From IMG/VR virus record IMGVR_UViG_3300011261_000048, positions 29,470 through 93,469 of that record: DNA of 64,000 nucleotides; one strand, written 5' to 3'. Position numbers and translations under genes: made by a program. The stretch comes from a virus. This document shows, piece by piece, positions 1-64,000 of the stretch. Position 1 is the stretch's first letter, and the number at the start of each line of letters is the position of its first letter. Below the pieces are notes generated by a model that ran no database searches, was not told the origin of the DNA, and saw nothing but the letters and a program-made list of their open reading frames with translations.

Positions 1-476
1 GCTACAATAGATGTTGTACCTGTACCTAGAATTCCTCTAAGTTCCAGTACTTGTCCTGCAGTTACAGCTCCTCTCCATGTAAATGATGGAAAAGCTCTTC
101 TTGCCATAGTATCTGTATCTGTATTCCTTACTACTGTTTTAGTTTGTAACTGTACAGCATCTAAGAATAACTCTACAGTACTATCTGCAGAAGGTGTTCC
201 TGTAGATATAGCAAATTCACTAGATATGTGTACTTGGTAAGTTCCTGCTGTTGCAAAAGTTACAGTAGCTCCTGTAATTAAAGCTAATGAGCTTGTAAAG
301 GTATAATCTGAAGGTAACTCTGTAAAAGAAGAAAAAGTCATCCCACTTACGCCATCAGCACCATTTGCACCATCTGCACCTGCAGCTCCAGTAGCACCTG
401 TATCTCCTTGGGGCCCAGCAGGTCCTTGAGGTATTGTTATATTTGAAGTGTCAAAACACTCATTACATCCACACAT
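1..476 (-). CDS. Collagen-like phage fibre protein, 3' end cut by window
   Basis: The frame opens with ATG at 476 and stays open to the window edge, so only about 158 N-terminal residues are visible. A Cys-rich start (MCGCNECFD) is followed by a G-x-y run (QGPAGPQGDTGATGAAGADG and onward, about residues 17-38) typical of trimeric collagen-like stems of phage fibres. The rest is Thr/Ser/Val-rich and probably beta-structured. The start sits one base after the stop of the upstream gene, so translation is probably coupled. By analogy with crAss-like virions it could be a head or tail fibre binding the host surface. Which fibre it is cannot be told from this fragment. Confidence 0.7.
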   Translation of the reverse strand, partial: MCGCNECFDTSNITIPQGPAGPQGDTGATGAAGADGANGADGVSGMTFSSFTELPSDYTFTSSLALITGATVTFATAGTYQVHISSEFAISTGTPSADSTVELFLDAVQLQTKTVVRNTDTDTMARRAFPSFTWRGAVTAGQVLELRGILGTGTTSIV

Positions 477-477
477 A

Positions 478-1056
478 TTAATTACAATTACATTTTTCTA
501 AATTACAAACTCTTTGTAATTTTAATAGTAAAGCATCTCTAGTAGCAGTATTACTACAAGCAGCTGCTGCACAAAGTGCTTTAAAGATAGCTTCTGCATT
601 TAATGCTTTTTGTTGAAGACTAGATGAGGTACAACCACAATCTGTACTTACAGTATCTGAAGCAAAGTTACTCCAAAGAGTATCTACACAGCATCTTACA
701 TTACATAGCAAGTAGCTACAAAGATAGTAACTTCTGACCTCAACTCCAAATGTAAACGTTAGTTTAATTTCATACTCACCATCTACAGTGTAAATAGCGT
801 AGCTACCTAAGCTATCATCTCCTGATATAGTTAACGCATTTACTAATGCTGTAATATCAGTAGTAGTTACTGTTCCTGATGGGTCAGTTATCTCTAGTAT
901 AGCAGAATCTATATCTGAAGGGTTAGCTGTTGCTCCACCCCATCCATTTATATTAGTTACATCTATATAGGACCCTACCTTATCTTTTAATTCTAAAGTA
1001 CCACAACTATTAGTTACAGCTACTTCTAAGTTTAATTCTAAATCAGCTAATGCCAT
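478..1056 (-). CDS. Cys-rich putative structural protein (192 aa)
   Basis: This gene lies between the ring/structural genes and the collagen-like fibre, so a virion or fibre-attachment role is inferred. The N-terminal two thirds are beta-rich. The C-terminal third has many cysteines (YLLCNVRCC, DCGC, CAAAAC, CNLEKCNCN), unusual for a cytoplasmic protein and suggesting metal binding or disulfides. The next gene also begins with a Cys-rich peptide, so the two might interact. I do not recognise a family. ATG at 1056. Confidence 0.6.
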   Translation of the reverse strand: MALADLELNLEVAVTNSCGTLELKDKVGSYIDVTNINGWGGATANPSDIDSAILEITDPSGTVTTTDITALVNALTISGDDSLGSYAIYTVDGEYEIKLTFTFGVEVRSYYLCSYLLCNVRCCVDTLWSNFASDTVSTDCGCTSSSLQQKALNAEAIFKALCAAAACSNTATRDALLLKLQRVCNLEKCNCN

Positions 1057-1076
1057 TTATTTAATTTTTTAAAACA

Positions 1077-1111
1077 AAAAAAGGGAAAGGATTAATTCCT
1101 TCCCCTTTAAT
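1077..1111 (-). terminator. Intrinsic terminator inside the late operon
   Basis: Read leftward, AAAGGG(g)AAGGA - loop - TCCTT(t)CCCTTT is followed by a T run. It lies between the 408-aa and 192-aa structural genes and would lower transcription of the distal fibre genes. Confidence 0.75.
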
Positions 1112-1130
1112 TTGTAGATTAGTATTACTA

Positions 1131-2357
1131 TTACAATGCTAAGTCACCTGTTGCTACTACAGCAGCAGCTAATACCTCAAGAACATCAGTGATGTCATCA
1201 GCAGTACCTGTTACAGCGTAGTTAGGAGTAGTTTCTGGAATAGCTAGTGTGTATCTTTTCTTGATAGGTCCACTTACTATTGATGTATTCATTGTATCCT
1301 CTACAATAAGGTCAATAAATTCATAATTTCCAGAAGCTTCAGTTCTTGCATCAAAGATATTAGGTTCTCCCATTCTCATGATATCACCTTCATTACCTTG
1401 ACAGAAGAATTCAAGTTCCTTAACTTGTTTCTCTGTTCCGTTACCTGCAGTAGCTGCAGTTACAACTTGATTAGGAGTTGATCCAAATCCAGCTACAGTA
1501 ACATCAAAGATTAATGGTTGTAAATCTGCATGTAATTTACCTACTCTATGTGGTAAAGCTACACCTGTCAATAGTAAACCAAAGTTAGCTGTTGCTGCAG
1601 TTGCTGCTACAATAACTTCACCTGCTACAGCTGTTGCTGAAGCATCTGTGATTCTTTGTCTTACTTTGATGTTTACACCATTTACAGAAACTACTTCATA
1701 AACTGAATCAGTTACTGCAGTTCCAATTCTAATGTAATCACCTGCAACTACTGTGTGAGTAGAAAGTGAAGCTACAATATATTGAGAACCTTCTGCATAA
1801 GATAATGTTGCTGGACCTACACCAAGTGCAGCACCTGCATCATCACAAAGCATTGTAATTTTGACTTTGTTATCTGCTTCTTTAGCGAATTCATTAATCA
1901 AGTTTTCAGCAAGATTAGATGCAATTTCAGCTTGTGTAGCAGTTAAGTCAGATTTGTAAAACCCATGTTTTACATACAAACCACCATGGTTAGAAGTTCT
2001 TCCTTCACGCATGTTGATTCTTACTTGATAATCATTGTCGTTGGTTACGTCAATAGAACCTGAAGTTCCATCAAATCCTAAAGCAGATACTTGATTAGCT
2101 GCAGCTACATAAGCAGTTGCAACAGCACCTTTAATAGAAGCCTTCTTAATGATACCAGAGTCAAAGAGTGCCGTAGCAGTCTTTTTTACGATTTTAAACT
2201 CCGTAGCTGTAGCTGCTGATGCCTCAGTAAGTCTAGTCCCTGCTGGAGTAAATAATCCAATTTCACCGTCATTTAAAGTAGATACGCCACCAGTTGTTTT
2301 AGTAGCTGCTGCTCCAATGAATAGTAGTTGGATGTCATTTTGAGAAAATGTTGCCAT
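1131..2357 (-). CDS. Putative structural protein, Ala/Thr-rich (408 aa)
   Basis: A beta-rich, Ala/Thr/Val-rich protein without obvious enzyme motifs, placed directly after the ring protein gene in the late operon. Composition and position suggest a virion surface, head auxiliary or tail component. It starts with ATG at 2357 and is followed by a strong terminator, so it ends one transcription block. The exact role is unknown. Confidence 0.6.
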   Translation of the reverse strand: MATFSQNDIQLLFIGAAATKTTGGVSTLNDGEIGLFTPAGTRLTEASAATATEFKIVKKTATALFDSGIIKKASIKGAVATAYVAAANQVSALGFDGTSGSIDVTNDNDYQVRINMREGRTSNHGGLYVKHGFYKSDLTATQAEIASNLAENLINEFAKEADNKVKITMLCDDAGAALGVGPATLSYAEGSQYIVASLSTHTVVAGDYIRIGTAVTDSVYEVVSVNGVNIKVRQRITDASATAVAGEVIVAATAATANFGLLLTGVALPHRVGKLHADLQPLIFDVTVAGFGSTPNQVVTAATAGNGTEKQVKELEFFCQGNEGDIMRMGEPNIFDARTEASGNYEFIDLIVEDTMNTSIVSGPIKKRYTLAIPETTPNYAVTGTADDITDVLEVLAAAVVATGDLAL

Positions 2358-2383
2358 TTTTATTCTTTGTTTTTAATTAATAA

Positions 2384-3097
2384 TTATGATTCGCCTTCTT
2401 GTTGCTCTATACTTTTTAATTGGTATTGTTCAGGATCAGTAACACCTGTGGCTATTTTAACAGCTTCATCTACTATTCTCTTATGGAGAATAACATTTAA
2501 CTCTGAGTCCAATGGTCCTGCTACACCGTCTACTGTATTACTTCCCAGAATAATAGGTTGTAAGTTTTTGATGTAACGTAGATGATACTCACTAACTGTA
2601 GATTGCCCATCTGTAATTAGTTCATGAATTCTACCTTGGTAATCTAGTCTCCAAATAAAAGTCCTATTGTTAGGTTTCTTAAAAGGATTCTGTAAATTAA
2701 TACTATACTCATCGTGGGTAATAGGTTTTACTCTTATTCTCTTCCCGTTTATACAAGGGTCAGCTGAAGCTAAAGTAACTTCTTCTGAGATTGCATATAA
2801 ACAGTCTGCAGGTAAATCATAAAACTCTCCATTAGGTAGAGTATTAGTTTGAGTAGCAGAGGGAGAAGTAATAGTAACTCCCTTTACTAACTCTTGTATA
2901 TCTTTTCTTCTTGCTTCTGTTTCTTCAAACCCCTCACGGAATTTGTTTGCCAGAGGGTTATAGTGTGCAAAAAATACTCTTTCCTGGGCCTTAGTTAAAA
3001 AGATGCTTCTTTCTAGCTCACTGTAACCAGGAGCATCCAAATTTGCAAACTTATCATACAGGACTAAAAACTCCTGATCCATTTCAACTCCAGTCAT
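2384..3097 (-). CDS. Ring / head-tail connector protein, crAss-like (237 aa)
   Basis: The N-terminus (FLVLYDKFANLDAPGYSELE, then FLTKAQERVFFAHYNPLANK) resembles the N-terminus I recall from ring or adaptor proteins of crAss-like phages. These sit below the portal and join head to tail. The rest is mixed alpha/beta. The location downstream of the portal and capsid genes fits. The start is ATG at 3097, seven bases after the preceding stop. The family call is from recall of the motif, not from a search. Confidence 0.6.
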   Translation of the reverse strand: MTGVEMDQEFLVLYDKFANLDAPGYSELERSIFLTKAQERVFFAHYNPLANKFREGFEETEARRKDIQELVKGVTITSPSATQTNTLPNGEFYDLPADCLYAISEEVTLASADPCINGKRIRVKPITHDEYSINLQNPFKKPNNRTFIWRLDYQGRIHELITDGQSTVSEYHLRYIKNLQPIILGSNTVDGVAGPLDSELNVILHKRIVDEAVKIATGVTDPEQYQLKSIEQQEGES

Positions 3098-3103
3098 AGT
3101 ATT

Positions 3104-3985
3104 TTATTTTGCTGCTTTAACTCTTGCTTGAATACTTAATAATAAATCTTGTTGTGCAGGAGCTAATAAATACTCTACTGCTACATCTATAGAAGCTACT
3201 TCTGCTTCTCCACATAAAGGATCTCCTCCTGGTAGAGAATACTTTCTTCCTTGTTTAATTACTACTCCTGCATCAACTGCTTCAGAGATAAGTAACTTCA
3301 TATCAAAAGCTTCTTTGTTTTCAACTATCTTAAGGAAAGTATCAATATCATCAGTAATAATCTTTCTAATTTCTGCAAATAAGAAAGAACCTTTAGATGA
3401 TTCAGATACTTTTCTCCCATATACCTTAAGGAAGTTAACCATGGCTTCTTTATCATCTTTAAGTTTCCCTAAAGCCATAAATGCTTCCATTTCTTTGTCT
3501 CCTTGAGATATAATCTTGTTAGTTTCATACTCTTCTGAAACCAAAGCATATCTATATGTTTTCTTCTTTAACATTGAATCTCCATCAGGAGCAATGAATA
3601 AAGTGTTTGCTCTTAAGATAATGTATATCAAGTAGTCTTTAGGACTTCTTAGATTAAGCTTAACTGTGTCTTTACCTAGCTTAGCTTTAATCTTATGCCA
3701 TTCATTATCTTTGTTTTTGTGCCAGTTTAAGTCTAAGTCTAACTCATACTCTAACCATTCTTGTTCTGCTTTACCTTCTTCACCTGGTAAAAAAGGCTTA
3801 ATTAAATTGTTTCTGTTATCAACAGGTAAACAATATGTTATAGTGCTACTTCCAAATAAGTAATATGCCTCATGTTCTGGGTCACTTACTAGTGGATTTC
3901 TAGCTCTCATAATAGGCTTGACAATGACTATTCTGTCTTCACCTGAAAATTTCTTAGCTTTTACAGCTTTCTTTGTTTCTTCCAT
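3104..3985 (-). CDS. Late-operon protein downstream of capsid gene (293 aa)
   Basis: A Lys-rich N-terminus (KKAVKAKKF) is followed by an alpha/beta body and a C-terminal helical part ending LSIQARVKAAK. No catalytic motif is visible. The gene lies between the capsid and ring protein genes, where crAss-like phages keep head-completion or conserved unknown genes. A terminator upstream separates it from the capsid gene, so it should be expressed below capsid level. Confidence 0.6.
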   Translation of the reverse strand: MEETKKAVKAKKFSGEDRIVIVKPIMRARNPLVSDPEHEAYYLFGSSTITYCLPVDNRNNLIKPFLPGEEGKAEQEWLEYELDLDLNWHKNKDNEWHKIKAKLGKDTVKLNLRSPKDYLIYIILRANTLFIAPDGDSMLKKKTYRYALVSEEYETNKIISQGDKEMEAFMALGKLKDDKEAMVNFLKVYGRKVSESSKGSFLFAEIRKIITDDIDTFLKIVENKEAFDMKLLISEAVDAGVVIKQGRKYSLPGGDPLCGEAEVASIDVAVEYLLAPAQQDLLLSIQARVKAAK

Positions 3986-4009
3986 CTCTCTCTTTATGAA
4001 TTGTTTATT

Positions 4010-4043
4010 TAAAAAAGAGGGCTCTGCTTCCTACAAAGCCCTC
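4010..4043 (-). terminator. Terminator directly after the major capsid gene
   Basis: Read leftward, GAGGGCTT - 12-base loop - AGCCCTC is followed by TTTTTT. It lies 17 bases after the capsid stop. A partial terminator here would raise capsid transcript over downstream genes. Confidence 0.85.
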
Positions 4044-4060
4044 ATTATATTTATTGTTTA

Positions 4061-5554
4061 TTATGCAAATGATGAATAATAACCAGCTTGCATGTTATGG
4101 ATAAAGCTAGCAGTACGAGAAGGATCTCTTACAATAGCAGCTCCACAATAGAACTTGTGCTCTTCCCATGCATCTTCAGCAGTACCTACTGCAGAAAATT
4201 GTGCATCTGGTGCAAAAGGATTTCTCAAACCTGGGATGTACTTGTGTACAATAGGCTGTCCTTTAACTTTACACTTTTGGATGTTTGGTGCTCCTGCAGA
4301 TGTTCCGATATCCATGATATCATATCTGTAAGATTCAACAACTCCTCCAGAAGGATGAAGCATCTTGTTACGGTTTCTGTCATCATACATAGAATCTACA
4401 GAAAGGTTAACCTTAATGTTGTTAGGTCCTAGATATTCAATGAACTGTCCACCATATCCTAATCCCATTTGGAATCCTGATTGTGATACTTTATACATTC
4501 TATCTTGATTCAACAATGGAGTAAACAATTGTGAAAAGTCTTCTAAAGATTTGTGGAACTCGTAAGCACCTCTTTCTCCAGTTCTTAATACAAATTGTCT
4601 TTCATCTGTTTTCAATTTACCTTCAGATAAATCCAAAAGTCTTGAAGACAAATCATTGATATCAAATACATTATAGAAAGAGCTGTTAGCTGCTTCCATT
4701 TGTTGTCTGATTCCTGCTCCTTCAGTAATAGAATAACCTGAGTCACCTTTTATTCTGTATTGTCCATCAGCACTTCTGTTAGATGTTCCAAACATGTATA
4801 ACTTGTTGATATCCTCACGGAACTCATTGTCAAACATGAAAGACTCATAATGTTGCCAGAACTTGATTACCTTTCCAGAATCATCTTTGAAGTATGATCC
4901 CATCTTTTTATTACTCATGTTTCCAGGAGTCTTCTTTTGGATTCTAATTTGTGAGAAAGACTGTCTCATTGAGATATGAGATTTATAGTTAATCTCTCTA
5001 CCTTTTCTAGACATAGTTCTTTCTACTGGAGAGAACTCACCTGAGAATCTTTTATTTGCTTGTACTTCCTCGTAAGGAATAAACAAATCTGCATCTCCTG
5101 AGTCCATTTTACAAGTGTGAACTGTGTTTAGACCTTCAGAAGCAGTAGAGATTACCAATATAGGATAAATCTCATTTAATTCACCTACAATTCTTTGTCC
5201 ATCAGAGAACCAGTTTTTAGGGAATACTAATTCAAAAGTGTTGTAGTTTTTTCCTGGTTCGTCTGCAGGAGTAACTGGTGTTCCGTCAATTCTACATTCT
5301 ACCAACTCAATGTTGTCTAGCCCTTGTGATTGTAAGTCCCATACAAAATCTGTATCGTCTTCTAATTCCAAAGCAGGGTACATAGATAGTACACTATCAA
5401 TGTTATTCCCAAAATAGTTTTGCTGAACATTCATAATCATGTCAGATACCTTTTGTGGAGCTTGTCCCCAGATAGCACCTAAGTGATTTTCTGTAGTCAA
5501 ACCTTTCCATGTAGTAGCATCCGTCATTTGTAATGGGGATATTCTAGTTGCCAT
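4061..5554 (-). CDS. Major capsid protein, crAss-like (497 aa)
   Basis: Length (497 aa), position in the order TerL, portal, scaffold-like, capsid, ring, and the strong terminator right after it all fit the HK97-fold major capsid protein of crAss-like phages. The N-terminal segment (RISPLQMTDATTWKGLTTENHLG, split here as RISPLQMTDATT and WKGLTTENHLG) and long beta-rich body agree with this family as I remember it. No cysteine protease is encoded beside it. It would be the main shell protein, in hundreds of copies. Start ATG at 5554. Confidence 0.8.
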   Translation of the reverse strand: MATRISPLQMTDATTWKGLTTENHLGAIWGQAPQKVSDMIMNVQQNYFGNNIDSVLSMYPALELEDDTDFVWDLQSQGLDNIELVECRIDGTPVTPADEPGKNYNTFELVFPKNWFSDGQRIVGELNEIYPILVISTASEGLNTVHTCKMDSGDADLFIPYEEVQANKRFSGEFSPVERTMSRKGREINYKSHISMRQSFSQIRIQKKTPGNMSNKKMGSYFKDDSGKVIKFWQHYESFMFDNEFREDINKLYMFGTSNRSADGQYRIKGDSGYSITEGAGIRQQMEAANSSFYNVFDINDLSSRLLDLSEGKLKTDERQFVLRTGERGAYEFHKSLEDFSQLFTPLLNQDRMYKVSQSGFQMGLGYGGQFIEYLGPNNIKVNLSVDSMYDDRNRNKMLHPSGGVVESYRYDIMDIGTSAGAPNIQKCKVKGQPIVHKYIPGLRNPFAPDAQFSAVGTAEDAWEEHKFYCGAAIVRDPSRTASFIHNMQAGYYSSFA

Positions 5555-5582
5555 TTATTTGTTTTTTGTTAATTAATAATTG

Positions 5583-6758
5583 TTAAAAAGTTATATTCTT
5601 TAAAGCCTCGCCTATTTCTCTACTTGTTTTACCTTGAGTCACATTGCTGATAATGGAACCTCCACTAACTCCTGATCCTTGTTGAGATAATACTTTTTCT
5701 AGGTCATTAACTGCAGCAGTCTTACCGCTAGTAGTTATTTTACTAAAATCTGTAAATCCTTTTGTAATTACATGTAAAGTATGTAGTCTTACTTTGTACT
5801 CTTCGTCATCTTTATAACTGGCCATTACTTCATTTAGTGGAGTGTCATCATCCATTCTTATTGGAGATGTCATACTACTAAAAATTTTATTCTTAGTATT
5901 GGTAGTCACTTTGATACCTTTGAGTATTTCTGATTCACCATCTAACTTTGATTTAAGAGCTGCTATTCTGTTTTGCTCTTGTTCCAATTTAGATGCTTTA
6001 TCAGCTTTTGCTAATTCTAATTCTTTTGAGAACTCAGCTTCTTCATGGGCAACAAGGGCATTTTTTGCAGAAAAAGCATCACTAAAAAAAGTATCAGACT
6101 TAGCTGCAAGAGAAGCGTAATTCTCTGCAGTGTGTTCATCAAAGCCTTTAACAATGAAACTTCTTCTGATTAACTCCTTAGCTAATGCAGGTGATTCATT
6201 TATTGTAGTATCCTCAATTTGTTTGTACTGTGCTGAGTTAGACTTAGCTTTAGCAAATGTTTCTTGAGGTACTCCGTTTCTTAGGGCTTCTAAGTATTGT
6301 TTTTGATTCTCATCTAAATCAGAGAATTCACTTTGTTTAATTTGTTTTCCTATACTTTCCAGTAAGGAATTTACATCTTTAATTTCTGTAATCTCTTCTT
6401 CAGATAAAGAAGAGAAAGCTCCTGTTTCAATTAATGCCGAGGCTAGGGAAGTAAACGTGTCTTGAGAAGAGAGAGAAGCATTTTTATCTACAGGAGCTTT
6501 CTTGTCTTTAATATCTTTATTAATCTCTTCACCACTAGCATCTATGTTTGGGTCAACTATTGGGGTTTCAGCAGAAGCTAATGCTTCAAGGTCTATACCT
6601 TCATTATCTACTACTTCAACTTCTACTTTTTTATCATCTGCGTTAGCAGCAGGAGTAGTTTCCTTTACTGGGTCAGGTGTAAAACCTTCTGTATCTACAA
6701 TTGGAGTCTCAGAGCCAGCCAGCTCCTCCAAATTAATACTGTCAAAATTAAAATCCAT
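5583..6758 (-). CDS. Putative scaffold / capsid assembly protein (391 aa)
   Basis: An acidic, low-complexity N-terminus precedes a coiled-coil, Lys/Glu-rich centre (about 215-270) and a short basic tail. This is the usual shape of a capsid scaffold, and it lies between portal and capsid genes. Residues about 9-20 and 55-66 form an internal repeat, LEELAGSETPIVD and LEALASAETPIVD, perhaps a repeated docking motif for the capsid protein. No protease motif is seen. Confidence 0.6.
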   Translation of the reverse strand: MDFNFDSINLEELAGSETPIVDTEGFTPDPVKETTPAANADDKKVEVEVVDNEGIDLEALASAETPIVDPNIDASGEEINKDIKDKKAPVDKNASLSSQDTFTSLASALIETGAFSSLSEEEITEIKDVNSLLESIGKQIKQSEFSDLDENQKQYLEALRNGVPQETFAKAKSNSAQYKQIEDTTINESPALAKELIRRSFIVKGFDEHTAENYASLAAKSDTFFSDAFSAKNALVAHEEAEFSKELELAKADKASKLEQEQNRIAALKSKLDGESEILKGIKVTTNTKNKIFSSMTSPIRMDDDTPLNEVMASYKDDEEYKVRLHTLHVITKGFTDFSKITTSGKTAAVNDLEKVLSQQGSGVSGGSIISNVTQGKTSREIGEALKNITF

Positions 6759-6781
6759 GTCTCTTTCTCTCTTTATGTGTA

Positions 6782-6808
6782 CAAATATACGTACTATTAA
6801 TAATACAA
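6782..6808 (-). promoter_or_regulatory. Possible Bacteroidetes-type promoter for scaffold/capsid genes
   Basis: TATATTTG (complement of 6782-6789) matches the Bacteroidetes -7 element TAnnTTTG and lies about 24 bases before the scaffold ATG. The nearest upstream TTG is only 16 bases away instead of 19-21, so the -33 match is poor. Confidence 0.4.
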
Positions 6809-6861
6809 ATCACAAAAATTATGTGACATAACAAAAAATATTATCTCCGTGATGACTAAAA

Positions 6862-9303
6862 CTACTTTTTAGGTGTAGCCTTTACCTGTGCCTTCTTAGC
6901 AGCTATTTCCTTTTCTTTCATCTCTTCTGTTTTCTTATTGTGTCTTACTGTCTCTTTTTGTGCTTCCTTCTTTATGTTATAATCTTTATTTATCTTATCT
7001 GCCTGAAGCTTAATACTTTCCAATGATGAGGCATCTGCAGAATCATTTCCACCATCATAATACCTTGAGTCTTCATTATCTTGTCTCATGCTTTCTATAG
7101 TAATCTTAGTGTCTAGGTCTTTATCTTGTCTAGCATCTTCTCTATCCCACTCTTCTCTTATAAAGTCTCTAGCTTTTTCTGCTTCTTCTGCCTGAGCTTT
7201 CATAGCTTCTTGTTGCATTTTTTGCTGTCTTTCTTCATTTTCCTGATCTCTTTGCATCTTCTCATTCTCACTTCTAGTAAGTTTCTTTCTAATAGAAGAA
7301 ATAGATTCAGTAGAGAAGATATCAATAAGTTGGGTGTAGTTAAGGATACCATTCTGAATACCTGCATGTGCAAGTTGTTTCATACTTTGCATTAATTCTG
7401 CAGAACCAGCCCCATCAGTAATAAGTAATCCGTATTCAGAATCCATAAAGTCTGTACCATCTAAGTTCATCATTACTGATGCACCGTCATCTAATACATA
7501 CTGTACCTTCTTATTCTTTTTATCTTTCCATGCATACTTAGCAGTTTGAAGTAAACATTCTAATACTCTAAGTTTAACTTGGTCATGTTCCATAAACCAA
7601 TACTCAGTAATATGTGAAGACTGTGCTACTTCTCTTTCTACATTACCTACAGCTTCTCTAGTAGATATCTGACCTTGTCTTGCTGCAGATACTCCTGCAA
7701 TTTCACCAAGTTCTTGTTTGATGTATGACATCATATTCATATACAACTGGATACTGTTACCCATTTCCATATCAATAACTGGAGCTTGTGCATTCATAGC
7801 ACCTGCCATCTTACCTTGAGCAGCACCTTTGTTACCTTCTTTGAAAGCGTCATAAACAGCAATGTTCATAGAATCTGCCATAGATAACCACTTGTCTATT
7901 TGCCAACCTTCAGGAATTTCATGGATACCTAATCTCATGATTTTACCTTTATTCTTAGCAATCATTAACTCAGTGTTATAAGCTAAGATATTATATAAGT
8001 ATTGGTATGGTTTCATTCTATCCATAAGAGATACTCCTATGTTAGAATTAGTATTGTATATAGTCCCTACTATTCCTGGATGGCATTTAGAAGGGTTTTC
8101 CATAGATCTGTACTGAACCTTCTTAGGTTGCATTCTTACATAGATAGCATTTATATCATTGTCATCACCTACTCCGCCACCTATTTTATGGCCTTCCCAC
8201 CATTCTGATACCCAAAGGATAGTTTCTTCTTCTCCTTTAGTTTCATCTATAGTGTAGTTCTCATCTTGAAAACTGTAATCATATTCACCTTCTTCATTGA
8301 TAGACTTAACTTTCTTAAGCTTTCTCATAGATTTCCAGTAAGCTTTTACTACTCTAATATTACCAGAGCCGTCAAATGTAGAACCATAAGAAGTGTCATT
8401 TTCTAAAAAGGATACGTTAATGGTATCATCTAGCTTTAATGTCAAATCAGGTTTACTACCTATATCTATAGCAGATTCTCCTGAAGAGTTACCTACCATA
8501 TCATTTTCTATTCTAGTTATCTCCTGTGGAGTAAGCTCATCATGATACTCATCTATAATTTGTCCTGGGCTCATATAGCCTGATATAGTTATAATATCAG
8601 CATCTTCTATTTGATTACTTTCTCCAGACCTTACTGTATTGACATTAAGTACATTAAGTATCTTAACTACAGGTTCACCTGCTATAATATCAATAAGGTA
8701 AGCTTCTTCAGCACTAATCAGTGCATTTTTAAATCCTTTAGCAAATAAGTTATCTAACTTAAGATGCTTATATAAGTAAGTAAGTATCTGTGTACCTACT
8801 CTTTCTCTAGCAGATTGGTAATCAAAGTCTACATAATTCTGAAACTTCTTCATCTTCTCAGCCATCTCTTCTTCAGTAGATGACTCATCTTTGATGTCTT
8901 CAGTAATTATTTGAATAAGTTTTTGTTTAAGTTCTTCTTCTTTTTCAGAGATAGCATCAGCATTGATAACTCTAACTCTAAAATCAAATCTTCTTTTAAT
9001 AGATTCTCCTACAAGTAAATCAATTTTAGGATTAGCAATAGGATAGTTCTGCATCTTAGCAGGAGAAGTTAACCCCCCTAACTTATGCGGGTTACATACC
9101 CTTTCTACATCTGCCTGGTCCAAGATATCTGAATACAGGTCAAAGTTAATGCTCTTATTATAGTAAGATTGTCTTAGGGTATCACTACCCCAAATAGCTA
9201 AAGCTTCTGCCCCATTGACACATTCTTTTCTCCACTTAGGAGTTTTGCTACTAGTGGATTTCTTTTGTGAGGGGAATTGTATGTTGTTTCCGTTATTTTG
9301 CAT
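6862..9303 (-). CDS. Portal protein (813 aa)
   Basis: A large protein directly downstream of TerL, with a helical N-terminal clip/stem region, a long alpha-helical section (about 440-560) and a charged coiled-coil C-terminus rich in Gln/Glu/Lys (EEAEKARDFIREEWDRED). This matches size and position of the crAss-like portal, the dodecameric ring through which DNA is packaged. The highly charged tail would face the capsid inside. Start ATG at 9303. Confidence 0.75.
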   Translation of the reverse strand: MQNNGNNIQFPSQKKSTSSKTPKWRKECVNGAEALAIWGSDTLRQSYYNKSINFDLYSDILDQADVERVCNPHKLGGLTSPAKMQNYPIANPKIDLLVGESIKRRFDFRVRVINADAISEKEEELKQKLIQIITEDIKDESSTEEEMAEKMKKFQNYVDFDYQSARERVGTQILTYLYKHLKLDNLFAKGFKNALISAEEAYLIDIIAGEPVVKILNVLNVNTVRSGESNQIEDADIITISGYMSPGQIIDEYHDELTPQEITRIENDMVGNSSGESAIDIGSKPDLTLKLDDTINVSFLENDTSYGSTFDGSGNIRVVKAYWKSMRKLKKVKSINEEGEYDYSFQDENYTIDETKGEEETILWVSEWWEGHKIGGGVGDDNDINAIYVRMQPKKVQYRSMENPSKCHPGIVGTIYNTNSNIGVSLMDRMKPYQYLYNILAYNTELMIAKNKGKIMRLGIHEIPEGWQIDKWLSMADSMNIAVYDAFKEGNKGAAQGKMAGAMNAQAPVIDMEMGNSIQLYMNMMSYIKQELGEIAGVSAARQGQISTREAVGNVEREVAQSSHITEYWFMEHDQVKLRVLECLLQTAKYAWKDKKNKKVQYVLDDGASVMMNLDGTDFMDSEYGLLITDGAGSAELMQSMKQLAHAGIQNGILNYTQLIDIFSTESISSIRKKLTRSENEKMQRDQENEERQQKMQQEAMKAQAEEAEKARDFIREEWDREDARQDKDLDTKITIESMRQDNEDSRYYDGGNDSADASSLESIKLQADKINKDYNIKKEAQKETVRHNKKTEEMKEKEIAAKKAQVKATPKK

Positions 9304-9339
9304 AGGAGTAATATATCTTGCAAAGATAGTAATTTTAAA

Positions 9340-11682
9340 TTAGATATTGAAATTAAACTTATTAGTAGCTGTTTGAGAAGTTGTGAACTGGTCAAAGAAA
9401 GGGTCTGATGCTACATCATTAACTTTCTGTTTTTGGGCCCTTTCTATATACTTAACCTTCTCTTCTTTAAGTATCATTAACATTATTAACGCAGATACTC
9501 TATCAAAGTTACCTGTATTATTATAGTTTAGTAACTCTCTAAGTAAACCTACACTCTTTATTGTATGTAAATTAAGTATCTCTTCACTGTCTTTACCATA
9601 TGCAGGAGCAAGTAACCAATCTAGTATTAATCTTAATCCATAAGCATTAACAGGCTTACTTGCTGTAGTACCTTTTCTTTTGTTACCTATCTTACTTATG
9701 GTAATATCTGCAACATCTCTAAGAGATTCTGGAGTATCACATAACCAATGTGTGCTATTTTTCTGCTCATAGTAGGTGTATAATCCTTTCTTATTTTGCT
9801 CATAATTATGTTCTGCTTTATAATAGATAGTTAGTTTCCTTGTTATCTCATAGAATTCTTTAGCTCCTCTACGTCCTGTATACTCAGCTACTATTCTATC
9901 CGTCCAAGTATCCATTACCCAAGAAGACCCTAGGGATGTAGTTATGGATTCATCATCATCATATGTATCTGTTCCTACTATGTATCTACCTTTAACTATC
10001 TCGTTATTAGCATTACGCTTAGGCATCTCATAAATCTCTATTACCCCAGGTCTATTTTTATTATCCTTTATAGGCCAATCTTTCTCTACAGCATTACCAT
10101 CTATATGCGTTAACTTAAGTTCACCTTGAGCATCCCATTGTAAATCTACATAGTAGTTAGTATCAGTATACTTGTGAGGATTAGCTAATACATCAGCAAG
10201 ATGTGCTTTAATCATAGCCTGTGGGAACATACTTCCTTTGGCATTCAAGAACATCTCACTAGGAATAAGAGGGTAGTTCATCATCTCTGATGCTAGAGCA
10301 GAAGGGTCTTTAGACTTTCTTTTCTCATCTCTTCTTTCTTCATATGCTTCTATAGCCTCTTCTACTAGAGTATTCCCTTGCTTATCCTTGTAGTTACCAT
10401 CCATATAGTAGGCAGGGACAAACCACCCAGTAGGTGCAGTACCTTCCCACTCATCTTCAAAGGCTAAGAAGTTAAATCCAGTAGGATCTCTAAATATAAT
10501 CTCTGCTTCTTGAATCTTTTCTACGTTACCACCTGTACCAATGTAAACAGAAGAACCAAACTTAACAGTACCATCCTTCATCTGACATGCATCATTAGAA
10601 CCATGGACAGCTAATACATTACCTAATAGTCCAACTTCCTCTACCCCCATTACTGTGTAACGTCCACCAGCTGCTGCTTCAGGATTCTCAGTAGTGTAGA
10701 TAACATGTTTAAGTGAAGTACCTGACCCTTTAGTAACCCAGTCATGCCCTACTTTCTTATCATATTCTGCTTTATAAGGTTTCTTTACATTGTTAGGGCC
10801 CAAGCCTCCTGTAGTACGCTTACTAAAAGGAGAAGGTTTATACTGTTTAGTACCTACACCGTATTCTCCAGGTAAGTTATCTTTACCAATACTGAACTTC
10901 TCTAGAATCTCTGCAGACTTAGATGATATTGCAGCACCTAAACATATTTGAGCTCTAGGTGGATTCTTAATAGATTCTTCTGTATATCTTTTAAGCCCAT
11001 CAAATAAGAATTCATGTAGTAATACACCAATACCTACTAAATAGGATTTACCTCCACCCCTTGCACCAAGTAAGAATAAGTTTTTTGCCTCATTACCAAA
11101 TAGGGCTATACCTAAAGACTTAGGATGTAATTTACGTAAATAAGTTCTAGCAGGCTCATACTGTTTAAGTTCTCCGTCTTCCTTGTAACAGTTAGACCTC
11201 ATTCTTCTCTTAATCCTAGCAGCTTTTCTATGATTGTTCTTACTTACTGCTTTGATATACTCAGGTATCCTCCTATCACATGACACTTCATTATCATCTT
11301 CAAATCCAGAGAAACCTCTAGCCTCAATCCAGTTATAGAAGAATTCCCATTCAAAATCCCTTAAGTGAGGCCTCATCTTAATCTTAGGAGCAGTTTCATC
11401 TGCATCCTCAGTATCAGGATTGTGTTCTATAGTACCAAAGTTTACATAGAAGTATAAGTTAGATGGCATCCATCTCCAACCACCTTTTCTATCTAGTATC
11501 TTAGGATCAATTTCATTATTTATATCTACTGTAGCACTTTGGTCATCTATGGACCATAGTCCTTCAATACATCTTTTCTTATGAAGTTTCCAGTATTTTA
11601 CATACGCAATTGAGGCAGGATGTAGTTCAGGTACATCTGATATTAAAAAATTCTCTCTTTTATTTATCTTTATAAATGCCAT
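9340..11682 (-). CDS. Terminase large subunit (780 aa)
   Basis: An ATPase plus nuclease that pumps DNA into the prohead. Walker A is GARGGGKS at about 206-213, a Walker B-like segment (TVMGVEEVGLL) follows near 340, and the C-terminal RNase H-fold nuclease starts with YIVGTDTYDDDES near 570. An N-terminal extension of about 200 residues before the P-loop makes it longer than typical terminases but agrees with crAss-like TerL. It lies two bases from the 194-aa upstream gene. Confidence 0.9.
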   Translation of the reverse strand: MAFIKINKRENFLISDVPELHPASIAYVKYWKLHKKRCIEGLWSIDDQSATVDINNEIDPKILDRKGGWRWMPSNLYFYVNFGTIEHNPDTEDADETAPKIKMRPHLRDFEWEFFYNWIEARGFSGFEDDNEVSCDRRIPEYIKAVSKNNHRKAARIKRRMRSNCYKEDGELKQYEPARTYLRKLHPKSLGIALFGNEAKNLFLLGARGGGKSYLVGIGVLLHEFLFDGLKRYTEESIKNPPRAQICLGAAISSKSAEILEKFSIGKDNLPGEYGVGTKQYKPSPFSKRTTGGLGPNNVKKPYKAEYDKKVGHDWVTKGSGTSLKHVIYTTENPEAAAGGRYTVMGVEEVGLLGNVLAVHGSNDACQMKDGTVKFGSSVYIGTGGNVEKIQEAEIIFRDPTGFNFLAFEDEWEGTAPTGWFVPAYYMDGNYKDKQGNTLVEEAIEAYEERRDEKRKSKDPSALASEMMNYPLIPSEMFLNAKGSMFPQAMIKAHLADVLANPHKYTDTNYYVDLQWDAQGELKLTHIDGNAVEKDWPIKDNKNRPGVIEIYEMPKRNANNEIVKGRYIVGTDTYDDDESITTSLGSSWVMDTWTDRIVAEYTGRRGAKEFYEITRKLTIYYKAEHNYEQNKKGLYTYYEQKNSTHWLCDTPESLRDVADITISKIGNKRKGTTASKPVNAYGLRLILDWLLAPAYGKDSEEILNLHTIKSVGLLRELLNYNNTGNFDRVSALIMLMILKEEKVKYIERAQKQKVNDVASDPFFDQFTTSQTATNKFNFNI

Positions 11683-11683
11683 A

Positions 11684-12268
11684 TTATATTATACCCTCTT
11701 CTGATGCAGATTCTGTAGCACCGCCTCTTAAATGTCCTTCAGCAGACTCTTTAGATATCTTTTCTCTGATAAGATCAAAGTCACTATAGATTTTACTAGT
11801 GTTTAGTAATAGTTTATCTATCTGCTCAGCAGTTCCCTTTTGTACTCTACCTGTTTCTTCATTATACGTATCTAATGAGTACTTAGTTCCTTTAATAAAC
11901 CTTGCTCTATCTTTAACCTTATCTTCTAACTCTACTAACTCTCTCTTAGCTATAGATAAACATTTAGAATCGTATTCCTCTACTAGTTTTACTACACTGT
12001 CTTCAGTCCAGTCAAAAGCCTCATTATCTAGAAACTCTAGAGCTATAAGCCCTTTCTTATCCTCCCTGGATACATTCTTCCAAGGGTTATCCTCATGTGG
12101 GTCACAGTGTAGAGCTATAGCCCACATAAGTTTACTTGATTTAACCTTGTTCTTACTTTTATCAGCATCCTTAAGTTCCCTGAATAACTTTATACTAGTC
12201 ATTGCTGGGTTTAGTAACCAGTAATTCTCATCTACATTCCAATTCCTACTTATACTCTCCTGACTCAT
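11684..12268 (-). CDS. Protein next to TerL, candidate small terminase (194 aa)
   Basis: A mostly helical, charged protein with a Trp-rich start (RNWNVDENYWLLNPAMTS) and long coiled-coil-like helices. It ends two bases before the TerL start, so co-translation is likely. Position suggests a small terminase or packaging accessory, but no DNA-binding motif can be pointed out. Function is inferred from context only. Confidence 0.5.
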   Translation of the reverse strand: MSQESISRNWNVDENYWLLNPAMTSIKLFRELKDADKSKNKVKSSKLMWAIALHCDPHEDNPWKNVSREDKKGLIALEFLDNEAFDWTEDSVVKLVEEYDSKCLSIAKRELVELEDKVKDRARFIKGTKYSLDTYNEETGRVQKGTAEQIDKLLLNTSKIYSDFDLIREKISKESAEGHLRGGATESASEEGII

Positions 12269-12271
12269 AAT

Positions 12272-12559
12272 CTATTTATCTTCTATAATCTCTGATACGG
12301 GACTCATCTTACTAAGCATCTCTTCAGGTATATCCTTTTGGCCACCTTCAATAGATACTAGTTTTGTTTCTCTCTCTTTATTAATTTCTCTTAAGATTGC
12401 TATGTTCTGATTATCCATGAACTCCATTAGAGCTAACATAGTCATTCTTCCCTCAGCATTCTCACATAGGGCAATGACTCTTAAGCCATCTTTACTTACC
12501 CTTGTCATCATGTTATTAAGTACATTAGTTGCACTGTTTACTTCTCTCTCTTTACTCAT
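12272..12559 (-). CDS. Small helical protein of unknown function (95 aa)
   Basis: A helical 95-residue protein overlapping the end of the GroEL gene by eight bases and followed closely by the TerL-associated gene. No recognisable motif. Close packing shows it belongs to the late operon. Confidence 0.6.
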   Translation of the reverse strand: MSKEREVNSATNVLNNMMTRVSKDGLRVIALCENAEGRMTMLALMEFMDNQNIAILREINKERETKLVSIEGGQKDIPEEMLSKMSPVSEIIEDK

Positions 12560-14078
12560 TTACTTCCTTTTTAATTATTACACAGTTAGTAGTAAATAAC
12601 ATGTTTGCTGCACTAACAGCATTTGTTATAGTTGCCTTAATTACTAAAGCAGGATCTACTATTGTACTCTCTATTAACTCTGCTTTTAGTATAGCAGCTT
12701 CACCTTTAGTTAACTCTCCATTCTCACATAGTGTTACCCATAACTTTCTCATACTATCAAATACAATTGGGGCAGCTACGTTACCTTTAAACTTAGGCTC
12801 ACACTTATAGATTAGGTTCTCATAAGCCATACATCCACCTTTAACAACTCCTTGTTCTAGTGCACTCTGTACTGCTCTAATAGTATCATCTAGTCTATCT
12901 TTCTTCTCTTTAACTTCAGCCTCATTAGCTCCTCCTACGTAGATAATAGCTGCACCTGAAGTAAGTAGACCTAACCTCTTCTTGAAGTTCTTAGCTAATC
13001 CTTCCTTATCGTCCTCTATCTTATCTCTGTAGTATTGAACTCTTTCAGCAATAGCTTCAGGTACACCTTTCCTACCAATAATAGTAGTTTCCTTTAAAGT
13101 AATGTTAACTGCATCAGATAAACCTAATGCTCCTACAGTAATACTCTTAACGTCCCATCCTTTCTTCCTAGATATAAAAGCTGCTCCAGTAGCAATAGCT
13201 ATATCTTCTAGTGCCTCTGTTCTAGCATCAGCAATAAAAGGAGCTCTAATAATCTCTATTAAAGAACCATTAGTCTCGTTATTATAAGCAACTATACTAG
13301 CAGCTTGTTCAGTAATGTCCTCACATATAACAAGTAAAGGTCCACCACAACTTTCCTGTAACTTTACTATCTCTACAGCATCTGTTTGAGTAGTGATCTT
13401 CAAGTCAGTAACTAGTATCTTACACTCTAGGTGCTTAACACTAGTTCTACCTCCTACTAAAGCAGGAACAATGTGGCTTCTATCTAACTTAATACCTTCA
13501 GTAGCATCTAAACTAGTCTCGTAGTTTCTTGAATCAAATACAGACACAATACCTTCTACCCCTATTACTTTAAATGCATCACTTACTAATCCAGCAATAT
13601 AACTATCACCATTACAAGCTACCATAGCAACATCTAAAACATCGTCTATAGTAATGTGTTTAGTATTAAGTTCTAGCTCTTCTAGTAGTACCTTTACTAT
13701 CTCATCAATTGAGTTCTTTAATTGAGTAGTGTTTAAAGACTTATTACTATTAAGTACGTTAAATCCTTCCTCTACAATATACCTAGTAAGTATAGTAGTT
13801 GAAGTAGTACCATCTCCAGCAATCTCAGCAGTTTTTGCTGCAGCCTGTCTAATGATCTGGGCTGCAACATTTTCTACTGGGTCTACAAGGTTAATACTGT
13901 TAGCAACAGTTACACCATCTTTTGTAATATGAGCATCGTTAAAGATTTTAGACAACGCTACATTTCTTCCAAAAGGTCCAAAGGTTGTACTTACTGCATC
14001 AAAGATAGTTTGACTACCTTTTAATAATCTTTCTTGTACTTCCTTCCCTTTAATTACCTCACAAGTCTCTCTTACCAT
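12552..14078 (-). CDS. groEL: Phage GroEL-type chaperonin (508 aa)
   Basis: Clear Hsp60 features: TFGPFGRNV (33-40), TKDGVTVA (52-59, with the Asp equal to E. coli D52), GDGTTSTTIL (88-97, containing the D87 equivalent), and near the end RLDDTIRAVQSALEQG-VVKGG, which keeps the Asp equivalent to the hydrolytic D398. It is about 40 residues shorter than E. coli GroEL and ends in KKEVNE, without the Gly-Gly-Met tail. The gene overlaps its GroES partner by seven bases. It should form a folding chamber for phage proteins, probably capsid or giant virion proteins. Having both partners suggests independence from the host chaperonin. Confidence 0.95.
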   Translation of the reverse strand: MVRETCEVIKGKEVQERLLKGSQTIFDAVSTTFGPFGRNVALSKIFNDAHITKDGVTVANSINLVDPVENVAAQIIRQAAAKTAEIAGDGTTSTTILTRYIVEEGFNVLNSNKSLNTTQLKNSIDEIVKVLLEELELNTKHITIDDVLDVAMVACNGDSYIAGLVSDAFKVIGVEGIVSVFDSRNYETSLDATEGIKLDRSHIVPALVGGRTSVKHLECKILVTDLKITTQTDAVEIVKLQESCGGPLLVICEDITEQAASIVAYNNETNGSLIEIIRAPFIADARTEALEDIAIATGAAFISRKKGWDVKSITVGALGLSDAVNITLKETTIIGRKGVPEAIAERVQYYRDKIEDDKEGLAKNFKKRLGLLTSGAAIIYVGGANEAEVKEKKDRLDDTIRAVQSALEQGVVKGGCMAYENLIYKCEPKFKGNVAAPIVFDSMRKLWVTLCENGELTKGEAAILKAELIESTIVDPALVIKATITNAVSAANMLFTTNCVIIKKEVNE

Positions 14079-14383
14079 TTTCCTACAAAATTACTTTCTC
14101 TAATCATAAGGTGCTCTCCCTTATTAATAATAATCCCTGAAGCAGACATTGCTACAGTAGTGATAGCTTTATCACCTACCTCTAATGTTACTACTCCTGG
14201 CCCTACAGCTAGTATTTCTACATCCTGCCATATATCAAACATGTTATGCTTCATATATTCTCCCTTCTCTGCAGGAGCTAACTTAGCTAAGTCTCCTTCC
14301 ATTGTTTTCTCCAGTCCGTATACTGGGTTAGCTATTAATACATAGTTAGCTAACGGTGTTGGTAAATTTTTCCCTAAATCCAT
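14072..14383 (-). CDS. groES: GroES-like co-chaperonin (103 aa)
   Basis: The C-terminal half follows the GroES core: VEILAVGPGV, then LEVGDKAITT and GEHLMIRESNFVGKW, matching GEVLAVG...VGD...EEVLIMSESDILAIV of bacterial GroES. The N-terminal part (NYVLIANPVYGLEKTMEGDL) carries the region where the mobile loop should be, but the hydrophobic IVL-type tripeptide is not obvious, as in divergent phage co-chaperonins such as T4 gp31. It ends inside the start of the GroEL gene, so they are translationally coupled. Confidence 0.85.
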   Translation of the reverse strand: MDLGKNLPTPLANYVLIANPVYGLEKTMEGDLAKLAPAEKGEYMKHNMFDIWQDVEILAVGPGVVTLEVGDKAITTVAMSASGIIINKGEHLMIRESNFVGKW

Positions 14384-14400
14384 TTCTCTTTATTTTAAAA

Positions 14401-14643
14401 TTATTTTTTATCCTCTGTGTACATCGCCTTTACTGCAAACATACATGCTTCTTCAAACTTTGTTTGTGCTAAAGCAATTAGCCTGTGTCTTTCCCTGTTA
14501 TCTAAATCAGGAAAAGCTGGTAGTTTTTGACCTTCAATGTAATCAATCATCTCTGCTACCTTCTGTTTCATAGTGTTAGCAGGTTCATAACTTGCTTTGT
14601 TAGGAACTCCTGTTCTCTTTTGTCCAAATGTAAATTCTCCCAT
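14401..14643 (-). CDS. Acb2-like small protein, candidate anti-CBASS nucleotide sponge (80 aa)
   Basis: The C-terminal helix pair, RHRLIALAQTKFEEACMFAVKAM, resembles the hairpin of the Acb2 family, whose typical form is R-x-L-x-L-A-x-T-x-L/F-E-E-A-x-M-W-x-x-K-A. Acb2 proteins bind cyclic oligonucleotides and block CBASS signalling. The N-terminus (FTFGQKRTGVPN) and a middle helix (MKQKVAEMIDYIEG) also look like phage relatives. Small size and position among late-operon accessory genes fit. The family match is by eye. If it is wrong, this is a small helical protein of unknown function. Confidence 0.55.
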   Translation of the reverse strand: MGEFTFGQKRTGVPNKASYEPANTMKQKVAEMIDYIEGQKLPAFPDLDNRERHRLIALAQTKFEEACMFAVKAMYTEDKK

Positions 14644-14655
14644 CTCTTTTTGTTT

Positions 14656-14946
14656 TTAATTACTTTTTTTAAAAAATCCATCTCTCTTAATGGCTGCTCT
14701 CTTCTTGTTTACTTCTTTTAGGAGTGAAACTAACTCTTTCTTTACTAATAATACATCTCCAGTATATAAATGTACATTAGTTAAGTTCTTATTCCCATTC
14801 TCTACTAGTGTACCTACATATTCATCCATGTATTGTATATCTAAAGGATGGATAGCTACTTTACTGTATACAGTCTCTATTTTATCTGTTAACTCATCAG
14901 TCAGTACTTGGATTCTCTCCAGTACTAGTTCTTGTATTTCTACCAT
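14656..14946 (-). CDS. Small helical protein (96 aa)
   Basis: An amphipathic helical N-terminal half (VEIQELVLERIQVLTDELTD) and a basic C-terminus (KKRAAIKRDGFFKKSN). No family recognised. ATG at 14946 is preferred over an upstream TTG at 14949. It overlaps the IHF-like gene by about 50 bases. Confidence 0.55.
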   Translation of the reverse strand: MVEIQELVLERIQVLTDELTDKIETVYSKVAIHPLDIQYMDEYVGTLVENGNKNLTNVHLYTGDVLLVKKELVSLLKEVNKKRAAIKRDGFFKKSN

Positions 14947-15160
14947 CAACTATCTTTTTAATTTTACTAGGTTTTGCTACTAACAGTCCTAAATGCCTGA
15001 ACCTTATATTTAAAAAGGTAGCAGGAGTATCAGCTTCTCCCTTCTTAGTGTTTTCCCTAGCACACTCAAACTGAGAATCAGTTATTGCCTTCACTACCTC
15101 CACTGATAAGTCAAACTCCTTAGCTACCTCTTTAATTATATTAGTTACTCTTTTTTGCAT
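14897..15160 (-). CDS. IHF/HU-like DNA-binding protein (87 aa)
   Basis: Short helices (TNIIKEVAKEFDLSVEVVKA) lead into FLNIRFRHLGLLVAKPSKIKKI, which matches the beta-arm entry of HU/IHF proteins where a conserved Gly-x-Phe/Leu stretch occurs. crAss-like phages are known to carry IHF-like proteins. It would bend phage DNA for packaging or transcription. The C-terminal 15 residues overlap the next gene and may be disordered. Confidence 0.5.
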   Translation of the reverse strand: MQKRVTNIIKEVAKEFDLSVEVVKAITDSQFECARENTKKGEADTPATFLNIRFRHLGLLVAKPSKIKKIVDGRNTRTSTGENPSTD

Positions 15161-15312
15161 TCTATTTTCATTGTATGAAATCCTGTTCTAGGACCTATAG
15201 TAATCTCTATCTTATGACTGTACTTTGGGTGTTCCTTCTCCCACTGTGCTAGTGTGATAATGTGTTTTAGATAATCTTCCAGAAGTAATGACACATTTTG
15301 ATAATGATTCAT
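15145..15312 (-). CDS. Small protein, downstream part of an overlapping pair (55 aa)
   Basis: Begins MNHYQNVSLLLEDYLKHI and ends GFHTMKIECKKE, with a beta-strand-like KIEITIGPR. The frame stays open further upstream, and it overlaps the 66-aa frame at 15212-15412 by about 100 bases. It looks like a real protein end, whereas the overlapped part of the other frame does not. The two may be one gene joined by a frameshift, or two genes with internal initiation at 15312. Confidence 0.45.
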   Translation of the reverse strand: MNHYQNVSLLLEDYLKHIITLAQWEKEHPKYSHKIEITIGPRTGFHTMKIECKKE

Positions 15313-15412
15313 GTTTCTTAGTTTCGTTTTTAATATCTCTTTGTGCTTCTTTCTGGGCCCGCATAACATCTTCATTATCTAGTCCAGGTATTTCAAAATC
15401 AAGCTCCTCCAT
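15212..15412 (-). CDS. Small protein, upstream part of an overlapping pair (66 aa)
   Basis: The N-terminus MEELDFEIPGLDNEDVMRAQ and following helix look coding. The last 30 residues are poor (Ser/Thr/His mix) and overlap the better-looking 55-aa frame. The start overlaps the stop of the 125-aa gene by 14 bases. A +1 shift near 15310-15330 would fuse the good halves. Confidence 0.4.
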   Translation of the reverse strand: MEELDFEIPGLDNEDVMRAQKEAQRDIKNETKKHESLSKCVITSGRLSKTHYHTSTVGEGTPKVQS

Positions 15413-15776
15413 CTTTCTTAATATTAAATATGAAACTTAATGTAACCTTACTTTCAGGAGAAACTAAATAAACATCACTTATAGTGTTGTCATCTAATAG
15501 TAATCCTCTACTTCTAAGTCCTGTTAAAGCATTTCTAAATATTGCAGTAGAGATATTAAGCTTATCTTCTATTAATCTTCTGCAATCTGGGTCCATGATT
15601 AACTTAAACCTATCATTTTTATTTTTAATTTCTCTCTTCTTATGATTCCAGTATATAAGTTCAGCAAAAACATCTGCTTCTCTATCTCTAATCTTCTTAA
15701 GAAAAGGTTTTAACATCTCTACATAAGCTCTAAAGAACTCTCTCTCTGTAAGTGTTAATCCAAATTCCTTCTTCAT
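15399..15776 (-). CDS. Conserved-looking regulator candidate, winged-helix-like (125 aa)
   Basis: First gene after the strong promoter at 15792-15821. It is alpha-helical with a possible winged-helix segment (RRLIEDKLNISTAIFRNALT then GLRSRGLLLDD) followed by beta strands. This resembles DNA-binding replication/transcription regulators of phages, but the assignment is a fold guess from the pattern. As the first gene of the late operon it could regulate it. Confidence 0.55.
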   Translation of the reverse strand: MKKEFGLTLTEREFFRAYVEMLKPFLKKIRDREADVFAELIYWNHKKREIKNKNDRFKLIMDPDCRRLIEDKLNISTAIFRNALTGLRSRGLLLDDNTISDVYLVSPESKVTLSFIFNIKKDGGA

Positions 15777-15791
15777 CTCTCTTATTTTCTA

Positions 15792-15821
15792 CAAATGTAA
15801 TAATAATTTCTGTTACTGCAA
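15792..15821 (-). promoter_or_regulatory. Bacteroidetes-type promoter of the late operon
   Basis: On the minus strand TTG (15819-15821) is followed by exactly 19 bases and then TACATTTG (15792-15799), matching TTG-N19-TAnnTTTG. Transcription would start about 10 bases before the ATG at 15776 and feed the regulator, IHF-like, GroES/EL, packaging and capsid genes. Confidence 0.75.
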
Positions 15822-15868
15822 GTAATGTTGTGTTAAATAATTACTTTTTGGGCAAAATAAAACCCAAA

Positions 15869-16033
15869 TTAATGGGTTTCTTCATCTATTACCATAGAAT
15901 ATCTGTTTAGTTTACCATATCTGGCCCACCAAGTAACCTTAGAACTAAAACCTAACTGCAACCCAGCTAGGGTAAACCTATGTTTATACCAAGTACCTCC
16001 TCTCCATTTCCTATACCAGCTAAATCTCTTCAT
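15869..16033 (-). CDS. Small basic, Trp-rich protein (54 aa)
   Basis: An ATG at 16033 opens a 54-residue frame MKRFSWYRKWRGGTWYKHRF...; six tryptophans, many Arg/Lys. Its start lies inside the last codons of the 39-aa gene upstream, with 14 bases of overlap, which supports both being real. Perhaps a small nucleic-acid-binding or membrane-active peptide. No family recognised. Confidence 0.5.
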   Translation of the reverse strand: MKRFSWYRKWRGGTWYKHRFTLAGLQLGFSSKVTWWARYGKLNRYSMVIDEETH

Positions 16034-16139
16034 ATCTTTTTAATTTAAATGCCTTATCTCCCCGTGCATTTTTGATTTCACCACCACAAACTGCAGAGCT
16101 GTGTCTTGCAGAACAGGAACCGTATACCTCATTTTCCAT
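16020..16139 (-). CDS. Very small Cys-containing protein (39 aa)
   Basis: MENEVYGSCSARHSSAVCGG... ending KRYEEI. Two cysteines and His could bind metal. It is translationally coupled to the next small gene. Coding status rests on the clean coupled arrangement. Confidence 0.35.
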   Translation of the reverse strand: MENEVYGSCSARHSSAVCGGEIKNARGDKAFKLKRYEEI

Positions 16140-16271
16140 GATTTTTAACTAACATCTAAAGATGTACTACCTGATCCAAATACTGTCCATCTTTTTTAGG
16201 TAGTATAAGTAAACCCTGTTCTTATGGGAAGAGTGCTCTTATTACTAAGAGACTATAATTATTATAATTTA
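16140..16271. other. Intergenic stretch with hairpins
   Basis: Contains TACTACCT...AGGTAGTA (16170-16204) and CTCTT-ATTACT-AAGAG (16234-16249) inverted repeats. It could end the GIY-YIG transcript or be a short structured leader for the tiny genes. No gene or -7 box seen. Confidence 0.3.
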
Positions 16272-16688
16272 CTATCCTGTTATATTAGGATTATGTGTAA
16301 AATTCAAAATAGGTCTGTACTTCTTTATGTATTTAGCTTCTTTCTTCTTTCTTTCTGTAGCATTACCTTCAAACTTCTCATATTTAAAAGAAGTAAATTC
16401 TTTTTCAGTAGATTTAAAATGTTGAGATAATCTACTAAATATACATATGGATTCTCCTACATAAACAACTTCATTATCTCTAAATAAAAAATATATACCT
16501 GATATACCAAAAAAATCACTTACTGGAAAAGCACCGTTACTGAAATTACTATTTCTTTTTTCTCTAAGCTCCTTTTGTATTTCAATATTTGATTTACCTG
16601 CTTGCTTATTTCGTAACTTAGTAGCTTCTTCATCTAGAAGTAACTCATACTTCCTCATTTCCTCTCTACCTTTACCTTTAAATCCCAT
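16272..16688 (-). CDS. GIY-YIG endonuclease, free-standing (138 aa)
   Basis: GIY at residues 64-66 and YVG at 77-79 (YIG position), followed by SRLSQHF and a Glu-containing KKYRPILNF segment: a single GIY-YIG nuclease domain after a helical N-terminus. It is most like free-standing homing endonucleases (Seg type) or intron endonucleases. It sits beside the tRNA cluster, not inside a visible intron. ATG at 16688 is chosen over a TTG at 16706 because the promoter -7 box ends only four bases before this ATG, suggesting a leaderless transcript. Confidence 0.85.
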   Translation of the reverse strand: MGFKGKGREEMRKYELLLDEEATKLRNKQAGKSNIEIQKELREKRNSNFSNGAFPVSDFFGISGIYFLFRDNEVVYVGESICIFSRLSQHFKSTEKEFTSFKYEKFEGNATERKKKEAKYIKKYRPILNFTHNPNITG

Positions 16689-16692
16689 GATG

Positions 16693-16728
16693 CAAATATA
16701 AGCCAAATAAATTATATATGCAAATATA
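16693..16728 (-). promoter_or_regulatory. Tandem Bacteroidetes promoter for the GIY-YIG gene
   Basis: Two copies of GCTTATATTTGCAT occur. The proximal TATATTTG (16693-16700) has TTG 20 bases upstream (16721-16723), supplied by the distal copy (16721-16728). Only CATC separates the proximal box from the ATG. Confidence 0.65.
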
Positions 16729-16747
16729 AGCTATATAGCTTATAAAG

Positions 16748-16818
16748 TTTTGGGGAGAAGACTTGAACTCCTATTACCTGGACCAAAACCAGGTGTCCTG
16801 CCATTAGACGACCCCAAA
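16748..16818 (-). tRNA. tRNA-Gln (TTG)
   Basis: Acceptor TTTGGGG/CCCCAAA, anticodon arm CCTGG-TTTTGGT-CCAGG giving UUG, T arm AGGAG-TTCAAGT-CTTCT. No CCA encoded. Confidence 0.9.
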
Positions 16819-16823
16819 ATATG

Positions 16824-16895
16824 TGGAGATAACAAGATTTGAACTTGTGTCCCTAGTTCTTCAGACTAGTGCTAGGCCAACTCAGCTATATCTCC
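16824..16895 (-). tRNA. tRNA-Phe (GAA)
   Basis: Acceptor GGAGATA/TATCTCC with A discriminator, anticodon arm CTAGT-CTGAAGA-ACTAG giving GAA, T arm ACAAG-TTCAAAT-CTTGT. Confidence 0.9.
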
Positions 16896-16900
16896 ATATG

Positions 16901-16971
16901 TCTATAAGTCAAGATTCGAACTTGAGTACTCCTACGTCCAAGGTAGGCATGAAACCTGGCTTCGCTTATAG
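16901..16971 (-). tRNA. tRNA-Pro (TGG)
   Basis: Acceptor CTATAAG/CTTATAG with A discriminator, anticodon arm CCTAC-CTTGGAC-GTAGG giving UGG, T arm TCAAG-TTCGAAT-CTTGA. First of three tRNAs spaced 5-6 bases apart on the minus strand. Confidence 0.88.
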
Positions 16972-16973
16972 AT

Positions 16974-17013
16974 ATAAAAAAAGCCCCTTTAAATTAATAA
17001 AGGAGCTTAAAAT
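16974..17013 (-). terminator. Terminator between membrane genes and tRNA cluster
   Basis: Minus strand AAGCTCCTTTA...TAAAGGGGCTT followed by seven Ts. Readthrough or processing would be needed for the tRNAs if they share the upstream promoter. Confidence 0.8.
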
Positions 17014-17049
17014 CACGTAACAAAATGTTAAAACATCAACTTATTAGGT

Positions 17050-17107
17050 AACAGTAAATCCTTTCCAGTAGTGAAACTGAAAAGGTAGAGGCATTGTATT
17101 TACTGTT
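17050..17107. ncRNA. Helix-closed structured element, 58 nt
   Basis: AACAGTAAAT (17050-17059) pairs perfectly with ATTTACTGTT (17098-17107). Inside, CCTTTCCAGT / ACTGAAAAGG forms a second hairpin. It lies just downstream of the leftward membrane genes, so the minus strand is the likely RNA. It belongs to the same architectural class as the rightward elements. Confidence 0.5.
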
Positions 17108-17117
17108 AATGAGTTCA

Positions 17118-17579
17118 TTATTTTTTCTTTGTGATGCAAATATACATAATTAATATGTACCACCAAACTTTTTTGAAGAAATCTTTAAATTTATTTACTC
17201 TTCTGCCCTTATCTAATAGTAACCACTTATAAAAAGTATGAAAAGAGAAGTTCCTAACTACTAAAACTAGTATTGCTATATACCAAGTTGTTACTAATCC
17301 TATAGCTACGGCCCATAAAGTTATCTTAAGTCTCTTAAATAAATGCCAAGCATCAGTAAAAGAAACAGGCTTAGTAATCTTAAGTACTAAAATAGACCAC
17401 TTAACTCTACCTGAAGCAGGATCCCTATCCACATATTTAGATAACCATGACACATCTGGGTTCCAGAAGTAGGGGTTTGATCTTTTAAATGTACTTACAG
17501 AGAAGTGATGACTCAAAGTATCCATTATAGCATCACATATTCCTGCTAATGCTATACATATTATTACTGCTACTATCAT
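17118..17579 (-). CDS. Membrane protein (153 aa)
   Basis: Hydrophobic segments near 1-18, 85-110 and 137-149, with a basic loop between. A Trp-rich, membrane-bound protein co-translated with the preceding holin-like gene (ATGA overlap). It may aid lysis or superinfection control. No catalytic motif is seen. Confidence 0.6.
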   Translation of the reverse strand: MIVAVIICIALAGICDAIMDTLSHHFSVSTFKRSNPYFWNPDVSWLSKYVDRDPASGRVKWSILVLKITKPVSFTDAWHLFKRLKITLWAVAIGLVTTWYIAILVLVVRNFSFHTFYKWLLLDKGRRVNKFKDFFKKVWWYILIMYICITKKK

Positions 17580-17848
17580 TCTCCTAAAGATTTAAGTCTT
17601 TTCCAATGCTTAATTACCTGGTAAGCAATTAGAGATAGTATACTTGTACTACCTGCTAGTAATATCCACTTCCAATGCATTTCATGGTAGGCAAATAAGT
17701 CAGGTGCTACTCCTATAAACAGGGTAATACCAATAAACAGGATAAGTAAACCTCCATTCTCTAACTGTAGTAGATGGTCCTTAAAACTGTAGCCATCCCA
17801 TATACCTCCTTTAACAGGGGATAAAAATTCCTTTAATTGCTTTTTCAT
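17576..17848 (-). CDS. Holin-like membrane protein (90 aa)
   Basis: Begins MKKQLKEFLSPVKGG, then two hydrophobic helices (about 33-50 and 59-77) separated by a short polar loop, and a basic tail (KHWKRLKSLGE). Small size and two membrane helices suggest a class II holin. ATG at 17848 is preferred to a TTG at 17875 that lies inside a -7-like box. Confidence 0.55.
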   Translation of the reverse strand: MKKQLKEFLSPVKGGIWDGYSFKDHLLQLENGGLLILFIGITLFIGVAPDLFAYHEMHWKWILLAGSTSILSLIAYQVIKHWKRLKSLGE

Positions 17849-18242
17849 ATTTTCTTTTAATGTTAATACTGACAAAGGTAATAAAACCTAGGGAGTGAGT
17901 ATAATTTTTGGGAAATTTTTAAAATTTTTTTTTGGATTTGGGGATTTCTAAAAAATTTTTTTGGATTTGTAAGTGAGGAGTAACTATTAAAATTGCACCC
18001 CTTCACAATCTTGCGGGTAATACCCCCACCAAAGTCGTAAAAGTGACTTAGTAATTTACAAACTGTTCTTACAGTATTACTAAAGTTGCAATGATGCATA
18101 GCATATAGTGCTCAGAAAGTGTGATACATATACACATCTACACTATGCTCTTGTTGACCCTTTACTTTCTTGGTGTTCTACTGTTGTTGGGAAAATCCTG
18201 ATGACACATACAATTTATATACATAATTAAACACGTAACATT
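17849..18242. other. Divergent control region between leftward and rightward arms
   Basis: No gene. It contains a direct repeat of a T-tract plus GGATTTG (17925-17940 and 17956-17969), very AT-rich sequence suited to melting, and an imperfect hairpin GCATATAGTG...CACTATGC (18101-18148) with an inner GTGT/ACAC stem. It probably holds early rightward promoters, perhaps for the virion RNA polymerase, and could include an origin. Neither is proven. Confidence 0.45.
17873..17880 (-). promoter_or_regulatory. Possible -7 box for the membrane-protein operon
   Basis: TACCTTTG fits TAnnTTTG about 25 bases before the ATG at 17848, but no TTG is found 19-21 bases upstream. Confidence 0.35.
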
Positions 18243-18668
18243 ATGACACATTCAGATGCAGTAGGGATACTTAAATCCAAATCAGTAATTTCACAGGCAG
18301 GTAAATACACAGTTAAGTGTACTAATGTGAATGCTTATGTTAATGGTCAAACCATTGCAATTGCTAACTTCAATGCTATGAACGCATATCAATTTGGAGA
18401 GGCTAAAGACCTTCTTAGAGAGGGTAAATTAGATGATGCTACAAACCAAGGTTTGTCTTTATCTATTAGAGGTAATGATTATATGCCTGCAAAGGGAGAA
18501 ATCGTTGATATTGAGGTTTCTGAAGTAACTCTTAAGAGTGGAGAAACAGCATTGTTGGCTACTTCTTTAGTTGCTAGACAGGCTAAAACTGCAGTAAAAG
18601 CAGACTGGTCAGAGTTTGAGATTGATGCTCCTGTAGCAGAGACTCAAGAAGAGGGAGACATCTCTTAA
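18243..18668 (+). CDS. First rightward early protein (141 aa)
   Basis: A beta-rich protein (KYTVKCTNVNAYVNGQTIAI, then EIVDIEVSEVTLKSGETALL) with an acidic tail (ETQEEGDIS). The acidic C-terminus and likely OB-like strands hint at nucleic-acid-linked function, but no family is recognised. It is the first gene of the rightward arm and has its own terminator, so is probably expressed early and strongly. Confidence 0.6.
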   Translation: MTHSDAVGILKSKSVISQAGKYTVKCTNVNAYVNGQTIAIANFNAMNAYQFGEAKDLLREGKLDDATNQGLSLSIRGNDYMPAKGEIVDIEVSEVTLKSGETALLATSLVARQAKTAVKADWSEFEIDAPVAETQEEGDIS

Positions 18669-18688
18669 TCTAGGATAGAATATAATAA

Positions 18689-18716
18689 GGGGAGCACTTA
18701 GGTGTTCCTCTTTTAT
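18689..18716 (+). terminator. Terminator after first early gene
   Basis: GGGGAGCAC - TTAG - GTGTTCCTC followed by TTTTATTT. Confidence 0.8.
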
Positions 18717-18780
18717 TTGTTCTTAGCATTGTAACTTATAACTGAATCTCAGATAAATTAATCACTAAAAATAAATAAAA

Positions 18781-18954
18781 ATGAAATATTCTAATTACTT
18801 TCTAACAATGATGCTATATGCATTTGTCTTCTTAATAGTATCCTTTGTTGCTTTTTATGCAAAAGAGAGTACTACTTCAGCAATATTTGCTGTTGCTACG
18901 TTTACTACGTGGTTTGCAGGCATTATGGCTCCTAAAGAGGAGAAGTATAAATAA
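18781..18954 (+). CDS. Small membrane protein (57 aa)
   Basis: MKYSNYFLTMMLYAFVFLIV... Two hydrophobic helices (about 7-22 and 29-47) and a charged end (KEEKYK). Possible superinfection or membrane-modifying peptide. Not recognised. Confidence 0.6.
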   Translation: MKYSNYFLTMMLYAFVFLIVSFVAFYAKESTTSAIFAVATFTTWFAGIMAPKEEKYK

Positions 18955-18976
18955 TAACCCTAAAAAATCAATCATT

Positions 18977-19042
18977 ATGAATTTAGTATTTGTAGATGGT
19001 GTTTATACAGTAAGAGAATGGACTGTAAACACTAACAGTTAA
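18977..19042 (+). CDS. Possible 21-aa peptide
   Basis: MNLVFVDGVYTVREWTVNTN plus Ser, then stop. It sits in the same leader context as neighbours and is followed by a terminator. Very short, so uncertain. Confidence 0.3.
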   Translation: MNLVFVDGVYTVREWTVNTNS

Positions 19043-19048
19043 TAAATT

Positions 19049-19087
19049 AAGAGTTGCGTATATATTACGTGACTCTTTCTTTTTCTT
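19049..19087 (+). terminator. Terminator
   Basis: AAGAGT-tgCGT...ACGtg-ACTCTT followed by a T-rich run. Confidence 0.7.
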
Positions 19088-19137
19088 AAATGACGTAACA
19101 TACATACCAAACTAAATTCTATTAAAACTATAATACT

Positions 19138-19374
19138 ATGAACAATTTAAATAACGTAACATCTATACCAAACTCTGTTTCAAAACAGCAGGCTAGAAGA
19201 CAACAGTATGTAAATACTACTACTTTTGATGTAGTTTGGATTGTTGATGGTAGATGTAGAGAAGTAATTAGAAGAAATACTCTTAGACCTATAGCAATAT
19301 GGGAAAAGAAGAAAGCAGAGAATAGAAATTATACTACTGGGAAAGTCCTAGTTGTACCTAATGGAACTTATTAA
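19138..19374 (+). CDS. Small basic protein (78 aa)
   Basis: A Gln/Arg-rich helix (SKQQARRQQYVN) and a beta part (TFDVVWIVDGRCREVIRRNT). Basic, perhaps nucleic-acid binding. Downstream, AAAATGGG (about 19379) and CCCCATTTT (about 19427) form a long-range pair that may end the transcript. Confidence 0.55.
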   Translation: MNNLNNVTSIPNSVSKQQARRQQYVNTTTFDVVWIVDGRCREVIRRNTLRPIAIWEKKKAENRNYTTGKVLVVPNGTY

Positions 19375-19508
19375 TAATAAAATGGGAAGTTTGTGAAAGT
19401 TTTTAAGATAATGTGAATGTTACCTTATAAACATCACCCCATTTTCCCCCAAATTTAACCCTATGTAAAGTACAAGGGATATAAATATTATACCTAAAAC
19501 TTAACATT

Positions 19509-19676
19509 ATGAGTACAGATAAACCATCATTAGAAGATGAGATAGCAGTAACTTATCTCTATAAAAACTTCCCTACTTTTCCTATGACTACTTATATGCC
19601 ATCAAATACTTTTAACAAAAAGAAGTTTAATGCTACTTGTACTAAGAATAGGAAGAAACGTAAGAAGAAGAAATAA
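19509..19676 (+). CDS. Small Lys-rich protein (55 aa)
   Basis: MSTDKPSLEDEIAVTYLYKN... ends in RKKRKKKK. A strongly basic tail after an acidic head suggests nucleic-acid or membrane contact. No family recognised. Confidence 0.55.
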   Translation: MSTDKPSLEDEIAVTYLYKNFPTFPMTTYMPSNTFNKKKFNATCTKNRKKRKKKK

Positions 19677-19697
19677 TTAACCTTAAAAATAACTAAA

Positions 19698-19958
19698 ATG
19701 AAAAAGAAAATAAAATACTGTGTAACTATTACACATAAGCAATTAAGAAAGTCATTAGCCTGGATTACAGGTATGGGATCATCTATATTAATAAAGGATA
19801 TGGAGGATACACATCTAATAAATACAGTTCTTTATCTTAACAAGAAAAGAGATGACTTAGAACTGTATAACCTACCAATGGTACAAGTCAATGATAAGTT
19901 GATTACAGAATGGATTGATATCTTAGACAATGAGATAACATTTAGAAAACTTAAATAA
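19698..19958 (+). CDS. Small protein of unknown function (86 aa)
   Basis: A basic start (MKKKIKYCVTITHKQLRK) followed by alternating strands and helices. It is the last gene before the first noncoding RNA array. No family recognised. Confidence 0.55.
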   Translation: MKKKIKYCVTITHKQLRKSLAWITGMGSSILIKDMEDTHLINTVLYLNKKRDDLELYNLPMVQVNDKLITEWIDILDNEITFRKLK

Positions 19959-19960
19959 TA

Positions 19961-20088
19961 TTAACTTCTATCCAATAGGAATATGTCCACTATAAATTAG
20001 CAACTGAAGGCACAAGTAATGTGGTAGCTATTAAATGTAACGTGTCCGCATTGACAGATGCCAAGGATATGAACCTTGTAGAAGTTAA
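19961..20088 (+). ncRNA. Helix-closed RNA, 128 nt
   Basis: TTAACTTCTA pairs with TAGAAGTTAA over 10 bp. Inside, AAGG-ATATGAA-CCTT and other stems are possible. No open frame. Confidence 0.5.
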
Positions 20089-20095
20089 ACTTATT

Positions 20096-20200
20096 AAACT
20101 CTCATCCAATTGCAGGGATGGTCTATTCAATGGTATTATACAGAACAGTATAATGTTAGACATCAGTTAAAAGTCAAGGGCTAAGCAACCTTGTGAGGGT
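20096..20200 (+). ncRNA. Hairpin-rich noncoding stretch
   Basis: Successive hairpins: CATCC/GGATG, TCTA...ATTATAC-agaaca-GTATAAT...TAGA (a nested stem near 20122-20160), and CAAGG/CCTTG (20174-20192). It may be part of the preceding or following RNA. Confidence 0.4.
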
Positions 20201-20212
20201 TTATATTTTATT

Positions 20213-20264
20213 AACCATAGTAAAAAAATTAAAGATAGTTGGGCAGACAACCTGCACTATGGTT
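20213..20264 (+). ncRNA. Helix-closed RNA, 52 nt, possible pseudoknot
   Basis: AACCATAGT pairs with ACTATGGTT (9 bp). Inside, GTTG-GGCAG-A-CAAC-CTGC can form two interleaved stems, GTTG/CAAC and GCAG/CTGC. A TTATATTTTATTAA tail follows. Confidence 0.5.
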
Positions 20265-20272
20265 ATATTTTA

Positions 20273-20378
20273 TTAAGAACCTTGCTCCAGTGAAGTAGAC
20301 GTAAAACTCTACCTGATGTGTGATGCTTGAGATGTAGACGGTGTACAACGTTGAAATCAAAGAGTAGCAGGTTCTTAA
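20273..20378 (+). ncRNA. Helix-closed RNA, 106 nt (motif family member)
   Basis: TTAAGAACC-t-TGCT pairs with AGCA-GGTTCTTAA (13 bp with one bulge). The interior has CAGTGAAGTAGACGT, also seen in the element at 25301, and GTGATGC, shared with 24175 and 24513. Confidence 0.6.
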
Positions 20379-20387
20379 CTTACTAAT

Positions 20388-20440
20388 CACACCACTCCCA
20401 GTTAATGATGGGTCCACAAATAGTATAGTTTGGTGGTGTG
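20388..20440 (+). ncRNA. Helix-closed RNA, 53 nt
   Basis: CACACCAC pairs with GTGGTGTG (8 bp). A TTTATTTAT tail follows. Confidence 0.5.
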
Positions 20441-20452
20441 TTTATTTATATC

Positions 20453-20526
20453 CCATCAAAGCCTCTTGTAGGTTAACCGATGCGTCAAAATAATACGACA
20501 GAGTAAGTTTAAATCTTACTGATGGA
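20453..20526 (+). ncRNA. tRNA-like RNA, 74 nt
   Basis: CCATCA pairs with TGATGG at the ends. Next to the 3' strand is a T-arm-like hairpin GTAAG-TTTAAAT-CTTAC. AGCC/GGTT could be a D-like stem, but no normal 5-bp/7-nt anticodon arm can be drawn. It may be a degenerate or non-canonical tRNA-like RNA. Confidence 0.45.
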
Positions 20527-20748
20527 ACACGTGATTGCTAATAACAATCTAGTACAACTCTGTACGATGAGAAAAGGGAGTAATTACCTTATGAGTTGCC
20601 TAGTAGTATAGGTTGTATACTACAGGATATGAATCCTAGTTTGAGAGACTGAATCTTAGTTCTAACTACAATAAAATATACGTAAGAAACCATGCAATTG
20701 AGTAGGTGGAGTATAGTAGGACAGCAGTAATGTTGAACGATTTTTTTA
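20527..20748 (+). ncRNA. Structured noncoding stretch ending in a T run
   Basis: CTAG-ta-CAACTC (20549-) pairs with GAGTTG-c-CTAG (20593-20603). TAGTATA/TATACTA and AGGAT/ATCCT hairpins follow. The stretch ends with seven Ts at 20741. No open frame. Confidence 0.4.
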
Positions 20749-20768
20749 ATTAACCTTAAAACAATAAT

Positions 20769-21128
20769 ATGAAAGATAATAAAATCATAGTAGTAGGTGC
20801 AGATAATACTGGCCGTACTACATTAACAAAGAAAGAACATAATGATATTATACTTATAGGTGCAGACAACACTATAGAAGTAAATGGTGTAATATATAAA
20901 AGGAGAGCAAGCAAAGCGAGTACACCAATGTCACGAAGAGTTTCAAGTATAATGATGATGGCACAAATGTTTGGAGAAACTACTTATAGTACAAAGAAAC
21001 AAAGACAAAGACCTAATGTAATAATAGAAAAAGAGTTTGCTTTAATACAGCAAAAGAAATCTAACCTATCAAAAAGTGATAGAGATTGGGTAGAACATAT
21101 GTTTCATATGCAGTACGATAAACTATGA
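20769..21128 (+). CDS. Small protein with repeated VGADNT motif (119 aa)
   Basis: VVGADNTGRTTLTKKEHNDI and LIGADNTIEVNG form an internal repeat. A basic, Met-rich middle follows. No family recognised. It is the first of a tight run of small genes. Confidence 0.55.
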   Translation: MKDNKIIVVGADNTGRTTLTKKEHNDIILIGADNTIEVNGVIYKRRASKASTPMSRRVSSIMMMAQMFGETTYSTKKQRQRPNVIIEKEFALIQQKKSNLSKSDRDWVEHMFHMQYDKL

Positions 21129-21508
21129 AAAACGTAACAGATATACCGTACAAAGTATTATATGTAGAACAATGTAAATTAGCAGGTTATCCTATAGGTA
21201 TGTCATTATATAAAGATATAATTAATGAGTATCCAGAGTATTTTCCTATAGAAGCAGAACATAGTAGGAAATGGGCGTTAATACCTGAAGAAGTACATAA
21301 ACAGTACAATAAAGAGTATTTAGAAGTATATAATAACTATATGAGTAATTTACCACATGAAGGTAAAGGTATAATGTATTTTATACGAAATCCGAAAGAC
21401 TATACTGAATGGAGTAAAGCATATAATGATGCAATAGAGAAATCAAAACCTCATTTAGATGCTATATATAAAAAACATTATAGTAAATATAATATTACAC
21501 TAACATAA
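21125..21508 (+). CDS. Small protein (127 aa)
   Basis: A Tyr/Lys/Glu-rich helical protein whose ATG overlaps the stop of the preceding gene (ATGA). No family recognised. Confidence 0.55.
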   Translation: MKNVTDIPYKVLYVEQCKLAGYPIGMSLYKDIINEYPEYFPIEAEHSRKWALIPEEVHKQYNKEYLEVYNNYMSNLPHEGKGIMYFIRNPKDYTEWSKAYNDAIEKSKPHLDAIYKKHYSKYNITLT

Positions 21509-21523
21509 CTAAAACTAAATAAT

Positions 21524-21721
21524 ATGGAAATATGGGATAGTAAACAAGGGAAGTTTATTCCTAGACCTAAAGAAATAGATGACTTCTTAAAGGATATAGA
21601 TGAAGTATGTAAGAAACATAATTTATCTATAAGCCATGAAGATGGTCATGGTGCTTTTGAAATAGAAAAATATGATAAGCAGAATATAATTTGGTTAAAT
21701 AACGCACTTAAAAGATATTGA
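21524..21721 (+). CDS. Small protein (65 aa)
   Basis: MEIWDSKQGKFIPRPKEIDD... charged, alpha/beta. It ends one base before the next ATG. No family recognised. Confidence 0.55.
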   Translation: MEIWDSKQGKFIPRPKEIDDFLKDIDEVCKKHNLSISHEDGHGAFEIEKYDKQNIIWLNNALKRY

Positions 21722-21722
21722 C

Positions 21723-22094
21723 ATGAAAGAGCAACTAATAACAATTGAAACAGCTAAGTTAGCTAAAGAGAAAGGGTTTGATATACCACTACGTAGTCAA
21801 TACTATGAAAAAGGAAAAATAACTCAAGATATAACTGATGGTCAAAAATTAAGAGGAGGTAATTTTTATGCTGTAAACACTCAATCACTACTACAAAAAT
21901 GGTTACGGGAAAAATATAGTTTTGAAATAAATATCCATAGTTTTGAAACATGTGGTTGGTGGTACTATATTGGTTACATTGGCAACAATGCTAGTGAGAT
22001 AGACTCTTCAGAACATGAATGGTGGTTTGCAGATTATGAAGAAGCCCTAGAAGAAGGATTACAAGAAGCGTTAAAATTAATTAGTAATGAGTAG
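21723..22094 (+). CDS. Bacteroides-phage-type conserved protein (123 aa)
   Basis: The pattern of an N-terminal ETAKLAKEKGFDIP, a central LLQKWLREK and C-terminal YEEALEEGLQEALKLI is shared with the protein at 25649, so the two are paralogues. Proteins of this build are common in Bacteroides phages as I recall. Function unknown. Confidence 0.6.
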   Translation: MKEQLITIETAKLAKEKGFDIPLRSQYYEKGKITQDITDGQKLRGGNFYAVNTQSLLQKWLREKYSFEINIHSFETCGWWYYIGYIGNNASEIDSSEHEWWFADYEEALEEGLQEALKLISNE

Positions 22095-22335
22095 ACAGTT
22101 AGTAATGTACACAGGTGCAGGAGGTATTAAAATGTATATTAAATCATTTTTAATTGAAATGGGTAGTGTGGATGTTACTGATAAAATGGTAAATACTATT
22201 TATAATCAAATTAAGTACTACCCTGAAACAGCCGCTTTCTTTGGTGTTACTGTATCTAGGACTTTTAAACTACCTAGAAAGAAGAAAAAGAAGTATAAAC
22301 AATTAAAACTAAACGAAAATGAAAGAAGGAGATAA
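22087..22335 (+). CDS. Small basic protein (82 aa)
   Basis: Starts inside the previous gene's last codons. Ends with KLPRKKKKKYKQLKLNENER, a very basic tail. No family recognised. Confidence 0.5.
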   Translation: MSRQLVMYTGAGGIKMYIKSFLIEMGSVDVTDKMVNTIYNQIKYYPETAAFFGVTVSRTFKLPRKKKKKYKQLKLNENERRR

Positions 22336-22561
22336 AATAATATGGAATTCTGGATTTGGATATGAACTAGGTACATATATTTCAGATAAAGGAGTAATGT
22401 ATGATACAGTACTAATTAATTTAGAAACAGGTGTAGCACAAGGGAAATTAAGTGTACCTATACATCAGATAATACCTAGAAGTAAGAAAGCATTAGAGAT
22501 AATGCTACGTGAGTATCCTAGAGTACAAGTAAGTAAAACAATAACAACATTAACACATTAA
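22319..22561 (+). CDS. Small protein (80 aa)
   Basis: MKEGDKIIWNSGFGYELGTY then beta strands, an SH3-like or KOW-like barrel pattern. Overlaps the upstream gene by 17 bases. Function unknown. Confidence 0.5.
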   Translation: MKEGDKIIWNSGFGYELGTYISDKGVMYDTVLINLETGVAQGKLSVPIHQIIPRSKKALEIMLREYPRVQVSKTITTLTH

Positions 22562-22583
22562 CAAACACTTAAAAATTAAAATT

Positions 22584-22817
22584 ATGAAATTATTACTATC
22601 AATACTATTAAGTATCTTATTGAGCAGCTGTCTTAAAAGTAATGAATATATGGATGCTGCAGAATTTTATAAAGTTTCTAAAGGGTGTATTGTTACAGGA
22701 GACTCTCCAGAAACTACTTTTATGCATCGAAGAATAACAGTAAAAACTACTACAGATGAATTTTTAACCTATATAGGTGAAGAATTATATTATGAAGTAG
22801 GAGATACTATAAAATAA
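22584..22817 (+). CDS. Small phage lipoprotein (77 aa)
   Basis: A hydrophobic signal (MKLLLSILLSILLSSC) with lipobox LLSSC, so Cys16 should be lipidated by the host. Phage lipoproteins often block superinfection or receptors; here that is only a possibility. Confidence 0.65.
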   Translation: MKLLLSILLSILLSSCLKSNEYMDAAEFYKVSKGCIVTGDSPETTFMHRRITVKTTTDEFLTYIGEELYYEVGDTIK

Positions 22818-22822
22818 TTACT

Positions 22823-23059
22823 ATGGGGAAATTAATGGATAGGTTAGAAAAACAACTAACTACAGAAAATAAGAAAGATGCAGAAGAATGTATAGAGATA
22901 TATAATTGGATTAAATCTACTGATAAAGATGGAAGAGTTTGGTCTAGTAGATGGGAGCCTTTAACAAATGTTAGATTTATTGGAACATACCCTAGTACAA
23001 GAATTTATAACCTTAATATTACTGGTAAAGCACTTCTAAAAGAACTAAGAACAGATTAA
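22823..23059 (+). CDS. Small protein (78 aa)
   Basis: A charged helix then VWSSRWEPLTNVRFIGTYPS. No family recognised. It ends just before the 347-nt RNA candidate. Confidence 0.5.
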   Translation: MGKLMDRLEKQLTTENKKDAEECIEIYNWIKSTDKDGRVWSSRWEPLTNVRFIGTYPSTRIYNLNITGKALLKELRTD

Positions 23060-23063
23060 TAAT

Positions 23064-23410
23064 TTAAAAGTATAGGTTAAACCCTCATTAGGAGGGGGAC
23101 AGCAAATTAATTGAAAGAAAATAATATAATATTACCTATTGGGCCGATACTAAGGCTATAGTATGTTGAGATCATAACTACTGTTCTAAAAAGTGGTAAG
23201 TGTAGGAACTTATCAACTGACATGTGACTCTTAACTGAGAGCATGAGTGCAAGGCACACTAATATAATAAGCCTCTGAACAGGTACTTAAACAAGAAGTA
23301 ATAATATAGTATTTTTGGTGTGTGTATTCCACTACTAATTAAGGGATTTGTTTTACCGCCTGGAGCAATATGCTCAGTAGAAGGGTGTGAATAAGTGCTT
23401 ATACTTTTAA
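23064..23410 (+). ncRNA. Large helix-closed RNA, 347 nt
   Basis: TTAAAAGTATA (23064-23074) pairs perfectly with TATACTTTTAA (23400-23410). Internal hairpins include CCTC-attag-GAGG (near 23083) and GAGC-AATAT-GCTC (near 23363). No open frame over the whole stretch. The size recalls RNase P RNA, but its conserved sequences are absent. Confidence 0.55.
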
Positions 23411-23452
23411 GTTATTATATTTAAATAATTATAAACCCAAAAAATCAAAACA

Positions 23453-23842
23453 ATGAAAAATCTAATTTTAACAGTAATATGTATTCTAGTGAGTACAGTT
23501 ACATTTGCAGGAGAACCAAAAAAAGATAAAGACAATACCTTTGAAATATCAGGGTACTTCTTAAAGAATAGTAATATCTCTTATGAAGTATATGAAGTAA
23601 CTAGTGACTCTTGGGAGTTGATAGAAAGTGGTAAAGGTATGAAACACTACAAGGTAGAGTTGGAGACTAACCATACATATGTAGTAATATTTAAGAAAGA
23701 TGAGAAACAGAAGCTATTATTTGTTGATGTTCAAGTTCCTTCTTATATTGATATAGATGTAGACTTTAAATATTTACAGGATGCTACTTTAAAATACACT
23801 ACTGATATGGAGGAGTATAAAGTAGCATTAATAAAGAAATAG
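23453..23842 (+). CDS. Secreted/periplasmic protein (129 aa)
   Basis: A Sec-type signal peptide (MKNLILTVICILVSTVTFAG, cleavage after about residue 19) followed by a beta-rich body like small periplasmic domains. No lipobox Cys. A cell-envelope role is inferred; the target is unknown. Confidence 0.65.
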   Translation: MKNLILTVICILVSTVTFAGEPKKDKDNTFEISGYFLKNSNISYEVYEVTSDSWELIESGKGMKHYKVELETNHTYVVIFKKDEKQKLLFVDVQVPSYIDIDVDFKYLQDATLKYTTDMEEYKVALIKK

Positions 23843-23919
23843 TAATATTATTTATGTTTTTACACGGAGGCCTTGTGTAATGTAATTAGCTTAAGCCTTA
23901 GGTACCATAAATTAGAATT

Positions 23920-23993
23920 AAATAGTGCCACGCTTCCCATGGTTTAAAGTACAAGGATAATGAAGGAAATAATACGTTCCCTAAGCACTATTT
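23920..23993 (+). ncRNA. Helix-closed RNA, 74 nt
   Basis: AAATAGTGC pairs with GCACTATTT (9 bp), followed by ATTTATTAACTAAAA before the next ATG. A separate hairpin TTACAC/GTGTAA (23860-23880) lies upstream. Confidence 0.55.
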
Positions 23994-24017
23994 ATTTATT
24001 AACTAAAATTAAAAAAT

Positions 24018-24170
24018 ATGCCAGATATAACAATGTGTAGGAATACTAAATGTATTCTAAAAGAGAAATGCTATAGATTTAAAGCAAAACCCAATCCACA
24101 TAGACAATCTTATAGTAGTTTTACTCCTGATAAAAGGGATAGATGTGATGGATTTGTAAAGATTGAATAA
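24018..24170 (+). CDS. Small Cys-rich protein (50 aa)
   Basis: MPDITMCRNTKCILKEKCYR with cysteines at 7, 12 and 18 and a fourth near 44 (RDRCDGF). Four spaced cysteines suggest zinc binding. The protein lies between two RNA elements with leader sequences like its neighbours. Confidence 0.6.
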   Translation: MPDITMCRNTKCILKEKCYRFKAKPNPHRQSYSSFTPDKRDRCDGFVKIE

Positions 24171-24174
24171 ATTA

Positions 24175-24387
24175 AGACTCTCTGATTAAAGATAAACGTA
24201 TCATAACACACCTCTCATTGTGAAGTACGCCAGTAGTAGTATAAACTGTATCAGCAGTTGTGTTTATTGTAGATGTAATAGGTAAAGGTGTAGATATAAC
24301 ACCCCACTTAAAGTGATGCAGGTTCCCATATAAGTGAACTCGACTACAAGAAACTATTACCCCACTGAAATTTGGGCAGAGAGTTTT
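24175..24387 (+). ncRNA. Helix-closed RNA, 213 nt (motif family member)
   Basis: ACTCTCTG (24177-24184) pairs with CAGAGAGT (24377-24384). Inner stems include AACACA/TGTGTT and GGTGT-agatata-ACACC. It contains GTGATGC and TTGTGTTTATTGTAG, the latter matching GTTGTTTATTGTA in the element at 25301. Confidence 0.6.
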
Positions 24388-24420
24388 ATTATTAAAAGAA
24401 AAGACTAAACATTGAATCTT

Positions 24421-24487
24421 TGTGAATGAGAGAAGTCATAAAAATAGGAAAGATACCAAGACTTTTGATGGTAGATGCTTATTCACA
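24421..24487 (+). ncRNA. Helix-closed RNA, 67 nt
   Basis: TGTGAAT pairs with ATTCACA (7 bp, acceptor-like). No T arm of normal sequence. Confidence 0.4.
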
Positions 24488-24512
24488 TAAAGATACTAGC
24501 AGTAATGTTAGA

Positions 24513-24618
24513 TGTGTTGTCACCTTGAGAAAGTGATGCGAGCCATAAGTATATAGAAGCAAGTTAAAGGGATTCGACACTTAATCTTTGAACTTATGAG
24601 CTGGCTTTCCACAACACA
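24513..24618 (+). ncRNA. Helix-closed RNA, 106 nt (motif family member)
   Basis: TGTGTTGT pairs with ACAACACA. Inside, GAGCCATAAG pairs loosely with CTTATGAGCTGGC. It carries AAAGTGATGCGAGCC, related to AAAGTGATGCAGGTT in the 24175 element. Confidence 0.55.
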
Positions 24619-24634
24619 AATGAGTTCTCAGCTA

Positions 24635-24711
24635 GTAGTTAAGGGGCTGGACACAGCATTTAGGCTGGTATAAACCTATCTAAAATGTGCATTAACAAGG
24701 TGATTAACTAC
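24635..24711 (+). ncRNA. Helix-closed RNA, 77 nt
   Basis: GTAGTTAA pairs with TTAACTAC (8 bp). Inner hairpin TAGG...CCTA (24661-24678) extended by GCA/TGC. Confidence 0.5.
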
Positions 24712-24723
24712 GTGGACCCTACT

Positions 24724-24790
24724 CTTATTAGTCAAGTAGACTTGTTAAATATCTTAACATGTACCTGCGGGTATAGGATGAGCTAATAAG
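24724..24790 (+). ncRNA. Helix-closed RNA, 67 nt
   Basis: CTTATTAG pairs with CTAATAAG. Inner CAAGT/ACTTG hairpin next to the 5' strand. Confidence 0.5.
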
Positions 24791-24822
24791 AAAGAGGGTA
24801 CTAATGGGTATAATACCTGAAA

Positions 24823-24893
24823 TGGACAGAAGTAGAAATAGAGAATACGTCTACATTGTAGAAAGGTGTGAGGTTGGAATCCTCACCTGTCCA
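24823..24893 (+). ncRNA. tRNA-like RNA, 71 nt
   Basis: TGGACAG/CTGTCCA form an acceptor-like stem, beside a T-arm-like TGAGG-TTGGAAT-CCTCA. The T loop has G where C56 is expected, and no standard anticodon arm can be drawn (only CTAC-ATT-GTAG). It may be a degenerate tRNA or a tRNA mimic. Confidence 0.45.
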
Positions 24894-24919
24894 CAATTTA
24901 TTAAATAAAATTAAAGAAA

Positions 24920-25294
24920 ATGAGTTATAAATCAACAAGTACTAAAGGTTATATACCTTATGATTTTATTGAGCCAAATTTAGTAAGAGAACATAAAGAA
25001 GTAGATAGGTATATAAAATTATTGAATATAACTCTACCACAAGAGGAATTTATTCTTAAATGTTTGTTATCTCAGAAATGGGGTAATAAAATAATAATAG
25101 GGGAAATAAAAGAAATATCAAGAGAAAAAACTTTAGGTATGACCAAATATAAATTTTCATTAGTAGCTCCTTCAATGAATGTATCTTATTGTGATTCTAA
25201 CCCTTTTGAAAAAGAAGGTTGGTCATTAGATAATTTTGAAGATAGAGCTAGTTCTGTATATCATACTTTTATTAAAAGATTAATAAAATATTAA
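24920..25294 (+). CDS. Small protein (124 aa)
   Basis: MSYKSTSTKGYIPYDFIEPN... mixed alpha/beta. No family recognised. It lies between two noncoding RNA blocks. Confidence 0.5.
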   Translation: MSYKSTSTKGYIPYDFIEPNLVREHKEVDRYIKLLNITLPQEEFILKCLLSQKWGNKIIIGEIKEISREKTLGMTKYKFSLVAPSMNVSYCDSNPFEKEGWSLDNFEDRASSVYHTFIKRLIKY

Positions 25295-25300
25295 AATATA

Positions 25301-25476
25301 GAGTTCAGAGTACTGAAGATATTCAGTGATGAAGTAGACGTTGAAAAATTACGTAGCAATCACAGCATGCTAAGATGCGTTGTTTATTGTAAGCTACTAT
25401 TAACTCAGGGTATCCGAGACTATTGTGACTCAAGGGACTGAGATGTATTCCACTTAGAAATGGATGCTCTGAACTT
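25301..25476 (+). ncRNA. Helix-closed RNA, 176 nt (motif family member)
   Basis: AGTTCAGAG pairs with CTCTGAACT (9 bp). It contains CAGTGATGAAGTAGACGTTG, close to the 20273 element, and GTTGTTTATTGTAAGC, close to the 24175 element, so it links the two. ACTGA/TCAGT hairpin near the 5' end. Tail TTTATTTATTAACTAAAA. Confidence 0.6.
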
Positions 25477-25507
25477 TTATTTATTAACTAAAACTAAAAC
25501 TAAAATT

Positions 25508-25633
25508 ATGTATAAAGTTGTAACAACAGATGATAAAAATACTGCATTGTTTTATGGTACTTATGATGAGTGTGAGGAGTGGGCAAGAAATAACCATCAT
25601 ACTTACGGCCCTATGAATATATTACCATATTAA
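25508..25633 (+). CDS. Very small protein (41 aa)
   Basis: MYKVVTTDDKNTALFYGTYD... ATG follows the conserved leader, TAA 15 bases before the next ATG. Looks like a small alpha/beta protein. Not recognised. Confidence 0.5.
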   Translation: MYKVVTTDDKNTALFYGTYDECEEWARNNHHTYGPMNILPY

Positions 25634-25648
25634 CTAAAACTAACTAAG

Positions 25649-26029
25649 ATGAAAAAAGAATTTATACCATATGAAGAAGCATTAGTCTTAAAAGAATTAG
25701 GTTTTGATTATTGTTGTTTTTGTTCTTATCCTGAAAAAGATAAATTATCTGATTCTTTTGGAACTTTTTACAGAATAACACCTAGTAAAGTTGTGTTAGC
25801 ACCTTTATACCAACAAGTATTTAGATGGTTTAGAGACATACATAATATGCCTCACTCAATAATTGTAGGCACAAATCCTACAACAAATATTGCTTATGCT
25901 AACAACATACCAGCAGTTATTGAGGGCAAAACAGATAGTGTATATACTACCTACGAAGAAGCAGAACTCGCTTGTCTTAGAAAATTAATTGAAATTGTAA
26001 AACAAGAACAAGATGAAAAAAGAATGTAA
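25649..26029 (+). CDS. Paralogue of the 21723 protein (126 aa)
   Basis: EEALVLKELGFDYCC, QQVFRWFRDIHNM and YEEAELACLRKLIEI align with the three blocks of the protein at 21723. Function unknown. Confidence 0.6.
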   Translation: MKKEFIPYEEALVLKELGFDYCCFCSYPEKDKLSDSFGTFYRITPSKVVLAPLYQQVFRWFRDIHNMPHSIIVGTNPTTNIAYANNIPAVIEGKTDSVYTTYEEAELACLRKLIEIVKQEQDEKRM

Positions 26030-26726
26030 AACACACATGTTACCTACTAAAGGTGAAAGTCAGATACACGAAATTGATAAAAACTATTTATATTTTTCAA
26101 TATCTCAAGCAGTGCCAGCAGATAGAAGATACCACCTATACATAACAGATGACTCTAAGATTGAGGAAGGTGATTGGGTTTATAACCATGCCACCAACAA
26201 AATTTTTCAACCAAAGGGTCTAGCTGTTAATTTAGTAGGGCTTAGAAAAATAATAGCCTCTACCGATAAGTCATTAACAGTAAAAGAAACTATCAAAGTT
26301 GGAGACATAGTTAACAGCAGTAAAGAAGACTTTAATATTCAGCAAGTTCACACGCAAGAGAGTGCTAACCTTTACAATAAGTCAGACCACTACTTTAAGT
26401 GTTTACCACAAATCCCACAAGACTTCATCAAACAATACTGTGAGAATCCAGTTGAGAGTGTTTTGGTGGAGTATGAATTTAATGGAGGTGCTTGTAGTTT
26501 GGAAGAAGGGTGTACAGAACCCACAGAAGAATGTACTTGTGAACCCATTATATATTATAAGCCAACACTAAAAGACAACTGTATAATCATATCTCCTATT
26601 GAAGAGAAGAAGAAACACCCAACACCATTTAGTTTGATTAGAAAGTTCACGCAAGACCATCCCCTTGAAAGAGGTTTGCAAATTCTTGATAGTGATATTG
26701 AAAAATGGATTAAAGAAAACTTATGA
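26013..26726 (+). CDS. Conserved Bacteroides-phage-type protein (237 aa)
   Basis: Segments VPADRRYHLYITDDSKIEEG, DWVYN, IIASTDKSL and LPQIPQDFIKQYCE match a widespread, uncharacterised protein of Bacteroides phages and elements that I recall. A Cys-rich patch (CSLEEGCTEPTEECTCEP) near 160-177 may bind metal. It overlaps the preceding gene by 17 bases. Confidence 0.65.
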   Translation: MKKECKTHMLPTKGESQIHEIDKNYLYFSISQAVPADRRYHLYITDDSKIEEGDWVYNHATNKIFQPKGLAVNLVGLRKIIASTDKSLTVKETIKVGDIVNSSKEDFNIQQVHTQESANLYNKSDHYFKCLPQIPQDFIKQYCENPVESVLVEYEFNGGACSLEEGCTEPTEECTCEPIIYYKPTLKDNCIIISPIEEKKKHPTPFSLIRKFTQDHPLERGLQILDSDIEKWIKENL

Positions 26727-26833
26727 TTATGGCTTCGAGGGTTTAAAGAATGAATTACTAAACCAGTTAACTTTTTAAATAACGATTGCAATATGTTTAG
26801 TTACGGATTAATAATAACTTAAAATTTTATAAA

Positions 26834-27106
26834 ATGGAAAATACGATAAACAAATACACAGAGAAACTTGCGATATTAAAAGAGAATAGAGAAAAAACAG
26901 TAGATACTAATACTGATGCAGAAAATGAACTATACGACCAACTAATTAAGCAAGTTGCGGAGTTTGTTAGAGACTTGAAGCAATTAAATATATTATGTGT
27001 TAGCAACTGCAGGGAACTGTTACTTGCTTTCGCTGAATATTGGAATGGATGTAATAACTCTTTAATTGAAGAAACAAACATTGATGAGTTTCTTAAAAGC
27101 AAGTAA
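26834..27106 (+). CDS. Small helical protein (90 aa)
   Basis: Coiled-coil-like N-terminus, then NCRELLLAFAEYWNGCNN. An open frame also exists on the other strand, but the leader and codon pattern favour this one. Confidence 0.5.
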   Translation: MENTINKYTEKLAILKENREKTVDTNTDAENELYDQLIKQVAEFVRDLKQLNILCVSNCRELLLAFAEYWNGCNNSLIEETNIDEFLKSK

Positions 27107-27176
27107 TTGTTGCTAACGGACAAGAATATGAAGCGTTTTAATGCTTTGCAAATAATTAATAAATAACTTTACAAAA

Positions 27177-28142
27177 ATGAGAAAAGTAACAAAAGATGAA
27201 GTAATAGAAAAATATAAAGATGCATTACGAATAAAAAGTACATTTGGACACCCTTTTACACTTGACTTAAGTACTTTACATGGCAATGGTAGTTCTTGGT
27301 ATGTAAAAGATGGTGTGGATATGGTTAGAAACATATATACGGCTACTGAAAATGAGCCGTGGGGAGAAATAATAACATTTAAAGCTAAATCTAATGTAGT
27401 AACAGATGAACATTTAAAGCACTTTAACTACGAGTACCCAAAAGAAGTATTAGAATTATGGTGTAAAGAGCAAGTATTACAAGGTAATAAATTTGACCCT
27501 ACTAAACTTAAAAAGGATAAAGGCTCAGGTGGGGTGCTTTGGCGTACATCTACTCAAGGACATAGTTTCTGGCAACGGATAATAGAGGATAAAATGTTTG
27601 ATAGTGCACGTATACCTGCACCTAGGCCTACTGAATATGCCTATAAACATAACTACCCTCCTAAAGTTAATGAAACAAAGAAAGTAGTTTGGTACAGAAT
27701 AGTAAAGCCTTTACATTATGACGGGGAGCCAAGGGTATTAGTTAAGTCTTCTAAACCTCTTCCTGAAGTAGGTGATATTTCTTGGGAAATTACCCCTATT
27801 ACAGGGAAAAGTATAGACTGTATACATTTAGAGCGTAATAAATTCAGTGCTAATATAGATAAAAGCTGTGTAGTAGAAATAGATAATCCTTATGATTCTA
27901 AACCAACAGTACATGGTGGAAGTTGGATGGGATTAACTAGTGAAAACCATTTAGGTAAATCATTTGTAATTAATAGTGATAATGCAGGAAGTATACAGTT
28001 ACCATGGGAAACACATACGTATAGTAGTAAAACAGAACTAGTACCTAAAAAAGAATCTAGCTCTATGCTTAAAAAAATAGGGGAACCTATTATCTTTAAA
28101 AAGAAGAAAGAAAGAAAACGTAATTTAATAATAACCAAATAA
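27177..28142 (+). CDS. Hypothetical protein (321 aa)
   Basis: Alpha/beta N-terminal half, beta-rich C-terminal half, with a basic end (KKKKERKRNLIITK). No motif recognised. It lies in the early accessory region. Confidence 0.55.
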   Translation: MRKVTKDEVIEKYKDALRIKSTFGHPFTLDLSTLHGNGSSWYVKDGVDMVRNIYTATENEPWGEIITFKAKSNVVTDEHLKHFNYEYPKEVLELWCKEQVLQGNKFDPTKLKKDKGSGGVLWRTSTQGHSFWQRIIEDKMFDSARIPAPRPTEYAYKHNYPPKVNETKKVVWYRIVKPLHYDGEPRVLVKSSKPLPEVGDISWEITPITGKSIDCIHLERNKFSANIDKSCVVEIDNPYDSKPTVHGGSWMGLTSENHLGKSFVINSDNAGSIQLPWETHTYSSKTELVPKKESSSMLKKIGEPIIFKKKKERKRNLIITK

Positions 28143-28151
28143 AAAGTAAAC

Positions 28152-28514
28152 ATGAGTTTAACAGAAGGAGTAACAGAAGGAGTATCGTATTTTGTAAAGC
28201 AAACTATTGCCTTGATGAAAGGAGATACAGATGAAGCATTAGCTTTAAAGAACAGAAAAAGAGCAATTGCTGGTATCAAAGCAGAATTAACTCAATTAGA
28301 GTTATTGAAAATGGATGCAGAGCAAGAAGTAGAAGATGCTGAAGCATTAGTGAAAGCTGCAAAGTTTCCAGTAGAATTAATTACTGACACTAAGAGCTAC
28401 ATCTTTAATCTTAAAGAATATTTAGGATTACTAGAGACTAGACAGGATGCTTTAGATGATGTAAATCATTCTATAGAATTTCAAACTGGTTTACTAGCTG
28501 AAATCTCTAAGTAA
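28152..28514 (+). CDS. Coiled-coil protein (120 aa)
   Basis: Almost wholly helical with heptad-like charged stretches (KAELTQLELLKMDAEQEVED). A structural or scaffolding role is possible. It ends at a terminator. Confidence 0.6.
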   Translation: MSLTEGVTEGVSYFVKQTIALMKGDTDEALALKNRKRAIAGIKAELTQLELLKMDAEQEVEDAEALVKAAKFPVELITDTKSYIFNLKEYLGLLETRQDALDDVNHSIEFQTGLLAEISK

Positions 28515-28520
28515 AATTAA

Positions 28521-28555
28521 AACCCTCTCTTGAAATATAGGGAGGGTTATTATTA
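28521..28555 (+). terminator. Terminator
   Basis: AACCCTC...GAGGGTT followed by ATTATTAA. Confidence 0.7.
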
Positions 28556-28572
28556 ACCTAAAAAATCACAAT

Positions 28573-28782
28573 ATGATCACATTACCAATAATAATTACTT
28601 TAGTAGTTATACTATGGAATTATATAACCTACAGAAAATGTAGAAAAGTTAAAGCAAAATTTAACTTATTTGAAGCATGTGTATATGAGAAATGGAAAAC
28701 CACTAGGTATTTTATAAACACTTCTTACATTTGCTTACTTATAACAGCAATAGGACTATTAATAATATATTATTGTCCTTAG
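28573..28782 (+). CDS. Small membrane protein (69 aa)
   Basis: Hydrophobic helices at about 2-17 and 48-66 flank a charged loop with two Cys. Probable inner-membrane protein. Function unknown. Confidence 0.55.
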   Translation: MITLPIIITLVVILWNYITYRKCRKVKAKFNLFEACVYEKWKTTRYFINTSYICLLITAIGLLIIYYCP

Positions 28783-28805
28783 TATTAATCTAAAAAATTA
28801 AAGAT

Positions 28806-29078
28806 ATGTTTGAATCAGAATGTAAAATATTATACCAAGATTATGATAAAAAGCATCTTAAGAGGTGTTTGAAAGTCCTAAAGAAAAGGCAACAGATGGA
28901 TCCAGATGATGAATTAGCATATCATATAAACTATCTTGAAGATAGAATTTACTTTTTAGCAATTACTAACAGTAGACTAGAAAGGCTTAGAAATTGGCTT
29001 GTAGAGTCAGCTGATTTATTCATAGTATTTTTTGGAATCTTAATGGCTATGCTATTATTATATATACTGATTAAATAG
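28806..29078 (+). CDS. Tail-anchored small membrane protein (90 aa)
   Basis: A charged helical body (KRCLKVLKKRQQMDPDDELA) and one C-terminal hydrophobic helix (LFIVFFGILMAMLLLYILIK). Function unknown. Confidence 0.55.
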   Translation: MFESECKILYQDYDKKHLKRCLKVLKKRQQMDPDDELAYHINYLEDRIYFLAITNSRLERLRNWLVESADLFIVFFGILMAMLLLYILIK

Positions 29079-29079
29079 T

Positions 29080-29385
29080 ATGAAAGTAACAGCTAAGCAA
29101 GAAAAGAAGAAAGATTTAATATGGCATATGTGGAGTGTAAAGAAAATGACTTTTAGGGCTATTGCTAAAGAAGTAAAATTACCTTTAACCCATGTATACA
29201 ATACTGTTAATGCTAAAAAAGTACAACATAACTATAAGGAGAGTTATGCTATACCTATTGGCCTGGGTAATGCTAAAAATAAAGTAAACCTAAAAGTAAA
29301 TGATGAAATGGAGTATGGTACTCCTGTTTTTAAATGTACTTGGGATGATTTATCTAAAGCAGAACAACAGTTAGCAACAAATTAA
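29080..29385 (+). CDS. Helix-turn-helix protein (101 aa)
   Basis: KKMTFRAIAKEVKLPLTHVY looks like a helix-turn-helix. The rest is short and basic. A small regulator or DNA-binding protein is likely. ATG is one base after the preceding stop. Confidence 0.55.
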   Translation: MKVTAKQEKKKDLIWHMWSVKKMTFRAIAKEVKLPLTHVYNTVNAKKVQHNYKESYAIPIGLGNAKNKVNLKVNDEMEYGTPVFKCTWDDLSKAEQQLATN

Positions 29386-29418
29386 AGAAGTATACCCGAC
29401 AAGGAATACGTAGTCTAT

Positions 29419-29473
29419 AGCCCTTTGAGGTTCACTGTAAATATAGTCTAGCCCTGATGAGTGTGAAGGGGCT
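29419..29473 (+). ncRNA. Helix-closed element, 55 nt
   Basis: AGCCCTT pairs with AAGG(G)GCT, with CACT/AGTG inside, then TTATTTAA. It may act as terminator. TATAGTCTA-like sequence is repeated inside. Confidence 0.45.
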
Positions 29474-29497
29474 TATTTAACAACTTAAAAATTAACA

Positions 29498-29812
29498 ATG
29501 AGTAAGAGAAAACCAAGACATCATTATGCTACCGCTAAGTACCCTACTAAAGTAATAATATTACCTAGGTTTGATGCTGAAGAAGATAATTATATGCAAT
29601 TTCAAAAAGAAACTGTATTAGTTACTCCTAACAAAGTGATAGATAAGGATACCGAAACAGAAAGATGGGAATACCCACATGAAGCATTAGCTAGAATAGA
29701 GAAACTAGCAGAGGCAAGAGTGGCCCAATTGAATATAGAGTATAAAACTAGTAATGGTTTTTATATTCTTAAGAAAGGAATACGTACTTCACGTAAAGTG
29801 AAGAATTATTAA
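29498..29812 (+). CDS. Small protein (104 aa)
   Basis: Basic at both ends, with a Glu/Arg/Ala helix near 65-80 (HEALARIEKLAEARVAQL). No family recognised. Confidence 0.5.
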   Translation: MSKRKPRHHYATAKYPTKVIILPRFDAEEDNYMQFQKETVLVTPNKVIDKDTETERWEYPHEALARIEKLAEARVAQLNIEYKTSNGFYILKKGIRTSRKVKNY

Positions 29813-29826
29813 CTAAACTAAATACA

Positions 29827-30261
29827 ATGGAAAAATCTACAAGAAAAGATATTATACTGAATATAATATTCTGGGCAATAGTAGTACTAGCTTTCCTATT
29901 TATGATAGGAGGCAGTTTACATGCACAGACTAAGAGTGAAGTATATAAGGAGATAATTAAACAGGGTATAAAACATCCTGATATAGTTATGGCCCAAGCT
30001 AGATTAGAAACAGGTAACTTTACTTCTGGTATTTGTAAGCGTAATAACAATTTGTTTGGTATGAAACTACCTAAACAAAGAAGAACTACAGCAATAGGAG
30101 AAAGTAAAGGGCATGCTAGGTATAATAACTGGAAGAAATCAGTAGAAGATTATAAAATTTGGCAAGATACCTTTTATAAAGAAGGAGATTATTATATTTT
30201 CTTAGAATCTCATGGTTATGCTACAAGTAATACCTATATTAGCAAACTAAAACAATTTTAA
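29827..30261 (+). CDS. Glucosaminidase-type endolysin with membrane anchor (144 aa)
   Basis: A membrane helix or signal (about 8-35) precedes a small glucosaminidase-like domain: MAQARLETGNFTSG contains the Glu of this fold, then NNNLFGMK and YNNWKKSVEDY, as in FlgJ/Bax-like enzymes. It would cut peptidoglycan. The N-terminal segment may be a signal-anchor that exports it, as in SAR endolysins. Confidence 0.75.
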   Translation: MEKSTRKDIILNIIFWAIVVLAFLFMIGGSLHAQTKSEVYKEIIKQGIKHPDIVMAQARLETGNFTSGICKRNNNLFGMKLPKQRRTTAIGESKGHARYNNWKKSVEDYKIWQDTFYKEGDYYIFLESHGYATSNTYISKLKQF

Positions 30262-30263
30262 TA

Positions 30264-30437
30264 ATGGGAGATGAAAGTATAATGCCTTGGGGTATTCATC
30301 AAGGTAAACAAATGCAGGAAGTACCTGCTACCTATCTTATATTTCTATTAACAGAAAATAAGGCTAATGGAGAAGTACTAGAGTACATTCAAGAAAATGA
30401 AGAGACTTTAAGACTTGAGATAAAACAAGGACTATGA
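30264..30437 (+). CDS. DUF3820-like small protein (57 aa)
   Basis: MPWGIHQGKQMQEVPATYLI follows the DUF3820 pattern (MPFGKYKGK...P.DYLLWL). It overlaps the next ATG (ATGA). The family is linked to nuclease-associated phage proteins, but its function is not established. Confidence 0.6.
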   Translation: MGDESIMPWGIHQGKQMQEVPATYLIFLLTENKANGEVLEYIQENEETLRLEIKQGL

Positions 30438-30751
30438 GTGAAATAGGGGACAGAAGTAATGAAGGTAAATTAAAATGGTCTTTAGTATCTTGGAAAGCAT
30501 TAGCTCCTATGGTAAAAGTACTAATGTTTGGAGCAACTAAATACTCTGCATGGAATTGGACTAAAGGACTTAAGTATACAGAAATCTGTGAAAGCCTTTT
30601 ACGGCACACACATGCCTTTTTAGAAGGAGAAGATGATGATCCAGAAAGTAAATTAGAACATGTAGGGCATATACTATGTAATGCAATGTTCTTATCATAT
30701 ATGTTTCTTTTTAAGAAAGATATGGATGATAGAGAAAAATTAAATAATTAA
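30434..30751 (+). CDS. dATP/dGTP diphosphohydrolase N-terminal-domain-like protein (105 aa)
   Basis: The sequence KVLMFGATKYSAWNWTKGLK then LLRHTHAFLEGEDDDPES and HVGHILCNAMFL matches the DUF5664 / dGTP_diPhyd_N pattern seen in phage nucleotide-pool proteins. Likely acts on dNTPs. Translationally coupled to the DUF3820-like gene. Confidence 0.7.
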   Translation: MSEIGDRSNEGKLKWSLVSWKALAPMVKVLMFGATKYSAWNWTKGLKYTEICESLLRHTHAFLEGEDDDPESKLEHVGHILCNAMFLSYMFLFKKDMDDREKLNN

Positions 30752-30775
30752 AATAATATAAAAATATAGACACAT

Positions 30776-31135
30776 ATGGGAAATTTTAGCAGGAGATTAG
30801 ATTTTGTAGTAGGATTAATTACTGGGAGAACTAAGAAAGTAAAAGATAGTGAAGGTAGAGTAAGAGAAGAATTTGTTCCTAATCAATGGAATAAGCATCC
30901 TCTAATCTCTGTATTAGAGAAAGGTAGTCCAGATAAGACTAGGATGGAAATCTTAGAAAAGGAAGGATTAGTGCTACCAGCCTTAAATATCAATAGAGAT
31001 GTTTTTGGTAAAACACCAAGAGAGAAGAGATATCTTAAGAAACTTAAAGCTGAACATAAAAAGGCTTTAATTAATGCAGGATTTAATCCTAAGAAGAGAC
31101 TAAATGTGTCTGAACCTATGACCTTACATGCGTAA
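30776..31135 (+). CDS. Small basic protein (119 aa)
   Basis: Arg/Lys-rich, with a C-terminal KTPREKRYLKKLKAEHKKAL helix. It precedes the tmRNA. No family recognised. Confidence 0.5.
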   Translation: MGNFSRRLDFVVGLITGRTKKVKDSEGRVREEFVPNQWNKHPLISVLEKGSPDKTRMEILEKEGLVLPALNINRDVFGKTPREKRYLKKLKAEHKKALINAGFNPKKRLNVSEPMTLHA

Positions 31136-31167
31136 GGTTATTATAGTTTAGATAAACAATACTGAGG

Positions 31168-31198
31168 GCTACTACTATAGAAGTAGTCCTCTTTATAT
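31168..31198 (+). terminator. Hairpin just upstream of the tmRNA
   Basis: GAGGGCTACT...AAGTAGTCCTC followed by TTTATAT, ending where the tmRNA begins. It is a terminator or a processing site. Confidence 0.55.
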
Positions 31199-31583
31199 GG
31201 GCCTGTTCTGGAATTGCTTTATGTAGGAAAATTATAATATCAGCAGTCAGTGGTGACTTTAAATACTGTAGGTGAATTTCAATAAACGGAAATACAATCA
31301 AAAATGAAGTTGGCTCTAGAGCTGACGTAGAAGCTCCAATGATTAAGTTCTTTGGAGGTGACGTAACAGAAGGTTCTGTTATTGCTCCAGCAATGGAGAT
31401 GGCTATTGCAGCCTAAACCCAAAATAGTTTCTTAGTTCTATAAAAACTAAGTGGTGGAGGTTAACATCTAATGTTGACCCTAGACTAATTCTGAAGTTAG
31501 TCTTTAAATAAGTATCAGAGTAAGCTGTATAAATATTATATTTAGAATATGTGAATACAAGGGTTCGACTCCCTTCAGGTCCA
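31199..31583 (+). ncRNA. ssrA: Phage tmRNA with a 42-codon tag
   Basis: GGGCCTG (31199-31205) pairs with CAGGTCC (31576-31582), with A as discriminator. The T arm is AAGGG-TTCGACT-CCCTT. The 5' end GGGCCTGTTCTGGAAT matches the tmRNA signature GGGGCTGATTCTGGATT. Helix P2 is AAATTATAATATCAGC with GCTGTATAAATATTATATTT. The tag frame resumes at GGA (31288), after AAAC as in Bacteroidetes tmRNAs, and reads GNTIKNEVGSRADV... to ...APAMEMAIAA with stop TAA at 31414. Bacterial tags are usually about 8-35 residues. CCA is not encoded. It would rescue stalled ribosomes and tag their products. Confidence 0.9.
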
Positions 31584-31587
31584 CTAC

Positions 31588-31687
31588 AATAGTTAAAAGC
31601 GAAAATCTTTGGATAAGTAGAGTAGGTAAGAGTTAGATCTGAGATTTACCTTCTCCCTTTGAATAACGTGAGTAACTTTTAACTATT
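31588..31687 (+). ncRNA. Helix-closed RNA next to tmRNA, 100 nt
   Basis: AATAGTTAAAAG pairs perfectly with CTTTTAACTATT (12 bp), followed by TTTATTAAC. Inner GGTAA/TTACC stem. Confidence 0.6.
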
Positions 31688-31710
31688 TTTATTAACTTTA
31701 AAAACAAGCA

Positions 31711-32454
31711 ATGAAATATAAATTAATTAAAGAATATCCAGGAAGTCCTAAAAAGGGGTTTATTTCTAATAATGAAGGAGGAGTAAGTCATTATCATAAA
31801 GACCATCCTGACTTCTGGGAGGAAGTAGTTGAAAAAGATTATGAGATACTGTCAATTATATCCACTAAGTACAATAGTATATATGGTAGAGGAGAAATAC
31901 AAAATATTCATAGAAAAAATTATACACATAGTAATAATTTGGCAGATGATTCTCCTTGGAATATCCATTCAGTCAAAAGATTACATGATGGTGAAGTATT
32001 TAATGTTGGTGATAGTATCAATGTAATGCATCATCCTCATCACCCTAAAGGAGTTAAGATAAGATCTTTGACAGTAGATAAGGATTATATTTGTGTAAGT
32101 ACCACTGATGATATAGATAGTGCTTTTTCAGGTGGAGCAGGGTTTAACTTCTTAATAGCGGAACATAATATCAAACCATTATTCACAACAGAAGATGGTG
32201 TTGATATATTTAAGAATGACACTTATTATGTTGTTTGGAAAGATTTTACTTTTGCCTTAACAAACCAAGAACCTGGGAGTGAGGCAGTAAAAAGAGTTTT
32301 AACTAGATACTCAACACAAGAAAAAGCTGAAGAATATATTCTAATGAATAAACCTTGTTTATCTATTAAGGAAGTACAAGAAGCATACTATCTTAGTGCT
32401 AGAGAACATACTCATATAGATAAATTAATAACAATAGCAAAAAGTAAATTATGA
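31711..32454 (+). CDS. Conserved Bacteroides-phage-type protein (247 aa)
   Basis: Starts MKYKLIKEYPGSPKKGFISN then HPDFWEEVVEKDYEILS, a pattern I recall in many uncharacterised Bacteroides phage proteins. The mid region is beta-rich and His-rich (HHPHHP). The last base of its stop overlaps the lipoprotein start. Function unknown. Confidence 0.6.
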   Translation: MKYKLIKEYPGSPKKGFISNNEGGVSHYHKDHPDFWEEVVEKDYEILSIISTKYNSIYGRGEIQNIHRKNYTHSNNLADDSPWNIHSVKRLHDGEVFNVGDSINVMHHPHHPKGVKIRSLTVDKDYICVSTTDDIDSAFSGGAGFNFLIAEHNIKPLFTTEDGVDIFKNDTYYVVWKDFTFALTNQEPGSEAVKRVLTRYSTQEKAEEYILMNKPCLSIKEVQEAYYLSAREHTHIDKLITIAKSKL

Positions 32455-32786
32455 AAAAATACATAGCAATAATGTTAGTAGTAATACTAACAAGTATTAG
32501 TTGTACAAAGATGACAACTAATAACAGAATAGAAGGAACATGGACTGCCAATGATATTGGTGTTGAACATGTAGAAACTTATTCTGATGGGTATATAATG
32601 AATGAAAATGGAGATACTACTTATATTTATGAAGTAATGTCTAAAGGTATAATTCATTATAATCAAGTGTTTCCTAATGATTCATTAGGTGCTTTAGAAG
32701 AATACACAATTATTTCTATAAGTAAAAAGGAAATGATTATAGAATATGGAGTTTTAGGTCAGAAAACCTGGAGTAAGAGAGATTAG
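32451..32786 (+). CDS. Lipoprotein (111 aa)
   Basis: Signal MKKYIAIMLVVILTSISC with lipobox-like TSISC, so Cys18 is the likely lipid site. A beta-rich lipocalin-like body (IEGTWTANDIG) follows. Probably sits in the host envelope and may affect superinfection. Confidence 0.65.
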   Translation: MKKYIAIMLVVILTSISCTKMTTNNRIEGTWTANDIGVEHVETYSDGYIMNENGDTTYIYEVMSKGIIHYNQVFPNDSLGALEEYTIISISKKEMIIEYGVLGQKTWSKRD

Positions 32787-32833
32787 TGGGTTATGGTTTT
32801 CTACACTTAAACAAGAAATCCGTGGGTTAATAC

Positions 32834-32863
32834 GGTCCAGGTGTGATTACCTGGACCTTTTTA
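32834..32863 (+). terminator. Strong terminator
   Basis: GGTCCAGGT - gtgatt region - ACCTGGACC followed by TTTTT; perfect 9-bp stem. Confidence 0.9.
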
Positions 32864-32886
32864 CATTAAAAATTAAAACAACTATA

Positions 32887-33108
32887 ATGAATAAAGAATT
32901 TACCGTAGAATATGCATGTGACTTTGAAGGAGATTACACTGCAAGTATAGTTAACTGTACTGAAACAAAAGAAAAAACTTTCAAGTGTTGGGAAACCGCA
33001 CTAAATTTTATAAATAAATGTACAATGGTACATAACTTAGACCAATTATTAAATGTAGTACCTATAGAGCTCGTCCCTGATGCTGTATATGAACCTACAT
33101 TTTATTAG
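32887..33108 (+). CDS. Small protein (73 aa)
   Basis: MNKEFTVEYACDFEGDYTAS... beta-rich start, three Cys. No family recognised. Confidence 0.5.
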   Translation: MNKEFTVEYACDFEGDYTASIVNCTETKEKTFKCWETALNFINKCTMVHNLDQLLNVVPIELVPDAVYEPTFY

Positions 33109-33137
33109 GTAATTATTAATTAATTAAAAATAGACAT

Positions 33138-33431
33138 ATGTTAGACATAGGTACTAAATTTGAAGGCGCAGAACAATATGAAATGTGTGAATTACAAGTA
33201 GTTGATAATTCTCAATTTGAAGAGTCAGATATATATGAATGTATTATAACAAGTTCTCCAGAAGAAGATGAGATAGGAGACACTTGCTTTTTAGATTCGT
33301 ATGAAGTAGGAGATTTACTACGTCAAAGTTCTACAGGGACAATTGGAGTAGTAGTAATGAACTTTTCTTCTGCCCCATTATTTCAAACTTCAGAAATGAA
33401 CACAGCCATTATCTTAGGCTTAGTAAAGTAA
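33138..33431 (+). CDS. Small acidic protein (97 aa)
   Basis: Acidic (EESDIYEC, SPEEDEIGD). DNA mimicry is one possible reason for the acidity, but no family match. A hairpin AAACTAC-acgaa-GTAGTTT follows at 33457-33475. Confidence 0.5.
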   Translation: MLDIGTKFEGAEQYEMCELQVVDNSQFEESDIYECIITSSPEEDEIGDTCFLDSYEVGDLLRQSSTGTIGVVVMNFSSAPLFQTSEMNTAIILGLVK

Positions 33432-33505
33432 GATAAATTAAATTACAATTTCAAGTAAACTACACGAAGTAGTTTGCAATTATTAATGTCACAAAAAATA
33501 TAAAC

Positions 33506-33796
33506 ATGGCAGCAACAAAAAAAGATGTATTGAGCTTAGCATTAGCTAACGTAAAGAAAACTGATATTGAAAGAGAATCAGAAGGAATCAGAAGAGCAGT
33601 AGCAGATAATGCTCATTCTTGGGGAAATGAATTACATAATGCAAAGAAAGCAGTTCAAACTGCAGGAGACAAGATTGCAGCATTAGCCTCTAATGTTAAC
33701 GCTACAGCAGCACAATGTCTACAAGCAAGTAGAGATTTGGCATTGGCGGAAGCTAATGTTAAAGCTATTGAAGAATTAATGGCAGTAAGATTTTAA
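33506..33796 (+). CDS. Helical protein (96 aa)
   Basis: Ala-rich, coiled-coil-like throughout (ALASNVNATAAQCLQASRDL). Followed by a strong terminator, as with the coiled-coil gene at 28152. Confidence 0.55.
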   Translation: MAATKKDVLSLALANVKKTDIERESEGIRRAVADNAHSWGNELHNAKKAVQTAGDKIAALASNVNATAAQCLQASRDLALAEANVKAIEELMAVRF

Positions 33797-33815
33797 TTAA
33801 TCTTATGATTATTAT

Positions 33816-33846
33816 GCCCTCTACTTAATTGTAGGGGGCTTTTTAT
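33816..33846 (+). terminator. Strong terminator
   Basis: GCCCTCTAC - TTAATT - GTAGGGGGC followed by TTTTTATT. Confidence 0.9.
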
Positions 33847-34001
33847 TAAATACTAGATTTGAGTTCGAATCTTGATAAGACTACGATAATCGCAGTTTTT
33901 CTTATCCTCTCTTCAACGATTAGAAATATTGAAAGACGGGATAAAGCAGCTATGCTTTGAAATAGCATTTAGTCTTATGGTATAAGGTATTACGAGTATT
34001 T
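33847..34001 (+). ncRNA. Helix-closed RNA before DNA polymerase, 155 nt
   Basis: AAATACT pairs with AGTATTT. Inner stems are AGATT-tgagttcg-AATCT, TTATCC/GGATAA and ATGCT/AGCAT. It fills the polymerase leader and could be a processed RNA or a control element. Confidence 0.55.
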
Positions 34002-34022
34002 AATAAAAAATAATTAATTTAA

Positions 34023-35255
34023 ATGATATATTTAATAACTAATCAAACATCAATAGGTTTAGAAAAAGGTATCAAACAGGCTTCTTTACAGGAGTGTATT
34101 AGTTACCTTTCAGGTATACCTACGCTAGGATTAGATATAGAAACTACTAGGAAGTATAATAAGTATTTTGATTTTGAGGGTTTAGATCCTCACACATCTA
34201 AAATAGTAATGTTACAGATAGGAGATTTACATAATCAATATGTTATTGATACTAGAAATGTAGACATTAGTCCTTTAGTTCCTATGTTTGGTAATAAAGA
34301 TATCACCTTTGTAGGACACAATATAGCCTTTGAGTATAAACATATACTTAAGAACTATGGAGTAAGACTTGCAAAAGTATATGACACTATGATTTCAGAG
34401 CAGTTGCTTAACAATGATGGTGTACAGAAATCCTACTCTTTAAATGCTTTAAATGAGAAGTATTTAGATATTACAGTAGATAAAAGTATTAGGTTAGGTT
34501 TCCTTACTATAGGAGACAGGCCATTTAGTACACATGAAATAATTTATGGTGCTGATGATATTATTAATCCTTTAAGGATAAAGGCTTATCAAGAAGTACA
34601 GATGAGTGCAGAGCATAAGGATATAGAACCTGTGTTTAAATTAGAGATGCGTTTCCTATTAGGTAAGGCAGAGATGGAATATGTTGGAGTACCTTTTAAT
34701 AGGCACATATGGGAAAGTACTTATAATGAAAATTTAAAATTGTTTAATGAAAAAACAGTTGGGCTAAATGAATTTATTATTGCTAACTTCCCTAATAGCC
34801 CATTTATAGAAAGACAATTAGACTTATTTGATGAGTCTACTAAATGTTCTATACAATGGACTTCTTCTAAACAAGTTATAGAATTCTTAAACTTCTTAGG
34901 TATATGTCCTAGAGCAAAATCTAAAACTACTAAAAAGGTTAGAGATACAGCAGAGGCAAAAGAAGTAAGAGCTATACTATTAAGAGATGACCTTAGTGAT
35001 CTAATTAAGGACTTTGTTAAAAGCTACTTAAGTATGAAAGAGTTAGAGCAAAGAGTAACAACTTTTGGTATTAAATTCTTAAAGCATATTAATCCTATTA
35101 CAGGTAGAATACATAGTCATTATAAACAGATACTAAATACAGGAAGAATTTCTAGTAGTGGGCCCAATAACCAAAACATACCTGCTCAACATGAGTTTAG
35201 GAGTGCGTTTTGTGCTGATGAAGGCTCTTACTTAGTTAATGCAGATTACAGTGGT
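34023..35255 (+). CDS. polA: Family A DNA polymerase, exon 1 (N-terminal 411 aa)
   Basis: A 3'-5' exonuclease domain begins with GLDIETT (Asp38, Glu40). The polymerase domain starts after about residue 200, with TGRISSSGPNNQNIPA (the TGRLSS...NLQNIP motif), then motif A, LVNADYSG. The exon ends at GGT (35255), where a group I intron interrupts motif A. Joined to exon 2 it reads NADYSG-QESVILVNN, total 657 aa. Confidence 0.92.
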
Positions 35256-35285
35256 TTGACAATTCAACATATTTTACTAACTTTG
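35255..35285 (+). promoter_or_regulatory. Host-type promoter across the exon/intron border
   Basis: TTTG (35255-35258), 19 bases, then TAACTTTG (35278-35285) matches the Bacteroidetes promoter. It lies 17 bases before the endonuclease ATG. Confidence 0.65.
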
Positions 35286-36256
35286 TAGTAAAATAATACG
35301 TTATGAATCCAATTAATAAATTTACAGAAGAAAAAAATCAAGAAATACTTAGGTTATATGAAGAAGGTATGTCTCAAAAAGACATTGCTATACTTTACAA
35401 CACATATAATACGTCTATACGTAGAGTATTACTAAGAAATAATATAGCTATTAGAAGCAATAAAGAAATACAAAGTTACATTTCAACTAATCCGTTTAGG
35501 TTAGGAGAGGATGAATCTGATTACTTCTTTGGTTTACTAGTAGCTGATGGATGTATAAGTGCTAATAGACTTACATTAGGACTAAAAAAAGATGATATTT
35601 ATATGTTATATAGGTATGCTAACTTTTTAGGGACTAAAGTAAACGTAAATAGTTATTTTCATAAAAATCACAATAAATTTCAATATGAAGTTAAAGTTAG
35701 AAATGAAGAGATTACCATATTTTTACAAAAGCAAGCACAATTTATTAATAAAAGTGAAAAATTACAGTTATTTATACCGTTAACATGGGCTATACTTAGA
35801 GGTATAACTGATGGGGATGGGGGTTTTATAAAATTAGGCAAGACTAAAAATCAGTTAAGATGGTTTGTAGTAAGTAAGTCTAAGAAGTTTATTGTACAAA
35901 TTTATGAATTTCTAGTAAAAGAAGGGTATCACCCTACTATTACAGGTAATTATGAAAGTTGTTATTATGTAAACTTATATCGTAAAACAGAATTATGTAA
36001 TTTTTTTAAAGATTTATATCAAGATACAGATGTTTACTTAAAACGTAAATATTCTATTTTGGCCACCTTCTATGAGAAATCACTGAAGTAAAACAACCTA
36101 AATTCAGGGAAAGAGAGTATCTTCCAACCCTGAGCAAAATCTATACACCCTAGTGGTAAATTTAAGTATATAGAGATGTGCAGAGACTATAATGGTTGCA
36201 CCTAAACGAGAAAGTTAGACGTAGGTGAAGGGATAGTCCATCCAAGTTGAAGGACG
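35256..36256 (+). ncRNA. Group I intron in the DNA polymerase gene
   Basis: Exon 1 ends in U and the intron ends in G (ACG). Near the 3' end are CAGGGAAA...CAACCCTGAGC (P4-P6 type), CAGAGACTATAATGG (P7 5') and GGGATAGTCCATCC (P7 3'). A LAGLIDADG gene occupies the first 800 bases. A candidate guide GCCAC at 36062-36066 could pair with exon GTGGT. Confidence 0.85.
35303..36091 (+). CDS. LAGLIDADG homing endonuclease in polymerase intron (262 aa)
   Basis: Two LAGLIDADG motifs, FFGLLVADGCI near 78 and ILRGITDGDGGF near 165, each with the acidic Asp. An N-terminal helix-turn-helix (SQKDIAILYNTYNTSIRRVL) likely helps DNA recognition. It would cut intronless polymerase alleles to spread the intron. 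Confidence 0.88.
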   Translation: MNPINKFTEEKNQEILRLYEEGMSQKDIAILYNTYNTSIRRVLLRNNIAIRSNKEIQSYISTNPFRLGEDESDYFFGLLVADGCISANRLTLGLKKDDIYMLYRYANFLGTKVNVNSYFHKNHNKFQYEVKVRNEEITIFLQKQAQFINKSEKLQLFIPLTWAILRGITDGDGGFIKLGKTKNQLRWFVVSKSKKFIVQIYEFLVKEGYHPTITGNYESCYYVNLYRKTELCNFFKDLYQDTDVYLKRKYSILATFYEKSLK

Positions 36257-36997
36257 CAAGAGTCAGTGATCTTAGTTAATAATTCTTTAGATGATGATTT
36301 ACTAGAGTTTTATGATAATGGAGGAGGAGATTTGCATAGTTTTGTTGCAAAGAAGATATGGCCAGATTTATTAGGAGGATTATCTCTAGATGAAGTCAAG
36401 GCAGAACATAAAGAAAAGAGACAAATTGCTAAGTCAGCAAACTTTGCCTTAGCCTATGGAGGTAATGGTTTTACTATTGCATCTAATTTAGGTATATCTG
36501 CTGCAGAAGGAGATAGAGTTTATGAGGATTATTTTAAGGCCTTTCCAGGATTAAAGACTTACTTTGAAAGTGTAGTTAAGCAATCATTGGCACAAGGGTA
36601 CATACTTATTGATCCTCATACAAAAAGAAAGTTTTTCTTTCCTTATATTAATGAATACTATAAGTATCAATATCAAGGTAATAAAAGAAAGGCTGATGAA
36701 TTAGAAGGTAAAATGTCTAGGGCAGCTATGAATTATTGTATTCAAGGTGCTGCAGGAAGTATGACAAAATATGCCATTGTATTAATTTATGAATGGTTAC
36801 TAGGTAATAAAGAATTACTAGAAAATATAAAATTAGTATTAACAGTCCATGATGAAATAATTCTAGAAGCTAAAGAAGGCTACCAAGACATTGCAAAAGA
36901 AAAACTATCTCACTATATGGTAGAGGCAGGAAGTGTGTGGTGTAAAAGAGTACCTATTAAGGCTGATGCTGTGATTTCAACAATATGGGAACATTAA
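36257..36997 (+). CDS. polA: Family A DNA polymerase, exon 2 (C-terminal 246 aa)
   Basis: Begins QESVILVNNSLDDDLLEFYD, completing motif A. Motif B-like KRQIAKSANFALAYGG is followed by motif C, LVLTVHDEII. The frame from CAA at 36257 joins exon 1 without a break. Confidence 0.92.
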   Translation, partial: QESVILVNNSLDDDLLEFYDNGGGDLHSFVAKKIWPDLLGGLSLDEVKAEHKEKRQIAKSANFALAYGGNGFTIASNLGISAAEGDRVYEDYFKAFPGLKTYFESVVKQSLAQGYILIDPHTKRKFFFPYINEYYKYQYQGNKRKADELEGKMSRAAMNYCIQGAAGSMTKYAIVLIYEWLLGNKELLENIKLVLTVHDEIILEAKEGYQDIAKEKLSHYMVEAGSVWCKRVPIKADAVISTIWEH

Positions 36998-37010
36998 AAA
37001 TTAAAAAATT

Positions 37011-37217
37011 ATGACTATAGAATCAAGACACATAGGCTCTTTTGGAGGTAATGTTGCTGCATGCATTCAGGTAACAGTTACAGATTGGGGTGGAGGCTCT
37101 GCCATTACTGAAGATGTAACAGATTTACATGGGTTTGTAGATATAGAGTTAATTCAGCAGTTAAGAAATTTAGCTGATGAATTAGAAGAACAAAATAACT
37201 TATTAAAAGGAAAATGA
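37011..37217 (+). CDS. Small protein (68 aa)
   Basis: Gly/Val-rich start and a C-terminal helix (LIQQLRNLADELEEQN). ATGA overlap with the zinc-ribbon gene. No family recognised. Confidence 0.5.
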   Translation: MTIESRHIGSFGGNVAACIQVTVTDWGGGSAITEDVTDLHGFVDIELIQQLRNLADELEEQNNLLKGK

Positions 37218-37399
37218 AATGTCCAAAATGTAAAAGTAAACACTATTGTGGATGTAAGTCATGTAAGCCTAGGAAAGGCATGCATAGATTAAGGTCTAAT
37301 AAAATGAAAGGAGATTTTATAACTTGTGCATATTGCAGAACTAAGTCTCATTTTGATGCCTGGTTAGATGCAGAAGCAGCAACAATAATTAAATTATAA
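37214..37399 (+). CDS. Small zinc-ribbon protein (61 aa)
   Basis: MKCPKCKSKHYCGCKSCKPR has CxxC and further CxxC pairs, and CAYC follows near residue 38. Probably binds zinc. Located between polymerase and helicase, it may help replication. Confidence 0.65.
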   Translation: MKCPKCKSKHYCGCKSCKPRKGMHRLRSNKMKGDFITCAYCRTKSHFDAWLDAEAATIIKL

Positions 37400-37403
37400 T
37401 AAA

Positions 37404-38597
37404 ATGAATAGAAGAGAAGAACTTATAAGAAAGGGACTCAACAGGTGGGTTAAAAATGACTTTAAAGGGATTCTCAATTATGCGACTGGAGTTGGAAAAA
37501 CCTTTGCACTAGTTTTAGCAGTAGAACATGCTGTTAAAGTTGACCCTAGGAGAGCTATATTAATAGTAGCACCTACAAATGTTGTATTAGATGGTATACA
37601 GGAGAATTTCAGAAAATTTAAGAGAGGAAAACTCATTAAATATTGTGATTTCATCTGTTATGCCAGTTTAGTTAACCAATCAGGAGACTATGGATTAGTA
37701 GTCTTTGATGAGATACATCATTTAGTAACAGAAAAGAAGCTAGAATTCTTTAATAATTGTACTTACTCCTATATATTAGGACTAACTGCATCATTAACTA
37801 CAGATCAAGAAGATGAATTACGTTTTTATTGCCCTATAGTTGATAAACTCTCATTGGAAGATGTAGAGGATGAAGGATTTATAGCCAATTTTACTGTTAT
37901 TAATTTTCCAGTAGATTTTACTAAAATGGAAAAGGACCTGTATGATGAGTGTACTAAGAAAATGGAGTGGACTTACGCCACTTATGGTACTCAAGCATGG
38001 TCAGCTATAGGTACTAGGTCTAATCTAGTGTATAATGCTAGTAATAAACTAAAGGTAGTACAATCATTAGTAGATTTATTCCCTGAAGAGTACGGAATTG
38101 TATTCTCATTAAAAAATGAGTATGCACAGAAAGTAGCTGATATATTAGGAACTAACTGTACCTGTATTACAAGTAAAGATAAGGCTAAAAGTCAGACAGC
38201 TAAGTTGAAGTCATTCTTAGATGGTAGACGTAAAGTTAACATAATATCAGCAGTTAAAATGTTTGATGAAGGTGTAACTTTACCTAGGCTATCTTTTGGG
38301 ATAGCATTAGCTAGATATTCTAAAGAGAGGCAGTCTATACAGACTATAGGAAGACTTCTAAGAGCAGATATGGAAGATAAGCACTCTATATTAATTAGAA
38401 CTTATGTTAAGGGCTCAGTAGAAGAGAAATGGGTAAGAGAAAGTCAAAAGAATTTTAATGTTAAATATGTAAATAGTTATGATGAACTTAAAGAAACAAT
38501 TGAAGAAGCCAGAAGTGGCATTAAGCGAACTAGGACTAAAACTGAGATTAATCCAGTTGGAGTATCCAAACTTGGTTACGGCAGAAGAACTATCTGA
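37404..38597 (+). CDS. SF2 DNA helicase (397 aa)
   Basis: Walker A YATGVGKT (26-33), DEIH box at 102-105, TGLTA-like LGLTASLT, and C-terminal motif VI, QTIGRLLRA. A DEAD/DEAH-type phage helicase similar in build to UvsW or repair helicases, likely remodelling forks or recombination intermediates. Confidence 0.88.
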   Translation: MNRREELIRKGLNRWVKNDFKGILNYATGVGKTFALVLAVEHAVKVDPRRAILIVAPTNVVLDGIQENFRKFKRGKLIKYCDFICYASLVNQSGDYGLVVFDEIHHLVTEKKLEFFNNCTYSYILGLTASLTTDQEDELRFYCPIVDKLSLEDVEDEGFIANFTVINFPVDFTKMEKDLYDECTKKMEWTYATYGTQAWSAIGTRSNLVYNASNKLKVVQSLVDLFPEEYGIVFSLKNEYAQKVADILGTNCTCITSKDKAKSQTAKLKSFLDGRRKVNIISAVKMFDEGVTLPRLSFGIALARYSKERQSIQTIGRLLRADMEDKHSILIRTYVKGSVEEKWVRESQKNFNVKYVNSYDELKETIEEARSGIKRTRTKTEINPVGVSKLGYGRRTI

Positions 38598-38724
38598 TAA
38601 AATAGCAGAAGAATTTGAAGTAAACTGTACTCCCCAATTAGTAGAAGACTATTGGAGGCTACATATTCATTTTGGAGATGTAGAAAAACAAAGTAGGGAG
38701 GTGGAATATGGAGTTAGTTATTGA
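38479..38724 (+). CDS. Small protein overlapping helicase end (up to 81 aa)
   Basis: The frame contains NLVTAEELSDKIAEEFEVNC then LVEDYWRLHIHF, a plausible helix-turn-helix-like domain. The ATG at 38479 lies 118 bases inside the helicase gene. A later GTG at 38512 or a downstream start could be real. The stop overlaps the next ATG. Confidence 0.5.
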   Translation: MMNLKKQLKKPEVALSELGLKLRLIQLEYPNLVTAEELSDKIAEEFEVNCTPQLVEDYWRLHIHFGDVEKQSREVEYGVSY

Positions 38725-39283
38725 TTTTAAGTTGTTAAGAGAAAATAACTTAACACCTGATACCTACTGCCTACTTATGTCTATCTTACTTAAAGAGCCT
38801 TATGAATTTATATCAGGAGACTCTTTAAGAATTACTCTTAATTATTTAGAAAGAGAAGGTTGGTGTAAAGTTACTGAGGAAGAAGTGATACTAAGGCAGA
38901 AGTTCTTGAAACTTGTAGATGCAACTGATACTTCTCCAGGTAATGTAGAATCTTGGATTGATGAATGGCGGGAATTATTCCCTAAAGGAGTTAAGTCAGG
39001 TGGAAGACCTGTTAGAGGAGATAAACAGGGAGTATTGAAAAAGATGAAAGGATTCTGTAAAAAGTATCCTAATTATAAGAAAAAAGATATAATAGATGCT
39101 ACAAAGCTGTATGTTTTTGAAAAGAGTAGAGATAGGTATAACTATATGCAATGTGCAGACTACTTTATTGACAAGAACAATACTTCTTTATTAGCATCTT
39201 TTATTGAAGACTTGGAAGGGAAAGAAAACCCGTTAGAATTAATAACCAAAGGAGGCGGAAGTGCTTTCCATAAAGAGATATAA
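38708..39283 (+). CDS. Replication-module protein (191 aa)
   Basis: A helical N-terminus with a winged-helix-like pattern (DSLRITLNYLEREGWCKVTE) and a basic C-terminal helix set. It may be a helicase loader or initiator-like protein by position, unproven. Confidence 0.5.
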   Translation: MELVIDFKLLRENNLTPDTYCLLMSILLKEPYEFISGDSLRITLNYLEREGWCKVTEEEVILRQKFLKLVDATDTSPGNVESWIDEWRELFPKGVKSGGRPVRGDKQGVLKKMKGFCKKYPNYKKKDIIDATKLYVFEKSRDRYNYMQCADYFIDKNNTSLLASFIEDLEGKENPLELITKGGGSAFHKEI

Positions 39284-39712
39284 ATGAAAAAAACAAAATC
39301 AATTGCTAGTACAGTACAGAGAAACTTAGAAAGGTTACATACAATAAGGGAAAGTGTAGAAAATAATCTATACCCAAGTATGGCTACTATTAGAAAAGAT
39401 GTTGGAGGGTCTTCTAGATTCTACCACCACTTAAAGCATAGTAATATACTTATTAAAGTTAATGGTAACTATATATGGAATGATAAAATCCCTGTATCAA
39501 ATACATTAGCAACTACTTTAAGTAAGCAAGTTAGAGCAGATCATGATAAGCGTTTAGAAGCAAATAAGGAACCTATAGTTAAGACACTTAAGGAAGATCC
39601 TACTAGACGTACTTCTCATGTAGTAAGAACTGCTACCAAATCAGATAAGCCTACTAAAGAATCTCGTAGAGAGTTTTCTTTAATGTGGGGATTAATTAAA
39701 TTTAATTATTAA
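39284..39712 (+). CDS. Basic protein in the replication module (142 aa)
   Basis: Lys/Arg/Thr-rich, helix pattern PSMATIRKDVGGSSRFYHHL could bind DNA. Start directly follows the preceding stop. No family recognised. Confidence 0.5.
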   Translation: MKKTKSIASTVQRNLERLHTIRESVENNLYPSMATIRKDVGGSSRFYHHLKHSNILIKVNGNYIWNDKIPVSNTLATTLSKQVRADHDKRLEANKEPIVKTLKEDPTRRTSHVVRTATKSDKPTKESRREFSLMWGLIKFNY

Positions 39713-39714
39713 AC

Positions 39715-40065
39715 ATGACTAAATTAAATAAAGCAGAAATAGATGCACTTACAGCTAGATTACATCTACTAATTTCAACACAATTACGTGATGAGGATAA
39801 GGCAGTATACGCAAAATTTACATCATTATTTTATAAAACTAAAGAAGGTAAAGTGCTTAAAAAGGCACGTACTCTTTTCCCTGATTTACCAGTAAATAGT
39901 ATACTATTAAAGGAGACTAAGGCAATGGGGTATGTACCTCTTAAACTTAGTATCTACCAGAGGGAAATTAGAAATGAAATAGTATTACTTAATTCTGAGA
40001 AAATAGGTATGACTCAAATCATTAATTTAGTAGCTAAGAAGTATAAAGTAATTATAAAAGAATAG
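39715..40065 (+). CDS. Small helical protein (116 aa)
   Basis: Alpha-helical throughout, two bases after the previous stop and directly before the DnaB-like gene. Possibly a helicase partner. No motif recognised. Confidence 0.5.
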   Translation: MTKLNKAEIDALTARLHLLISTQLRDEDKAVYAKFTSLFYKTKEGKVLKKARTLFPDLPVNSILLKETKAMGYVPLKLSIYQREIRNEIVLLNSEKIGMTQIINLVAKKYKVIIKE

Positions 40066-41199
40066 ATGAGTACATTTGAAAGAGCCTTAGCTCAAGTAGA
40101 AAGAGGTAGAAATGGAGACAATGTCGGAATTCCTATCCCTTTTGATAGGCTAAGGAGGTATTTACCTAATATTCAGCAATCTACCTATTATCTAATAGGT
40201 GCTGGTACTAAGGTGGGTAAAACTTCTCTTGCAGATGATATATTCTTTTATGGTGCTTATGACCACTATAAGACTCTTAAAGATAAAGATGAATTGGATG
40301 GATTTGAGTTAGATATAGACTATTTCTCTTATGAAATAGATAAACAAACTAAAATCATTAAAGGTATAGGTAGGAAACTGTGGCATGACTACGGTATTAT
40401 TGCAGATGCTAATACAATTTTATCAAGAGGAGAGAATTATTGTGAGGATGAATTATATAGATTAGTAGTAGGATATAGAGAGTATTTTGATGAGATGGAG
40501 GACGTAGTCACTATCCATGACATGCCTGATAATCCTACAGGAATCTTTAAATATATTAACAGTAAAGCAGCACAACATGGTACTATTCATACCAAGAATA
40601 TAAATAAAGACCCTGAAGGTACACCTGTCATGAGATTTGACAGATATGAAATCAATAATCCTAAAAGATATTGGTTAGGCATGGTGGACCATATTGCTTT
40701 GGCAATGGAAGAAAGGAGTTTTAGTACTAAACAAACTATTGATAAGTTATCTCAGTATATGGTAGGCTTCCGTAATAACTACGGGATGAGTCCTGTAATT
40801 ATACAGCAGTTAGCTTTTGATAGTGAATCTGATGAAAGACATAAAACAGGTAGGTTAACTCCTACACTTAAAGATTTTGGAGATAGTAAGTATACTACCA
40901 GGGATGCTAATGTTATTATGACATTATTTAGTCCTTATAGATACAAACTAGAGCAATTTCAAGGGTATAATGTTGCAGCATTAGGTAACAGTTTTAGAAG
41001 CTTAGAAATTCTTGAGAATAGAGATGGAGAACCTAATGTAAATTTAGGTTTAAATTTTATTGGGCCTTGTGGTACTTTTAGAGAACTACCAATGTCCAGT
41101 GAAATGAATACAGCAAGAAATGAGTATGCAGCAAGGCTGGAAAATATAAAATCTAAATACAAGAAAGATGATTCTGGTAATTGGATAATAAGAGCATAA
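40066..41199 (+). CDS. DnaB-like replicative helicase (377 aa)
   Basis: YYLIGAGTKVGKTS gives the P-loop at about 45-54, then YFSYEIDKQTKI and later MGFRNNYGMSPVIIQQL-like strands (actual VGFRNNYGMSPVIIQQL) of a RecA fold, as in SF4 helicases. No separate N-terminal DnaB domain is present, so it is a short phage form. It unwinds DNA for the polymerase. Confidence 0.78.
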   Translation: MSTFERALAQVERGRNGDNVGIPIPFDRLRRYLPNIQQSTYYLIGAGTKVGKTSLADDIFFYGAYDHYKTLKDKDELDGFELDIDYFSYEIDKQTKIIKGIGRKLWHDYGIIADANTILSRGENYCEDELYRLVVGYREYFDEMEDVVTIHDMPDNPTGIFKYINSKAAQHGTIHTKNINKDPEGTPVMRFDRYEINNPKRYWLGMVDHIALAMEERSFSTKQTIDKLSQYMVGFRNNYGMSPVIIQQLAFDSESDERHKTGRLTPTLKDFGDSKYTTRDANVIMTLFSPYRYKLEQFQGYNVAALGNSFRSLEILENRDGEPNVNLGLNFIGPCGTFRELPMSSEMNTARNEYAARLENIKSKYKKDDSGNWIIRA

Positions 41200-41200
41200 C

Positions 41201-41297
41201 CCTTAAAGGGACTACGGTGATTGTCTTGGAGAAGACTACTTAAGGTAAACAGTTTATCTAAACTATAAACAACTAAGCTGTAGTCCCTGCCTTAAGG
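41201..41297 (+). ncRNA. Helix-closed RNA, 97 nt
   Basis: CCTTAA-AGGGACTAC pairs with GTAGTCCCT-(gcc)-TTAAGG. Inner hairpins GTCTT/AAGAC and GTTTA...TAAAC. Lies between DnaB-like and Sak4-like genes. Confidence 0.6.
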
Positions 41298-41323
41298 AAA
41301 TAGAAATTATTAAATATATATAT

Positions 41324-42157
41324 ATGAGCAAAGGAGTGGTATTACCAACAGGTAAACACAAAGTGACAAGGGAAGACCCCAAAGTGATGGTTATTTATGG
41401 ACCACCAAAAGTTGGGAAGACAACATTATTAAGTTTATTACCAAATAACTTAATATTGGATTTAGAGAGAGGATCAGAATATGTAGAAGCAATGTCTATG
41501 TGTATTATAGGATGGATGCCTCCAGTAGGAGAAACCAAAGCCTCTATAGATGCTAGAATGGCTACTGTAGATAGTAATGGAGATGAAAAACCTTCAGAAT
41601 ACTATATTACAGAAGTTGGACAAGGTATTATGAAAGCAGGTAGACCTTATGATTTTATTACTGTAGATACAGTAACAGAATTAGAAGACATGGTAATGCC
41701 TATGGCAGTAGCAATGTATAAATCTTCTCCTATGGGAGGAAATTATGATGGTACTAATGTTAAAGAATTACCTAGAGGTGCAGGTTATTATTATTTAAGA
41801 GAAGCATTTAAAGAAGCAATTGAGAAATTGAAGAAACTTGCTAATAATATAATTTTAGTAGGTCATGTAAAAGATACTTTCATAGATAAGAAAGGAAAAG
41901 AAGTAGCAGCTAAAGATTTAGATCTTACAGGTAAAATTAAATTTACTGTATGTGCTAATGCAGATGCTATAGGTTTCTTACATAGAGGGCCAGATTCAGA
42001 AATTCTGATAAACTTTAAAAGCAATGATGAAATAATGTGTGGAGCTAGATGCAAACACTTAAAAGGTGCTGAAATTAAAGTAGCAGAATACGATGAAGAA
42101 ACAGAAGAATTAGTTAACGTAAAATGGGAATTAATATACCCATCATTAAAAAAGTAA
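41324..42157 (+). CDS. Sak4-like RecA-fold ATPase (277 aa)
   Basis: Walker A IYGPPKVGKTT (25-34), Walker B-like YDFITVDTVTEL near 110, and ILVGHVKDTF further on match phage Sak4 ATPases that help single-strand annealing with an SSB partner. The candidate SSB lies two genes downstream, which fits. Confidence 0.8.
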   Translation: MSKGVVLPTGKHKVTREDPKVMVIYGPPKVGKTTLLSLLPNNLILDLERGSEYVEAMSMCIIGWMPPVGETKASIDARMATVDSNGDEKPSEYYITEVGQGIMKAGRPYDFITVDTVTELEDMVMPMAVAMYKSSPMGGNYDGTNVKELPRGAGYYYLREAFKEAIEKLKKLANNIILVGHVKDTFIDKKGKEVAAKDLDLTGKIKFTVCANADAIGFLHRGPDSEILINFKSNDEIMCGARCKHLKGAEIKVAEYDEETEELVNVKWELIYPSLKK

Positions 42158-42160
42158 AAT

Positions 42161-42601
42161 ATGTCAGAAGAGAGAACAGGGCCTGTAACAATTAGTTTGT
42201 CAGGTGTATTAGCAGATTTAGAGAATGGTATTACTAGAAAAGAAGGAGATAAAGGGTATAATCCTGAATTAGGCTCTATTCAAGAAAAGTATAGTATTAC
42301 TAAATCAGATGTAGATGAATTATTTAAACATCCTGCATTAAAAGGTAAGAAAGTAAAAACACCTAAAAAGGTATCATTTGTCATTGTAGATGATAGAGAA
42401 GTTGCCTATGGTTCACCAAGTAAAGCTGGAGAAGCTAGACTTGCAAAGAATATTGCTGAAACACCTGAAGCAGAAGTAGAAACAGATGGTGAGATGCTTA
42501 ATGCAGATGAATCACCTGTTATTAATACAGAAGAAAATAATGATAGTATTGAGGCTACTATCCAACAAGTAGAAGAATCAACAGTTGATTCTCAATTTTA
42601 A
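42161..42601 (+). CDS. Acidic accessory protein (146 aa)
   Basis: Basic middle (KGKKVKTPKKVSF) and very acidic, disordered C-terminal half. Lies between Sak4 and SSB candidates and likely works with them. Function not known. Confidence 0.5.
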   Translation: MSEERTGPVTISLSGVLADLENGITRKEGDKGYNPELGSIQEKYSITKSDVDELFKHPALKGKKVKTPKKVSFVIVDDREVAYGSPSKAGEARLAKNIAETPEAEVETDGEMLNADESPVINTEENNDSIEATIQQVEESTVDSQF

Positions 42602-42618
42602 TAAATAAAAAAGTAAAT

Positions 42619-43206
42619 ATGAGTTACGGATCAAAAACAGACAGTGAAGGAAATGCTTTAAGAGCAGAAGGAAACATCCCAGTAATAACTGGAGAAAGAG
42701 TAGAAGGGAATGAGTTTGTTTCTTTGGAAATGGCCAAAGATAAGGACGGTAATCTAATGGAGAATAGATCAGTATTAACTATTAAGCAGTCAAATGGGGC
42801 TACTTTTAGAGTTATGTTCTTTGATTCAGAAGAAGATTGGGCTATTAAAAGTACTAATGAGGCTATGCTTCATATTTGTACTAGAATTATGCCTGAAGCA
42901 GATTACTATGCAGCAATTGCAGGTAGTACTACTTTCCAAGCATTTATGACAGCTATTGGAACTAAAGTAATTCCACAGGCAGCAGGTAAGAAGTTTACTA
43001 TGAAGATTATATTGAAACACAATAAATCTTCTGATGCATGGTTTCCAAACTTTCCAAAGTTTCCAAATTATGTTGAATTGGATGGTACTAATCCAACTAC
43101 AATTGGTAAGACTAATCCTAAGTATGACATCTATGCTGTACCAGCTAAAACAGCGATGGCAGCTACACCAGTAGCAGCAGATTCTACTGAAGGAGAGTTA
43201 TTTTAA
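42619..43206 (+). CDS. Candidate single-stranded DNA-binding protein (195 aa)
   Basis: Beta-rich N-terminal two thirds with spaced aromatics (WFPNFPKFPNYVEL), followed by a short acidic end STEGELF similar to SSB tails. Adjacent to Sak4-like ATPase and primase. The call rests on context and tail. Confidence 0.5.
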   Translation: MSYGSKTDSEGNALRAEGNIPVITGERVEGNEFVSLEMAKDKDGNLMENRSVLTIKQSNGATFRVMFFDSEEDWAIKSTNEAMLHICTRIMPEADYYAAIAGSTTFQAFMTAIGTKVIPQAAGKKFTMKIILKHNKSSDAWFPNFPKFPNYVELDGTNPTTIGKTNPKYDIYAVPAKTAMAATPVAADSTEGELF

Positions 43207-43229
43207 TAAATAATTAGTACTTTTACTGT

Positions 43230-44219
43230 ATGTACGGTAAAAAAGTAGTTAGTCAGGATAATATTCTTGCATTAATAAATTCCTACGATATATTTAAGAA
43301 GTATATCGTAGGGTTTGTTGATGTAGGTAAGGCATTTAAAAGTGAGTTAAGACCAGATAAATCCCCTACTTGTGTAGTGTTTAAAGGAAATACAGATTTA
43401 CTATATAAAGATTATGCAGTAACAGGAGCATTAAGTTGCTTTGGTTACATTATGCAGAAATATAGTTGTAATTACTTTCAAGCATTAGATATAGTAAACA
43501 GGGATTTTAATCTAGGTTTTGAGTCATCAGTGTCAGACTATGAATATACTCCTACAGCTTCTATTGTCTATAATGTAGATGTATCTAAGATAGAATCAAC
43601 ACCAGCTGATATTAGAGTTAGTGTACGTAATTGGAATGAGAATGATAAATTGTATTGGCATGACCAGTATGAATTTACAGTTAAAGAGTTAGAAATAGGT
43701 AAAGTATACCCTTTAGAGGGGTTTTGGCTTAATGATTCTTACTTTAAAGCACATTCTACAGCATATGGTTACTACTTTGGTTTCAAAGAAGGTAGAGAAC
43801 TATGGAAGATATATCAACCTTATAGCAAGAAAGCTAAATTTTTTACAAATACAGGTCCAGATGATTATCAAGGATTTGATTTACTCCCTGAAACTGGAGA
43901 TAGGTTAATAATTACTAAATCATATAAAGATGTACTAGTCTTAAGGAAACTTGGCATACATGCTATAGCTCCTCAAAGTGAGTCATCTATTATAGATAAA
44001 GATTTTTATGATTACCTACTTACACGTTTCAAAGAAATCAGATTATTATTTGATAATGATAAGCCTGGAATAACAGCAGCTAATAAGTTACAAGAACTAA
44101 TTGGCATACAACACTTTATATTGCCTCAAGATACTAAAGATTGTGCTGACTTTGTACATAAATATAACTACGCTAAGTTATTAGAATATATTAACCGATG
44201 TTGGGAAGTTATGAAGTAG
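43230..44219 (+). CDS. DnaG-type primase (329 aa)
   Basis: An N-terminal domain is followed by a TOPRIM domain with LIITKSYKDVLVLRKLG (with the catalytic Glu position replaced or shifted) and LLFDNDKPG (DxD) near 270. This matches crAss-like DnaG primases. It overlaps the RusA-like gene by 22 bases. Confidence 0.82.
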   Translation: MYGKKVVSQDNILALINSYDIFKKYIVGFVDVGKAFKSELRPDKSPTCVVFKGNTDLLYKDYAVTGALSCFGYIMQKYSCNYFQALDIVNRDFNLGFESSVSDYEYTPTASIVYNVDVSKIESTPADIRVSVRNWNENDKLYWHDQYEFTVKELEIGKVYPLEGFWLNDSYFKAHSTAYGYYFGFKEGRELWKIYQPYSKKAKFFTNTGPDDYQGFDLLPETGDRLIITKSYKDVLVLRKLGIHAIAPQSESSIIDKDFYDYLLTRFKEIRLLFDNDKPGITAANKLQELIGIQHFILPQDTKDCADFVHKYNYAKLLEYINRCWEVMK

Positions 44220-44447
44220 TGATTCCTGAATGGGAAAGCAGCTACCAGAAATCTGCAAAAAGAATGCCTAAGTATTGGCTATGGACAGAAAGAGAAAAAT
44301 TACCAATAAAGCATACAGAAAACTTAAGACGCACCCCTCTAATTATAGGAGGTAAAGCGTATTGCTGTAATGATTTAGAGGAAAGGTTTCTTAAAAATAC
44401 CAAAACTGCAGGAAAACCTAATCTTTGGGTAATGAACGGTCAGGATT
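44198..44447 (+). CDS. RusA-like nuclease, exon 1
   Basis: The N-terminal 83 codons, ending LWVMNGQD plus the first base of a Tyr codon. The reading frame would stop at TAA one base later unless the intron is removed. Joined to exon 2 it reads NGQDYNKMLYNATLNWRL, total 200 aa. Confidence 0.75.
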
Positions 44448-44459
44448 AAACACAAATAG

Positions 44460-44490
44460 TTTGAAAGTATACAGATTTTAACTATATTTG
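44460..44490 (+). promoter_or_regulatory. Host-type promoter inside RusA intron
   Basis: TTG (44461-44463), exactly 19 bases, then TATATTTG (44483-44490). ATG follows after three bases, so the RNA could be leaderless. Confidence 0.75.
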
Positions 44491-44493
44491 TAT

Positions 44494-45075
44494 ATGGAAA
44501 AATTAGAACAACTTATAATAGGATCAATGTTAGGAGATGGATATTTAGATAAAATATCACATACATTGAAAAATTCAAGATTATCTATAGCTCACAGTGC
44601 TAAACAAAAAGAGTATTGTGAATATAAACATAGTATATTAGCTGAAAAAGAATTAGCTGGTAAACTTTGTTACAATAAGATAGTTAATGATAGGTATAAA
44701 GAGGGATTTATTGAAGAGTATAGGTTTCGGAGTAAGACGAATCCTATATTTACTGAATATAGAGAACTTTTTTACAAAAACAAGAAAAAGATTGTACATA
44801 GAAGTACTATACAGAAAATGAATGCTTTAGGATTAGCCATATGGTTTATGGATGATGGAGCTAAAACAATTTCTGGATATCTGTTATGTACTCAATCTTT
44901 TACTAGGAAAGAAAATAATTTCTTAAGAAAATTACTTAAAGATAAATTTAATATTGAAACAACTTTGCAACCGCAAAGTAATATGATATATATCCGAAGT
45001 AAATCTAAAGAATTATTTACTTCTACTATTAGTCCTTATGTTATAGAATCTATGAGATATAAGTTATTTATATAG
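44494..45075 (+). CDS. LAGLIDADG homing endonuclease in RusA intron (193 aa)
   Basis: Motifs IIGSMLGDGYL near the start and LGLAIWFMDDGAK near 110 form the two LAGLIDADG helices. ATG at 44494 is chosen by the promoter position; a TTG lies six bases upstream. Its stop overlaps the intron guide sequence by one base. Confidence 0.88.
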   Translation: MEKLEQLIIGSMLGDGYLDKISHTLKNSRLSIAHSAKQKEYCEYKHSILAEKELAGKLCYNKIVNDRYKEGFIEEYRFRSKTNPIFTEYRELFYKNKKKIVHRSTIQKMNALGLAIWFMDDGAKTISGYLLCTQSFTRKENNFLRKLLKDKFNIETTLQPQSNMIYIRSKSKELFTSTISPYVIESMRYKLFI

Positions 45076-45371
45076 GTCCTGAATAAACTATGTGAATTGC
45101 TGGAACACTAAGTGAAATAATAAGTGACAGATGCTGGGAATGGTTACGCTCTGTTTATGCTAACCTGGAAAGAACAGCTTATTATTTTGTATGTCAATCA
45201 GCAGCCAAGGCTCTCAGAAATGAGTTCAAGGTTCAACGACTAGTACATGGAGTCTCAGCATTAAGTTGGAGATAGTAAAGTACCAAGAGCGCATAGCACC
45301 TCATGTGGAGGTGATGATATAGTCTGAACTATATGGAAACATATAGAAGTGCAGGATAAAGAGCCAGCACG

Positions 45372-45724
45372 ATAACAAAATGTTATATAATGCTACTTTA
45401 AATTGGCGTTTACGTAAAACCGTGGCTAAATATTACCATACTTATTTTTCTAAATACATCAAAGCACAACTTAAGAAACCTATTATTATACCTGAAGGTA
45501 AGTATCTATCTATTTCATGTGATATATATGAAATAAGACGTAGAACTATGCCTGATGTGTCTAATATGTGGCTACTAGAGAAGTTCTTTGAGGATTCTTT
45601 GCAAGAGTGTAAAGTAATTCCAGGGGATGACCCTGATTATGTATTAGAAAGTGGTAGAAAAAGATATCACTGGGTTGAAAATGAAGAAGATAGAAAACTG
45701 GTGTTTACTATCAAAATAATTTAA
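45372..45724 (+). CDS. RusA-like Holliday junction nuclease, exon 2
   Basis: PDVSNMWLLEKFFEDSLQEC then KVIPGDDPDYV matches the RusA pattern D-x-x-N-x-x-K-x-x-x-D...DD. It should resolve branched DNA before packaging. The frame opens at codon two of exon 2 after splicing; translation alone from ATG 45380 would give only this part. Confidence 0.72.
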
Positions 45725-45813
45725 GCAGTAATAACTGTAAGTAAGGGACGACTTAAAGTTATGTAATTGTAATATTTATAAAATTAAATGAAAGTTAATT
45801 AAATATTACTGCT
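45724..45813 (+). ncRNA. Helix-closed RNA, 90 nt
   Basis: AGCAGTAATA pairs with TATTACTGCT (10 bp), followed by TGAATTTTTAAT. Lies just before the ubiquitin-like cassette. Confidence 0.55.
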
Positions 45814-45833
45814 TGAATTTTTAATATCTATAT

Positions 45834-46055
45834 ATGGAAGATGAAGAATTAAAAACAAAAATAGAAAGCATAATAGGATACAAGCCTAAAGTATTACTGG
45901 CAGATAAAATCAGATATGCTTTGGAAGACGCTTATGATAAAGCTAAAAAATCACTAGAAAGATCCTCTTCAGGAGAAGAGTTTATTACAAACAAAAATAA
46001 GTTTGACGAGGCTGTTAAAACTTATTCATTATTTATGTTAAAAATCACAAATTAA
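45834..46055 (+). CDS. Small helical protein leading the Ubl cassette (73 aa)
   Basis: Charged helices (KIRYALEDAYDKAKKSLERS). One base before the Ubl-like gene, so part of the same operon. No family recognised. It could be a cassette adaptor. Confidence 0.55.
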   Translation: MEDEELKTKIESIIGYKPKVLLADKIRYALEDAYDKAKKSLERSSSGEEFITNKNKFDEAVKTYSLFMLKITN

Positions 46056-46056
46056 G

Positions 46057-46353
46057 ATGAGAAAAATTACAATTGTATCAACTAAGATTGACGGGAAAAA
46101 AGAATTAAATTCAAGTGCAACTACATGGGGAGAGTTAAAACCTGAATTAGAAAATAACGGTATCAGTATTTCTGATATGAAAGTTATGGAGAAGGTTTCA
46201 AAGATGACACTTGATAGTGATGCAGCAATGCTACCTACAGGAGATGTTATTCTTTTCCTTACACCTGGTAAGGTGAAAAGTGGTAGTGATGAAATTACTG
46301 CCCACCAAGAAGCAATGGTTGCAAAACTACGTGCTCTTAGAGATAGCATTTAA
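46057..46353 (+). CDS. Ubiquitin-like modifier candidate, beta-grasp (98 aa)
   Basis: The strand pattern MRKITIVSTKIDGKKELN, a helix (WGELKPELENNG), a middle strand and DVILFLTPGKVKSG looks like a beta-grasp (ubiquitin/PRTRC protein C type). The fold ends near KVKSG, and a 23-residue helical tail (SDEITAHQEAMVAKLRALRD...) follows. The tail might be removed by the JAB protease two genes down, exposing a C-terminal Gly. Strong context: E2-like, JAB and E1 genes follow on the same strand. It ends at a terminator. Confidence 0.5.
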   Translation: MRKITIVSTKIDGKKELNSSATTWGELKPELENNGISISDMKVMEKVSKMTLDSDAAMLPTGDVILFLTPGKVKSGSDEITAHQEAMVAKLRALRDSI

Positions 46354-46360
46354 ATATATA

Positions 46361-46387
46361 AGGGGGGCTTATGCTCCCCTTTTTTAT
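46361..46387 (+). terminator. Terminator between Ubl candidate and E2-like gene
   Basis: AGGGGGGC - TTAT - GCTCCCCT followed by TTTTTT. It would make more Ubl transcript than enzyme transcript. Confidence 0.85.
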
Positions 46388-46405
46388 TAACTTAAAAATT
46401 ATAAT

Positions 46406-47575
46406 ATGTCAGAACAAGATGACTTTGCATTATTAGAAGCCAGATTAGCTGATGATAGTAATGTAACAGTAATAGAAAATACTTCAGTACCTAGTGTACC
46501 AGAAGTAGTGGAGGAAGTAGTTGTAGACAGTATACCTGAACCTATTATTACACCTATTGTAGTAGAGAAGACAAAACCTAAAGAGACTAGATTAGAAATG
46601 AGAATAAGACTAGTTAAAGAGGTAGCAGAGGAAATACATGGAGGAAATTGGGATTTTATTGCCCTTAAAGATTACCCTTTAGATTATGATTCTAAATATC
46701 TTACTACTGCTAGATTTGCATTAACTATACATTTTCCAGAGTTTGTAATAACTAATAGTAGAGGACATATACATACTATAAGAGATTTATATGTTAGAAT
46801 GTACTTTAATAGTAGTATGAGTCATTTACAAGGATGGTTTGGTACTAGAAGTACGTATAGTTATCCAGAATTTAAAAGTAAATATGGTCATTCCCATTTA
46901 CCAACTATTACCAGTAATGATGGCACTAGAATAAGTTCTTTTGGTAGATTTTGTTTAGGAGGAGATAGTGATACAGGAAGTATAGTATCAACCCTAACTG
47001 TAGAGGAATGGAATATAGAAGAATTTAAGAATGCACTATTAATACTACATTCTTATGTAGTATGGGAATCTATAGAAGGAGGTCCTTATAGGAGAATGGA
47101 AAATATCACTATGAAAGGGGGAAGTAGTGGGGCATATAGTCCTGGTACTACTGCTATAGAGCAAACATTTAAGAGGTATTGTATGGAATCTGAAATTTAT
47201 CCTGTATTTACTGTAGATACGTCATATGATGTACCTTCAATTAAAGTACAAAATGAAGCAGAGTTAGAAGTAGCATTAGCTGTAGGACTTAGCCCAAATT
47301 ATATAAGATATAGAGATAGTAATGGTGATATCCATACTATTGATGCTTCTACAAACATAAGTACTATTAACAGATCTATCAGTAATATAAATAGTAAACA
47401 AATACCTTTCTTTACTTTTAAAGGAGTAGGTGTTAAAGCAAAAGTATTAGAAATGGATAATACAGAGGATACTAATGAAGCCATAGTGCATATAGCCCAT
47501 CCCTATGTTACTAAGTTTGCTATAGCACAATTAGAAAAAGAGGCTAATATATATTTATTAAAAATTAAAAAGTAA
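46406..47575 (+). CDS. E2-like ubiquitin-conjugating protein candidate (389 aa)
   Basis: After an acidic, Val/Pro-rich leader (1-60), residues about 100-190 follow the E2 layout: FALTIHFPEFVITNSRG, HIHTIRDLYVRMYF, YPEFKSKYGHSHLP, then GRFCLGG, which mirrors the eukaryotic E2 HPN...G-x-x-CLG, with Cys183 as the likely catalytic Cys. A second domain (about 255-389) is of unknown type. It would accept the modifier from E1. The E2 call is by motif and cassette context. Confidence 0.55.
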   Translation: MSEQDDFALLEARLADDSNVTVIENTSVPSVPEVVEEVVVDSIPEPIITPIVVEKTKPKETRLEMRIRLVKEVAEEIHGGNWDFIALKDYPLDYDSKYLTTARFALTIHFPEFVITNSRGHIHTIRDLYVRMYFNSSMSHLQGWFGTRSTYSYPEFKSKYGHSHLPTITSNDGTRISSFGRFCLGGDSDTGSIVSTLTVEEWNIEEFKNALLILHSYVVWESIEGGPYRRMENITMKGGSSGAYSPGTTAIEQTFKRYCMESEIYPVFTVDTSYDVPSIKVQNEAELEVALAVGLSPNYIRYRDSNGDIHTIDASTNISTINRSISNINSKQIPFFTFKGVGVKAKVLEMDNTEDTNEAIVHIAHPYVTKFAIAQLEKEANIYLLKIKK

Positions 47576-47578
47576 AAT

Positions 47579-48805
47579 ATGAGTTTAAAAGATGATGGTA
47601 AAGTTCATAGTAGAACTGTAGTACCTATAAAAGATAAAGCTAAGTTAATTCTTAGTAAAGAAGTAGTAATGAAAATTCATTATTTACATACTAGAGTAAA
47701 GAATAATACAGAATGGAGTGGTATTTTAGTATTTAATACCAAAGAAGGGAGTATAGATAACCCTGCTAATTGGGTATTAGAAGCAGAAGATTTTATCTTT
47801 ATGGATGTAGGTACAGGAGCATATACAGAATATGATTTTGATACAGATGATACGTACTCTTTTGATAAGTATACTGATGCTATGGCAGAAGGTAAGAGAT
47901 TAGGTCATATCCATACTCACCATAATATGAAGACTTTCTTCTCAGGTACTGATATGTCAGAGTTACATGAAAATGCACCAAATCATAGTTACTATGTAAG
48001 TTTAATTGTAAACTACAAGGAACCTGATGAGTGGTGTGCTAAAGTAGCATTTGTAGGAGAAGAAAAAGTATCTGGTACTATAACTAGAACTAAGAATTCT
48101 CTATTTAACCTGTTAGGATTTGGTAGTGAAGTAACTGAAACTATTGAGAAAGTAGTTCCTATTCTGTATACTATAGATTTAGATTTAGAGTTAGCAGAGG
48201 AAATTAAACCTTTCTATGATAGAGTTACTGAAATATGTACTCCTAAAGTTGTTAAAAGAGCTGTAGGAAGAGCTGTAGGAGCATCTACTCACCATGCTGG
48301 ATGGCATGGAGGATTTAGGGATTGGGATTTACCTACTTTAGGTACTTTAAAAAGTAAAACACCTACTTTATTTGACAAAAAAGAGCCAGAGATTCAAAGA
48401 AGACCTGCAGGATTATATAGTAAACCTTCAGTTATGGATTTTTTACCTAAACTAGCTTATGCAGATTTACAATCTAAAGCTAGAATAGGGGAAGTGTTTA
48501 AAACTGCTACAGCGTTACCTGATGTACATATAGAAATATTAGTGGAACAAATGGAGGAGAATTTTGAAGATTATATAGCAGATTTCTTTGCTATAAATAA
48601 ACTGACAGATTTAGATACTTTCTGTGTGGCTTTACAAATAATAGACACATGTACGATATATGATGACACTTATTTATATAATTGTCTATCTGAAGTACTA
48701 GCAGTTTATTTAGATGTAGATAGAGATGCAGAATTTGATAAAAAAGTAATGCTATTAACTAATTTAAAAGATACAACAAAATGGGCAGCAATGACAGCAA
48801 TATAG
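47579..48805 (+). CDS. JAB/JAMM metalloprotease (408 aa)
   Basis: The JAMM zinc site is complete: Glu45 (NTEWSGIL), H110-x-H112 (GHIHTHHN) and S122-x-x-D125 (FSGTDMSEL). JAB proteases process or remove ubiquitin-like modifiers. The C-terminal 200 residues are unrelated and may bind targets. The gene overlaps the E1 start by 25 bases, so the two are coupled. Confidence 0.88.
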   Translation: MSLKDDGKVHSRTVVPIKDKAKLILSKEVVMKIHYLHTRVKNNTEWSGILVFNTKEGSIDNPANWVLEAEDFIFMDVGTGAYTEYDFDTDDTYSFDKYTDAMAEGKRLGHIHTHHNMKTFFSGTDMSELHENAPNHSYYVSLIVNYKEPDEWCAKVAFVGEEKVSGTITRTKNSLFNLLGFGSEVTETIEKVVPILYTIDLDLELAEEIKPFYDRVTEICTPKVVKRAVGRAVGASTHHAGWHGGFRDWDLPTLGTLKSKTPTLFDKKEPEIQRRPAGLYSKPSVMDFLPKLAYADLQSKARIGEVFKTATALPDVHIEILVEQMEENFEDYIADFFAINKLTDLDTFCVALQIIDTCTIYDDTYLYNCLSEVLAVYLDVDRDAEFDKKVMLLTNLKDTTKWAAMTAI

Positions 48806-49197
48806 ACAATAAAAAAGTAAGATTCAGTGATGCAGATTGGTATAAATCTGGTCCTGAAGATATTATTGTAGGTGGAGTTGGAGGTATTGGTTCCTGGGTA
48901 GCATTATTGCTGTCCAGGATTGGCCATGAACTCCATATCTACGATGATGATACAATAGATGAAACAAACATGGCAGGACAACTTTACCCTATTTCAGCAA
49001 TAGGTAAAAGTAAAGAAGTAGCTGTTATGGAGATGATTAGAGATTTCTCAGGAACACGTTGTTCTTCAAATGGTAGATACACAAAGGATTCTTTATATTC
49101 TCCTATAGTGTTTAGTTGCTTTGATAACATGGAAGCTAGAAAAGTAATGTTTGAGAAGTGGGCAGCTGAAGAGGATAGAGAATTATTTGTAGATGGT
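48781..49197 (+). CDS. E1/ThiF-like activating enzyme, exon 1 (139 aa)
   Basis: DIIVGGVGGIGSWV (28-40) is the nucleotide-binding loop. DDDTIDETNMAGQLYP and GKSKEVAV then SCFDNMEARK match the ThiF/E1 adenylation core. The exon ends at VDG (GGT), where an intron intervenes. The reading frame would stop two codons later. Spliced protein is 235 aa. Confidence 0.9.
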
Positions 49198-49739
49198 AGA
49201 GCATAATATGAAATTTTTTCGTATATTATACAATCTGCCCCTGTTAGTAGTAATATTAACAGTGGAGAGGATGAATTGCTGGAAAGCTAAGTAGAAATAA
49301 AATATTGCGTTGAAAAATAACTCGCTTAATTGTTGGTGAAAGATATATACGCATATAGGAACCCCCGTTTGGAAGTAGTAGGTTAAAAACTTCCCCTAGA
49401 TGATTAGCAAAGGGTTAGGAGCTAATTATTCGGAATAAAGCAAGAAGACTCCCTTAGCTCCGTCTTAAGAGTTGACAGGTTATACGGGTAAGCCGTGAGA
49501 TACTTCAAATAGAAAGAATCTAAAAACTAGAAAGGGTTTAACTAGCCCTTTTGTATTTTTATATGCCAATCAGCAGCCAAGCCATAGACACATCTATGGA
49601 AGGTTCAGAGACTACCTGAGCACTAAAGTGTGCTTAATAACAGGAAGTAGATAGGGTTAGTAACCTATTGAAAAAGCGTCCTCCACCCTAATAGGGTGAT
49701 GATATAGTCCGTGCCTATATGAAAATATAGGAGAGCACG
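49198..49739 (+). ncRNA. Group I intron in the E1 gene, no endonuclease
   Basis: The splice junction is fixed by P1: exon GGT plus intron AGA pairs with TCTGCC (49234-49239), with U-G at the cut, extended by ATAATAT/GTATATTAT. It ends in ACG. Core blocks GCCAATCAGCAGCCAAG, AGAGACTA and GATGATATAGTCCG match the RusA intron. About 230 bases (49320-49545) of peripheral sequence hold no gene. Confidence 0.9.
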
Positions 49740-50030
49740 AGAATGCTTGCAGAAACAGGTATGGTGTTTCTAGTTCAAAAAGGACAAGAGGACCAATATA
49801 GAGCAGAGATTTTTGCTGATTCAGAAGTTGAAGATGCACCTTGCTCTTTTAAAGCTACAAGTCATTGTGGTTCATTTATAGCTTCCTTAATGGTAGCAGG
49901 ATTAAATAATTACCTAGCTAATAGGTATATTAATGCAGATATTAGAAGTATGGATTTCAGAATTGATTTTGAATTACCTCTATTAAATGTACAAGCTACT
50001 AACGTAGTAGCTGAAGAAGTAATAATTTAA
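49740..50030 (+). CDS. E1/ThiF-like activating enzyme, exon 2 (96 aa)
   Basis: Resumes R-MLAETGMVFLVQKGQ (DGRMLAETG across the junction), then APCSFKATSHCG with Cys174 and Cys182, either of which could be the thioester site, and ends with beta strands. It completes the adenylating enzyme of the cassette. Confidence 0.9.
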   Translation, partial: RMLAETGMVFLVQKGQEDQYRAEIFADSEVEDAPCSFKATSHCGSFIASLMVAGLNNYLANRYINADIRSMDFRIDFELPLLNVQATNVVAEEVII

Positions 50031-50040
50031 AATAGTAAAT

Positions 50041-51096
50041 ATGACAGATATACGTGAAGTATTTGATAGCCAAATAATACAGAACCATTCTAGTAAAAAT
50101 TATGAGTATGCTCCTAGTATTGGTAGAAATACTTCAACTATCCCTTTACTTAATAACAGTAAGCAGGCAGAGTATGTACCCTTACATGGTATAAATGCTA
50201 TAATGGCTATAGAAATGAGGAGGACTTATACATCTGGAAGTAATTATGGACATTTTGATAGGACTACTTTAATGTCACATGATATAGGCAAAAAACTAGT
50301 ACGTGTAATGGTAAAGTGTATAGAAAGACTTCCAGATTATACTGAGTTACTGAAGTATAATAGGGGATTAAATGTACACATAGCTAGTATAGTAGATAGC
50401 TTATTTAAAAAAAATCAAGCAGTTATCTTAGCAAATTTTGATGATGCTAGTACCCAATCCCTAGAAAAGTTAGCTAAAGACTTACTGAGGCAGAGTATAA
50501 ATATCATTATTGATAAAGTCATTTATGGTACTATAGAATATGGATTACCTGATATGTCTTTTAATCATTATGGTAGTAGTTACGCTGAATTAATAAGATC
50601 TAATAAGCATGCATATAGATGGCATCATATTAATTTACGTACTCAAGCTTTTATGGTTAACAGGGGAAGTATATACAATATACAGCGTACTTACCATAAT
50701 AGGGAATTACGTATACTTAGACCTTTAATGGAGACTGTACTACATAAGGACTTTGTACCTTATGTTTACTTATGTATGATTATGAAGGAAAACCCTTTAC
50801 CTGAAGTTTATGAGGTATGGGTAGATCCTGAATTTGATGTAGTAAGGTCAGAGTTTAAGAACTTAAGACCTCATTATAGAAAGCATATTAAGGCTCCTTT
50901 AGTAGCAGCAGGTATAGATATTATACCTACTGATAGTATTTTAACTTCATTATATAATACTGTAAGCATTCCTAATGAAGTAAAAAGTATTAAGGAGAAA
51001 AAGGTGTGGCTAAGTGATTTAGCATTAGAGGTTAAAGAGCATATTAGTTTCAGACAGCAGTTAAATATGGAACGTCAATTAACATTAGTACCATGA
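50041..51096 (+). CDS. Protein downstream of the Ubl cassette (351 aa)
   Basis: Alpha/beta with Tyr/Arg-rich helical segments. No recognised motif. Ten bases after the E1 stop, so probably co-transcribed; it could be a target, adaptor or unrelated replication protein. Confidence 0.55.
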   Translation: MTDIREVFDSQIIQNHSSKNYEYAPSIGRNTSTIPLLNNSKQAEYVPLHGINAIMAIEMRRTYTSGSNYGHFDRTTLMSHDIGKKLVRVMVKCIERLPDYTELLKYNRGLNVHIASIVDSLFKKNQAVILANFDDASTQSLEKLAKDLLRQSINIIIDKVIYGTIEYGLPDMSFNHYGSSYAELIRSNKHAYRWHHINLRTQAFMVNRGSIYNIQRTYHNRELRILRPLMETVLHKDFVPYVYLCMIMKENPLPEVYEVWVDPEFDVVRSEFKNLRPHYRKHIKAPLVAAGIDIIPTDSILTSLYNTVSIPNEVKSIKEKKVWLSDLALEVKEHISFRQQLNMERQLTLVP

Positions 51097-51842
51097 TTAA
51101 GGTAGGTGTTATAGATGCAGACCCTATAGCTTATATATGTAGTAAAGATACCTTACAGGAGAGTTTAGATAACGTAGATGATTTAATAAGTAATGCATTA
51201 AATGCAGTACATTGTTCTCATTATTATATGTTTTTATCTGACTCTCCTTATTTTAGGCATCAAGTTAATACAGAGTATAAAGGGAAAAGGCCAACTTCAG
51301 AGTTGAAGTATTTAGAAGAAATAAAGCAGTATTTAAGAGATAAATATGGAGGGGTAAGTTATGAGGGGTTAGAAGCAGATGACTTAAGTGCATATGTAAT
51401 GACCACAGTATCAATAGCTTCTCCACAATTCTCTTTTATAAATATGTCAATAGATAAAGATGTGTTGCAATCTGTTTGGGGACCATGGTTTAACTTTAAA
51501 AAGTTTGAATCAGGTAAAACCACCAAAAAAGATGCAGCAGTATTTATATTTTTGCAGACATTAATGGGAGATGTTACAGATAATATCAAAGGAATCCCAG
51601 GAGTAGGAGAAGTAAAGGCTAATAATATCTTAGCAACTTGTAAGACACTAGATGAGATGAGAGGTACAGTTTTAAATGAATACTGTAAGAAATTTAAATC
51701 AACCTCAGTAGGAATTTATGAGTTTCAAAAGAATTTTAGACAAGTTTACTTATTAAGAAACACAGAGGACTTCAAGAATGAGGTAGGATATATTCCTAAG
51801 TTACCGAAACTTAGGATAACAGAGAGATGGGAAGAAGTATAG
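51093..51842 (+). CDS. 5'-3' exonuclease / flap nuclease (249 aa)
   Basis: PIN-like FEN family: VGVIDADPIA, then SYEGLEADDLSAYV, NMSIDKDVLQ and MGDVTDNIKGIPGVGEVK, giving the Asp/Glu metal ligands and helix-hairpin-helix. Like T5 D15 or T7 gp6, it removes RNA primers and flaps. It overlaps its upstream gene (ATGA). Confidence 0.9.
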   Translation: MIKVGVIDADPIAYICSKDTLQESLDNVDDLISNALNAVHCSHYYMFLSDSPYFRHQVNTEYKGKRPTSELKYLEEIKQYLRDKYGGVSYEGLEADDLSAYVMTTVSIASPQFSFINMSIDKDVLQSVWGPWFNFKKFESGKTTKKDAAVFIFLQTLMGDVTDNIKGIPGVGEVKANNILATCKTLDEMRGTVLNEYCKKFKSTSVGIYEFQKNFRQVYLLRNTEDFKNEVGYIPKLPKLRITERWEEV

Positions 51843-52651
51843 TTTTAACAACAGAGAAAAATGTTTCTGTAATTATTACAGAAGAGAACCCCAGAACAAT
51901 ACATGTTAGTCCAGCACATGCTGACTACGAAGTATTAGATTCTGAAGGTAATATAGAAAGCATAAATTATGGCGGAGAGTACAAGATACACAAAAATAAA
52001 ACAATAAACCTAAATAAAACAAAATATAAACTAACTAATATAAAGAAAATAAAGGCTACCGCAAATAAGCCAGCATATTACAAACTTATAACAAATAACG
52101 GTTTAACAAAAACGTTTAACTTTATTATGCCCTTATTAGGGGATAATAGGGCGTTTTTTAAATTTTCTACACAATTTGTCAATGCATTTATAGGGTATGA
52201 GCCCTATGGAGATTACGGAGATAGTATATATTTACTTTACCGTTTTAGTGGGCAATTAGATTATATAAAATTTGAAGAACAACTAATGGAGCATCCTTGG
52301 TACAAAGAAACAGTAGATGTGGATAAATACCAAGTATTATATCAATTTGATATTCCAGAAGAACATAAAAAAGACGTAAATTTATTAATTAAAGGTAAGT
52401 ATTCTAGTGTTAGTGTAAGCACTAAAGAAAGGATACTAAGATTCCATAATTCTAGGGAAACTAGCACATTAGGACAGATTTTAAGTAAATCACCTATACG
52501 TAAGGAGTCCCTAGAAAAGGATTTACTACTAGATACCCCTATACCTGAAGATGTAGACTTATATAGTGTATTTTATCATGGAGATGAGATATTTAGAAAT
52601 CATTTAAGACTTGATAATAGTAAATTAGACAATAATAAGTTAGATGAATAA
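51827..52651 (+). CDS. Hypothetical protein (274 aa)
   Basis: Beta-rich body. Ends with repeated LDNSKLDNNKLD. Overlaps the exonuclease gene by 16 bases and the glycosylase gene by eight. No family recognised. Confidence 0.55.
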   Translation: MGRSIVLTTEKNVSVIITEENPRTIHVSPAHADYEVLDSEGNIESINYGGEYKIHKNKTINLNKTKYKLTNIKKIKATANKPAYYKLITNNGLTKTFNFIMPLLGDNRAFFKFSTQFVNAFIGYEPYGDYGDSIYLLYRFSGQLDYIKFEEQLMEHPWYKETVDVDKYQVLYQFDIPEEHKKDVNLLIKGKYSSVSVSTKERILRFHNSRETSTLGQILSKSPIRKESLEKDLLLDTPIPEDVDLYSVFYHGDEIFRNHLRLDNSKLDNNKLDE

Positions 52652-53342
52652 ATTAACAGAATGGTATCTAAAGGAATTAGGAGAGGGGTGGTACAATGTA
52701 CTACGGCCTTTTCTGGTTTCTGAAGATATGGAGACAATAAGAAAAACAGTACTAGAAAGGAGGAAAAGTTCCGTAGTTATGCCTAAAAGTACTGAAATGT
52801 TTGAAGCATTTAAACTATGTAAATGGGAAGATGTGAGGGTAGTAATAGTTGGGATAGAACCTTATCATATAGCAGGACATGCTACAGGATTAGCGTTTAA
52901 ATCTAAGAAACTATACCCTTTACATCCTGTAGTAAAAGAGATATTTGAAGAAGTAGAAAGAGATGTGTATTTTAAGGAGCAAGATTTACATCTAGGTCAA
53001 ATAAATGATGTATCTTTGTGGGCTTCTCAAGGAGTACTTTTACTAAACAGAGCCCTTACAGTTCAGAAAGATAAACAACACTCTCATATTAAATTATGGG
53101 AGCCGTTTACGTCTAATATATTTAAAGTTTTACGAGAAAAAACAGGATTAATTTATTTACTTTGGGGTAATTTTGCTCAAAGTTGTAAACCTTTAATAGA
53201 TAGTAAATCAAATTACATATTAGAAGCAGGTTTTCCTGCAACTGGAGCATTTACTAGAGGGTTTAAAAATTGTAACCACTTCTCACAAGTAAATGATATC
53301 ATAACTAAACAAAATGGAGAGGAATTTAAAATAAATTGGTAA
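52644..53342 (+). CDS. Uracil-DNA glycosylase family 1 homologue with altered active site (232 aa)
   Basis: The fold is recognisable: VVIVGIEPYHIAGHATGLAF aligns with VVILGQDPYH...GLAF, and LLLNRALTV keeps Asn135. However the catalytic Asp is Glu72 and the preceding Gln is Ile. In the HPSPLS motif the aligned sequence is AGFPATGAFTRGF, so the catalytic His is Phe197. It may be inactive on uracil, act on another base, or serve as a binding protein. Confidence 0.85.
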   Translation: MNKLTEWYLKELGEGWYNVLRPFLVSEDMETIRKTVLERRKSSVVMPKSTEMFEAFKLCKWEDVRVVIVGIEPYHIAGHATGLAFKSKKLYPLHPVVKEIFEEVERDVYFKEQDLHLGQINDVSLWASQGVLLLNRALTVQKDKQHSHIKLWEPFTSNIFKVLREKTGLIYLLWGNFAQSCKPLIDSKSNYILEAGFPATGAFTRGFKNCNHFSQVNDIITKQNGEEFKINW

Positions 53343-53749
53343 TGGGAGAAGTACAGTTTTTACAAGAAATAACCCAGCTTAATGGGAAGCAAGATGAATT
53401 TAGGATAAAGGGGGCTATAACAATAGAAATAGACGCAATTATTGACTCTAATACCTTAAACCAAGCTATTAAAAATAGAAATACAAGGGATTTTAATGTA
53501 TCCATTCTCAATATAGTAACAAGACATAAAATACATAGTACAGATAATAGTGATCTTAAGGGGGATGTAACAATACAATATCTTAATAATGACCAACCTA
53601 TTATAAATGTAATAGAGAGGAAAGGTGGTGAAGTCAATGTTATTGCTCCTACGCAATTAGATACTATTATAGCAGCTAAAGAGTTATTTATAGTTGAAAA
53701 AGAGAAATTTTTATTTAAAGCACTTGACTTAGAATTAGAAATAAATTAA
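53342..53749 (+). CDS. Small protein (135 aa)
   Basis: MGEVQFLQEITQLNGKQDEF... Beta strands with two helices near the end. ATG shares a base with the preceding stop (TAATG). Function unknown. Confidence 0.55.
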   Translation: MGEVQFLQEITQLNGKQDEFRIKGAITIEIDAIIDSNTLNQAIKNRNTRDFNVSILNIVTRHKIHSTDNSDLKGDVTIQYLNNDQPIINVIERKGGEVNVIAPTQLDTIIAAKELFIVEKEKFLFKALDLELEIN

Positions 53750-53758
53750 ATTTATAAA

Positions 53759-56464
53759 ATGGAGGGAAAAGATAAAGACACTAGGCTACTTGATTACTTT
53801 AAAGGTGATGAGTTAGCTGCTAGTGTATGGAAAGGAAAATATGCATTAGATAGTGAGGTAACTCCTGATGATATGCATAGAAGAATGGCAAAAGAATTTG
53901 CTAGGGTAGAGGATAAATATGAGTTTCAAAAGACTTATACTGAGGAGCAAACAAGTAATTTATCTGACTATGGTAAAATCCGTAAGGAGTTATTAGAAAA
54001 AGATATATATAACTTATTCAAAGATTTTAAATATATCATACCTCAAGGCTCAGTAATGAGTCAATTAGGGGCAGATTCTATTGGAAGTTTAAGTAATTGC
54101 TTTGTAGTGGGTCAACCTACTGATTCTTATGGAGGTATATTCCAGAAGGATCAGGAAATGGCTCAACTAATGAAACGTAGAGGTGGAGTAGGAATTGATA
54201 TTTCTCCACTTAGACCTGAAGGAGTAGCTACTAGTAATGCAGCTAAATCTAGTACTGGAGCTATAAGCTTTATGCATAGGTTTAGTAATACTACTAGAGA
54301 AGTTGCACAGAATGGTAGAAGAGGAGCATTGATGATATCTATTGATATTAATCATCCTGATGTAATGGAATTTATTAAAATTAAAAGAGATTTAAGTCAG
54401 GTAACTGGTGCTAATATTTCTATTAAACTTAATGATGAGTTTATGAAAGCTGTAGAAGCTGATGAAGATTATATTCTTAGATGGCCTTGTACTTTTGAAG
54501 AAAAGAATATACTTAAATACTTTCCTGAAGGGATGGAGTATAATAAATTAGCAAAACTTAATTTTGTAGACGCAGATGTTTACATTAAAAAGATTAAAGC
54601 TAAAGAGTACTATGATGAGATTATTAAGTCTGCTCATAATGTAGCTGAGCCTGGACTAATGTTCTGGAATAGAATGGTAAATTATTCTCCTGATGGAGTA
54701 TATCCTCAATTTAAACAGATAACTACTAATCCTTGTAGTGAAATAGGGATGCAACCTTATGATGCATGTAGATTAATTGCACATAACTTGTTCCACTATG
54801 TAACTAATGCTTTTACTAAGGAGGCTAAGTTTGACTTTAACCTATTCTATACTCATAATTATGAGGCAATGAGATTATCTGATGATTTAATTGACTTAGA
54901 AGTAGAGCATATAGATAGAATTCTAGCTAAACTTGCTAAAGACATTGAAGAAGATGTAGCTACAGGGGAGCTTTCTAGAGAAGAAGTAGAGCAAAACTAC
55001 TCAGTAGAAGTTAAACTATGGAATAAAGTTAAGAAAACAGCTCTTGCAAGTAGAAGAACTGGACTAGGAATTACTGGTTTAGGAGATACACTTGCAGCTT
55101 TAGGATTAAAGTATGATTCTGATGAAGGTTTAGAGATGATTAAGACTATTATGCATACTAAAATGGAATCTGAATTAGACTGTACTATTGATATGGGTAT
55201 CTTAAGAGGTACTTTTGATGGATGGGATAGTTCTTTGGAATACTTAGGAGTTACAGATGGTCATACATCAGGTGCTTATGAAGGTACTAATCCGTTTTAT
55301 CAGTTTTTATTGAACACGTTTCCAGAACAAGTTCAAAAAATGTATAAATATGGGCGTAGAAATGTGTCTTGGAGCACAGTAGCACCAACAGGTAGTTTAT
55401 CTATTATGGCTAAGGCTATTGTACATTGTAACTTATCTTCAGGATTAGAACCTGTATTTGCACCTTATTATATGCGTAGAAAGAAAGTTAATCCTGGCCA
55501 AGAAGGTTCTAGAGTTGATTTTACTGACCAGAATGGAGATACTTGGCAAGAGTATCCTGTAATGATGGGAGCTTTTAAGGATTGGTTAATAGTAAACGGT
55601 AAAGCAGGAGTTACTGAAGCAGGTAATTTTGATTATCAAGAAGGAGTAGATAATTGGCAACTTTGTATTAATGATAAAGTTATTACTAATCCTACTATAG
55701 AAGAATGCTATGAATTATCTCCTTGGTTTGGAGCTACTGCACCAGATATAGATTGGGTAAGAAGAGTTGAAATACAAAGTGTTATACAACAGTATATTAC
55801 GCATAGTATATCCTCAACTATTAATTTACCTGAAGATGTAACTGAAGCAGAGGTAGCTGAAATCTACTTAGAGTCCTGGAAAATGGGACTTAAAGGTATT
55901 ACTGTTTATAGAGATGGTTCAAGGTCTGGAGTGTTAGTTTCTAATGATGCTAAATCTACTGATAGTTTTGATTATGTAGATGCTGTGAAAAGGCCTACAG
56001 AATTAATAGGCCATGTACATAATAGTACTACTAAAGATGTAGCATACAAAATCATTGTAGGTTTAATGGATGATAAGCCATATGAAATCTTTATTGATGA
56101 ATCTGATAATCAAATGTCAGGAGTAGGAGTTATTCTAAAGAAAGCTAGAGGTGACTATTACTTTAAGAAAGGAGATGTTACTGTGGATATTAGTAGTAAT
56201 ATGACTGATGAACAGGCAGCTATTACTAGATTAGTGAGTACTAGTTTAAGACACAGAGCTGATATCAAGTTTATTGTAGAACAACTACGTAAAGCTGATG
56301 GTGATATGTTTAGTTTTACTAAATCTTTAGCAAGAGTACTTAAGAAGTATATTCCTGAAGGGGCAAAATCAACAGTAAGCTGTAATGATTGTGGTTCAGA
56401 AAATGTAATATTTCAAGAAGGATGTAATCTATGTTTGGAATGCGGAAGCTCTAAATGTGGGTAG
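53759..56464 (+). CDS. nrdJ: Adenosylcobalamin-dependent ribonucleotide reductase, class II (901 aa)
   Basis: The family pattern is clear: GSLSNCFVVGQP, MKRRGGVGIDISPLRPEG, TNPCSEIG, LTASRRTGLGITGLGD-like RRTGLGITGLGDTLAALG, and later WKMGLKGITVYRDGSRSGVL, typical of vitamin-B12 NrdJ. The end has a zinc ribbon, CNDCGSEN...CNLCLECG. It makes dNTPs with host-supplied B12, useful in an anaerobic gut host. No class I or III subunit appears. Confidence 0.9.
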   Translation: MEGKDKDTRLLDYFKGDELAASVWKGKYALDSEVTPDDMHRRMAKEFARVEDKYEFQKTYTEEQTSNLSDYGKIRKELLEKDIYNLFKDFKYIIPQGSVMSQLGADSIGSLSNCFVVGQPTDSYGGIFQKDQEMAQLMKRRGGVGIDISPLRPEGVATSNAAKSSTGAISFMHRFSNTTREVAQNGRRGALMISIDINHPDVMEFIKIKRDLSQVTGANISIKLNDEFMKAVEADEDYILRWPCTFEEKNILKYFPEGMEYNKLAKLNFVDADVYIKKIKAKEYYDEIIKSAHNVAEPGLMFWNRMVNYSPDGVYPQFKQITTNPCSEIGMQPYDACRLIAHNLFHYVTNAFTKEAKFDFNLFYTHNYEAMRLSDDLIDLEVEHIDRILAKLAKDIEEDVATGELSREEVEQNYSVEVKLWNKVKKTALASRRTGLGITGLGDTLAALGLKYDSDEGLEMIKTIMHTKMESELDCTIDMGILRGTFDGWDSSLEYLGVTDGHTSGAYEGTNPFYQFLLNTFPEQVQKMYKYGRRNVSWSTVAPTGSLSIMAKAIVHCNLSSGLEPVFAPYYMRRKKVNPGQEGSRVDFTDQNGDTWQEYPVMMGAFKDWLIVNGKAGVTEAGNFDYQEGVDNWQLCINDKVITNPTIEECYELSPWFGATAPDIDWVRRVEIQSVIQQYITHSISSTINLPEDVTEAEVAEIYLESWKMGLKGITVYRDGSRSGVLVSNDAKSTDSFDYVDAVKRPTELIGHVHNSTTKDVAYKIIVGLMDDKPYEIFIDESDNQMSGVGVILKKARGDYYFKKGDVTVDISSNMTDEQAAITRLVSTSLRHRADIKFIVEQLRKADGDMFSFTKSLARVLKKYIPEGAKSTVSCNDCGSENVIFQEGCNLCLECGSSKCG

Positions 56465-56465
56465 T

Positions 56466-56675
56466 ATGCCAGAAAAGAAGTATAGATACTTTTTTCATTG
56501 GGTAAGACAGACAGATAAATGGTCTGTACATTTTAGGAATCAGTGCATTCATGCTACTGACCTAGAATGTAACTTACCTTGTGAAAGTAAGAAGAATAAA
56601 AGACAACCCTACAGAGTAATGCAAGGTTTCGCAACTTCTGTAGAAGTAATTAATGATAAAATAGTTATAAAATGA
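56466..56675 (+). CDS. Small protein after NrdJ (69 aa)
   Basis: ATG one base after the NrdJ stop, better than a GTG inside the overlap. Basic and Trp-containing (FFHWVRQTDKWSVHFRNQ), four Cys. Likely nucleic-acid or metal binding. Function unknown. Confidence 0.55.
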   Translation: MPEKKYRYFFHWVRQTDKWSVHFRNQCIHATDLECNLPCESKKNKRQPYRVMQGFATSVEVINDKIVIK

Positions 56676-56746
56676 CTTATACATATTTAGGCACTGCGTG
56701 CTGGATATACACGGAATATTTACGGAACATTAACGAAACTAAAAAG

Positions 56747-56774
56747 AAAAAGGGGAATTAACTTCCCCTTTTTT
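56747..56774. terminator. Bidirectional terminator between convergent arms
   Basis: AAAAAGGGGAA - TTAAC - TTCCCCTTTTTT works on both strands and separates the rightward replication arm from the leftward virion arm. Confidence 0.92.
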
Positions 56775-56799
56775 GACTTTTCTAAATTTTTTGACTTTT

Positions 56800-59700
56800 C
56801 TACTGTAGTAAGAAATCTAATGATTCTTTAGCAGTTCTGTCTAGTTGTTTCCATACAGGTACTAACTTAGTTAATCTTCTTTTAATTTTAAGCTCATCTT
56901 TACGTCTACCTGATTTGTATCTTTCTGCATCTCCACCTGTAATTACAGCAAAAGAATCACTTCCAGCTTGCATAATTAACTCTAGTCCTGCCTCTACAGT
57001 ACTTAAGCCTACTGCAGGACTTCTTAATGTTCTTACTCCTTCAATAGGATTAGCAAATGTTGTAAGTTCAGAGTATAAACGTCTAGCGTATAATGCTACA
57101 TATACATCTTCAGGGTCATCTCCATCTGCAGCTAAGTTGTAAACTAATAATGCTAATACAGCAAACCCTACTTCAGCTATAGCAGTTTTAATTCTACCTC
57201 TTTCCGCATCAGTAAGATTATTCCAATTTTCAGGAACAGTCTGAATCTTCATAGTTTTCAAATCACCCTTAAGATGCCATAGAAATCTCATAGTAGTAGT
57301 ATAAGTACCTTCTTCAAATTGACCTGTTTCCAAGTTAAAGGACTTTCTATCTATATCTTCTTCTCCTAATTTAGTGTTTATATTTCCAAATCCTCTCCAT
57401 CTTTTTTGAATACCTGGAATTAACCATCCTCTCATCTTAAGCATTTGATTTCCTACTACGTGTCTTTGGATAGCAGCTTTATTAGAAGCATCGTAGTTAC
57501 CATAGTAGTCTCTATTAGATCTTCTAATCAACTTACTTATCTTTCTCATATCTTCCATACCTACACCAGGAGTTCTATCCGTACTAGTTACGGAAGGGTG
57601 TAAATCTAATTCACCTTTTTCATTAATTACATAAGCAGTATCTAATGAAATAGCTTCATCTCTATTATCTGTAGGTGTAAAATCCTTAGTTAAGTATTTA
57701 CCGTTAGCATTTCTTACTTTAATGTTATCTAAAATAGAGTACATAACTACACTTTGAACATAGTGTTCCCCCATAGCCTGCATACCCATTAGAGTACCTG
57801 TATTAGCCATCCTTTTAGCGGTGTTATTATCTACAAATCTTTTATCTAAAGCGTGGTACTCAGAAAAGGCATTGAATAGTTCAACTAGTTTATTAGTCTT
57901 ACTTTTAGGTACTCTTTGCCCTATATCTCCTATAATACCAACATCGTCTAAATGGTACTTAGCTATAGCATTAGCTTTATTTTTAATACCAAATAAGCCA
58001 GTAGAATTACCCATAGCTTCTATAGTAGACATAGTAGTACCTTGTAAAACATTGGTTACTGCTGAAATATGGTTAACTGCCATTCCTATTATAGAAGAGT
58101 AGTTCCCAAGAGAACCTACTACCTTAGCTACACCAGGATCACCTTCTATATTAATACCATATACTCTATGTCTAATTAAGTGGTCCAAGGTTTTAACTAT
58201 ATTACTGCCTTCTGCAGATTCAGTTACTTCTCTACCTAATGTACCTTTTATTGTTTTAGTAATCTTAGTAAAATTAGCCTTCTTTTTTATGTCTGCAGCA
58301 GATACTACTTCTTTAAGTACATCTAATACTACAGCAGATTCTGTTTTTAATTTATAGTTTAAAGAGTTATGGTAATCTAGTAGTATAGAGGATACTACAT
58401 CTTTACTTAAATCTTTACTATCTATTTTCTGTCTGTAGAAAATAGGTATAGTTTCTCTTTCTTTACCTGATTCACTAACAACTACTTCTTTTACTTTTTT
58501 ACCGTCTACTTCCTCTACAGTACTTAAATCTATATTTCCAAACTCAGTATCCTCTGCCCTTACTTTGAAATGGTCAATAGTACCTTGCTTTAAAGTCTCT
58601 AACACACCATTAGAATAGGCTCTTTCTATATTACTTTTATTAATAGAAGGTAAACCATACCCAAGTTTAGCTCTTTTAGGTACTAATGCCTCTTTTTCTT
58701 CTATTAGCTCACTTAATATAGAATGTAACTCCCATACTGCAGTACCTTCATACTCTTTTTTAAATTCTACCCATCCTTTAACCTTTTTATTAATAATCTG
58801 GTTATCAGATGTAAGTAATACACTATATTGGTTTGCAGGATTACCAGATTTACCTACTTGCTTAATAAAAGCTTGGTTAGCAAATTCTAATCTGTCTCTA
58901 GCGGATATAGTTTTCTTTTGTATTTCCCAGTCTGCTTTATCTAATTGGTCTACAGCTAAAGATATAATATCATTATTCATATCTTTAGGGTTGACAGCAT
59001 ATGAAATAATACTATTAACATCTACAGTTTTTAGAAGCATATCATTAAGATAATCCTCAGTAGCATATTGGATACGTACTGCATTATCCATCATATAGTT
59101 GTCTATATACTCCTTCTTGGCTTCAGCTAACTGTTTACCACTAAGTCCTTGCTCCTTATATCTGTCTTTTTCCTCAGCAGTAAATTTTCTTTCTGCTTTA
59201 ACTCTCTCTTCTGCCTCTATTTTGGCAAAATGCGGAGCAAATTGAGAAGCTAATGATTCTCTAGCTAGTACTATAAAGTCATTTTTAATTCCCTTTCTTA
59301 TAGTAGATATGTCATTTACTATGGCGTAATCTTTTTTATGCTTAGGATCATTGAAAAACTCTTCTTTGATATCATCAATAATAGAAAAACTCTGAATAAA
59401 TTCATTAATCTGCTTTAGTTTATCTAAAGAAGGTGTATCTTCTTTCTTAAGTTCCGCCATCCACTTCTTAGCTGAAGATGACATTCTATTACCTGCTAAG
59501 ATAAATCTGTGTAAAGCTATATCAGCACTATTACTATTCATTTCTGCTAGTAATTCTCTGAATTCCTTTTCAGCATCAGTTAAAGTTTCATTTCCTTGCA
59601 TTATATTACCTAACTTCTTAATCTTAAGCTCTATAATAGTTTTACTTTTCTGTAAGATAATATCTCTTTCCCTTAGATATTCAGTAGTACCTGGAGTGTA

Positions 59701-59880
59701 AGATTCTTCTTTAGGTGCTATACCTTCTTCTTGTTCTACTTTAGTAAGAATATCAGTAGGATAGGCTCCGTCTAAACTATCCCATTCTATAAAAGCTTTT
59801 TCTGTAACTCCGTTATGTTTCTCTACTAAGAGTTGCCATTCTCTAGTTTTTTTATTAGGGCATCTTGTTTTATTACTCAT
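56800..59880 (-). CDS. Large virion-associated protein (1026 aa)
   Basis: Starts MSNKTRCPNKKTREWQLLVE, a Cys/Lys start I associate with large crAss-like virion cargo proteins next to the RNA polymerase. Long helical stretches, one hydrophobic stretch near 930 (VGFAVLALLVYNLAAD), and a basic end. It probably travels inside the capsid and enters the host with DNA. No enzyme motif was found. It begins two bases after the RNA polymerase gene ends. Confidence 0.65.
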   Translation of the reverse strand: MSNKTRCPNKKTREWQLLVEKHNGVTEKAFIEWDSLDGAYPTDILTKVEQEEGIAPKEESYTPGTTEYLRERDIILQKSKTIIELKIKKLGNIMQGNETLTDAEKEFRELLAEMNSNSADIALHRFILAGNRMSSSAKKWMAELKKEDTPSLDKLKQINEFIQSFSIIDDIKEEFFNDPKHKKDYAIVNDISTIRKGIKNDFIVLARESLASQFAPHFAKIEAEERVKAERKFTAEEKDRYKEQGLSGKQLAEAKKEYIDNYMMDNAVRIQYATEDYLNDMLLKTVDVNSIISYAVNPKDMNNDIISLAVDQLDKADWEIQKKTISARDRLEFANQAFIKQVGKSGNPANQYSVLLTSDNQIINKKVKGWVEFKKEYEGTAVWELHSILSELIEEKEALVPKRAKLGYGLPSINKSNIERAYSNGVLETLKQGTIDHFKVRAEDTEFGNIDLSTVEEVDGKKVKEVVVSESGKERETIPIFYRQKIDSKDLSKDVVSSILLDYHNSLNYKLKTESAVVLDVLKEVVSAADIKKKANFTKITKTIKGTLGREVTESAEGSNIVKTLDHLIRHRVYGINIEGDPGVAKVVGSLGNYSSIIGMAVNHISAVTNVLQGTTMSTIEAMGNSTGLFGIKNKANAIAKYHLDDVGIIGDIGQRVPKSKTNKLVELFNAFSEYHALDKRFVDNNTAKRMANTGTLMGMQAMGEHYVQSVVMYSILDNIKVRNANGKYLTKDFTPTDNRDEAISLDTAYVINEKGELDLHPSVTSTDRTPGVGMEDMRKISKLIRRSNRDYYGNYDASNKAAIQRHVVGNQMLKMRGWLIPGIQKRWRGFGNINTKLGEEDIDRKSFNLETGQFEEGTYTTTMRFLWHLKGDLKTMKIQTVPENWNNLTDAERGRIKTAIAEVGFAVLALLVYNLAADGDDPEDVYVALYARRLYSELTTFANPIEGVRTLRSPAVGLSTVEAGLELIMQAGSDSFAVITGGDAERYKSGRRKDELKIKRRLTKLVPVWKQLDRTAKESLDFLLQ

Positions 59881-59881
59881 A

Positions 59882-62800
59882 TTATACGTTTATACAGAAT
59901 TTTAAATTATCTACTGCTTCTGATTTACTCATTTCCTTTTTCTTAGCTTTACTTGCTGTATCATCATACTCAGATACTGGTACATTCACAGGCATAGTAG
60001 CATTTAAATAAGGCATAATCTCTGCAGGTAAAGTTACATTATTTTCTTTGAATAACGAAACCTTATCTGTTTTACCCATGTATTCTTTAATAACTACACC
60101 TTTATTATTGTATCCTAACTTATTAGTCCTAACATATACAGCGTTACCTTTTTCAGTAGTACCTGCATTTTGAAATAAGTCACCATTCTTAGTTTTTACA
60201 AATCTCTTGAACACATATTTACCATTAGCATCTAGTCCAGCAACATAGTTAGTCCCTTTTTCAGGAGTAAGTATAAATCCTACTGAAGTAGGTATTTCTA
60301 CTTTGTTATCTACTGTCTTCATTCTGAAGTAAACTTTATCACTAACTGTAGGTACTAGTTGGTCATTACTAGATAAATGTTTGTATATACTATCCATTTT
60401 ACCTTCTAGAAATTTAGGATTAGAATATTCACCTATTTTATGTTTAATCTGATCTGAGAAGTGTTTATCAGATAAGAATTGCATAGGGATATGCTCATAG
60501 AAACTGCCTATTGCTTTAGACATACCAGAAGCGTAGAAAGAGTATAACATTAAGTCATCTGCCAAGTAATGATTTTCAGACTTAAGTTCTTCCCAAGCTA
60601 GGTATAAATCATCTTTAGCCTCTTTTAATGCTTCTCCTTTTGGTAAAAATATAGCACTAGGCTTATTTTTATCTCCTGCTCTAACTTCTAAAGCATTTAT
60701 TAATGCATTATCTTTATGTACACCATACTTAGCTTCAAGTAGTCTTTCAGCTAAAGATGCTTCTTCTGAATTACCAAATAGTAATCTATGAAGTCCTATT
60801 TGTCCTTCACTATACTTAGACCCTTCTTTAACATCTGCAGCTATATCAAATGCTGAAGTATCAGTAGCAGTCATAGCATAAGCTTCATTCTTAATGGCAC
60901 TATCTACTTCTTCACTTTGAGCTCCAGGAGTTAAATATACATACCCAGACATTGAAGCCATAAGGTCAGTTAAGTTTTCTACTGCAGGTGAATTAGATAC
61001 AAACATACCTTCATACATTATTCTAGCAGCTCTAACTGAGTTAGCAAAATAAGTACCTGTCATTCTAGAACCATTAAATACTGCTTCACCATTAACTACA
61101 TCATAGCCCATTAACTTATCTACATTACCTACTGCATCATCAGCAATAACTTTTCTTAGTAAGTTCTCAGTAAGCTTAGCAGTACCTTGATTCTTAGTAG
61201 CACCGTCAGTATCTGATTTAGATATCTTAACTACTTCATTAAGTTGCTTAGCTTTCTTTTGCCATTCTAGGAATTGCCCTAATATTTTAATCTGCTCTGC
61301 TTTATTTACTTCTCCTACAGTTAAATTAGCTTGTAACTCTTCAGTAGTAGTAGAAATCTCATCCATATACTTCATATTTATATCATGGATATTACCTTTA
61401 AAATCATAATCTGCTAATAGTACATCTAAAGGCTTGATAATCTCACCTTTAGCGTTTCTGCCCTTTTTAGCAAATTTACCTTCAGCATCAGCAGTATAAG
61501 CCACTAGTTCTTTAAGTATAGGTTGTCCCATAAAAGATACAATCCATTCTCTACTAATTCCTGCTCTAGCCATCATAAAAGCTGTGTTAGCAGTAAACTG
61601 GTTAATATTAGCTCTAGTAATATAAGGGTCTTTAGCAGCATCAACAATAGCATTCATAAATGCTCCTAAAGTATTAGCTACATTATTATCATTTTCATCT
61701 ACTTTATTAGAAAGCGATGTATTATTTCCTACTTTAACTCCTTTACCTAAGTAGTAGTCATTAAAATACAGACCTTCAGATAAAGCTAAAGAGTGGTGAG
61801 TCATGTGATTAGCAATTGTACCTACTAATGACTTAGCACTATCAAATGTAGCTTTAGTTTTCATCTGATTATTACCAGTGAAGAATTGCAAGTTTTTAAG
61901 TTTCTCCTTAACAGGGAAAATCTTAGTAGCTAACTTCTCTAACCATGGATCATCTAATGGAGCCATAACAGCAGCATAAGCTGAAGGATGCATAAGCATA
62001 TCTCGCATCATTTCTAATCTCTGGTTTTCTAATCCTTTAGGACTATTATCTTTTACATAGAATACTCTACCTTCTTTATCAATACTAAAGTTAGGTAAAA
62101 TAACAAATGCCTTATCAATATCAAAATCGGAACCTGTTTTAGTAGTAATAGCAGAGTAAGCTACCATAGTATCTCCAGCTTCTTCTGGTAATATACCTAC
62201 AATTTCAAAAGCATCATTAGATGATGGGCCTTGATTAGGAATACGGTAAGAGAAACCTTCTAATACTTCTTTAGGTATTAACTTCATAATTTCACTATGA
62301 GTCATACCTTTAATATCTATATTTTGTTTCTTTAACTCTTTAGCTAAATAACTATGAGGCATTAAGATTTGTGCAGGATGTACTACACCTTCTTCATCTA
62401 TTCTCATAGGTTGAAGTCTTTCTTTAGGGTCTTTAAGCCAAACAATACCATCTTTAACTTTAGAATCCATATCTACTTCAGTACCTACAAATCCAAAATC
62501 AGATAACTGTACCATTGCTCCACCTAATTGCTTAAGTTTTACAGACTTTTTAGTTAACATTGCGTGTAACTTATTCTGTATCTTCTTAGAAATAGGTAAT
62601 GCATCTAAATTAATACCTCCTAAAATAGCGTCAATGTGGTTATCAGAAATCTCTCCTGCAAATTCATTAGCAAGTAGCTGTCTAAGAGCCTTATCATTTA
62701 TACCAGTTTCTTCAGAATAACCAATTGTCTTTTTATAAGAGTTAAGTCCTATGTCAGATAATTGGGAAATTACTTCATGGTATTTATCTATTAAATCTCT

Positions 62801-64000
62801 ACCATTAATTTCTCCATACATTTCATTTGGATTAACTACAGATAGTACATTCTTTACACCTTGAGAGCCTACTACAGTTTGTTTAGTACCTTTAGTAGAT
62901 AAATCTTGCTGTAGGAATAGTCTTCTATAAGATAACTTAGTAGAATTAAAAGTAGGATTGGCTACAATATTACCATTTCCATCAGAAATATCTGTAATAC
63001 CAACTCCACCTGCTTTCTTACCATCTAGTACAATAACGTGGTCTGGGCCACCTTTAGATATTAACTTACCATTACTATCAAATTTATCTTCTGCTTCCAT
63101 TGCTAATCTTAGGTTCTCTAACTGAGTACCTTTAGTCATAATAGGAAGTAAAACTGCTTCAGATTGTTTATTATAATGTAACGACATTACATCATTATTA
63201 GTCTTAACTAACTCATTATGAACAGTCTTTAGAGGCATAGCTAATAATTTAACTTGCTCTGGAGTAGGTGTTTCATCTGTAGCATACATAGCAGCATATG
63301 CATCTTCATGTGCTGGGGACCATTTTCCTAATCCTAGTAATCTTTCTTTATAGACAGGTAAAGTAATCCAAGCTTGTGCATCAGTTACATTTACTCCTAG
63401 ATAAGGTTTAAATAACTTCTCAAGTTCACTAACTGGTAGATTAGTAGCTTTACTAATTCTTTCTAAATTACCTTTATTGAATTTACCATCTTCTCCAGCA
63501 AAAAACTCAGAACCAATACCATCAATATTAGCTACTGTAGCTGAATTGTAGAAAGACCTAACTGCAGGAGTACCATTAGAATGGTTATATATTCTAAAGT
63601 CTTTACCTGAAGCACTAGTAGAAGGAATTCTTTTTCTAAAGTCTCCAAACATATCTACGTCTGCCCATTGAACTGTATTCTCTGGAGTAGATGGTTTACT
63701 AGCATCTATAAGTGTACCTACTTCTTTAATTTCTTTTACTTTAAACAATGCAGGGTCACCATTAAACATCTTAGTTTGTTCAACATTCCCTATTAAAGAG
63801 TTAAGTACATAATCACCCATCACAGCAAATACATCTCCACCTTTTTCATTTAATTGGTTTAAATCTATTAATCTATTAGTTAACTTACCATTATCAAAGT
63901 TTAATAAACCTGCTTCTATAGCAGTACCTATCTCAGCTCTAACTAAGTCTATAAAAGAAGTACCTAAGAAGTCTTTAACTTCAGGATTATTATCTAAGTA
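59882..64000 (-). CDS. crAss-like virion RNA polymerase, catalytic part (5' end beyond window)
   Basis: The frame stays open to the right edge (at least 1372 codons visible) and reads through GTG/ATG codons at 63823-63818, so neither is a proven start. KTGSDFDIDKAF near 62110-62135 is the DFDID metal-binding loop of the single-chain RNA polymerase described from crAss-like phage phi14:2 gp66. YRIPNQGPSSND upstream fits the second barrel. It transcribes early genes after injection. Confidence 0.85.
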   Translation of the reverse strand, partial: YLDNNPEVKDFLGTSFIDLVRAEIGTAIEAGLLNFDNGKLTNRLIDLNQLNEKGGDVFAVMGDYVLNSLIGNVEQTKMFNGDPALFKVKEIKEVGTLIDASKPSTPENTVQWADVDMFGDFRKRIPSTSASGKDFRIYNHSNGTPAVRSFYNSATVANIDGIGSEFFAGEDGKFNKGNLERISKATNLPVSELEKLFKPYLGVNVTDAQAWITLPVYKERLLGLGKWSPAHEDAYAAMYATDETPTPEQVKLLAMPLKTVHNELVKTNNDVMSLHYNKQSEAVLLPIMTKGTQLENLRLAMEAEDKFDSNGKLISKGGPDHVIVLDGKKAGGVGITDISDGNGNIVANPTFNSTKLSYRRLFLQQDLSTKGTKQTVVGSQGVKNVLSVVNPNEMYGEINGRDLIDKYHEVISQLSDIGLNSYKKTIGYSEETGINDKALRQLLANEFAGEISDNHIDAILGGINLDALPISKKIQNKLHAMLTKKSVKLKQLGGAMVQLSDFGFVGTEVDMDSKVKDGIVWLKDPKERLQPMRIDEEGVVHPAQILMPHSYLAKELKKQNIDIKGMTHSEIMKLIPKEVLEGFSYRIPNQGPSSNDAFEIVGILPEEAGDTMVAYSAITTKTGSDFDIDKAFVILPNFSIDKEGRVFYVKDNSPKGLENQRLEMMRDMLMHPSAYAAVMAPLDDPWLEKLATKIFPVKEKLKNLQFFTGNNQMKTKATFDSAKSLVGTIANHMTHHSLALSEGLYFNDYYLGKGVKVGNNTSLSNKVDENDNNVANTLGAFMNAIVDAAKDPYITRANINQFTANTAFMMARAGISREWIVSFMGQPILKELVAYTADAEGKFAKKGRNAKGEIIKPLDVLLADYDFKGNIHDINMKYMDEISTTTEELQANLTVGEVNKAEQIKILGQFLEWQKKAKQLNEVVKISKSDTDGATKNQGTAKLTENLLRKVIADDAVGNVDKLMGYDVVNGEAVFNGSRMTGTYFANSVRAARIMYEGMFVSNSPAVENLTDLMASMSGYVYLTPGAQSEEVDSAIKNEAYAMTATDTSAFDIAADVKEGSKYSEGQIGLHRLLFGNSEEASLAERLLEAKYGVHKDNALINALEVRAGDKNKPSAIFLPKGEALKEAKDDLYLAWEELKSENHYLADDLMLYSFYASGMSKAIGSFYEHIPMQFLSDKHFSDQIKHKIGEYSNPKFLEGKMDSIYKHLSSNDQLVPTVSDKVYFRMKTVDNKVEIPTSVGFILTPEKGTNYVAGLDANGKYVFKRFVKTKNGDLFQNAGTTEKGNAVYVRTNKLGYNNKGVVIKEYMGKTDKVSLFKENNVTLPAEIMPYLNATMPVNVPVSEYDDTASKAKKKEMSKSEAVDNLKFCINV

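Follow-up and report, generated by a model that had tools for sequence, protein, structure and literature searches.

A four-gene cassette resembling ubiquitin-like conjugation systems in the replication module of crAss-like phages

The window analysed here, a stretch of 64,000 nucleotides from the IMG/VR virus record IMGVR_UViG_3300011261_000048, carries four genes at positions 46057–50030 that, by our reading of the open reading frames, lie on one strand in the order ubiquitin-like modifier (Ubl), E2-like protein, JAB/JAMM metalloprotease and E1/ThiF enzyme (Table 1). An earlier note on this DNA had proposed such a four-part cassette in a crAss-like phage, with JAB coupled by overlap to E1. 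Our analysis confirms the observation of the four-gene cassette, the open reading frames being as claimed and those of JAB and E1 overlapping by 25 nt. The note had let the cassette begin at 45834, but the 73-aa ORF at 45834–46055 has no relative in our survey and was dropped as a member. By PHROG matches, the terminase, portal and major capsid protein of the window are homologous to those of Crassvirales, the terminase being 50% identical over 99% to that of Cellulophaga phage phi14:2 (Steigviridae). The cassette lies on the strand opposite to the window's head and packaging genes, and its neighbours are the primase, Sak4-like, uracil-DNA glycosylase (UDG)-like and other replication or unknown genes.

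Table 1. Positions of the cassette features and of two flanking genes in the window.
Feature	Position	Strand	Residues and matches
DnaG-type primase (context)	43230..44219	+	phrog_12622 8.6e-44; upstream neighbour in 113/120 relatives
Ubl modifier precursor, 98 aa	46057..46353	+	predicted beta-grasp residues 1-70; tail PGKVKSG to Gly76; 22-aa extension
E2-like (putative conjugating) enzyme, 389 aa	46406..47575	+	candidate UBC core ~62-219; H162-S-H164, Cys183; C-terminal domain ~248-389
JAB/JAMM metalloprotease, 408 aa	47579..48805	+	E45, H112, H114, S122, D125; PF14464
E1/ThiF exon 1	48781..49197	+	ATP-binding GxGGIGS, D57, N63, Q67, K78, D115; PF00899
Group I intron, 542 nt	49198..49739	+	RF00028; sits in conserved DGR codons of E1
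E1/ThiF exon 2	49740..50030	+	catalytic Cys174 (spliced 236-aa numbering); phrog_15670
Uracil-DNA glycosylase-like gene (context)	52644..53342	+	same cluster in 60 relatives; UDG annotation in crAss001, FpV4

The gene-content survey that the earlier note had proposed found the complete set, with order and strand unchanged, in 110 of 120 distinct E2-containing relatives, although only E2 or JAB had served as queries for retrieving the loci; the remaining ten are truncated or incomplete. Single-sequence scans of viral contigs returned one contig with an identical cassette only, and alignment queries were needed to recover further relatives. In close pairs, dN/dS is 0–0.5 for the Ubl core, 0–0.32 for E1 and 0.15–0.38 for JAB, values which indicate purifying selection on these coding sequences, and it reaches 0.89 for the E2-like gene, which evolves faster than E1 and JAB. 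The survey and the dN/dS values rule out that the cassette consists of chance or miscalled ORFs. The carriers, crAss-like phages of the gut and of aquatic environments, make up a large group that includes the Flavobacterium phages FpV and the cultured phiCrAss001, in which the genes are gp76–gp79.

The E1 frame is broken from 49206 until 49743, which the earlier note did not mention, because a group I intron interrupts the gene. The intron scores 64.6 bits against RF00028 (gathering score 50), and no homing-endonuclease ORF was found in its 542 nt. Splice points deduced from the protein alignment and from the rule that the upstream exon ends in U and the intron in G join GATGGT to AGA (49197/49740) and yield a 236-aa E1 collinear with its relatives; the intron accounts for the break, which rules out a pseudogene. 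The E1/ThiF identity proposed earlier holds, exon 1 matching PF00899 at 4e-12, above the cut-off, and the intron and second exon are additions to it. Both exons match phrog_15670, and Cys174 is present in 106/106 relatives.

The JAB protein matches PF14464 slightly under the 25-bit cut-off (3.6e-5, 24.1 bits). Its JAMM site is complete, as had been claimed, with E45, S122 and D125 correctly placed, but the histidines are H112 and H114 rather than H110 and H112; none of the five residues varies among about 112 relatives. The 98-aa protein had been described as small and beta-grasp-like, and structure prediction agrees: its AlphaFold2 (AF2) model (pLDDT 85.7) is a single beta-grasp domain, and ubiquitin, SUMO and NEDD8 are among its top Foldseek matches in the PDB. 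The Ubl fold is thus supported by modelling, while a Pfam scan of 91 Ubl members gave no convincing match to any Ubl family. Gly76 is invariant (118/118 relatives), and 113 of the 118 tails follow a pattern with a terminal (S/A/G)-G. The number of residues beyond this Gly is never zero in scorable Ubls and exactly one in 13; since every scorable Ubl extends at least one residue past the terminal Gly, maturation by JAB is implied. AF2 models the 389-aa protein with the topology a-bbbb-(HxH)-Cys-a-a, an order as in UBC domains, with the HxH after strand 4 and the Cys within an FCLG motif. Cys183 and His164 are 100% conserved in 120 relatives.

We consider it probable, at roughly three chances in four, that the cassette is a phage-encoded Ubl protein-conjugation system acting in mid-infection on replication/recombination proteins or on host proteins. 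The relay that we infer would begin with a Ubl precursor from which JAB cleaves off whatever follows the conserved Ser-Gly (Gly76); JAB probably also deconjugates. E1, made after mRNA splicing, would adenylate Gly76 and capture the Ubl on Cys174; the E2-like protein would then take the Ubl over on Cys183 and join it to target proteins, with lysine as the simplest acceptor. In crAss001, middle genes are transcribed from 10–30 min, before the structural genes (PMC8375218). If the present phage keeps this timing, the placement of the cassette in a middle-expressed replication module makes replication/recombination proteins, or host proteins to be switched off or protected, the likely targets, rather than virion parts.

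The same biochemistry could instead be directed at host defence or regulatory proteins, the slot between the primase and UDG genes being an exchangeable host-manipulation module. We regard this counter-defence or host-takeover role as possible, though short of even odds. Three Steigviridae that lack the cassette were examined, and the slot holds an amidoligase/COOH-NH2-ligase cassette in two of them (phi14:2 and cr108_1) and rIIA/rIIB-like genes in the third (cr116_1); rIIA and rIIB are the T4-type anti-exclusion pair. The faster evolution of the E2-like gene would also suit a target-recognition part in a conflict. However, the alternative slot occupants come from three phages only (when close relatives were scanned for the phi14:2 amidotransferase, phi14:2 itself was the only match), the cassette is near-universal among the surveyed relatives rather than patchy like many counter-defence genes, and no defence system is known as its target. 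We tentatively suggest that dedicated Ubl signalling, directed at host or replication proteins in mid-infection, belongs to the gene set of a major phage lineage, and that Steigviridae use this slot as a "protein-modification or host-takeover" locus, at which the cassette may be exchanged with the amidoligases, a second kind of amide-bond-forming protein-modification cassette, or with rIIA/rIIB-type genes.

A different question is whether the 389-aa protein is an E2 at all. It could be a partner of another kind, such as an adaptor for substrates or another thiol enzyme, in a three-part system of E1, JAB and Ubl. When the whole model was compared with the PDB by Foldseek, no UBC structure matched significantly, the nearest relevant hit being Cap2 (E = 1.2), and a Pfam scan of 80 members gave no convincing match to any UBC family. 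PDB sequence searches returned nothing useful, and a BFVD search returned crAss-like homologues and unnamed viral proteins. The E2-like layout described in the earlier note is therefore upheld for topology and for the invariant Cys183 and His164 but not by structural or profile matches, and a UBC fold is partly supported, by the modelled topology, the invariant residues and the context. The UBC-like order of secondary structure, with its HxH and Cys in FCLG, and a placement relative to JAB and E1 like that of PRTRC protein B (active-site motif GxxCxG) make the non-E2 reading unlikely.

Sulfur transfer of the ThiS/MoaD-ThiF kind, in which the sulfur would serve to modify a cofactor, a nucleotide or tRNA and no proteins would be tagged, is suggested by the GenBank name of the E1, "thiamine biosynthesis protein ThiF", and by its top NCBIfam match, PRK08644 ThiF (2.3e-13). 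However, the NCBIfam cut-offs are far from reached, the CxxC zinc pairs are absent from the spliced E1, and there would be no role for the E2-like protein and its invariant Cys. In addition, the annotated neighbours are replication genes, and none of the annotations there names a thiazole synthase, a molybdopterin gene or a sulfurtransferase. The E2-like partner, the missing CxxC pairs and the surroundings lead us to reject the thiamine/sulfur-transfer annotation, and we give such a function very little credence. Tagging for virion assembly or maturation, which the earlier note had offered beside defence as a purpose for tagging phage or host proteins, draws on the tail proteins I and K of lambda as a parallel, since lambdoid tail clusters hold a Ubl domain and a JAB peptidase (Iyer 2006, PMC1779556), but it is highly improbable: the cassette has replication genes for neighbours, runs on the other strand from the window's head and packaging genes, and includes an E1 and an E2-like protein, whereas the lambda TAPI/TAPK clusters have neither E1 nor E2.

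The E1 and JAB genes are already annotated singly in crAss001 and its relatives, as "thiamine biosynthesis protein" and "metalloprotease domain". In agreement with the earlier note, we found no description of the four genes as a system in the searchable literature, which covered few subscription papers or preprints. Bacterial Ubl-conjugation systems of tested function (Bil, CBASS Cap2/3) defend against phages; if our reading is right, phages also use this chemistry, with a complete and catalytically intact-looking set across a whole lineage, and four genes of abundant gut phages, now called hypothetical, metalloprotease or thiamine biosynthesis, would gain a function. This is testable now, as cultured hosts exist for cassette-bearing phages: the Lys-Ser-Gly tail (K74-S75-G76) predicts a Ser-Gly remnant on lysine, +144.05 Da after trypsin, in infection proteomes.

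Among known systems, the earlier note had seen parallels in gene order with Bil and PRTRC. The comparison stands for the PRTRC or type 6d plasmid systems (Iyer 2006; NCBIfam TIGR03736-TIGR03738), whose order Ubl (C), [F], E2 (B), JAB (A), E1 (ThiF) is that of the phage. Separate genes and a single-domain E1 are common to both, and PRTRC, too, is carried by replicons; in two plasmids it lies next to ssb or primase and dnaN. The phage E1 family is homologous to PRTRC ThiF (hhalign 99%, E 5e-18) and the phage JAB to PRTRC-A (94.8%, E 5.5e-8), whereas the Ubl and E2-like proteins show no profile similarity to C and B (hhalign probabilities <1%). An NCBIfam scan of the cassette gave no PRTRC protein B or C match, and E1 exon 1 alone, not the spliced protein, scored 39.5 bits against TIGR03736, under the cut-off of 144.75. 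The 6d E2s have no His before the Cys and one after it (PMC1779556), whereas the conserved His of the phage protein precedes its Cys; phage Ubls always carry a C-terminal extension, whereas most fetched PRTRC C proteins end at or near the Gly. With the companions ParB, E and F also absent near the cassette, membership of PRTRC is ruled out, although E1, JAB and gene order are shared.

Bil has the same four-gene set of Ubl, E2, E1 and JAMM protease, and its protease likewise exposes the terminal Gly of the Ubl. BilA, however, is a tandem of two Ubl domains, the Bil E1 combines two adenylation domains with a Cys domain, and BilB has a CEHH motif (PMC11354881), whereas the phage has one Ubl domain and a 236-aa E1, and no fitting Glu/His/His spacing follows C183 in the window's E2-like sequence. 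This domain architecture rules out Bil membership, and Bil is a bacterial defence while the present cassette is carried by a virus. The E1-E2 fusions of CBASS Cap2/Cap3 and 6A-MBL type share the E1/E2/JAB chemistry, and PADLOC E1-E2 profiles match the phage E1 (up to 8e-8), but the phage encodes its E1 and its E2-like protein separately, together with a dedicated Ubl, and no nucleotidyltransferase turned up beside the cassette. Lambda proteins I (Ubl) and K (JAB + NlpC/P60) are likewise a phage-encoded Ubl and JAB, though they lie in tail genes. The amidoligase/COOH-NH2-ligase cassettes of phi14:2 and cr108_1 are built from unrelated enzymes (ATP-grasp, COOH-NH2 ligase, GATase, amidoligase) without a Ubl, yet they occupy the syntenic slot and are also predicted to form amide bonds on peptides or proteins.

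Sequence comparisons indicate that a major lineage of crAss-like phages carries a real, conserved and apparently functional ubiquitin-like (Ubl) conjugation cassette, and we infer a conjugation mechanism for it with good support. All four cassette proteins match phage PHROGs of unknown function. In Pfam, JAB matches Prok-JAB slightly below cut-off (3.6e-5), E1 matches ThiF over cut-off (4e-12), and the Ubl and 389-aa proteins of the window have no match. The virus record, of 93,469 bases, was rightly called crAss-like in the earlier note, since its terminase, portal and major head proteins match phage PHROGs and the terminase is 50% identical (99% coverage) to that of Cellulophaga phage phi14:2 (Crassvirales, Steigviridae). 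Close to the terminase and portal genes lies a GroEL-like chaperonin (12552-14078, minus strand; phrog_5725, 3.6e-94). The window also holds a tmRNA (31199-31586, plus strand; RF00023, 53.1 bits) and three tRNA-like genes (16747-16971, minus strand), one seen by Rfam only.

Cassette genes in the window, from ORF calling
Gene	Coordinates	Strand	Length
Ubl	46057-46353	+	98 aa
E2-like	46406-47575	+	389 aa
JAB	47579-48805	+	408 aa
E1/ThiF	start 48781	+	

The cassette is widely distributed. By tblastn, E2, JAB and E1 matched 74, 74 and 78 phage records, from Steigviridae (including crAss001, DAC15 and cr111_1) and the Flavobacterium phages FpV/FPSV, and profile scans of IMG/VR gave 119 E2 and 294 JAB relatives; for each gene, the loci of the 80 best relatives were retrieved. 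A survey with cassette-gene HMMs built from five seeds recovered the complete set, ordered Ubl-E2-JAB-E1 as first read in the window, at 150 of 166 loci. Of 120 distinct E2 representatives, 110 had this arrangement; the other 10 had short or cut contigs or an incomplete gene set. JAB patterns found a single relative among 84,980 bacterial and archaeal species, on a 6.8-kb contig of a Spirochaetia MAG, so that at this sensitivity the family is essentially viral. GenBank names E1 'thiamine biosynthesis protein' or 'E1 enzyme family protein' and JAB 'metalloprotease domain', Ubl and E2 being 'hypothetical'. Neither ubiquitin nor JAB nor ThiF appears in the main text of the crAss001 genome paper or of the 2021 crAss-like survey, and a search of open-access full text yielded no description of the cassette.

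Across about 110-120 relatives, the invariant residues are E45, H112, H114, S122 and D125 in JAB; H164, C183, E221 and G225 in E2; G32, G34, D57, N63, Q67, K78, D115, R120 and C174 in E1 (numbered in its spliced form); and G76 in Ubl. The JAMM site proposed earlier thus keeps E45, S122 and D125, its histidines being H112 and H114 rather than H110 and H112.

A group I intron interrupts the E1 gene of the window. The reading frame ends at 49206 and picks up again at 49743, each half matches phrog_15670 (family positions 7-126 and 148-222 of 228), and the Rfam group I model has a 64.6-bit match at 49215-49731. With the 542 nt between GATGGT (49197) and AGAATG (49740) excised, the gene encodes a 236-aa E1 that aligns with relatives across their conserved DGR(L/M) motif. 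Because exon 2 holds the catalytic Cys174, splicing should be needed for an active enzyme. A split E1 also occurs in six further relatives; in one (locus L030) the halves are separated by a group I intron, at another position. A RusA-like Holliday-junction resolvase gene (44198-45724) is apparently also split, into 44198-44449 and 45380-45724, which fall in one neighbour cluster, by a probable group I intron (25.2 bits, under the gathering score) carrying a LAGLIDADG endonuclease (44488-45075).

The proposed beta-grasp fold of the 98-aa protein is borne out by prediction: the AF2 model (91 relatives, pLDDT 85.7) has the order bb-a-bb, and its Foldseek matches in the PDB are chiefly ubiquitin-like proteins (ubiquitin, SUMO, NEDD8, DWNN; best E 1e-4). 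A pattern ending in Ser/Ala/Gly-Gly occurs in 113 of 118 Ubls (99 SG, 12 AG, 2 GG). No scored Ubl ends at the Gly: exactly one residue follows it in 13 cases, and the longest extensions exceed 150. The tails therefore look like those of a processed precursor. Comparison of close pairs usually shows faster evolution in the tail than in the core (for crAss001 and tikkala, dN/dS 0 in the core and 0.38 in the extension), and long tails share a weak motif, GKNxTQxST.

The 389-aa protein is a probable E2. Its AF2 model (80 relatives, pLDDT 80.3) has a helix (62-78), strands 82-88, 102-116, 122-134 and 141-151, HxH at 162-164, Cys183 and helices 189-199 and 204-219. These elements follow one another as in a UBC domain. 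No significant match accompanied this order, however: Foldseek against the PDB gave none (best related, Cap2, E 1.2), Pfam gave no UBC for any family member scanned and a PDB sequence search found nothing, so that the call is probable, not proven. The model significantly matched BFVD A0A516LAI7 and four similar viral entries (E 1e-5 to 9e-4), and the family may extend past crAss-like phages. In the same pairs (relatives such as L108, L114 and L115), dN/dS reaches 0.89 for E2 versus 0.2-0.35 for E1 and JAB, perhaps reflecting changing targets.

In neighbour clustering, 113 of 120 loci had a DnaG-type primase directly upstream of the cassette; a DnaB-like helicase lies nearby in 86 and UDG in 60, together with further replication genes. 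In FpV4, UDG separates the primase from Ubl. The crAss001 cassette consists of gp79-gp76, between primase gp80 and UDG gp74, and its position would make it a member of the middle gene class, of mostly replication functions and transcribed from 10-30 min (PMC8375218). This neighbourhood and inferred timing argue against the role in virion assembly suggested earlier. Three Steigviridae without the cassette were compared at this slot. From primase to UDG, phi14:2 (L177:22025-27669) has GGACT, ATP-grasp, COOH-NH2 ligase, glutamine amidotransferase and amidoligase genes; cr108_1 (L181:3393-10449) has a RimK-like ATP-grasp, amidotransferases, a COOH-NH2 ligase and a homologue of the phi14:2 amidoligase; and cr116_1 (L182:20607-24763) has rIIA-like and 'protector from prophage-induced early lysis' genes. 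For amidoligase cassettes, a role in modifying peptides and proteins has been proposed (Iyer et al., 2009, as cited in PMC4431377 and PMC7824862). The swap of one amide-bond-forming module for another at the same place suggests that the two are functionally related, although three cases are few.

Among other systems, the plasmid PRTRC or PRTRC-like cassettes of Anabaena (near primase and dnaN) and Rhodanobacter (near ssb) (loci L172 and L174) likewise adjoin replication genes. The Xanthomonas jumbo phages PhiXhv-12/15/16 (L176:3256-7506) encode, near topoisomerase genes, a ThiF-like E1 (PF00899, 9e-21) adjoining 892-aa and 70-aa unknown proteins, possibly another phage Ubl system. The plasmid PRTRC order is (ParB)-E-C(Ubl)-F-B(E2)-A(JAB)-ThiF, and profile-profile comparison links the phage JAB to PRTRC A (94.8%, E 5.5e-8) and the phage E1 to PRTRC ThiF (99%, E 5e-18), with no link between the phage Ubl and PRTRC C or the phage E2 and PRTRC B. 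In 6d systems, which we judge from their content to be PRTRC, the usual histidine is missing from the E2, and a histidine follows the Cys (PMC1779556); in the phage E2, conserved histidines precede the Cys. The bacterial anti-phage Bil systems differ in Ubl, E1 and E2 architecture (PMC11354881). Taken together, the PRTRC Ubl and E2 mismatch, the placement of the E2 histidines and the Bil architecture identify the phage system as a separate branch of a known kind.
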